From: a virus
Virus record (IMG/VR): IMGVR_UViG_3300042308_001471
Location: 1-25,981 of that record
DNA: 25,981 bases
Reading direction: 5' to 3' (one strand)
Shown: positions 1 through 25,981 of the stretch, in pieces
How positions within the stretch are numbered: the stretch's first letter is position 1
Layout: every line of letters starts with the position of its first letter
The notes under the pieces: generated by a model
The model's database searches: none
Told to the model about the DNA's origin: nothing
Seen by the model: the letters and a program-made list of their open reading frames with translations, nothing else
Program-made: the position numbers and the translations under genes

Positions 1-1040
1 TGGATTAAATAATCCTGAAGCAATTTAGCATCTACACGATATTTTCCTTTAAAATTATTCAATTCTGAATCTTCAGAATAATAAACTTTAAATGTTTCTG
101 CATCTGCAAGTTTATCACTACCTACAGCCAAATTCATTTTTGTAGTAAGTAGAGCTCTATGCGGCAAATCATAAGTAGTACCATTATCAAAATCCGATTG
201 AATAGTTCTATCCCAGAAATCCATTCCATAAACAGTTACATTACGATAACGCAAAGTTGAATAACCATTTTCAATGCGAATAAAAGATGCATCGTTTCCT
301 TGAGTTTCAAGATATTGAGCATAATTTTCAAGCAAAGTAGTAGTACAAATGATAATTTTATCTGGAGCAGATTTTAAACGGGAATCCGCTTTTTCCATTA
401 ACTTTTGAAAAAGTTTAAATGCTGCTTGTGCGGATAAAGTTAATTGAGCAGTTTTTGAAACAGCTGCATTTTCAGAAATTGCAACTAAGCGTTCAGGGCT
501 TGCTGCAACAACAGCAAAAATTTGCTTCCAAAGACCATCAATAATAGTATAATCTGTTAAAGAAACACCATTCTTAATTACTCCACCATCAACAACATTT
601 TCTGCAGTTTTATCATTAAACCAGATAATGCGCAATAAATCTTCTTGAGCTGCAGCTGTCATTCGTTCTACAACAAAAGATGCAATTGTTGTTCCGGTAA
701 CATCGCTTCTATCCATTCCTAATCTTTGAGCATAAACCCAAAAACTATTTAATAAATCTTCCGCGCATAATTGTAGCCAAATTTTAAGATTTTCTGGTTC
801 CCAAAATTTCTCAGTCATTGGAATGTTATTCGAGCTTACACCTGAACCACAACCTTCATCTTTTTTTGTAATTTTTGAAAGTGTTCCCAAAAATGGAATT
901 TGTTTTTTAGTTACGATTCCATCATACACAGTCATTAAATCCGCAACAGCTGGATTTTCGAAAATACTTTCAATAACTGCTTCACCTATATCTTTTGCTT
1001 CTTGACCATTAAATGTCAAATCTGAAGGATTTAAAATCAT
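1..1040 (-). CDS. Major capsid protein (3' end outside window)
   Basis: The ORF opens at the ATG at 1040 and stays open to the window edge, giving about 346 residues without a stop. The N-terminus (MILNPSDLTFNGQEAKDIGE) and the KKQIPFLGTLSKI...GCGSG segment match, from memory, the N-terminal pattern of HK97-fold major capsid proteins annotated in Bacteroidetes phages. The rest is a mixed alpha/beta protein without membrane segments. It would form the icosahedral shell. The position directly after the ClpP-type head protease agrees with this, since protease and capsid genes are normally adjacent. The leader before the ATG is A/T-only, with no Shine-Dalgarno. No own promoter is visible in the 34-nt gap to the protease gene, so it is probably co-transcribed. 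The family call rests on pattern memory plus context. Confidence 0.85.
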   Translation of the reverse strand, partial: MILNPSDLTFNGQEAKDIGEAVIESIFENPAVADLMTVYDGIVTKKQIPFLGTLSKITKKDEGCGSGVSSNNIPMTEKFWEPENLKIWLQLCAEDLLNSFWVYAQRLGMDRSDVTGTTIASFVVERMTAAAQEDLLRIIWFNDKTAENVVDGGVIKNGVSLTDYTIIDGLWKQIFAVVAASPERLVAISENAAVSKTAQLTLSAQAAFKLFQKLMEKADSRLKSAPDKIIICTTTLLENYAQYLETQGNDASFIRIENGYSTLRYRNVTVYGMDFWDRTIQSDFDNGTTYDLPHRALLTTKMNLAVGSDKLADAETFKVYYSEDSELNNFKGKYRVDAKLLQDYLI

Positions 1041-1074
1041 TTTTTTATTTATTTAAATGTTAATTAAAATTGAA

Positions 1075-1581
1075 TTAGTTTTTTGCTCTTTGATTAGGTT
1101 TGATTTGCGATTTGTCAAAAGATGAAACAGCTTTTGTTTTCGCAGCTCCTTCAGCTCTACCTGGTCCAGTTTGAACTGTTCTTTGCGCTTTTGCGCTTGG
1201 AGAAAATTCGCCAGTAATAGAAGATAAATTTGCAATGATTGGTTGAACTTCAGATAATGCCATTTCAAGTTCTGCAACACGAGCTTGTAAAGCTGCAACA
1301 GTAACTTCTACAACAGGATTAATTTCAGTAATTAAACCACCAACAGTAACTATTACCATTCCGGTATCTAATGTATGCGTTCCATCTGGAGCATATTCTC
1401 CTGTTTCAGTCAAATAAACTTCATCTCCAATTGCAGGTTCAGCTGCTTCTGTAGAAATGAAAATTGCAGTACCATCTTCAAGAAATGCATCGAGATTTTT
1501 AACTGCTTCACCGGATAACGCTTTCAATGCGCGTTTTGCGATTGCTTTAAAGTTTTGTAAATTAAAATTTGGCTTGTTCAT
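1075..1581 (-). other. Possible nested in-frame gene: scaffold/decoration part of the protease fusion
   Basis: An in-frame ATG at 1581 (residue 188 of the fusion, MNKPNFNLQNF) lies just after the Asn-rich linker. It would yield a 168-aa product with the decoration-like and coiled-coil parts but no protease. It is preceded by an A/T-rich leader, the kind of start context used by other genes here. The arrangement recalls lambda C/Nu3, in which scaffold is made from an internal start in the protease gene. Only the start codon, the linker and the domain boundary are seen; the rest is inference. Confidence 0.3.
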
Positions 1582-2142
1582 TTTTGAGTTTGTTAAATTA
1601 TTGTTAGAATTGTTTTCGTTATATAATGCTACAGCTTTCATTGTATCAATTACTTCTGTTGCAAATCCCATTTTTACTGCTTCTGCAGCTGAATAATAAG
1701 TTTCGATTTTCATCCATTGTAGAATTTCGGAAATATCAATTCCAATTTTCTTTGAATAAAACTTTGCAAGCATTTTTTCTTCTTCTTTCAGCATTGAAGC
1801 ATATTTTTGCATGCTTGCTGCATCTCCTTCATTAGCTCCCCAGGGATTATGAATCATAAATTCACTATTGCTGGTAATCTTTCGAACTGGAGCTGCTAAA
1901 AAAATAACTGTTGCAATTGATTTGCATTCACCTTCTGCAATTGTTTCCAGATTAAAACCTAATTGTTTAGATTGAGAAACTAAATAATCATAAATAGCAT
2001 ATCCTTCAGAAACAAATCCTCCAGGAGAATGAATATGAGCTGTAACAGTTTCACCGGGATGAACGGAACCTAATTGTTCAATAACGTTTTTTAGAAAAAC
2101 GTCCTGGCCAATTATACCGTATAAATAAATATGATGATTCAT
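1075..2142 (-). CDS. ClpP-type head maturation protease fused to decoration-like and coiled-coil (scaffold-like) regions
   Basis: Residues 1-170 form a ClpP-fold serine peptidase: HIHSPGG at 37-42, the nucleophile S75 in GECKSIATVI, the catalytic H98 in FMIHNP, and the ETYYSAAEAVKMGFA helix at 147-161 that typifies phage ClpP-like proteases. In this family the enzyme matures the procapsid. An Asn-rich linker follows (176-186). Residues 215-275 form a Gly-rich beta domain with a DGT...GDEV...DG pattern resembling head decoration domains, and 280-310 is a short coiled coil as in scaffolds. The Ala/Lys/Gln-rich C-terminus looks disordered. The 355-aa length is well above a bare ClpP of about 200 aa. 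The next gene is the major capsid protein, as expected for a prohead protease. An in-frame ATG at 1581, just after the linker, could express the C-terminal part alone. Confidence 0.88.
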   Translation of the reverse strand: MNHHIYLYGIIGQDVFLKNVIEQLGSVHPGETVTAHIHSPGGFVSEGYAIYDYLVSQSKQLGFNLETIAEGECKSIATVIFLAAPVRKITSNSEFMIHNPWGANEGDAASMQKYASMLKEEEKMLAKFYSKKIGIDISEILQWMKIETYYSAAEAVKMGFATEVIDTMKAVALYNENNSNNNLTNSKMNKPNFNLQNFKAIAKRALKALSGEAVKNLDAFLEDGTAIFISTEAAEPAIGDEVYLTETGEYAPDGTHTLDTGMVIVTVGGLITEINPVVEVTVAALQARVAELEMALSEVQPIIANLSSITGEFSPSAKAQRTVQTGPGRAEGAAKTKAVSSFDKSQIKPNQRAKN

Positions 2143-2195
2143 TTGCCAAATGTATTTAGTTAATTAATTCAATTGTTTATCATTAAGATTGTAAA

Positions 2196-2447
2196 TCATT
2201 TTTCATCTATCCATTTAATTGCTCTATAGATAGTTTGAATTCCGCAATTGTATTTTGCTGCAGCATTATAAATTGCATCCATTCGCGTTTGGCCTATCTT
2301 TTGAAATGCATTAACATCAAAATAAATGTTTCTGTATTTAATTGCGAATGGTTCAATTAATCCTGCTTTATACAAAGAAATTATTTCTCCCGTTTCAGAT
2401 AAACGTTTGATTATTTCCAGTCGAGTTTCCTTTTTAAATTGTTCCAT
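2196..2447 (-). CDS. Small helix-turn-helix-like protein of unknown function
   Basis: This 83-aa ORF starts at the ATG at 2447, overlapping the end of the tape-measure gene by 14 nt, so translational coupling is likely. The C-terminal part (residues 54-80, RMDAIYNAAAKYNCGIQTIY then RAIKWI) reads as a helix-turn-helix, with a turn at NCG and a recognition helix TIYRAIKWI, reminiscent of the C-terminal HTH of Mor-type activators. The N-terminal half is charged and helical. It sits between the tape measure and the head protease, where a structural protein would be expected. A regulator or a protein-nucleic acid contact role is possible. I do not recognise a defined family. Confidence 0.7.
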   Translation of the reverse strand: MEQFKKETRLEIIKRLSETGEIISLYKAGLIEPFAIKYRNIYFDVNAFQKIGQTRMDAIYNAAAKYNCGIQTIYRAIKWIDEK

Positions 2448-5355
2448 TTACACGAACTTCTGAATAGTCAGATTGTTTTTTGTTAATGTCAGTAACTCTA
2501 ACAATTGGAGAAATGCCAGAAATGGCCGAAATTAATCGTTCTGTTGAATCATTTACTGTTGTAGGTAAACTTGTTCCACCAAAATTAATAACACCTGTTG
2601 CAAAGCGATTTCTTGTATTTAAGAATTCAAGCAATCCAGGATAATTAGATTGAGCAAAATTTGTTCCGCTGGCAGTAATAACAGATTCTCCTTTTGATAA
2701 TCTTGCCGGGATTGAATCGCTTGTTTCTGTTCCAGGACCATTTAAACCAATTACACCGGAAGCAAATCCTGGTGCCGCTGGCGGCTTTTGAGATTGAATA
2801 ACTGCAATTTGTGCAGCTGTAGTAGCTCCTACAATAATAGCTGCAATTGCTCCTGCAATTGGTCCAAGTTGAAATGATTGAATAATTCCTTGCGCGGCAC
2901 CAATTAAAGCTTGAGTTACTTGAAATGCTTTTTGAACTTCAAATTCCTTCTTTGCAATTTCATATCTTTCCTTTGCAGCTTTTTTATTTATATTATTAAT
3001 AGCTGTTTTCTTTTGTTCTTCATTTAAAGCTGAATTATTTACTGCTTCAATTTCAGCTTGCTCATTTTTATCTATTTCATTTTTTTGTGCTTCAAATCTG
3101 AGTGAAACAATTTCTTGAACTTTTGATAAAGCATCAGTAATAGCTTGAATTCCTTCTTGCGCTTCTTGAATTCCTTCTGGGCTCAATCCTAATGCAGCTC
3201 CAAATGTTGGTTCATCTGGCTTTACTTCACCTAATCCTTTTCTTGCAGCTGCTAAAGAATTTTTTATTGCATCAATACCTTGCTGTTCTACTTTAGTAGT
3301 TATTCCATCTGCTCCAACATATTTTTCTGTTAATGCTAATTGTTGCTCTAAAGCTTTAATTTGAATATCTAATTTTGCAGTTTGTTTTTCTGCTTCCGTT
3401 TGTGTACTTAAATCAACAGCATCTTGTTCTAATTTCAATTGCGCATTAATGAATGCAATTTGATTATTAAATTCTTCAGCTGCATAAGTTTCATTGATTT
3501 TTTTAATTTCTGCTATTTTCAATTTTTCTATTTCTGCAGCTGTAAATCCTTGCGCAATTAATGCAGCTTTGTTTTTGTTAAATGCATTTTCCTGAATTGC
3601 TAATCTATTAGATAACGAATCTTCTTCAATAGCTAATAATGCAGATTGAACGCTTAATTTATTGTCCAGAATAGTTTTATCAATGTCATCTTGTTTCTTT
3701 TTTGCATCTGCATCAAATTTATCTAATGCTGTTTTTTTATCTTCTGCAATTTCTTTTCTAAGTTTAACTTCTAAATCTCCATTTCCTTTTAATGAATCCG
3801 CTTTATCTTGAAAAGATTTAGCTAATTTTTCTCGTTCAGTTAAATTGAATTCTGTATCTAAAGATTTTAAATTTTCATTATATTTTTTTCTTGCTGCAAT
3901 TGCATCTTCTGCAGCTTTTTTATTTGCTTCTTTTATTTTATCATTTTTTTCAGTTTCAAGAGCAATATCTTTTGCAGCTGTTTCTGCTTTTGAATCCAGA
4001 ACTTTACCTTGTAAAGCTTGAATTTCTCTTGATAAATCAATTTGTTCTTTTGCGCTTACATTTGCCGCTTTAGCTAATGCTAATTGCGCTTGCAATTGAG
4101 CAATTAATTTATTAGTAGAATCTTCAAAACTTTTTGCTTTTTGTTTTTCCAAATCAATTGTGCTTTTTCCAGCTGCAGAAACTAATTTTATTTGTCTGTC
4201 ATAAGTAGCACTAACTGAAGCATTATATTGTTCGTAACTGTCCCTGGCACCAGCAATTGCAATTCCTTGTTTTTTGTATTCTTCAGATGCAATATTTGCA
4301 GCACGAGTTTGTTCGGAAGTTAATCCAAGAAAATCGGTAACTGAATTTTTAATGTCATCAAAATAAACTACTAATGCAACAATTCCTGCAATTAATGCAG
4401 CTACACCTAATGTTGCAATTGCCCATGCAGCTGCAGAAGCTACACCAAAAGCTGTAGTAATTGCTGTTAATAATGTTGTTCCACCAGAAACAATTGCATT
4501 TCCTGCAATAATTGCTTTTTGACCGGCTAAAGTTATTGTATCAATTACAGCTCCACGTTCTTTAACAACATTAGAAATATTTTGCCCAATCGCTAAAGCT
4601 TTTGTACTGGATGCAAGAGCATCAGTAACTACTTTATTTTCACCAAAAGCTAAAGTTACCAATTCAGAAGCAGATGCAGCTGCTCCAGCTGAAGCAATTG
4701 TATCTTCAAAACCTTTTTTAGCTCCAGAAGGTTTTTGTTCTGCTCCTAATTCTTTTAATTTACTTTCAACATCTGTAATTGCTAAACCTAAATTTTCCGC
4801 TTCATCTTTTGCTGCAGTAAAATCTATTGATGCCGGGTCAGTAGCTCCAATTGTTTTTTGTAATTCGTCTAATCTGGCACGCATTAGCTCCAGATTATTA
4901 CCATAATTTCCTACATTTTGTGTTCCAACAGAAATTCCTGCATTAAAATCTAAAATTGCTTTTTTTGCGTTATCAACTTGCTTTTTTGCATCAAAATAAA
5001 CTTTAGTTACTTGAACAGTACCATCTGCATTTTGCTGTAATGTTCCAGTTAGGTTTTTTAATTCAACTTCAGCTAATTGAAAGTTTCGCAATAGTTCTTC
5101 ATAACTTCCGGCATTAGCTAAAACAGCTTGCTTTTGAACTAATAATTGCCTTTCATTATTAGATATTTCTTTATTGAGAATTTTAATTTGTGTAGCTGTT
5201 TCAATATATGCAGCACTAACTTCTTTTTCAGAAGCAAATAAATCTTTGTTTTGTTTTTGTAAAGCTGCTACCTGGTTTTTTAAATCTGCAGTTTTTTTAA
5301 TTACTTCATCGGATTTAAATTGGATGTCTAATATTAAAGTTTGAGTTTCGGCCAT
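2434..5355 (-). CDS. Tape measure protein
   Basis: This is the longest gene here (973 aa). It is almost wholly helical: coiled coil at residues 15-100, long Lys/Glu/Ala-rich coiled coil at about 380-800, and hydrophobic segments at 290-332 and about 808-853. The C-terminal region has a PGFASGVIGLNGPGTETSD then IPARLSKGESVI pattern, which is characteristic of tape-measure C-termini in Bacteroidetes phages and prophages. The protein sets tail length and in long-tailed phages threads the tail lumen. By the usual rule of about 1.5 angstrom per residue, 973 residues would suit a tail near 140-150 nm, which is an extrapolation. It follows two large tail proteins with a 22-nt gap. No peptidase or lysozyme domain was noticed inside it. 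Confidence 0.93.
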   Translation of the reverse strand: MAETQTLILDIQFKSDEVIKKTADLKNQVAALQKQNKDLFASEKEVSAAYIETATQIKILNKEISNNERQLLVQKQAVLANAGSYEELLRNFQLAEVELKNLTGTLQQNADGTVQVTKVYFDAKKQVDNAKKAILDFNAGISVGTQNVGNYGNNLELMRARLDELQKTIGATDPASIDFTAAKDEAENLGLAITDVESKLKELGAEQKPSGAKKGFEDTIASAGAAASASELVTLAFGENKVVTDALASSTKALAIGQNISNVVKERGAVIDTITLAGQKAIIAGNAIVSGGTTLLTAITTAFGVASAAAWAIATLGVAALIAGIVALVVYFDDIKNSVTDFLGLTSEQTRAANIASEEYKKQGIAIAGARDSYEQYNASVSATYDRQIKLVSAAGKSTIDLEKQKAKSFEDSTNKLIAQLQAQLALAKAANVSAKEQIDLSREIQALQGKVLDSKAETAAKDIALETEKNDKIKEANKKAAEDAIAARKKYNENLKSLDTEFNLTEREKLAKSFQDKADSLKGNGDLEVKLRKEIAEDKKTALDKFDADAKKKQDDIDKTILDNKLSVQSALLAIEEDSLSNRLAIQENAFNKNKAALIAQGFTAAEIEKLKIAEIKKINETYAAEEFNNQIAFINAQLKLEQDAVDLSTQTEAEKQTAKLDIQIKALEQQLALTEKYVGADGITTKVEQQGIDAIKNSLAAARKGLGEVKPDEPTFGAALGLSPEGIQEAQEGIQAITDALSKVQEIVSLRFEAQKNEIDKNEQAEIEAVNNSALNEEQKKTAINNINKKAAKERYEIAKKEFEVQKAFQVTQALIGAAQGIIQSFQLGPIAGAIAAIIVGATTAAQIAVIQSQKPPAAPGFASGVIGLNGPGTETSDSIPARLSKGESVITASGTNFAQSNYPGLLEFLNTRNRFATGVINFGGTSLPTTVNDSTERLISAISGISPIVRVTDINKKQSDYSEVRVNGTI

Positions 5356-5377
5356 TGTAAATAGTTTTTAAAATTAA

Positions 5378-7390
5378 TTATCCAATTCGTAATAATTCAA
5401 CAGATGTACTTTCTGAAGAACTTGTAAAATCTTTTATTTGTTGAACGTAATAATATCCGGAAGGATTTTCCAGGTAAATTGGAATTGAAAAATCAAAATC
5501 CTGAATATCAAATTCACTTAAACGAAATTGCAATTCAACTTTTAAAATGTTATTTGTTAATCCTGTAAATAAGTTCTTGTAAAATGTTTCATATAAATAT
5601 TGCCATTCTAAATGAAATGTTTGAAAACTTTGAGATTCAAAACCCATAAAAGGAATGTTAGCATTTATGATTTGTATATTTTCATTAAATGCAATGTATT
5701 TAATTTGAGTATTTTTTCTAAATAGAAATGCTATTCTGGCCTTTCCGCTAAATTTCATCATATCACTATAATTCAAATTTGAACTAATTGAAACTGATGA
5801 ATCATAATTATCTAAAAAAATAGTATTAAAATCTTTCTGTTGAATCTGTTGCAATCTCGAATAGTTAAATTCAGATTTGATATAATCAACATCTAATGGT
5901 AAACTTTCATTAGTAATGCTAATTGAATAATCAAAAGTTGAATCTGGTAAATATCTAAAATTATTAACTTGACCATATCCATCAACTTTAAAAGTATAAA
6001 TTGGGTCAATAGCTAAATCAATTTTGCTTTGCCATTCTTTTGCAATTGATTTATTTTCATTTATTTCGTTAAATGTTACTAATCGAATTTGTTTATCATA
6101 TTCGTTTACAATTGGAATAATTCCAAATAAATTAGAAATCTCTTTTATAAATTTTGCGCATGTCCAATTAGGTAAATTCTCCTGAATATTAAATAAACGA
6201 TTGTAATGAGATTTAAACGCATTTGTAATTTTTGTTGAACTAAGTTTTAAATTTAATATTTCGAAATTAGTTTGCGTATTAGCAACATTTCCTTTGAACA
6301 CTTGTATTTCTGCATAAACTCCATTTATTTCAGCTGAAGTAATACTTGGATTGGGAGTATTTTGCATGAATGCATCATAAATAACATTTAATTTTAATTG
6401 TCCATTAAAAGCTCCTATTGTTGTGGATGAAATTTCTGTTTGTCCAAGTACCGTTAATGATTGATTTAAAGTTTGATAAACAATTAATCTAAAAGCTCCA
6501 TAAACTAATAAACCTGGTGCAGCTGGCTGCAAATCCGCTTGAAAATCAAAAGTAAATTCGTATTGTCCAGGAATTTGAAGATAATAACCATAAGTTAAAT
6601 TTGCAACATTCCATTTGTCAATAAATGCACTTCCATCTAACTTTTCTACAGATGTCCAATCTGTAAAAAAATTTAATGGTAACCATGTTTGACCTCCAGT
6701 TAAATCAACCGGAACATCCATTATTAATGAACATTGCAATTCTTCAATATTTCTGGTTCCGGTTTTACAACTTATTGCAGGAATTAATAAACTTTCAAAA
6801 TAACTTTCATTATAAATGCTTCCAGTAAAAGTATATCCAAAAGTTTCACCGATTTTCTGAAATAAGTATTTAACAAAAACAGATGGAACAATTCCAAATG
6901 TTTGTAATCTTGTTGTTACTTGAGATTGAACACCGGAATCATGCAAAGCATAAACATAACCATCTACATAAGTATTTGGAATTGAATTTATCATTTCATT
7001 CATGCACCATAAATGGTCCAATTCACTCATATCTAATTCACGCAAAAATGTTTGTTTAATTAAATCAAAAAATGTTGCGTTATCTGAATTAATTAATAAT
7101 TCAATTCTATCTCCTAAGCTTTCAAATGTAAATTGCGCTGCATTCATTATTTCAATTCCATTCGCCAAAACGGAACCGGATTGTTTAATATATTTTTTTG
7201 TTGAATCGTCGCTTCCCTGGACCATCCCAATAGCAGATAAATTATTTGCTGTTGCAGGTAAATTTAGTTTATTAGTAAAGCTGGATTGCCTTTCTAATGT
7301 TCCAATGTTAGCTATTCGCTTTGTTGTAGAAATAACTGTTCCTGAATCTAAATCTAATGCTGTATCTCCTATTTTAATATTTTGATTCAT
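5378..7390 (-). CDS. Large tail protein (Bacteroidetes phage type), unknown exact role
   Basis: This 670-aa protein starts at the ATG at 7390, overlapping the last base of the preceding 570-aa gene. The N-terminus (IGDTALDLDSGTVISTTKRI, then SSFTNKLNLPATANN) resembles a conserved N-terminus in Bacteroidetes phage tail proteins encoded beside the tape measure. The remainder is rich in aromatic and beta-prone residues, with no signal peptide or membrane segment, consistent with a virion component. It may belong to the tail-tip or baseplate hub, but no catalytic motif supports a finer call. The role is inferred from its place between another large beta-rich tail protein and the tape measure. A portal is unlikely: I see none of the helical stem or crown character expected. 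Confidence 0.72.
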   Translation of the reverse strand: MNQNIKIGDTALDLDSGTVISTTKRIANIGTLERQSSFTNKLNLPATANNLSAIGMVQGSDDSTKKYIKQSGSVLANGIEIMNAAQFTFESLGDRIELLINSDNATFFDLIKQTFLRELDMSELDHLWCMNEMINSIPNTYVDGYVYALHDSGVQSQVTTRLQTFGIVPSVFVKYLFQKIGETFGYTFTGSIYNESYFESLLIPAISCKTGTRNIEELQCSLIMDVPVDLTGGQTWLPLNFFTDWTSVEKLDGSAFIDKWNVANLTYGYYLQIPGQYEFTFDFQADLQPAAPGLLVYGAFRLIVYQTLNQSLTVLGQTEISSTTIGAFNGQLKLNVIYDAFMQNTPNPSITSAEINGVYAEIQVFKGNVANTQTNFEILNLKLSSTKITNAFKSHYNRLFNIQENLPNWTCAKFIKEISNLFGIIPIVNEYDKQIRLVTFNEINENKSIAKEWQSKIDLAIDPIYTFKVDGYGQVNNFRYLPDSTFDYSISITNESLPLDVDYIKSEFNYSRLQQIQQKDFNTIFLDNYDSSVSISSNLNYSDMMKFSGKARIAFLFRKNTQIKYIAFNENIQIINANIPFMGFESQSFQTFHLEWQYLYETFYKNLFTGLTNNILKVELQFRLSEFDIQDFDFSIPIYLENPSGYYYVQQIKDFTSSSESTSVELLRIG

Positions 7391-9102
7391 TACGCGAATT
7401 GATTAAAGTATTTCGGTTTCACAAAACTTAATTCGACATTAAAATAATCGTCTTTTGTTGAACGAATATTGAATGTTCCCGGTTCAACAATAACTCCAAT
7501 CCATTTGGAAAGTTCTTCATTATACCAGTAAATCTTTGGAGATGTTGGTAAAACTTTTAATCCTTCTGCTTCATTTTTTGTCAATGTACTTGAACCAACT
7601 TGAACTGCAGGAGAAACATTTTTCAAAGTAACATTTTCAAAATCTGTTATATCTGAAATTGAATCAAAATAACTTTCATAATTATTTCCATTTTCAACAT
7701 TAAACGCTTCATATATTTTATGCTCAAATAGCCAATAATCCCATCCTCCTAATGTATTTAACCATCGAACATAAAAAGTATTGCAGGATTGCTCTAATGC
7801 GCGTTTAAAATTAAATGTGATTGGGGCAAATGCATCCAAAAACATATTTGATTCAATTCGTCCAAATCTAAATAAAATAGATTTTGTTCTTTGGTCTAAT
7901 CCTAATTGCAATGGATTTAATAATAATTCAGCAATATTTAATTTTGCTAAAGAAATAAAATCATTCAAAACAAATGTAGGTGAATCAAAATAGTCTATTG
8001 TTCCATCAGCTTGAGTAAATTGAACGCGCGCAATATAATCTTCATATCCAAAATTCATTGTTGCATTAGCTAAAAACGAAAGCGTAAAAGGAAATCCATA
8101 AAAATAAACAGGCTTTTCAAATTGCGTCATCCATTGTGGCATCAAATCAGGATAAAACGAACTTCCATAAAAATTACCAAAATATTTATTATAATATCCG
8201 TTATCTGGGTCCCCGATTTGAAATGCTCCTGCTACACAGTATTTAACATCTCCTCCTGGCGGAAAACTATTTGAACTTCCAATCCATTTTTCTAAAATTG
8301 AAAAATAAAAACCTGTAGATAAATTAAATTCATTTGTTAAAATTTCATTTTCTATAACCGGTTCAGTATAATTTAAATTTAAAAAACTTCTTAAAGCTCC
8401 AGATATTTCAGCTCTAATAAATCCTAATTTATCTGGAGTAAAACGCAAATCTCTATAAATTGAATTTGTTCGATTTTCTGTAATTCTTAAAACTGCATAA
8501 AAGTTTAATCTGGATTCAACATTAAAACTAATTAATGGAGCATTAAACGGATTAATATAGAACCAAGCAAGATTAACAATTGTTCCAACTATTGAAAAAA
8601 TCTTAATGCGCGGATACCAATTAGGAACACCTTCAAAAGAAAGAACTTGAATATAAGTATTTGCAACAAATTGACCAACATTAGCTCCTGCATCAAAACC
8701 ATAAGTATCAAATTCAGTATCTATAAATAACTCATAAACAAAATCCGTTCTTTGCATTTCAATCACTACCGGATTGAAAGCTGCAACAGTATTTACATTT
8801 AAACTTGAACTTGTTTTATCTGGCGGCAAAATAATAAATCTGGCAAAAGATGGTAAAAATGGCAAATAAAAAAATGTATTAATTGTATACTGATTGCCAT
8901 TAACATTTATTATTGTTGTTTCTATAACTTGTGTATCAGTAAACAATAAAATAATTTTATCTCCAACTTCTAATGGAAATGTTCCTAATGGTTCAAATTG
9001 ATAAAATGTATTATTAAATGTGCTCCTAACAAAAGATGCAAATGCTCGCGCTCCTTTTTGCACTCTTACAGAATTTATGTTTTGAGTTATTGTTGTGGCC
9101 AT
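7390..9102 (-). CDS. Large beta-rich tail protein
   Basis: This 570-aa protein starts at the ATG at 9102, overlapping the end of the gp10-like gene by 16 nt. It is dominated by beta-prone, aromatic-rich sequence, including FYVRWLNTLGGWDYWLFEHK near residue 450. A W-x-N-x-x-G-G-x-D-Y-x-x-F signature of that kind recurs, from memory, in Bacteroidetes phage tail or baseplate proteins. The N-terminal 90 residues look like a small beta barrel (VGDKIILLF, then ETTIINVNGNQYTI). There is no signal peptide, TM segment or catalytic motif. Distal tail, baseplate or tail-tip scaffold are all possible, and context cannot decide. A virion structural role is fairly secure, the sub-role is not. Confidence 0.72.
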   Translation of the reverse strand: MATTITQNINSVRVQKGARAFASFVRSTFNNTFYQFEPLGTFPLEVGDKIILLFTDTQVIETTIINVNGNQYTINTFFYLPFLPSFARFIILPPDKTSSSLNVNTVAAFNPVVIEMQRTDFVYELFIDTEFDTYGFDAGANVGQFVANTYIQVLSFEGVPNWYPRIKIFSIVGTIVNLAWFYINPFNAPLISFNVESRLNFYAVLRITENRTNSIYRDLRFTPDKLGFIRAEISGALRSFLNLNYTEPVIENEILTNEFNLSTGFYFSILEKWIGSSNSFPPGGDVKYCVAGAFQIGDPDNGYYNKYFGNFYGSSFYPDLMPQWMTQFEKPVYFYGFPFTLSFLANATMNFGYEDYIARVQFTQADGTIDYFDSPTFVLNDFISLAKLNIAELLLNPLQLGLDQRTKSILFRFGRIESNMFLDAFAPITFNFKRALEQSCNTFYVRWLNTLGGWDYWLFEHKIYEAFNVENGNNYESYFDSISDITDFENVTLKNVSPAVQVGSSTLTKNEAEGLKVLPTSPKIYWYNEELSKWIGVIVEPGTFNIRSTKDDYFNVELSFVKPKYFNQFA

Positions 9103-9578
9103 ATTTCTTGTTTTACGCTGGTAACATAATCCAAAAGTAATCCTTTAGTTAATTGTTCAATTCTCCCATCATTGATAACTGAATTAATTATTCCTGTTGG
9201 TTTACTCATTTTTTGAAAATTCTTTTCTGTCCTATGGAGCAAATCTCCTTCTTGATGGATTTTTCGAGAAATCAAAAAAGCTAAAGTTTCTTTTGATATT
9301 TTATCTTTTGGAATAATGTTTTTAACTTTTATCCATTCTAAAATAATTCCTTTTAAACTTCCATCTCCTTTTGCAGATGTTGGTTTTCTTCCGTATTCTA
9401 ATCCATAGATAAAAGGCCTTCCAAAAAGTTTGTATGAACCAATTCCAATTATTGAATTTAAACTGTCTTTCGTTTTTCCGCTGGCTGTTGAACCAGATGC
9501 ATCTAAGTTATCCCGTAAATCCTGGATTAGCTTTTTATCAAATGCTTCTAATAACTTTCTTTCCAGGGCAAAGCTCAT
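9087..9578 (-). CDS. HK97 gp10-like head-tail connector/tail completion protein
   Basis: This 163-aa protein shows the gp10-like pattern: an N-terminal helix with a TASGKTKDSL segment (51-60), a GLEYGRKPTSAKGDG core (59-73), then ILEWIKVKNIIP (79-90) and LAFLISRKIHQEGD (104-117). The GR-P...L..WI..K.I...LA..I..KI...G sequence of motifs is common in neck or tail-completion proteins of this family, which join head and tail in assembled siphovirus particles. It starts at the ATG at 9578, one base after the preceding stop, and its end overlaps the next tail gene. The motif call is from memory, without a profile search. Confidence 0.75.
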   Translation of the reverse strand: MSFALERKLLEAFDKKLIQDLRDNLDASGSTASGKTKDSLNSIIGIGSYKLFGRPFIYGLEYGRKPTSAKGDGSLKGIILEWIKVKNIIPKDKISKETLAFLISRKIHQEGDLLHRTEKNFQKMSKPTGIINSVINDGRIEQLTKGLLLDYVTSVKQEIWPQQ

Positions 9579-9579
9579 A

Positions 9580-10308
9580 TTAGTCTAATAAAATCGTTAA
9601 ACAATTTTCAAAAGTAAATTCAATTGAATCTGGATTAACAACTTTTATTGAACGCGTTCCAATCAAAGCTGCAATATTTACTGAAATGTTTATTTGAATT
9701 TCAGAATCTGAAACAAAATCTGTTGAATTAATTGTAATTAATGTTCCGTTTATTTCAATTGTTGCTCCATCAATAAATCCGGTTCCAAAAATTGAAATTG
9801 TTTTTGTTTGTCCCTGGTAAATTGAGTTATCTACAATTAAATCAATAACCGGATTAGAATAATAAAATGGGGCCTGTGGGCAAATTCCATCTTCTTGTTT
9901 TAATTTAACTTGAAACTGCAAAACGATTCCGGTTAAATTCTGGTCCAGGAAATTAAACACATCATTTAATGAAACTTCACTTACTTCAAAAACTTCTGGA
10001 TGCGCAATTAGATTTGTTACAAATTGATTAGCAACATATCGTTTTGATTCAATTATTTCGTTATGCTGTTCCTGCGTGAATTCCGGTTCCGATTTATCGC
10101 AGAATAAAATTAATGGAGAATACTGTTCTTTGATTTGAGCAAATTTGGAATCCCGGATAAATTTAAAATTAATAGGCTGGTCCATGAATACACATGGTAA
10201 AGCAACTTTATCCGCTTGAACGTTCTGCAGCCATTTTGGACCGGAATAAAATAATCCAGCTCCCATGATTGGATTTGAACAACTTTTTAAAATTTCAACT
10301 ATTCTCAT
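9580..10308 (-). CDS. Virion protein with C-terminal IPT/TIG (Ig-like) domain
   Basis: The 242-aa protein has two parts. Residues 1-145 form an alpha/beta domain I do not recognise, which by position could be a tail terminator or completion protein. Residues about 153-236 read as an IPT/TIG Ig-like fold: SNPVIDLIVDNSIYQGQTKT, then the FGTGFIDGATIEING core and a final IGTRSIKVVNPDS strand pair. Such domains are often appended to phage tail proteins and are thought to aid surface contact. The ATG at 10308 lies exactly 2 nt after the stop of the frameshifted extension of the upstream gene. That tight packing supports both this start and the reality of the extension. Confidence 0.72.
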   Translation of the reverse strand: MRIVEILKSCSNPIMGAGLFYSGPKWLQNVQADKVALPCVFMDQPINFKFIRDSKFAQIKEQYSPLILFCDKSEPEFTQEQHNEIIESKRYVANQFVTNLIAHPEVFEVSEVSLNDVFNFLDQNLTGIVLQFQVKLKQEDGICPQAPFYYSNPVIDLIVDNSIYQGQTKTISIFGTGFIDGATIEINGTLITINSTDFVSDSEIQINISVNIAALIGTRSIKVVNPDSIEFTFENCLTILLD

Positions 10309-10310
10309 AA

Positions 10311-10589
10311 TTATTTATTGTGTTTGCGTTCATGTTCTTTCATTATTAACTTTTCATAACGCTGGTTATATTTTCTAAGCTCTGAACGCATTTTAAACGT
10401 AAGGTTAACTTCATACATTGATAAATCCATTACAGCGGAATACATTAGTGGATTTCCTTCTGCGAGCGAATAAATCGCGCTGAATTTACCAAATTTCTCC
10501 AGCTGTTTAACTCCAGCTTTGGTTTCGATTTCGGTATATCCTTCATCTGTTCCCTTTGCTTTTGTAGAGAAATCAACAATTTGTTCAAA
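10311..10589 (-). CDS. -1 frame extension (T part) of the tail-chaperone-like gene
   Basis: This has no sensible start of its own. In the -1 frame it reads FEQIVDFSTKAKGTDEGY, then KQLEKFGKFSAIYSLAEGN, then MYEVNLTFKMRSELRKYNQR, ending HERKHNK and TAA. That is 92 residues with normal composition. It stops 2 nt before the ATG of the next gene at 10308, matching the close packing of the operon, whereas the zero-frame stop leaves a gap of about 135 nt. Joined at codon 176 of the upstream frame it makes a 268-aa protein. In lambda-type phages the longer chaperone form recruits the tape measure; that role is only inferred here. Confidence 0.75.
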   Translation of the reverse strand, partial: FEQIVDFSTKAKGTDEGYTEIETKAGVKQLEKFGKFSAIYSLAEGNPLMYSAVMDLSMYEVNLTFKMRSELRKYNQRYEKLIMKEHERKHNK

Positions 10590-11116
10590 AAAAAAGCGGA
10601 AATTGGATAAGCAATAAAAACCGGCATGTTCATCACTTCATTATTCGCAATGTTTTCAATGTCCTTTCTTGCTTCGATTTCTCTATCTCGAAACTTTCCT
10701 TTATAAATCATTGCGGCAATCATAAGCGGAATCTTTTCACAAAAGTTTGTGGATTCATTGGAAATTGTTTTTTCAAAAATCTCCATGCAGCCATAATTAA
10801 TTAATCCTGGTTCAATATCTGTTTTATAAATATTATCTCCACATTTAAATTCTTTTGGGCAAATCCATTCATCTTTATCCAGTTTAGTTTGCATAATAAA
10901 ATTATATGCAGGACCAGCTATTTTGGTTATAATCTCATAAGGTAAATCTAAAAGTTCAGATTTGTCCAATGTTGAAACAATTGAGCAAAGAGTAACTAAA
11001 TCATTTTTATCTCCATTTGCCCATTGTAATAAATCAATTGTTTGACCAACAGTTAAATCTTCCCAACTTCCAGCAATTAAAATTGTTTTTCCGTTTAAAT
11101 CGAATGGTAAATTCAT
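10445..11116 (-). CDS. Tail-assembly-chaperone-like protein, zero-frame product
   Basis: The 223-aa frame starts at the ATG at 11116, 8 nt after the TerL stop. The N-terminus contains SWEDLTVGQTIDLL (17-30), a motif I associate with small Bacteroidetes phage proteins placed before tail genes and called tail assembly chaperones. The rest is helical, with a CPKEFKCG segment (86-93) and MPVFIAYPISAFF (164-176). From codon 177 the zero frame gives 47 basic residues of poor quality (LNKLLISLQKQREQ...), while the -1 frame stays open and reads as credible protein to 10311. The switch falls on a run of nine T on the coding strand. The favoured product is therefore a 268-aa fusion, either by programmed -1 frameshifting as in lambda G/GT or because one base was lost from the homopolymer in the assembly. 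Confidence 0.7.
   Translation of the reverse strand: MNLPFDLNGKTILIAGSWEDLTVGQTIDLLQWANGDKNDLVTLCSIVSTLDKSELLDLPYEIITKIAGPAYNFIMQTKLDKDEWICPKEFKCGDNIYKTDIEPGLINYGCMEIFEKTISNESTNFCEKIPLMIAAMIYKGKFRDREIEARKDIENIANNEVMNMPVFIAYPISAFFLNKLLISLQKQREQMKDIPKSKPKLELNSWRNLVNSARFIRSQKEIH
10586..10597 (-). promoter_or_regulatory. Slippery homopolymer, probable -1 ribosomal frameshift site
   Basis: The coding strand reads GCT TTT TTT TTG AAC, with nine consecutive T (plus strand A at 10587-10595). In the zero frame this holds the heptamer T TTT TTT and also T TTT TTG, both valid X XXY YYZ slip sites. A -1 slip continues as TTT GAA CAA into the open extension. A homopolymer miscount in the read assembly would look identical. 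Confidence 0.6.
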
Positions 11117-11124
11117 GTTTCTTT

Positions 11125-12351
11125 TTATCGTTTTCCAGGTGAAGTTATTATTGAATCTTTTGTTTTCTTTCCAAGTAAACCAACAATTCCATATCGAATC
11201 GCATCCAATGCATGGTTAAATCTATCAACAGGTTTGTTTATTGTTTTACCGGATTTATCTATTTGCCAAATGTAATTCTTTATTTCTTTTTGGATGTTTG
11301 AACTTCTGACTAAATAAACCGGATATTGTTTTATTTTTTGGATTCCTTGAATTATTGAATCTGGTCCTTTGATAGTTGATTGAATATTAAATCCTGCAGT
11401 TAATATTTCTTTTATTGATTTTGGTTCAGCTGAATCCGCAAAGATTAAATCATTACGTTTTATTCCTGCTTCTAACATTCGTTTACATATTTCCGGATTA
11501 GTTAATCCATAATCATAAATTAACTCCTGGATGTAAATTGCTCCTTCTGAAAGCCTAATGTGAACTAATGCTGTTGGGTCATTGGTAAAACCAAAATCTA
11601 AACCATAACATTCCATTTTAAAATGTTCCGGCATGACATCGACTGAATGCCAGTTTTCATAAACTTTTCCGCGTTTTCCTCCTCCCCAAAAACCAAACAC
11701 ATCTGAACGAGCTGCTTCCGGGTCATCTTTAACCATGCGCTCCAGAACGCGAATATAATCTGGATGCAGGTTTTTAAAATTGTCTTTGTATGTCGCATGA
11801 ATCAGTAATGTATCTTCCGGCCTTACCTTATCATGGAATTCAGATTTTAAAAAGCAATCTTCATTATCCGTATTGTAAGTAAACACAATTTCCAATTCAG
11901 CTCCCTTCATTGAACGCAATGATTTATCCAACTTATCAAAATCGTCTTTATTAACTTCATCTGCTTCTTCAATCCAAACAAATGTTGCTTCAGTAATGGA
12001 TTTCATTTTCGCTGTTGAATTTCCAGATGCGGCCCGGAATCCCTTTGCAAAAATTCGATTTCCTGTTTTCAAATGCGTTATTTGCATCGTATTCTCCAGG
12101 ATATGGAAATCACTTTGCAATTCTTTTTCTTGAATGATATCAATTATTTGCTGGAATGAACTTCCGCGAATATCCGCGAAATGTTGACGAGCTAAAATGC
12201 CGCGAAAATATTCTGGAGAATAAAGTTTCGTTATAGCGTATTGAGCAACTTCAAATGAACGTCCAGCTCCCCTTCCACCAAATAAGTGTTTATAACGCTT
12301 CTTTGCCCGGTACAAATCGACATAAGCGTAATTAACGTTCAGCTGTTTCAT
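11125..12351 (-). CDS. terL: Terminase large subunit (TerL)
   Basis: The 408-aa protein has the full DNA-packaging motor layout. ATPase: GGRGAGRS at residues 25-32 as Walker A, with Arg in place of the usual Lys; TFVWIEEADE at 123-132 as Walker B with catalytic Glu; FTYNTDN around 157-163 as the coupling segment. RNase H-like nuclease: GLDFGFTNDPTA with D252, FADSAEPKSI with D306 and HALDAIRYG with D383. It cuts concatemers and drives DNA into the prohead through the portal. It starts at the ATG at 12351, overlapping TerS by 20 nt. Sequence style is close to Terminase_3/PBSX-type enzymes. The Arg in Walker A is a tolerated deviation in some terminases, and the rest looks intact. Confidence 0.96.
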   Translation of the reverse strand: MKQLNVNYAYVDLYRAKKRYKHLFGGRGAGRSFEVAQYAITKLYSPEYFRGILARQHFADIRGSSFQQIIDIIQEKELQSDFHILENTMQITHLKTGNRIFAKGFRAASGNSTAKMKSITEATFVWIEEADEVNKDDFDKLDKSLRSMKGAELEIVFTYNTDNEDCFLKSEFHDKVRPEDTLLIHATYKDNFKNLHPDYIRVLERMVKDDPEAARSDVFGFWGGGKRGKVYENWHSVDVMPEHFKMECYGLDFGFTNDPTALVHIRLSEGAIYIQELIYDYGLTNPEICKRMLEAGIKRNDLIFADSAEPKSIKEILTAGFNIQSTIKGPDSIIQGIQKIKQYPVYLVRSSNIQKEIKNYIWQIDKSGKTINKPVDRFNHALDAIRYGIVGLLGKKTKDSIITSPGKR

Positions 12352-12673
12352 CCATGTTTGTAAAAATTACTCTTAATGGTTCACCATCTTTTCCGGAATG
12401 CTCAAAACTTTGAATTGATTTTCCATGCGCGGAATCCATCAATTCCTTGTAAGCATTTGTATCTCCTTCTAAAGCTTTATCAATTTGCCGCAAAGTAATT
12501 TCATCCTGGATTTCCATTTTCTCTTTCTTTCCGGTTAATGGATTAAAACTTTCACGATTGATTTCTAACCATTGTCGAACAATTGTTGAACGATTCCTGG
12601 AACCTTTTGGCCTTCCGTTTGGATTGCCAGATTCACCTTTTTGAAACGGAATTAAATTATCTTCCTTTGCCAT
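12332..12673 (-). CDS. terS: Terminase small subunit-like protein (DUF5681-type N-terminus)
   Basis: This 113-aa protein begins with the signature FQKGESGNPNGRPKGSRNRS (residues 10-29), the DUF5681 pattern found in phage proteins encoded just before TerL. A basic helical stretch follows (TIVRQWLEINRESF), then a charged helical body with ITLRQIDKALEGDTNAY. Small terminase subunits recognise packaging sites and regulate TerL. Immediate overlap with TerL is the main support for the role. It is the first gene after a terminator and candidate promoter at 12.73-12.77 kb, so it probably opens the late operon. Confidence 0.8.
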   Translation of the reverse strand: MAKEDNLIPFQKGESGNPNGRPKGSRNRSTIVRQWLEINRESFNPLTGKKEKMEIQDEITLRQIDKALEGDTNAYKELMDSAHGKSIQSFEHSGKDGEPLRVIFTNMDETAER

Positions 12674-12721
12674 TTTAAATCTCTGTTTTTTCTCTGTAAA
12701 CGAAAAAAAATAATATTAGTT

Positions 12722-12737
12722 CTTTGAAACAAAGTTA
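12722..12737 (-). promoter_or_regulatory. Candidate late promoter -7 box (TAACTTTG)
   Basis: On the minus strand TAACTTTG (12737-12730) fits the Bacteroidetes -7 consensus TAnnTTTG. It lies about 57 nt upstream of the TerS start and directly after the T-tail of the early terminator. No clear TTG/TTTG -33 box is found at 17-23 nt, so a phage activator may be needed. A short palindrome, CTTTG-N3-CAAAG, overlaps the box at 12722-12734. Confidence 0.35.
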
Positions 12738-12742
12738 AATAA

Positions 12743-12774
12743 AAAATGCCAGATGAATTAACACCTGGCATTTT
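12743..12774 (-). terminator. Rho-independent terminator closing the early operon
   Basis: The arms AAAATGCCAG and CTGGCATTTT (10 bp, perfect) flank a 12-nt loop. On the minus strand the hairpin is followed by TTTTTT (plus A at 12741-12746, partly within the stem base). It sits 53 nt past the stop of the last early gene and just before the TerS promoter region. On the plus strand the downstream T run is only four, so the minus direction is favoured. Confidence 0.8.
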
Positions 12775-12826
12775 CAAAACAGCATAATCCCATATGCATT
12801 ATTCAAAACCTATTTACAAAGCTAAA

Positions 12827-13159
12827 TCAATTTTCAATTGCAGCTCGAATTAAATAATTTTCTTCTGGAAATATTTCAATATCAACTTCACAATAATCGA
12901 AATTAATTAATTCTCCTTCCGGGTCCCCATTGCAGAAATAATAATTAATTTCCATATGCAAACGTTCTTGGATTTTAAAGAATTCAGAATCTGAAATAAA
13001 AACATAATCAATTCCAAGTTTACTAAATGCTAATGCTTTAATTCCGATATCAATTTTATCTTCATCAAATAAATGAGTTATATCGCAATTCCATTTTTGT
13101 AACTGTTGGATTAATTCAATTTTGGTAAATCGTAATATTTGCCTGGAATAACCTTTCAT
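12827..13159 (-). CDS. Hypothetical protein, last gene of early operon
   Basis: The 110-aa ORF begins at the ATG at 13159, overlapping the previous stop by 4 nt (ATGA). The N-terminus is basic (MKGYSRQILRFTKIELIQQL); the C-terminal half is strongly acidic (DPEGELINFDYCEVDIEIFP at about residues 79-98). No membrane segment or catalytic motif is seen. The mixed charge and the place at the end of the replication operon suggest a small accessory protein, possibly one binding a host protein, but this is a guess. A terminator follows it. Confidence 0.65.
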   Translation of the reverse strand: MKGYSRQILRFTKIELIQQLQKWNCDITHLFDEDKIDIGIKALAFSKLGIDYVFISDSEFFKIQERLHMEINYYFCNGDPEGELINFDYCEVDIEIFPEENYLIRAAIEN

Positions 13160-13341
13160 AATTTTTGAATTTCTTTTTTAACATCAATCCAATAATCCAT
13201 AGTTGAAAAGGGAATTGTAGTAAATGGATTTGAATGTGGATTTGAATTAATTATTTCATTGACTGCGATTAACGCGGATTCCTTTGCTTTACCAATACAC
13301 ATTTTTTTAAATAACTCTTTTGCTTTTTCTGTTGGATTCAT
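13156..13341 (-). CDS. Small conserved Bacteroidetes phage protein, unknown function
   Basis: This 61-aa helical protein (EKAKELFKKMCIGKAKESAL, then AVNEIINSNPHS and DYWIDVKKEIQKL) follows a pattern I know from many short hypothetical proteins in Flavobacteriia and other Bacteroidetes phages: KAKEL...AKE.AL..V.EII...YW..VK.EI. Its function is unknown. Both ends overlap neighbours by about 4 nt, so it is translationally coupled in the early operon. No DNA-binding or membrane motif is visible. Confidence 0.65.
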   Translation of the reverse strand: MNPTEKAKELFKKMCIGKAKESALIAVNEIINSNPHSNPFTTIPFSTMDYWIDVKKEIQKL

Positions 13342-13562
13342 TTTTCAAAAGTTTCGTTATAATATTTTTCAGAATCCGGAAAGCTGCACAATGAATTAAT
13401 GTCATAACCTTTGTTATAAGCATTTATTATTTCTTTTTTTTCTGTTTCAACATAGCTTTCAATTATTTCTAAAACTTCCGGATAATCTTTATTTAATCCT
13501 TTATGAGATTTCAAAATAAAAAGAATGCTGTTAATTGGAGATTTTGTTTTTAAAAAGCTCAT
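13338..13562 (-). CDS. Small protein of the 'EIINAY..G...YYNETF' type
   Basis: This 74-aa protein carries ETEKKEIINAYNKGYDI and ends EKYYNETFEK. The same core (MEKEQIINAYDSG...DYYKATFE) occurs in the 63-aa gene at 16259-16450, so the two are probably paralogues or share a domain. I know this pattern from numerous short Bacteroidetes phage hypotheticals with no assigned role. It overlaps both neighbours by about 4 nt. It has a short hydrophobic N-terminal stretch (INSILFILK) but no clear TM. Confidence 0.65.
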   Translation of the reverse strand: MSFLKTKSPINSILFILKSHKGLNKDYPEVLEIIESYVETEKKEIINAYNKGYDINSLCSFPDSEKYYNETFEK

Positions 13563-13990
13563 GGTTCAAATGCTTCAAGTTTAGATTGCGTTCCTAAATT
13601 ATCAATTGCTTCTGGTGAATCATTCCAGGAACATATTAAAGTTTCATTTGGTAAACGAAAATCTGAATATAGAAAGTTGATTGGATTTTGATTTCCATGT
13701 TTTGAAATTACTGATTCATCGCGGCGAATTTCGCATCTGGTAATTAAAAATTCAATCATTGCATCATGGTCGATAAATTCAAAACCATTTGCTTTCAATG
13801 CTTCCCGGATTCCGTTTTCAACAAATCGTGTATACTGTTCTTGAGTCGAATTTAGAATTTCAATTGCATCTGAATTATCTTTCAATTTAGTTTTTAATAA
13901 ATCATTTCCATAAATTTCTGCAGTAAATTGTAAAGCTGCATTAATTTGTTCACGTTTATTAAATTTCGGTTTTGCTTTTTTTGCTTTCAT
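13559..13990 (-). CDS. Hypothetical protein downstream of the helicase
   Basis: The 143-aa protein starts at the ATG at 13990, 11 nt after the DnaB stop. The very basic N-terminus (MKAKKAKPKFNKREQ) is followed by a helical domain (INAALQFTAEIYGNDLLKTK) and a mixed C-terminal half with FLITRCEIRRDESVI at about 81-95. No catalytic signature is recognised. The basic tail would suit nucleic-acid contact, and its place beside DnaB suggests a replication accessory role; both points are inference. Confidence 0.65.
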   Translation of the reverse strand: MKAKKAKPKFNKREQINAALQFTAEIYGNDLLKTKLKDNSDAIEILNSTQEQYTRFVENGIREALKANGFEFIDHDAMIEFLITRCEIRRDESVISKHGNQNPINFLYSDFRLPNETLICSWNDSPEAIDNLGTQSKLEAFEP

Positions 13991-14001
13991 ATTATTTTTT
14001 T

Positions 14002-15402
14002 TTAAAATGGCATTTCTCTATCTACTTCGTAAAAGTTTTTGTTAGGCTGCAAATTAGTTTTTATTTCTTGAAATGTATTTGGATTTTCATTCATTCCATA
14101 AAAACTGCTCATTGTCGAATTATGTCGAAATCCAACAGAACCTGTTGCTCCTTGTCGATGCTTTTCAAAAAGAAGAAATATTTCATTTGTGTATGGTTCA
14201 CCGGTTTCTTCATTTTTTAGTTCATAATATTCTGGTCTCCAAATAAATGCAACGGTATCTGCATCTTGTTCAATTGAACCTGATTCACGCAAATTAGATA
14301 ACATTGGTTTTTTATCCGCTGTTTGTTCACATTGTCTATTCAATTGAGCTAAAACAATAAATGGAATGTTTAGTTCTTTTTGTGCAGCTTTCAATGTTCT
14401 GGATATCTGCGAAACTTCTGCTTCCCGGTTTCCACCTTTAAAGCCTTCTAATGTCATAAGCTGCAAATAATCTATTACTACCCAATTACATTGATTTAAT
14501 CGAACCTGCTTCTTAATAATGCGAATTGATTCGTTAACTCCACATCCAGCTTTATCATAAATCTTGAATGGTTTTTTTTCTACAATTCCAATTGTTTTTT
14601 CAAAGTGAATCAATTCATCCTGGTTTAGTGTTCCATCTCGCAAAGCAGATGAACGAATTCGTTCGTTTGCGTTTTGCAGGATTAAACGCTGTGTTAATTG
14701 AGATTGCGACATTTCAAGATTGAAATAGATTCCAGGTTTTCCAGTTTGCATTCCAAAAAATAAAGCTAATGCAGTTTTACCCATTGATGGACGAGCTCCA
14801 ATTATAATGAATTCGTTCTGGAATCCTCCAGTAAATTTATTGATTGCTTCTATGCCGGTATTTAATCCGCTTGTTTCACCAGATTTTGAAAGTTCAGCTC
14901 TACGATAATATGCTTCACGTTCATTTCCTGTTAGTTCTGGCATTTCAACTATTTTTTGCAGCTCAATTCCTTCTTGAGTTAAATTGGTTAAACGTTTAAT
15001 AATTTCTTCAGCAATATCTCTACCTGGTTTATTTTCATGTAATCCAATTCCAACTTCATAATATATTTTAGCTATAGAACGCGTTATAAATGCATTTTTA
15101 AGCGTTTCTAAGACTTCAGGGATATCTTCATTATAAGTTACATTTTGAGTGAAGGAAATCGCTTCTAAGTATTCCGGCATTAAAAATGAATCTGAAGTTT
15201 TCCATGCAGCTAATAATGTCATTGCTTCCGGCCTTTTATTTTCATCGCTTATTTTTTTTATAATTCGGAATGTTTTTTTGCAAAGCTCATGCTCAAAATG
15301 ATGGACATCAATTTGCATAATTATTTCCTTGTAAACATCTCCAGGAGATAACAAGATTCCGATTAATGTTTTTTCAATATGTTCGTTTGGATTATTATTC
15401 AT
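14002..15402 (-). CDS. dnaB: Replicative DNA helicase, DnaB family
   Basis: The 466-aa protein has an N-terminal DnaB helical domain (residues 1-105), a linker, and a RecA-like domain. Motifs: Walker A GARPSMGKTA (202-211), NLEMS (228-232), Walker B WVVIDYLQLM (307-316) with D311, AQLNRQ (352-357), the LRESGSIEQDAD segment (371-382), and the arginine finger R416 in KHRQGATG. This is a 5'-3' hexameric helicase for the phage fork. It overlaps the upstream replication gene by 8 nt, matching the initiator/helicase pairing of lambda-like replication modules. Length is typical of phage DnaB proteins and all key residues are present. Confidence 0.97.
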   Translation of the reverse strand: MNNNPNEHIEKTLIGILLSPGDVYKEIIMQIDVHHFEHELCKKTFRIIKKISDENKRPEAMTLLAAWKTSDSFLMPEYLEAISFTQNVTYNEDIPEVLETLKNAFITRSIAKIYYEVGIGLHENKPGRDIAEEIIKRLTNLTQEGIELQKIVEMPELTGNEREAYYRRAELSKSGETSGLNTGIEAINKFTGGFQNEFIIIGARPSMGKTALALFFGMQTGKPGIYFNLEMSQSQLTQRLILQNANERIRSSALRDGTLNQDELIHFEKTIGIVEKKPFKIYDKAGCGVNESIRIIKKQVRLNQCNWVVIDYLQLMTLEGFKGGNREAEVSQISRTLKAAQKELNIPFIVLAQLNRQCEQTADKKPMLSNLRESGSIEQDADTVAFIWRPEYYELKNEETGEPYTNEIFLLFEKHRQGATGSVGFRHNSTMSSFYGMNENPNTFQEIKTNLQPNKNFYEVDREMPF

Positions 15403-16042
15403 AATGCAGTTTTGATTTTGAAGGTTTTTTTGTTATGTATTTCCCTGCGTTTTTTGGGTCTGTTGCCATTTCATAAAGCTTGTTTTTGATTCCGAAACTT
15501 GAGAATTGATTAACACGAATTCCACCATTTTCATTTGGAGTAGTGTAATGATTAATAAAATCTTTAATTAATATTTCATTATATCCATTGAATGGATGTT
15601 CGTTTAAGAATTTTTGAACTTCTGAAATAAATTCTGCTTCATTGCATTTTTTAAACCATTTGCCCAAATCCAAATTTGGATTTACTAATTGATTTCTTTT
15701 TAAATCAATTTCATCTTTATCCTTATCTTCATCCTTATCCTTATCCTTATCCTTATAGGCTTGTACTTCGCTTACAATTCGCTTCGGTTTCGCTTTTAAT
15801 TCGCTTCCGTTTCGCTTCCGTTTGGCTTTACTTCCGTTTATGAAATTAGTGTTTCCTTTCTCTAAAACCGGCCTTATTAAACCAAAAAAAGCTTTGTTGA
15901 TTCCAGTTAATTCTGGTTCATTAAAGTTCAAAGAATATTCAAAAATCGCATTGTAAATTATTGCTTGGTTTTCTAAATCCAGCTCCTGCAATGATTCATA
16001 AATTGACCGGTAAAAAATGCATGTATCTCTATTTTCCATCAT
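15395..16042 (-). CDS. DUF6291-type replication initiator/organiser protein
   Basis: The first ATG pair is at 16042/16039, giving about 215 aa; a longer frame to 16063 uses TTG and is less likely. Residues 1-75 fit DUF6291 (IFYRSIYESLQELDLENQAI, then GLIRPVLEKGNTNF). Next come a Lys/Arg-rich linker, an acidic-basic KDKDKDKDEDKDKD run, and a C-terminal helical region (GKWFKKCNEAEFISEVQKFL, then IKDFINHY) resembling DnaD or initiator tails. Such proteins bind the origin and load DnaB, the next gene, which overlaps it by 8 nt. The linker-coding DNA contains a regular repeat array described separately; since its 11-bp period is out of step with codons, it is not an amino-acid repeat. Confidence 0.82.
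   Translation of the reverse strand: MMENRDTCIFYRSIYESLQELDLENQAIIYNAIFEYSLNFNEPELTGINKAFFGLIRPVLEKGNTNFINGSKAKRKRNGSELKAKPKRIVSEVQAYKDKDKDKDEDKDKDEIDLKRNQLVNPNLDLGKWFKKCNEAEFISEVQKFLNEHPFNGYNEILIKDFINHYTTPNENGGIRVNQFSSFGIKNKLYEMATDPKNAGKYITKKPSKSKLHYE
15711..15758. repeat. Hexanucleotide tandem repeat (TTATCC/GGATAA)
   Basis: Eight hexamers run from 15711 to 15758, mostly TTATCC with TCATCT, TTATCT, TCATCC and TTATAG variants. In frame it encodes the alternating Lys-Asp run of the initiator protein. It is a microsatellite prone to length change in steps of two residues. It abuts the 11-bp array and may serve as linker or unwinding spacer. Confidence 0.8.
15767..15828. repeat. Iteron-like array, TTCGCTT every 11 bp
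   Basis: TTCGCTT starts at 15767, 15778, 15789, 15800 and 15811, with a one-mismatch copy (TTGGCTT) at 15822. Spacing is exactly 11 bp each time, about one helical turn, so a bound protein would array on one DNA face. Because 11 is not a multiple of 3, the repeats fall in rotating codon phase and cannot be explained by protein repetition. Confidence 0.8.
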
Positions 16043-16275
16043 TGACAATGTTTTAATAAACAATATATTTTACCATGAATAACTTTTCCAAATTCACATT
16101 TACCAGAACGGATTTCATAATAATTCAAATTGCAGTTTAATTCCCACATTTTATGAAATGTCCAGTTATTTTCCATTTTTTCAATGAATTCTTCATAAGT
16201 TAAATCCATTTCATCCAGCATTATAAACGGTTCCGTTTTATGCTTTAACAGATAATGTTCATATTCCAGTTTCAT
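16039..16275 (-). CDS. Hypothetical protein before the initiator
   Basis: The chosen start is the ATG at 16275 (78 aa, MKLEYEHYLLKHKTEPF); a longer frame to 16305 needs GTG and would overlap the upstream gene more. The protein is acidic, with an EMDLTYEEFIEKMENNWTFH core and a C-terminal CEFGKVIHGKIYCLL stretch containing two Cys. It is not a recognised family. It overlaps the upstream 63-aa gene by 17 nt and joins the initiator start with ATGA-type overlap, so it is coupled to the replication genes. Confidence 0.6.
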   Translation of the reverse strand: MKLEYEHYLLKHKTEPFIMLDEMDLTYEEFIEKMENNWTFHKMWELNCNLNYYEIRSGKCEFGKVIHGKIYCLLKHCQ

Positions 16276-16450
16276 CTTCAAATGTTGCTTTATAATAATC
16301 TTCACCTTCTAAAAAAAATGTTCCAGAATCATAAGCATTAATTATTTGCTCCTTTTCCATTGATAAAGCAAGATTAATTGCTCCAGGGAATGATTCAAGA
16401 TTAAATTCTTTTATTAGCCATTCCACAGCTGTTTGTTTTTTATTTCTCAT
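16259..16450 (-). CDS. Small conserved protein (QTAVEWLI...EKEQIINAY...YYKATF)
   Basis: This 63-aa ORF carries QTAVEWLIKEF (6-16), MEKEQIINAYDSG (31-43) and EDYYKATFEDE (50-60), a pattern common to short hypotheticals in Bacteroidetes phages, with no known role. Its second half matches the gene at 13338-13562, implying a duplicated small-protein family in this early operon. The start lies inside the end of the nuclease gene (11-nt overlap). Confidence 0.68.
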   Translation of the reverse strand: MRNKKQTAVEWLIKEFNLESFPGAINLALSMEKEQIINAYDSGTFFLEGEDYYKATFEDETGI

Positions 16451-16763
16451 TGAGTAATGTTTTTAAATCTTTTAGTAAATCATTTGAATTCTTTGCTGTG
16501 TATCTGAGTAATTTAAATCCCATCAAACAAGCTTTATTATATTTTTCGCAATTCGCTGTGTATCCGGTAAGCGTTTGATGTCCACCAATACCAGCGGAAT
16601 GATTTCCACCAATTCCTTCAAATTCAATCAAACAATTGAATTCTAAAATGTAGAAATCCGCTTTCCATCTCCTGGATATATCAAAACGATATTCTTCAGC
16701 AAGCGTTAAATTATATGCGCGGCAAAACAGATGGATGTCCATTTCAAATACTTTTTTACTCAT
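16440..16763 (-). CDS. Small PD-(D/E)XK nuclease-like protein (Vsr/DUF559-like)
   Basis: The 107-aa protein shows FDISRRWKADFYILEFN (27-43) with D36, then LIEFEG (45-50) with E47 and E49, GGHQTLTGYT (60-69), EKYNKA (73-78) and MGFKLLRYTA (81-90). The sequence RRW-x-x-DF ... IE-x-EG ... H ... EKYN-A ... G-x-x-x-LRY is that of compact Vsr/DUF559-like PD-(D/E)XK phage nucleases. The residue before EKYN is usually Asp but here is N71-C72. Lying beside the exonuclease and RecT, it may resolve recombination or replication intermediates. The fold call is fairly good; the substrate is unknown. It starts at the ATG at 16763, 8 nt inside the exonuclease gene. Confidence 0.75.
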   Translation of the reverse strand: MSKKVFEMDIHLFCRAYNLTLAEEYRFDISRRWKADFYILEFNCLIEFEGIGGNHSAGIGGHQTLTGYTANCEKYNKACLMGFKLLRYTAKNSNDLLKDLKTLLNEK

Positions 16764-17454
16764 TGCAAAAAAGATTAGTGTTCATCCATTCCCGGCATTC
16801 TATAACGCGTTTATTGATTGCTTCAATGGTTTCTTCATTGCGCTCTATTTCGATTTCAAAAACGCGTTCATTAACCGGAATATCTTCATAAATGCTTAAA
16901 CGTTCTATTTCTTCACATCCAGCTAAATATTCAATTGATTGTAAATCTGGACAGTTTAACTTAAACCATAGATTCTTTTTTTCCTGTTCGATTAGATTCA
17001 ATGGTGTATTTACTAAACAATAAGCTAATGTTGCAGATTTTGCTCCTGTCAAGCTCATGTAACCATGTAATTGAAAATAATAATCCTTGTTTAATGTTTC
17101 GTTTTTAGCTTTGAAAAAAGAAAAAATGTCCCATGATGTTTTAATATCAGTTACGATTTCATTCTTTAAAATGTCCCATTCTCCAGTAATAAATTCATTG
17201 CTCATTCTGGCCTTATTATTCACGAAATAATTCTTCTTGAATTTGGAATAAAGCGTAATTGAATCTTCTTCTTGAGAAATTCCTTTTTCCAAATACTTGT
17301 TCTGGATGGATTTCGAACGGCCATATTTTTCATTAATAAAAACCTTTACCAATTCACTTTTGCAGGTTTCTGAAAGAATCCCGGATTTACTCCGGGATTC
17401 AGTCATTAGGGCACCAAGTGAACTGCAGCGAAACTTTATATTATTTGCGTTCAT
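16756..17454 (-). CDS. YqaJ-like PD-(D/E)XK exonuclease partner of RecT
   Basis: The 232-aa protein has the YqaJ/lambda-exonuclease core: KYLEKGISQEEDSITLY (53-69) with the Glu cluster, GEWDI (91-95) with D94, then VTDIKTSWD (101-109) with D103 and K105 as the D-x-K motif, and YYFQLHGYM (124-132) with the QxxxY-type helix. It would resect duplex ends 5'-3' so that RecT can load on 3' tails. It starts at the ATG at 17454, overlapping the RecT stop (ATGA), the classical two-component recombinase order. An unusually strong inverted repeat lies in its early codons (17376-17400). Confidence 0.83.
   Translation of the reverse strand: MNANNIKFRCSSLGALMTESRSKSGILSETCKSELVKVFINEKYGRSKSIQNKYLEKGISQEEDSITLYSKFKKNYFVNNKARMSNEFITGEWDILKNEIVTDIKTSWDIFSFFKAKNETLNKDYYFQLHGYMSLTGAKSATLAYCLVNTPLNLIEQEKKNLWFKLNCPDLQSIEYLAGCEEIERLSIYEDIPVNERVFEIEIERNEETIEAINKRVIECREWMNTNLFCNE
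17376..17400. repeat. Perfect 10-bp inverted repeat inside the exonuclease gene
   Basis: GAATCCCGGA and TCCGGGATTC flank the 5-nt spacer TTTAC. It falls in codons for residues about 19-27 of the exonuclease. It is GC-richer than its surroundings and would make a stable mRNA hairpin shortly after the start codon. No T-run follows on either strand, so it is not a standard terminator. Confidence 0.75.
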
Positions 17455-18311
17455 TTTTCTGCAGGAGTTAGATTCATATATTTTTCCTGGAACATTTGGT
17501 TTAGTTCTTCCGGGATAGAGCTCGCATAAACTTCAAGTTCATCTATTGTTTCCGCTGTTTCAATTAACTGCTTTAAACGTTCGATTTCAGGATTAACTTT
17601 AATTTCTTCATGGTCGATATATGTTACATCTTCACCGGATTCATCATTGATAATTGCCTGGTCGATTTTAACAGCTGTTTGCATTTCAATTGAAAGGATT
17701 CCCCATTTTGATAATGTTGATTTCAATACAGTCTTTTTTGCCATAGCTGAAAAATCAGTTTTCCAGGGACCATTATTGAAAGATTTGGAATACTTTTTTC
17801 CATGTTCAATTACTTTTTCTGTTGTCCAGAAGCAAGTTTTTTCAAATCCATTTATCAATTTAAAATATGCAGCATAACCAATAATCTTTCCTTCACCTGG
17901 TAAACTAAAATCTGCATTCAGGTTTTCAGTTAATGTATTGAATGAATCAAATTGATTCTCATAAACTTCAATTACATTGATATTTAAGTATTGTCCAGAA
18001 CGCTGAGCTAATTGAATCAATCCTTTTACTCCAATTTGAAATTGCGCAGATTTACCATAGGGCACAATCCAAGCAAATCCAAGATTTTGATTAATTGGTA
18101 AATCTAATGTTGCGGCCATTAACGCGGCATTATAAACGCTTATCGGGTCCGCGTTTTTTAACATTGAATTGTTAGCAGTAATTTGTAAAACTGAACTAAT
18201 AAATTGATTTGAACGCTTTCCAAGCATTTCTGCAAATCGGTTTTTTACTGCAGGTTTTTCGAAAAATGTCTTTATCGTATTTTCGATTTTTACAGGAGTT
18301 TTGTTTTCCAT
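17451..18311 (-). CDS. recT: RecT-family single-strand annealing protein
   Basis: Start chosen at the ATG at 18311 (MENKTPVKIENTIKTFFEKP, 286 aa). The frame extends to an ATG at 18383, but that would overlap the upstream gene by 53 nt and lacks the AAATCCCTA leader sitting exactly 6 nt before 18311. RecT hallmarks: NAALMAATLDLPINQNLGFA, IVPYGKSAQFQIGVKGLIQL, AQRSGQYLNIN, a WTTEKVIEHGKKYSKSF segment and AMAKKTVLKSTLSKWG. It anneals complementary single strands in phage recombination, paired with the overlapping exonuclease. The C-terminus (about 240-286) is an acidic helical tail typical of the family's variable region. Confidence 0.93.
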   Translation of the reverse strand: MENKTPVKIENTIKTFFEKPAVKNRFAEMLGKRSNQFISSVLQITANNSMLKNADPISVYNAALMAATLDLPINQNLGFAWIVPYGKSAQFQIGVKGLIQLAQRSGQYLNINVIEVYENQFDSFNTLTENLNADFSLPGEGKIIGYAAYFKLINGFEKTCFWTTEKVIEHGKKYSKSFNNGPWKTDFSAMAKKTVLKSTLSKWGILSIEMQTAVKIDQAIINDESGEDVTYIDHEEIKVNPEIERLKQLIETAETIDELEVYASSIPEELNQMFQEKYMNLTPAEK

Positions 18312-18324
18312 TTTGTAGGGATTT
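18312..18324 (-). promoter_or_regulatory. AAATCCC leader motif before recT
   Basis: On the minus strand AAATCCCTACAAA immediately precedes ATG, with CCC ending 6 nt before the start. The same element precedes the genes starting at 19138 and 19364, and a close version the gene at 18702. It is not a Shine-Dalgarno sequence. Confidence 0.6.
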
Positions 18325-18330
18325 TTACTG

Positions 18331-18702
18331 TTAATAGTTGAATTTAAATGTAAGTATTTTTGATGTCGAATCCTTGTTTTCATTAGCTCTTTTTACAGAT
18401 ATCAATCCATTTATAATTTGATATTTGAAAGCTTGAGCAACATCTGTAATTCGATATTTGAATCTCAATTCATTAACTTTTTCATCTGTTCGTTTTATCT
18501 CTTTTCCAATTCCGTAATGGTCTCGCAATTCGAATAAAAACAGCCTTGTATTTTTGTGAACTCTAAACATGCAATGTTCAAATGTTTTTACAAGTTCAAC
18601 TTGCTCAATTTGCTCTAATGGCAAAACTGTTTGATAATTTACAACTTCTTCCGGCCGGAAGGTAATCTGGATTTCTCCATTAGGTAATTTTTGAATTTTC
18701 AT
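18331..18702 (-). CDS. Hypothetical protein upstream of recT
   Basis: The 123-aa protein begins MKIQKLPNGEIQITFRPEEV at the ATG at 18702. It alternates beta-prone and basic helical segments (MFRVHKNTRLFLFELRDHYG, then RITDVAQAFKYQIINGL). No known motif is recognised and no membrane segment seen. It is encoded between a membrane-anchored protein and RecT, separated from RecT by 19 nt. The fold may be a small DNA- or RNA-associated domain, given its basic surface stretches, but that is speculative. Confidence 0.65.
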   Translation of the reverse strand: MKIQKLPNGEIQITFRPEEVVNYQTVLPLEQIEQVELVKTFEHCMFRVHKNTRLFLFELRDHYGIGKEIKRTDEKVNELRFKYRITDVAQAFKYQIINGLISVKRANENKDSTSKILTFKFNY

Positions 18703-18716
18703 GGTTTTTGGGATTT
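18703..18716 (-). promoter_or_regulatory. AAATCCC leader motif variant
   Basis: The minus strand reads AAATCCCAAAAACC before the ATG at 18702; CCC ends 7 nt before the start and the next base is A instead of T. It is the weakest of the four related leaders. Confidence 0.45.
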
Positions 18717-18721
18717 GGTTT

Positions 18722-19138
18722 TTAGTTAAAATGTTTAATTAAGATTGGTTCAAAGGATTTGGTAATTTCAATGTTGACTGAATTGAATGCATGAACAAAA
18801 TTTGCTTCTGTTGTTTTTTCGTAACTTCTAAATAATTCTAATCTGCATTCATTGAAGTAATCTTTAATGATGCGTTCAGCATTCATTGAGCTGCTTTCAC
18901 GAACGTTAATTCCATATCTGTTCATTATATTGATTACTTCAATAAACTGCTTTGTAATAGGATTAAATGCATAATAGTTTAATTCGCTGGAATTGGATTT
19001 AAAGTAAATCCATTCTTTAAACTTATTTGCTTTGTCGCATTCAGTTTTTAATTCCGCTTTTCTGTTCTTGGACCTGGCTGTTAAAATGCCGCCAAAAATT
19101 AATAATGCTGTTCCGGTTAAAACGAATAATGATTTCAT
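18722..19138 (-). CDS. Membrane-anchored hypothetical protein
   Basis: Start chosen at the ATG at 19138 (138 aa), because the longer frame begins with TTG at 19174 and the AAATCCCTA leader precedes 19138. Residues 3-20 (SLFVLTGTALLIFGGILT) form a single N-terminal membrane segment, followed by basic ARSKNRK, so the rest probably lies in the cytoplasm, or outside if the segment is a signal. The soluble part is helical and charged (NAERIIKDYFNECRLELF). It is an early-operon gene, and an envelope-directed early role such as superinfection control is conceivable, but nothing in the sequence proves it. Confidence 0.65.
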   Translation of the reverse strand: MKSLFVLTGTALLIFGGILTARSKNRKAELKTECDKANKFKEWIYFKSNSSELNYYAFNPITKQFIEVINIMNRYGINVRESSSMNAERIIKDYFNECRLELFRSYEKTTEANFVHAFNSVNIEITKSFEPILIKHFN

Positions 19139-19151
19139 GCTGTAGGGATTT
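19139..19151 (-). promoter_or_regulatory. AAATCCC leader motif
   Basis: The minus strand AAATCCCTACAGC directly precedes the ATG at 19138, with the same 6-nt distance from CCC to ATG as at recT and at 19364. Confidence 0.6.
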
Positions 19152-19157
19152 GAGAAT

Positions 19158-19364
19158 TTAAATTTGGTTTTCAATTAATGCTGTTTCAATTTTTAAAATT
19201 CGAACTTCAATATCATAAATATCTCTTTCGCGAAGTGATAAAGAACTAAAATATTCTGGTTTATTTTTAGTACGGATATAAACAGATTCTTCTCTATCCA
19301 GTAAAAGAATTAATTTCTTATATTCTTTTATCATTTCTTTTTTAAGTTCTTTTGTAAGCTGCAT
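19158..19364 (-). CDS. Small coiled-coil hypothetical protein
   Basis: This 68-aa protein (MQLTKELKKEMIKEYKKLIL, then DREESVYIRTKNK and RERDIYDIEVRILKIETALI) is almost wholly charged helix, likely a coiled-coil hairpin. No family is recognised. The start at the ATG at 19364 is supported by the AAATCCCTA leader at 6-nt spacing. It ends 20 nt before the next start. Confidence 0.62.
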   Translation of the reverse strand: MQLTKELKKEMIKEYKKLILLLDREESVYIRTKNKPEYFSSLSLRERDIYDIEVRILKIETALIENQI

Positions 19365-19377
19365 TTTTTAGGGATTT
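19365..19377 (-). promoter_or_regulatory. AAATCCC leader motif
   Basis: The minus strand AAATCCCTAAAAA directly precedes the ATG at 19364. It lies just downstream of one of the twin GC-rich hairpins (19388-19414). Confidence 0.6.
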
Positions 19378-19387
19378 TAGAGTTTTT

Positions 19388-19414
19388 AATAGGGCCGTTT
19401 TACCGGCCCGGATT
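19388..19414 (-). repeat. GC-rich hairpin, copy 1 of 2
   Basis: This 27-nt element has stem GGGCCG/CGGCCC around a 6-nt loop, identical over its full length to the copy at 19902-19928. It begins 3 nt after the stop of the 152-aa gene. It is strikingly GC-rich against an AT-rich background. No proper T-run follows on the minus strand, so it is better read as an mRNA stability, processing or attenuation element than a strong terminator. Confidence 0.75.
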
Positions 19415-19416
19415 TA

Positions 19417-19875
19417 TTAATATATTCCTTTAAATCTAAGATGTAATGTTTTAGATTCCCATTCACAATTAGTTCTTAGTTTACCATTCCATTGAAAATA
19501 TATTCCATCTTCATCTGAACATTCAGTTAAATGACCAAGTTGAATACATTTTTGAAAAACTTCTTCTCTTAATCCTTCAACTAAATTTGGTGTATCATTT
19601 ACGAAAATAATTCTGTAAAGTGTTTCCGCTTCAGTAATCAATTCAGTCTGTATTACTACAGGAGTTTTGTATTCAAAGGACCTTTTTTTGCCTTTTAAAT
19701 TTTCATCAAAATTATCCGTTCCAGCTTTTATAATTGCTTCACTTAAATCCTTAGATAAATTTTTAAAATACGTACATGTAATCTTATTATAAGACATGCC
19801 AGCTCCTAAACTGATTAAATCAGTTTGAACGTTCCATAAAGTGTAAAAAGTACCACCAAATCCAATTGTTATCAT
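19417..19875 (-). CDS. Hypothetical protein flanked by twin hairpins
   Basis: The 152-aa protein begins MITIGFGGTFYTLWNVQTDL at the ATG at 19875. It is mixed alpha/beta with an AGTDNFDENLKGKKRSFEYK segment, VEGLREEVFQKCIQLGHL, and a C-terminal aromatic stretch (YFQWNGKLRTNCEWESKTLH). No known family or catalytic motif is recognised. It is bounded on both sides by the identical hairpins at 19388 and 19902, so the pair could treat this gene as a separate mRNA segment or mark an insertion into the operon. Confidence 0.65.
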   Translation of the reverse strand: MITIGFGGTFYTLWNVQTDLISLGAGMSYNKITCTYFKNLSKDLSEAIIKAGTDNFDENLKGKKRSFEYKTPVVIQTELITEAETLYRIIFVNDTPNLVEGLREEVFQKCIQLGHLTECSDEDGIYFQWNGKLRTNCEWESKTLHLRFKGIY

Positions 19876-19901
19876 AATATTTTTTTTTGTTTTATTTTTT
19901 A

Positions 19902-19928
19902 AATAGGGCCGTTTTACCGGCCCGGATT
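19902..19928 (-). repeat. GC-rich hairpin, copy 2 of 2
   Basis: This is an exact 27-nt copy of the element at 19388-19414. It begins 2-3 nt after the stop of the 67-aa gene and lies 27 nt before the ATG at 19875. The minus strand continues TATTTAAAAAATAAAAC, not a T-run. Confidence 0.75.
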
Positions 19929-19930
19929 AT

Positions 19931-20134
19931 TTAGTTATTAATTATTTCTGCAATAATGGGAGCTACTTCTGTAGCTGTATGATGTATCTCACATGTTGAT
20001 GCGCATAAATCATATTTTTGCTCCTTTTCAAATTCTGACATTTTTAAATACTGTTTGTATTCCTTTTTTGTCATTTCTACTTCTTTAATTTGCTGTCTGT
20101 AGATAACTTCTGTGTAAGTGATTTGAATTTTCAT
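19931..20134 (-). CDS. Small hypothetical protein, first gene of the early operon
   Basis: This 67-aa protein (MKIQITYTEVIYRQQIKEVE, then MTKKEYKQYLKM and CASTCEIHHTATEVAPIIAE) has an N-terminal beta strand pair and charged helices. The ASTCEIHH stretch has Cys and two His but no clear zinc knuckle. It is the first gene behind the promoter/palindrome at 20169-20195, so it would be made earliest. Its function is unknown. Confidence 0.62.
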   Translation of the reverse strand: MKIQITYTEVIYRQQIKEVEMTKKEYKQYLKMSEFEKEQKYDLCASTCEIHHTATEVAPIIAEIINN

Positions 20135-20168
20135 AAAAAAAATTAAAAATTATTTTTCCGTTTTGGTA

Positions 20169-20195
20169 TACCCAAAGATAGATAAACTCTATCAT
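20169..20195 (-). promoter_or_regulatory. Early promoter with overlapping palindromic operator
   Basis: The minus strand carries TATCTTTG (20180-20173), a match to the Bacteroidetes -7 box TAnnTTTG. A dyad AAGATAG-N7-CTATCAT spans 20175-20195 with one mismatch and overlaps the box. The same arrangement occurs at 22205-22237. A shared AAAACGGAA sequence follows in both leaders. No clear TTG -33 box is visible here. Confidence 0.6.
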
Positions 20196-20272
20196 GAATA
20201 ACATGTAATGAAAAATAATTGAAAAATGAAGTTAACTTGCTGTAAATGTGAACGTTTATTTTTGATTTGACT

Positions 20273-20310
20273 AAAAAAAAGGCCAGGAAAGGTTAGGTTT
20301 CCAGGGCCTT
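20273..20310 (-). terminator. Rho-independent terminator of the regulatory operon
   Basis: The stem AAGGCC/GGCCTT plus GGAAA/TTTCC, with a small internal bulge, encloses a 7-nt loop. On the minus strand it is followed by eight T (plus A at 20273-20280). It ends the 22176-20338 operon and precedes the next promoter by about 75 nt. The roughly 200-nt non-coding stretch 20135-20337 holds only this terminator and the promoter/operator. Confidence 0.85.
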
Positions 20311-20337
20311 AATAAACTCTAAAACGTCATTTTTTGC

Positions 20338-20424
20338 TTAATCTCCATCAAAATCCGTTAAATGGATGGATAAAAAATAGAGCGAAATCGCAGCTAAAAA
20401 TGATGCAATAATAAACACTAACAT
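20338..20424 (-). CDS. 28-aa membrane micro-ORF
   Basis: The ATG at 20424 overlaps the stop of the 97-aa gene by 7 nt and reads to TAA at 20338. The product is 28 residues: MLVFIIASFLAAISLYFLSI, then HLTDFDGD. It is a single hydrophobic helix with an acidic tail, the form of many phage small membrane peptides. It fills the space between the last gene and the terminator. Support is limited to ORF position, coupling and composition. Confidence 0.5.
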   Translation of the reverse strand: MLVFIIASFLAAISLYFLSIHLTDFDGD

Positions 20425-20711
20425 ATAACTTCAAATAAATGATGTATAATATGTCCTTCATGCTGTGATAATGTTGCAAGATGTTTATAATATAAATCCG
20501 GGTCCGAATTATTAAATGGTCTCCCGGTACCAATATCCGCAATAACTCGGATTTCGGTTTCATTTTGCTCCTGGTCGCATAAAAAGTAAACAGATAATGT
20601 TTGGTCTCGTTCATTAATAATTGCGCTCAAGAACGCGGAATTTCGTAATACATTTATTGTCCATCGCTGTTCGTTTTGTGGCAAAGAATGCTTAATGATT
20701 ACCTTGTTCAT
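20418..20711 (-). CDS. DUF7352-like small protein
   Basis: The 97-aa protein begins MNKVIIKHSLPQNEQRWTIN at the ATG at 20711, overlapping the preceding stop by 4 nt. It follows the pattern of a common small phage domain (DUF7352 from memory): a K..L...E...I.V...A.+L beta start, a central strand (TLSVYFLCDQEQNETEIRVI), an IGTGRPF turn (61-67) and a terminal HEGHIIHHLFEV (84-95) resembling the usual H-V-F-E end. Its function is unknown. The neighbouring DUF3127 protein suggests a DNA-metabolism setting. Confidence 0.65.
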   Translation of the reverse strand: MNKVIIKHSLPQNEQRWTINVLRNSAFLSAIINERDQTLSVYFLCDQEQNETEIRVIADIGTGRPFNNSDPDLYYKHLATLSQHEGHIIHHLFEVIC

Positions 20712-20977
20712 AGTTTAGAGATTTTCCAAGCGTTAATTTTAGTGAAATATTTCTCATTGTATTCCCTGGATTCCAGATTAATCGAAACATTCAATTTATC
20801 ATTAATCTGAATTCCGTTTAGCAAATTGATTTTATCCCCAAAAAGATTAATTGCAATTGGTTTTGGAAATTGACCTTCTTGTTCTAAAATTATTGTTTGG
20901 CTGGTCCATTCTCCACCAGCATTTTTTTGCCCGGATTCAATCGGTAAAATTTTAATTAGTATTCCTTGAATTTCCAT
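20708..20977 (-). CDS. DUF3127 OB-fold protein
   Basis: The chosen start is the ATG at 20977 (89 aa), 2 nt after the upstream stop; the longer frame begins with TTG at 21070. The sequence MEIQGILIKILPIESGQKN, GEWTSQTIILEQEGQFPKPI, AINLFGDKINLL and NVSINLESREYNEKYFTKIN fits DUF3127, a Bacteroidetes OB-fold family encoded by phages and hosts and thought to bind single-stranded DNA. It may coat DNA for the replication and recombination proteins encoded in the next operon. The family match is strong; the ssDNA role is inference. Confidence 0.85.
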   Translation of the reverse strand: MEIQGILIKILPIESGQKNAGGEWTSQTIILEQEGQFPKPIAINLFGDKINLLNGIQINDKLNVSINLESREYNEKYFTKINAWKISKL

Positions 20978-20978
20978 A

Positions 20979-21380
20979 TTAGTTAGTTTTGGTTTTGAAT
21001 TCGTAAACTGGTTTTTGAGTTTTTGTTTGAGATTCTTTTTTTTGCTTTCCGTTAAATTTCCGCTTATCAATTAATGTATCAATTTTATCACATAATTCAT
21101 TATTCAGCTTTTGATATTTAGCCAGAATCAATTTAAGATAATCAACATTTAAAAATTGGTTTTCAACTTGAGCTTGCAAATCTGAAATTGTTTCAGCTTG
21201 TTCAGAAATAACATTATTCAAATGAGCTCTATGTTTTTTTAATTCCGCGTTTTCTAAAAAAAGATTGCTTTCCATTTTTTGAAGTTTTGAGTTTTTATTT
21301 TTTAAATATCTGTTTTGAATTGATTGAATAGAAATTGCAATTGCAGCTCCAGAATAAATTAAAATGTTAAATGCTTCCAT
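20979..21380 (-). CDS. Membrane-anchored coiled-coil protein
   Basis: The 133-aa protein has one N-terminal membrane segment (residues 4-19, FNILIYSGAAIAISIQ), then a long coiled coil (about 30-105, with ESNLFLENAELKKHRAHLNN and VISEQAETISDLQAQVENQF) and a Lys/Thr-rich tail. It overlaps the HTH gene by 14 nt. No domain name can be given. As the product of a regulatory operon it might tether a partner to the membrane; in phages such proteins sometimes act in exclusion or sensing, but that is speculative. Confidence 0.65.
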   Translation of the reverse strand: MEAFNILIYSGAAIAISIQSIQNRYLKNKNSKLQKMESNLFLENAELKKHRAHLNNVISEQAETISDLQAQVENQFLNVDYLKLILAKYQKLNNELCDKIDTLIDKRKFNGKQKKESQTKTQKPVYEFKTKTN

Positions 21381-21579
21381 TTGTACCTTTTTTAGATTTT
21401 AGTTTGTTTAAAGCGTTTATTATAACTTCTGCGTAATCATTCGAACAGTTTCTAAATCCGCTTTCAATATGTGAAATGTATTTCCCATTTTGTAAACCAA
21501 TTTCTTTTCCTAATTCATTTTGAGTTACATCGAAATTCCTTCTTAATTTTCTTATTCGCATTCCGTTTTCTGTTTTCAT
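21367..21579 (-). CDS. XRE-family helix-turn-helix protein, candidate repressor
   Basis: This 70-aa protein is nearly all HTH domain: MRIRKLRRNFDVTQNELGKE, then IGLQNGKYISHIESGFRNCS and AEVIINALNKL. It fits the Cro/C1/XRE fold, with recognition helix near GKYISHIE (32-39). It starts at the ATG at 21579, overlapping the previous stop (ATGA). Lacking a C-terminal oligomerisation or peptidase domain, it resembles Cro-like or restriction-controller proteins. It lies in an operon whose promoter has the AAGATAG-N7-CTATCTT dyad, so autoregulation plus control of the second site at 20175 is plausible. Confidence 0.85.
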   Translation of the reverse strand: MKTENGMRIRKLRRNFDVTQNELGKEIGLQNGKYISHIESGFRNCSNDYAEVIINALNKLKSKKGTNGSI

Positions 21580-22013
21580 ATATCTCCATTTTTTCTCATG
21601 TCATAATAATAATCTGAATCTGGACCATCTTCGCTTGGGTCGAAATCTTCAAGCTCAAGAATCATTTCTTCAATTTCATTTAGGCTTTCGATTGAAAGCA
21701 AATAAGTAATGTTTCTTCCATTGTAAATAACGGAACCAAATTCAAATTCAATAGAATCTGGATGTTCCATTAATCCAGGATAAAATTCACAACTATAGTT
21801 AACTGTAATCATTCTTCCCAAAAAAATAATACTTCTGTTTTTCATTTTTAAAGTTTGTTTTCGTTTAAGTTCTTTTGATATGTACACATTTAATGTTCCA
21901 ACAGGAACCTGGAATTTATCTGAAATATTTGTAACAGTTTCATTTCCCTGTTTACGGAAATAGTATTTTACTGCTTCATTCATTTTCTTTAAATCGTATC
22001 TAATTGGATTCAT
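21576..22013 (-). CDS. HTH-containing hypothetical regulator
   Basis: Possible ATG starts are 22040, 22013 and 21983; 22013 is used because it leaves only a short overlap with the preceding 58-aa gene, and 21983 is nearly as good. The N-terminal part holds a helix-turn-helix (ETVTNISDKFQVPVGTLNVY, then ISKELKRK), with the turn at QVPVG. The remainder is beta-rich and ends in an acidic run (ELEDFDPSEDGPDSDYYYDM). Its end overlaps the XRE protein start by 4 nt. It could be a second repressor or an anti-repressor. No DNA target is known, and the family is unassigned. Confidence 0.68.
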   Translation of the reverse strand: MNPIRYDLKKMNEAVKYYFRKQGNETVTNISDKFQVPVGTLNVYISKELKRKQTLKMKNRSIIFLGRMITVNYSCEFYPGLMEHPDSIEFEFGSVIYNGRNITYLLSIESLNEIEEMILELEDFDPSEDGPDSDYYYDMRKNGDI

Positions 22014-22176
22014 ATTTAAATTGATAATTAATTCGCGCATCAACTAAATCAGTTAATGCTTTAATTAGATTAAATTTTTCAGATTCCTGTTCTATAGTTA
22101 AAAAATCATATTGCATTAAATGCCGCAATTGATTTTTATAATTTTCAATTATCAATTCTAATGTTTCGTTTTTCAT
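22000..22176 (-). CDS. Small hypothetical protein opening the regulatory operon
   Basis: The ATG at 22176 reads 58 residues: MKNETLELIIENYKNQLRHL, MQYDFLTIEQESEKFN, LIKALTDLVDARINYQFKYE, SN, then TAG at 22000. It is a charged helical protein, probably a helical hairpin or coiled coil. It is the first ORF behind the promoter/operator at 22205-22237, with about a 30-nt leader, and overlaps the next gene. That context and normal composition support a real gene although it is short. Confidence 0.65.
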   Translation of the reverse strand: MKNETLELIIENYKNQLRHLMQYDFLTIEQESEKFNLIKALTDLVDARINYQFKYESN

Positions 22177-22204
22177 TTTGCATATTACTTTTGTTCCGTT
22201 TTTG

Positions 22205-22237
22205 CAAAGATAGATTTATACTATCTTGAAAAGCAAA
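22205..22237 (-). promoter_or_regulatory. Promoter with perfect palindromic operator
   Basis: The minus strand TATCTTTG (22212-22205) matches TAnnTTTG. A TTTG lies 21 nt upstream, within the TTG-N17-23-TAnnTTTG spacing described for Flavobacterium. A perfect 7-bp dyad AAGATAG-N7-CTATCTT (22207-22227) covers the -7 box. The start codon of the 58-aa gene follows about 30 nt later. A repressor bound to the dyad would block RNA polymerase. The intergenic stretch 22177-22292 holds nothing else clear. Confidence 0.7.
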
Positions 22238-22292
22238 TTTATTTTTAAAATAATTTCATTATCTTCTGTAATCCGCTAAAATTCTAAGAAAA

Positions 22293-22964
22293 TTATTTTG
22301 CTGAAGCAATACCAAAACCTAAAAATGCTCCAAAAATGACTTTAAATCCTGTTGTTTGGAACCATTTTTTGCGCTCTTTAATATAAATATTGCTCATTCC
22401 CTGGAGCTGGATGTTTGGATTGTCAATATGTAAACGAACTACCAAATCCGATTTATTCAGGATTCTATTTATAAGGCCTTTTCTAATCGTATCTCCTAAT
22501 GAATAAGTAAATTGTCCATTACTTACTAATGAATCAATTAAAAGCGTTCCAGATGCGTTTATTTGACCATCTATTGAAAACCATCTTTCAGATTTTGAAA
22601 ATATAACAGGAACCCGTAAATAATTTAATGAATCAATTTGTTCAGTTTCTGCAATTGGTATTTCAGTTTTTATAATGTACCTGGTTTTGAATTGAACTAT
22701 CTCTTTTGGCTTTTTGATTTTCATTACTCTTAAAGCAAAAATTTCTTGTTCGTTTTTTTTAAGCTCTAAATCTTTGATTTTTATATTTTGATTCTGTGTA
22801 TAAATAAAACTCGAATCCAGTAACCGGGAAGTTTTAAAATTTTCAATTTCAGAATCCTGTTTTTTGAGCTCTAAAATATATTCACGATTTAAACTGCAGC
22901 TCCTGAACAAAAGAAGAATTAATATAATGCATGCAATCAAAATAAAATTTATTCCTTTATACAT
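22293..22964 (-). CDS. DUF6549/spanin-like membrane coiled-coil protein
   Basis: The 223-aa protein has one N-terminal membrane segment (6-20, NFILIACIILILLLF), RSC just after it, a coiled coil (about 28-78), a beta-rich domain and a hydrophobic end (FKVIFGAFLGFGIAS, 207-221). The second half (SERWFSIDGQINASGTLLID, LHIDNPNIQLQGMSNIYI, then KERKKWF) matches, from memory, the pattern of Bacteroidetes DUF6549 proteins near phage lysis genes. An inner-membrane anchor plus periplasmic coiled coil is the architecture of an i-spanin, so a role in outer-membrane disruption is proposed but unproven. It starts at the ATG at 22964, 8 nt inside the preceding gene. Confidence 0.7.
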   Translation of the reverse strand: MYKGINFILIACIILILLLFRSCSLNREYILELKKQDSEIENFKTSRLLDSSFIYTQNQNIKIKDLELKKNEQEIFALRVMKIKKPKEIVQFKTRYIIKTEIPIAETEQIDSLNYLRVPVIFSKSERWFSIDGQINASGTLLIDSLVSNGQFTYSLGDTIRKGLINRILNKSDLVVRLHIDNPNIQLQGMSNIYIKERKKWFQTTGFKVIFGAFLGFGIASAK

Positions 22965-23154
22965 TGGTTCCGGTTATTAGTAAAAGTTGAATCCAAAACT
23001 TTGCAAAATCATTTTTATTTCTAAGGTTATTTTCCAAAACATTTTTTGCAAATTCTAATGGCATTTCTTTTTCCAAAATGTAATTTGATATAACTTTAAT
23101 CAAACGTTCATCTGCTTCTGAATCTGTTTTTGGTAAATAAGTTTCTGCAATCAT
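22957..23154 (-). CDS. Small hypothetical protein in the lysis region
   Basis: Start chosen at the ATG at 23154 (65 aa, MIAETYLPKTDSEADERLIK); a longer frame begins with TTG at 23163 overlapping the preceding TGA, which would be a coupled start but is less usual. The protein is helical and acidic, ending FAKFWIQLLLITGTNV. The C-terminal WIQLLLITG stretch is too short for a certain membrane helix. No family is recognised. It lies between the HisKA-like protein and the DUF6549-like protein. It does not encode the missing kinase ATPase domain. Confidence 0.6.
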   Translation of the reverse strand: MIAETYLPKTDSEADERLIKVISNYILEKEMPLEFAKNVLENNLRNKNDFAKFWIQLLLITGTNV

Positions 23155-23159
23155 TTTTA

Positions 23160-23729
23160 TCAAATTTGCCTTGTTGCTTTTTTTACTAATGTATGAATTG
23201 ATTTATCTAATTGCTCAACAGATAAATTTACCATTTCAAGCAATTTAATATTATCTTCTTCACTATTTGAAAAATCTTTTTCAATAAGCATTTTAACTAA
23301 TCCTGCAATACTGGTTAAAGGCTGTCGCAATTCATGAGAAAGCATAAATCTAAAATCTTCTAATAACTGCTTTTGCTTTTCATATTCATGAGATGTTATT
23401 GATGTAACATCTGTAATTGGTAATCCAACAAAATGAATTGAATTTAGAATAAAATAAATATTCCATAAATTCCATCTTAATGAACCATTTTTTTGTTTTG
23501 TTTTTGCATAAAAGCGAATCGGTAATGGAGCTCTTTCTTTTGCCCGTTTTACTGAATCTGAAAATTCATCAAAATCTGAATTATCTGAAATGATTTCAGA
23601 AACATTTTTTGGTTTAATATGGCTGGTATATTCTTTAAACAAATCATTGCTTCCAATAATAACTCCAGATTCATCAGTTACTAAATAAAACAAATCAATT
23701 GAATTGGTTAAAATATATCTTGCGCTCAT
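23160..23729 (-). CDS. PAS-HisKA protein lacking an ATPase domain
   Basis: The 189-aa protein has an N-terminal PAS-like domain (1-110: IDLFYLVTDESGVIIGSN, RFYAKTKQKNGSLRWNLWNI, then VGLPITDVTSIT) joined by a short helix to a histidine-kinase dimerisation domain. The H-box is FRFMLSHELRQPLTSIAGLV (127-146), with phospho-acceptor H132, E133 and P137. A second helix of the dimer follows (EDNIKLLEMVNLSVEQLDKS). The protein ends there: no N, G1 or G2 boxes of HATPase_c occur in it or in the next gene. It has no signal or membrane segment. It could be a phosphotransfer protein, a dominant-negative partner of host kinases, or a signal-sensing switch in the lysis region. Domain calls are strong, function is open. 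Confidence 0.85.
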   Translation of the reverse strand: MSARYILTNSIDLFYLVTDESGVIIGSNDLFKEYTSHIKPKNVSEIISDNSDFDEFSDSVKRAKERAPLPIRFYAKTKQKNGSLRWNLWNIYFILNSIHFVGLPITDVTSITSHEYEKQKQLLEDFRFMLSHELRQPLTSIAGLVKMLIEKDFSNSEEDNIKLLEMVNLSVEQLDKSIHTLVKKATRQI

Positions 23730-23774
23730 TTTTTAAAATAATGCCGCAAATTAATTTAATTAAATCTTAATTGT

Positions 23775-24281
23775 TTACGATTTCAATGCAAAGTTGATTT
23801 TTGAAAACATTGCAATCCAGGAATTAAAAGAGTTTAGCAAGTAAACTAAACTGCAAAGAAGCATGAATGTAAATTCAAATCCCATTACAGATGCATTTAA
23901 ATCGTTTTGCTGCGTTATCTTTTCTTTTTTAGGCTGCAATACTATTAATTCATTTGCGCTTCTTGAATCTCCTTGTTCTAAGTATTTCAAATCATTTAGT
24001 TTTAATGTATCCGCAAAACGAATTACAGCTTTAGGAATTGCAAAGTTATAATTAACAGATGTAGTTTCTTTCTCAGTAAAGAATATTTGCCCGGATTCCG
24101 AAACAAAGTAATTATTTTTCAAATCAAAGTTTTCATTTAAATAATCCGTTTGCATTTCTGAAGTTTTTCCATATTTACTAATTACTTCAATATGTTTGTA
24201 TTTATGAACTTTGCATATTTCACCAATTACGCAAACCGGGTCCAGCGTATAAGTAATTAATGTATCTATATTGCTAATCAT
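23775..24281 (-). CDS. C-terminally membrane-anchored hypothetical protein
   Basis: Start chosen at the ATG at 24281 (168 aa); a frame from 24290 would use GTG. The first 125 residues are soluble, with VCVIGEICKVHKYKHIEVIS, VSESGQIFFTEKETTS and a RFADTLKLNDLKYLEQG segment. One hydrophobic helix lies near the C-terminus (about 131-152, GFEFTFMLLCSLVYLLNSF), so it is probably a tail-anchored inner-membrane protein. It overlaps the holin-like gene by 8 nt. The family is unknown. Placement between the holin-like and HisKA proteins suggests a lysis-timing or envelope role. Confidence 0.65.
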   Translation of the reverse strand: MISNIDTLITYTLDPVCVIGEICKVHKYKHIEVISKYGKTSEMQTDYLNENFDLKNNYFVSESGQIFFTEKETTSVNYNFAIPKAVIRFADTLKLNDLKYLEQGDSRSANELIVLQPKKEKITQQNDLNASVMGFEFTFMLLCSLVYLLNSFNSWIAMFSKINFALKS

Positions 24282-24480
24282 TTTTTTCACTCCTTTCTTT
24301 TGGTTTCCAAACCCATTTCAAAGTAATAACAGCTCCAATAATATAAGCAAATGTTTCTTTATCTATTTGTTTTAAAAAGAATAACCAAAATCCTGTAATG
24401 ATTGCCATCGAACCAATGCAATAATTCCAATATTCAAAAACAATATTTAAAATATTCCGGATTTTTCTCGGTTCAATCAT
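24274..24480 (-). CDS. Putative holin (two TM segments)
   Basis: The 68-aa protein has two hydrophobic helices (about 18-36, EYWNYCIGSMAIITGFWLFF, and 44-58, FAYIIGAVITLKWVW) with a short polar turn (KQIDKE) and a charged C-terminus (KPKERSEKND). Size and layout suit a class II holin, which forms holes in the inner membrane and releases the lysozyme. It overlaps the secreted-protein gene by 8 nt. No sequence family is certain; the call rests on topology and its place in the lysis gene group. Confidence 0.65.
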   Translation of the reverse strand: MIEPRKIRNILNIVFEYWNYCIGSMAIITGFWLFFLKQIDKETFAYIIGAVITLKWVWKPKERSEKND

Positions 24481-25249
24481 TGCGAATTATTTTAAATTGT
24501 GAATCTTTAGAAACTTGCCTTCCGGATAAATCAAAATAACTTTTGAAAGTTTCTTTTTTATTCCTGCATTCAAAATATGCAATTTCAGAAACTGTTGAAT
24601 TTCCATTTAAATCAATTTCGCGAATTGCTAAATAATTAATTCCATTATCGAAATTATTAGTTTGAACTTGGTAAATACTTTCGTTCGAATTGTTTTCAAT
24701 TTCTGGTTCAATTATTTCTGCAATGTTCCATTGAATTAAATCCTTTGAAATTATTAATTCGAAATGGTCCGTATTTGCATTTGAACAAGTTTTAAATTCA
24801 ACATTTAAAAATTCATCTTGCATAACTGCAGAAAGGCCGCAAAATTCCACAGCTAATGGAGAAATTATTAATGCATATGGGCAAAAGTTATCTATTAATT
24901 CTGACGAAATTGAATAACAAATTACAATTGAATCAATTCCTGCATCAATTAAATTACCATATCCAATAAAAATGCAATCTGAATTATATTGCCGGATTTC
25001 ATTTACTAATAATGGACTTCCAAATGGACTGGAATAGCTAAATCTCGCTTGCTGTGTAGCTAAAATTTGCTTTACTTTTACGCAAATTGTTGTATCAGTA
25101 ATATTAGCTGAAATACATTGCCCGGTATTATTTAAGGAATTAAAAGAAGGGAATCCCCAAAATGATTTAACAGCTTTTGCTGAATCACATTGTGCGTTTG
25201 CAATGTTTGCAAAAGTTAATATTGCGAATAAAGTAATTAGATTTTTCAT
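24473..25249 (-). CDS. Secreted protein with a host-like type IX secretion-type C-terminus
   Basis: The 258-aa protein has a clear signal peptide (MKNLITLFAILTFANIANAQ), with likely cleavage after ANA. The mature part contains about ten Cys, suggesting disulfides outside the cytoplasm. The second half follows the Bacteroidetes secreted-protein pattern: TDHFELIISKDLIQWNIAEI, GINYLAIREIDLNGNSTVSE, then FKSYFDLSGRQVSKDSQF. This is the form of the Ig-like domain and type IX secretion sorting tail of host proteins, here short and possibly degenerate. It sits between lysozyme and holin-like genes, so it may act in lysis or alter the host surface. Host origin is inferred. Confidence 0.72.
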   Translation of the reverse strand: MKNLITLFAILTFANIANAQCDSAKAVKSFWGFPSFNSLNNTGQCISANITDTTICVKVKQILATQQARFSYSSPFGSPLLVNEIRQYNSDCIFIGYGNLIDAGIDSIVICYSISSELIDNFCPYALIISPLAVEFCGLSAVMQDEFLNVEFKTCSNANTDHFELIISKDLIQWNIAEIIEPEIENNSNESIYQVQTNNFDNGINYLAIREIDLNGNSTVSEIAYFECRNKKETFKSYFDLSGRQVSKDSQFKIIRND

Positions 25250-25302
25250 AACCTGTTTACGAACTTAATCGCATCCAGGTTTTTTAATTTTTAACTTTTA
25301 AA

Positions 25303-25752
25303 TTACATGAAGTAATGTTTTGCTTCTGCTTTTCTTCTGCGAATTAATCCATTTGATTTTTTGCCACCAGCATTAACCCATTTATTAAATTCCGCTTCAA
25401 TTGTTTTATCGTTTGGATTTACTTTTGCTTTTTTAAATAAAGTAGAACTTGCTAATGCTCCAGGACCAACATTATAAGCAAATGAAACAAGCGCATCAAA
25501 TTGATTTTGATTTAGTGTAACATTAAAAAACAATCCATTTACACTACTTTCAAAAGTTTGTAAAGTGATTTTAAAAAGTTCTTCTGCTTCATGCTTATCC
25601 TTTAATTTATCTCCCATTTTAATAGGGCCTTTATCTGGATAATATGTACTTCCAAAACCAATTGTTACAACATTTGCGCTGCATAAATAAGCGTTTAATT
25701 TTAATCCTTCAAAGCTTTTTATTAAATCAATTCCGGCCTGACTAATTTTCAT
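25303..25752 (-). CDS. GH24 lysozyme (endolysin)
   Basis: Start chosen at the ATG at 25752 (149 aa, MKISQAGIDLIKSFEGLKLN), since the longer frame to 25812 lacks homology and runs into the upstream gene. GH24 hallmarks: the catalytic E15 in SFEGLKLNAY, C24, then T30 in VVTIGFGS, giving the E-x8-C-x5-T spacing of the family's E-D/C-T triad. LVSFAYNVGPGALASSTLF and GLIRRRKAEAKHYF are the conserved helices. It cuts the MurNAc-GlcNAc bond of peptidoglycan. No signal peptide or SAR segment is present at this start, so it should need the holin. The gene ends 54 nt before the secreted-protein gene. Confidence 0.93.
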   Translation of the reverse strand: MKISQAGIDLIKSFEGLKLNAYLCSANVVTIGFGSTYYPDKGPIKMGDKLKDKHEAEELFKITLQTFESSVNGLFFNVTLNQNQFDALVSFAYNVGPGALASSTLFKKAKVNPNDKTIEAEFNKWVNAGGKKSNGLIRRRKAEAKHYFM

Positions 25753-25757
25753 TTTAT

Positions 25758-25981
25758 TTAATTTAAAAATGTATAATAAACTGAACCAGATGCAGCTGTT
25801 AATGGTCCCCAATTTAAAGTTCTAAATAATGATATTGTTGAATTATTAATATCGTCTCCATTTGAACCAAATGATGTTATTGTAACTCCATCATTAGAAT
25901 TAATATCCTGTGTAGTTACGTAACCAACATTCTGCGAAGATGTTCCATTATTTGATAATGTAAACTTTGCTTTATATCCAG
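25758..25981 (-). CDS. 3' end of an upstream gene, unidentified (partial)
   Basis: The open frame enters from the window edge (first full codon at 25979) and stops with TAA at 25760-25758, 5 nt before the lysozyme start. The 73 visible residues (YKAKFTLSNNGTSSQNVGYV, DINSNDGVTITSFGSNGDDI, RTLNWGPLTAASGSVYYTFL) are rich in Ser, Thr, Asn and Gly and beta-prone, as in fibre or tail-appendage C-termini. The family cannot be named from this fragment, and the start is outside the window. Confidence 0.65.
   Translation of the reverse strand, partial: GYKAKFTLSNNGTSSQNVGYVTTQDINSNDGVTITSFGSNGDDINNSTISLFRTLNWGPLTAASGSVYYTFLN

Follow-up and report, generated by a model that had tools for sequence, protein, structure and literature searches.

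An 11-bp-phased iteron array inside the DUF6291 gene of a phage: a probable replication origin in a predicted initiator gene

The DUF6291 locus

Why should a phage gene carry a 7-bp motif repeated every 11 bp through its coding sequence, and does the array serve the protein or the DNA, possibly as an origin of replication? The question is raised by the stretch of DNA analysed here (the window, 25,981 nucleotides), a 26-kb phage fragment with 30% GC in which the minus strand carries all the family-tested predicted phage genes. The array lies in the gene for a predicted replication initiator of 214 aa (15395–16039, minus strand, start ATG at 16037–16039), whose product shares the start MENRDT with its relatives and passes the Pfam threshold for DUF6291 (PF19808, E = 5.6e-13, 49.3 bits against a gathering cut-off of 27.2). 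A DnaB-type replicative helicase (PF03796, E = 1.6e-72; PHROG 19) is encoded directly downstream (14002–15402, minus strand), and the two genes overlap where the DUF6291 gene ends. Upstream lie RecT, exonuclease and SSB-like genes, and downstream the terminase genes, 3–4 kb away, and together with dnaB these neighbours identify the locus as a replication module. The same DUF6291–dnaB pair, with an AACCCCA array, is present on a 51-kb circular element of Bacteroides finegoldii (NZ_OY725926). Downstream sequence was long enough at 152 DUF6291 loci; 70 of them have a DnaB-like ORF there, and half of the others have an ORF with a Walker A motif nearby. No description of DUF6291 was found in the literature searched, most subscription journals lying outside that search; a function and a candidate binding site are proposed here for a family listed as unknown.

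The iteron array and its constraint

The initial annotation had reported six TTCGCTT-type repeats with an exact 11-bp period, and these were found as described, with five exact copies at 15767, 15778, 15789, 15800 and 15811 and a one-mismatch copy, TTGGCTT, at 15822. A unit with two mismatches, TAGGCTT at 15756, lengthens the array at its low-coordinate end, giving an iteron array at 15756–15828 (minus strand) with AAGCGAA cores (TTCGCTT on the plus strand) every 11 bp. On the coding strand it reads AAGCCAAACGG AAGCGAAACGG AAGCGAATTAA AAGCGAAACCG AAGCGAATTGT AAGCGAAGTAC AAGCC, followed by TATAAGGATAAGGATAAGGATAAGG. The period had been equated with one DNA turn; the 11-bp spacing stands, but at 11.0 bp it slightly exceeds the turn of B-DNA. 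Outside the array, TTCGCTT occurs in the window only singly, at 7315 and 21630, and AAGCGAA at 23512. A 3-core pattern with up to 3 mismatches gave six overlapping matches in the window, all of them in the array, and none in 100 dinucleotide shuffles. These are iteron-type direct repeats, more than the three that define such a set, regularly spaced and kept among the relatives.

The constraint was found to lie on the DNA. The 11-bp periodicity score of 27 was not reached once in two sets of 10,000 trials that left the protein unchanged, one of synonymous codon shuffles within the gene and one of recodings that followed the codon usage of the phage. Because three does not divide 11, successive cores are read in different codon frames, and over the 122 distinct arrays found in the family the three codon phases hold 299, 282 and 272 cores, an even spread. 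When the window phage is compared with its three closest relatives, the third codon position is conserved at 14 of 16 sites in the cores, 3 of 8 in the spacers and 19 of 60 in the N-domain; for first and second positions the counts are 25 of 31, 3 of 16 and 112 of 120, respectively. Conservation therefore follows the DNA core in the linker and the protein in the N-domain. The earlier proposal that DNA and not protein is constrained is thus borne out, and it is practically certain that the array is a real, DNA-constrained element. The DUF6291 gene carries two messages at once: one is a linker peptide that tolerates change, the other a phased site in the DNA.

Conservation across the family

Absence of the spaced repeats from related phages had been set beforehand as the check on the proposal, and the array was found to be kept in them while the amino acids vary. 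Two protein-similarity searches of viral contigs and bacterial genomes yielded 166 usable DUF6291 genes, chosen without regard to repeats. The best non-codon period of the region after the domain was 11 bp in 125 genes and 22 bp in 32, that is, in 157 of the 166. An 11-bp score of at least 15 was reached by 154 of the 166 DUF6291 genes vs 3 of 653 ORFs neighbouring them at these loci. Over the 122 distinct arrays, the unit consists of an AASCNAA core and a free 4-bp spacer, with within-array constancies of 0.91–0.98 for core columns 1, 2, 4, 6 and 7 and of 0.55–0.67 for the spacers. The core occurs in several dialects (AAGCGAA, AAGCAAA, AACCAAA and AACCCCA, with AACAACC in L061 and L062), and array length ranges from about 4 to 29 units across the survey. 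The array usually lies inside the gene, 200–300 bp past the start, and is adjoined by an A/T-rich repeat tract. Five chromosomal DUF6291 genes (L212, L213, L215, L217 and L218) have neither arrays nor the 6-bp tract, so the domain can exist without the array, and the joint absence is consistent with a loss of origin function. An AASCNAA core recurring at 11-bp steps within the linker of an initiator is a simple signature that may be used for locating origins in many phages and prophages, its reach covering those of Bacteroidota, Clostridia and Campylobacterota.

Two further observations concern single loci of the survey. Very long linker arrays, of up to about 29 units and apparently of recent amplification, are found in two genes (L287 and L292, loci 3001–4000). 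Two DUF6291 genes (L101 and L102), each with its own array, lie on a single 62-kb contig (G018) at a distance of about 38 kb from one another, which may reflect two replicons or a misjoined or nested element.

Flanking elements

A hexamer repeat, an inverted repeat and a perfect palindrome had also been placed next to the array. All three are present, although the palindrome is not part of a conserved element. The 6-bp repeat tract (15713–15756, minus strand), which was found by TRF, adjoins the array, is A/T- and purine-rich, reads ATAAGG on the coding strand and encodes the peptide KDKDKD. The hexamer repeat is kept in the three closest relatives, and most DUF6291 members have a dipeptide tract after the array (KDKD, NKNK, NVNV). 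The Lys codons of these dipeptide tracts are biased toward AAG (166:45), compared with 437:677 elsewhere in the same genes and 66:353 in the other genes of the window, and because of this bias the tract also seems to be constrained as DNA. A similar tail (ATAAGATAAGATAAG) follows non-coding arrays. The tract is the best candidate for an unwinding element or a helicase landing or entry site.

The inverted repeat AATTGATTT-N6-AAATCAATT (15687–15710) has arms at 15687–15695 and 15702–15710, which are kept, with a variable loop, in the three closest relatives (L002, L003 and L004). The perfect 18-bp palindrome AAATCCAAATTTGGATTT (15666–15683) sits in a 15-bp insertion of the window phage that is absent from these relatives. 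It is probably incidental, to judge from this comparison, and was rejected as a part of the origin.

Domains of the protein and their exchange

AlphaFold2, run with 111 relatives, predicted an N-terminal domain of three helices and no strands (residues 1–70, 15830–16039, minus strand; pLDDT about 91–98), a disordered stretch from about residue 71 to 125, which corresponds to the iterons and hexamers in the DNA, and a helical C-terminal domain (residues 126–214, 15398–15664, minus strand) with helices at 134–193. The N-domain is proposed as the iteron-binding domain and the C-domain as the helicase or primosome contact. No convincing PDB relative of the protein was obtained by sequence or by fold, which is no proof of a new fold; as the N-domain fold lacks a clear PDB relative, the proposed DNA binding is without support from the fold. 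Among viral models, the best matches were to other DUF6291 proteins; next came proteins carrying the annotation replisome organizer or DnaD.

The two Riemerella phages GRNRAP2 and CRP19 are about 95–100% identical across the region except for a block of about 450 bp, which spans the 5′ region, the N-domain and the repeats and falls to an identity of 0.38–0.52 at its centre. The 11-bp AACCNAA repeats of GRNRAP2 are replaced in CRP19 by a short set of ATAGCAA repeats spaced by 10 bp, whereas the hexamer tract, the C-domain and the next gene are common to both. Since the phages differ only in that block, the N-domain and the repeats travel together. A comparable exchange is known for the pPR9/pSK41 Rep proteins, where the exchanged segment of about 500 bp comprises the DNA-binding domain and the origin (PMC5703833). 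Core type tracks the N-domain even where the C-domains are unrelated, a descriptive result in which, for N-domains at least 80% identical, the third core base is kept in 97% of pairs, the pairs being non-independent. The C-domain is exchanged independently of the N-domain and iteron core. An iteron origin calls for a cognate initiator, and DUF6291 would be one: its gene stands at the locus of the array, and by sequence comparison it varies along with the repeat. The Riemerella exchange suggests that replicon specificity can change while the helicase interface remains unchanged.

Non-coding arrays and other initiator families

Arrays also occur outside coding sequence. One DUF6291 gene (L029) has, besides its linker array, a five-unit non-coding array immediately upstream of the start. 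In two contigs (G007 and G010), a Lin1244-like initiator gene holds one array, and a second, non-coding one stands among late genes at a distance of 13.5 kb; its core is that of the coding array, and its ATAAGA tail is similar. A scan of viral contigs for AAGCGAA gave 110 stretches at 11-bp spacing vs 7 at the control spacing of 14 bp, which has the same frame behaviour. DUF6291 accounted for 61 of the 84 distinct ORFs holding an AAGCGAA 11-bp array, and the others included DUF1376 (5), Lin1244_N (2), DUF7833 (2), Phage_rep_org_N and DnaT; the arrays outside DUF6291 sit in the linker of similarly built proteins. An unselected sample of DUF1376 genes was heterogeneous, with arrays of 11 or 22 bp and other cores in some genes and none in others, and Bacteroidota Lin1244_N genes carry 5/10-bp repeats. 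The genome search by Pfam for PF09681 returned matches that were too few or off-family. The 11-bp array was found by the scan to be absent from E. coli ydaU, TP901-1 rep and lambda O.

It is on balance slightly favoured that these observations reflect a general arrangement in DUF6291, DUF1376, Lin1244_N and Phage_rep_org_N-like initiators. The origin would consist of short cores phased at 10–11 bp, about one helical turn, and written through the disordered linker in all three frames, the N-domain and iterons would form a swappable cassette that resets replicon specificity, and the 6-bp tract and C-domain would stay with the host machinery.

Several arrays and repeats were noted at individual loci. 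The linker repeats of three Lin1244_N genes (L297, L302 and L304), with 5/10-bp units (ATAGC, AAAGT), are out of codon register, suggesting that the Lin1244_N repeats may be another phased iteron dialect. In the Rac prophage of E. coli, the DUF1376 gene ydaU (L182, 6120–6977) has repeated TGTTCAAAC sites in its linker and adjoins ydaV, a putative ATP-binding protein gene, so that these sites are a candidate Rac origin. Two contigs without DUF6291 hold non-coding arrays: in L150 (G017, 1267–1394), more than 15 units (AAGCGAACTTT/AAGCAAACCTT) stand between an HTH gene and an integrase-like gene, and in L121 (G014, 22707–22790), an AAGCGAA 11-bp array is followed by a strongly A/T-rich stretch (ATATAAAATATAAAAATATAAAATATATTAATAG).

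The origin reading and its alternatives

The DNA-level constraint, the conservation across the family, the joint exchange, the non-coding copies and the linkage to dnaB all point to an origin, and the array is most probably an iteron origin to which the DUF6291 N-domain binds, while the C-domain recruits the helicase. The array would be the initiator-binding part of a theta origin, written through the disordered linker of the initiator gene. The N-domain would bind the AASCNAA cores, which the 11-bp spacing would place on nearly one face of the helix, and the bound N-domains may assemble a filament or cluster on the array. This assembly would open the adjoining A/T-rich 6-bp-repeat tract, and the C-domain would recruit the DnaB-type helicase whose gene lies alongside. 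In this scheme, binding of the array by the protein, opening of the tract, loading of the helicase and activity as an origin are inferred.

GC skew had been suggested as a check on the location of the origin, and the outcome was mixed. In the Nitratiruptor phage NrS-2, whose array lies at about 18,895–18,980 of LC545443, agreement was exact, cumulative GC skew reaching its minimum within the array, and rough agreement was obtained for G001, G002, G005, G006 and the window, the last being partial and its skew non-significant. In GRNRAP2, G004 and G010, however, the skew fails to mark the array after gene-strand correction. As an origin test GC skew is only weakly helpful, being too noisy to be decisive and confounded by gene orientation.

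The array could have an operator role besides or instead of the origin role. That it is an operator only, either the autorepression site of the initiator-helicase operon or a roadblock, with the origin elsewhere, is considered unlikely. Iteron initiators often regulate their own genes, and the second array of L029 directly precedes the start codon, the position expected of an autoregulatory operator; nevertheless, the usual array is placed well inside the gene beside an A/T-rich repeat tract, the non-coding copies of G007 and G010 are far from the initiator gene and among late genes, and the linkage of C-domain and helicase points to replication. Another cis-acting phage site, for packaging, recombination, partition or incompatibility and bound by DUF6291 or another protein, is a distinctly poor candidate. 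Partition sites are also arrays of direct repeats, and the terminase genes of the window are 3–4 kb from the array, but the array goes with the initiator N-domain, and where it turns up again it is in linkers from other initiator-like families, not in terminase or partition genes.

Two further readings were rejected on the synonymous nulls, the codon phases and the contrast between core and spacer, and almost no credence is given to either. An 11-aa linker repeat, KRxxSExxAKx, might be selected for charge or flexibility, with the 11-bp DNA period as a by-product, a 33-bp (11-aa) repeat resulting automatically from an 11-bp DNA repeat and basic linkers being common in DNA-binding proteins; however, an 11-aa repeat gives no 11-bp sub-period, the core third positions are conserved as the spacer-coded residues vary freely, the linker is modelled as disordered and non-coding copies exist. 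Neutral slippage or tandem duplication of the 11-bp unit would agree with the variable array length (about 4 to 29 units) and with the recently amplified appearance of L287 and L292, but whole units would then be copied, whereas spacers differ and cores agree, and nearly all family members retain the array, which is rare in other ORFs.

Comparison with known origins

The initial annotation had described a lambda-style origin in an initiator gene. An origin at this place remains the best explanation, but the likeness to lambda is supported only as an analogy. As in lambda O and ori-lambda, the initiator gene itself holds the iterons, and these fall in the linker that joins the N-domain, origin-binding in lambda O and proposed to be so in DUF6291, to a C-domain, which in lambda O contacts the helicase loader; an A/T-rich region adjoins the iterons, and a helicase-related gene is found directly downstream of the initiator. 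The annotated lambda iterons are, however, four 18-bp sites about 20–24 bp apart, in contrast to the 7-bp cores in 11-bp repeats of DUF6291, a DnaB-type helicase follows DUF6291 where lambda has a P-type loader, and second, non-coding array copies exist in some DUF6291-type contigs. Searches of the window protein against Pfam, PHROGs and NCBIfam for homology to lambda O gave only DUF6291, PHROGs of unknown function and one sub-threshold unrelated NCBIfam match. In the lactococcal phage TP901-1, Rep is annotated as experimentally shown to act in phage replication and repeats in rep are needed in cis; its rep differs from DUF6291 in the lack of an 11-bp array.

SPP1 has one origin, oriL, in gene 38 and another, oriR, at a distance of about 13 kb (PMC6316719). 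Direct repeats in the initiator gene and a second, non-coding origin about 13 kb off recall G007 and G010, although in the present material second arrays are known from contigs with a Lin1244-like initiator and from L029, and not from the window. No sequence relationship between SPP1 gp38 and DUF6291 was detected, and the likeness is one of layout. A parallel to the exchange is offered by the RepA_N plasmid initiators (pSK41 Rep and the pPR9 chimera), with central repeats, a linker and a swappable N-domain and origin. In pSK41 Rep, the N-domain binds Rep boxes in the middle of rep, where the encoded segment serves as a linker and can be dispensed with; contact with the primosome is made through the C-domain, and the N-domain and origin are exchanged as a unit (PMC5703833). 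The RepA_N domain (PF06970) gave no Pfam match in the window DUF6291 protein at E 0.1, and the RepA_N N-domain is a winged helix, that of DUF6291 being modelled as three helices without strands, for which fold searches gave no significant match; nor has 11-bp phasing been described for RepA_N origins. By analogy, the proposed DUF6291 origin most likely works like those of lambda O, SPP1 gp38 and RepA_N, while its sequence matches none of them.

Other features of the window

Searches for RNA families and tRNAs found none in the window. An ORF at 23160–23729 (minus strand) resembles, from a reading of its translation only, a PAS domain with a histidine-kinase H-box (MLSHELRQPLTSI) and without an ATPase domain, which is unusual for a phage. 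A perfect 14-bp palindrome, CTTCCGGCCGGAAG, is located inside an ORF at 18648–18661 and is GC-rich compared with the 30% GC of the genome.
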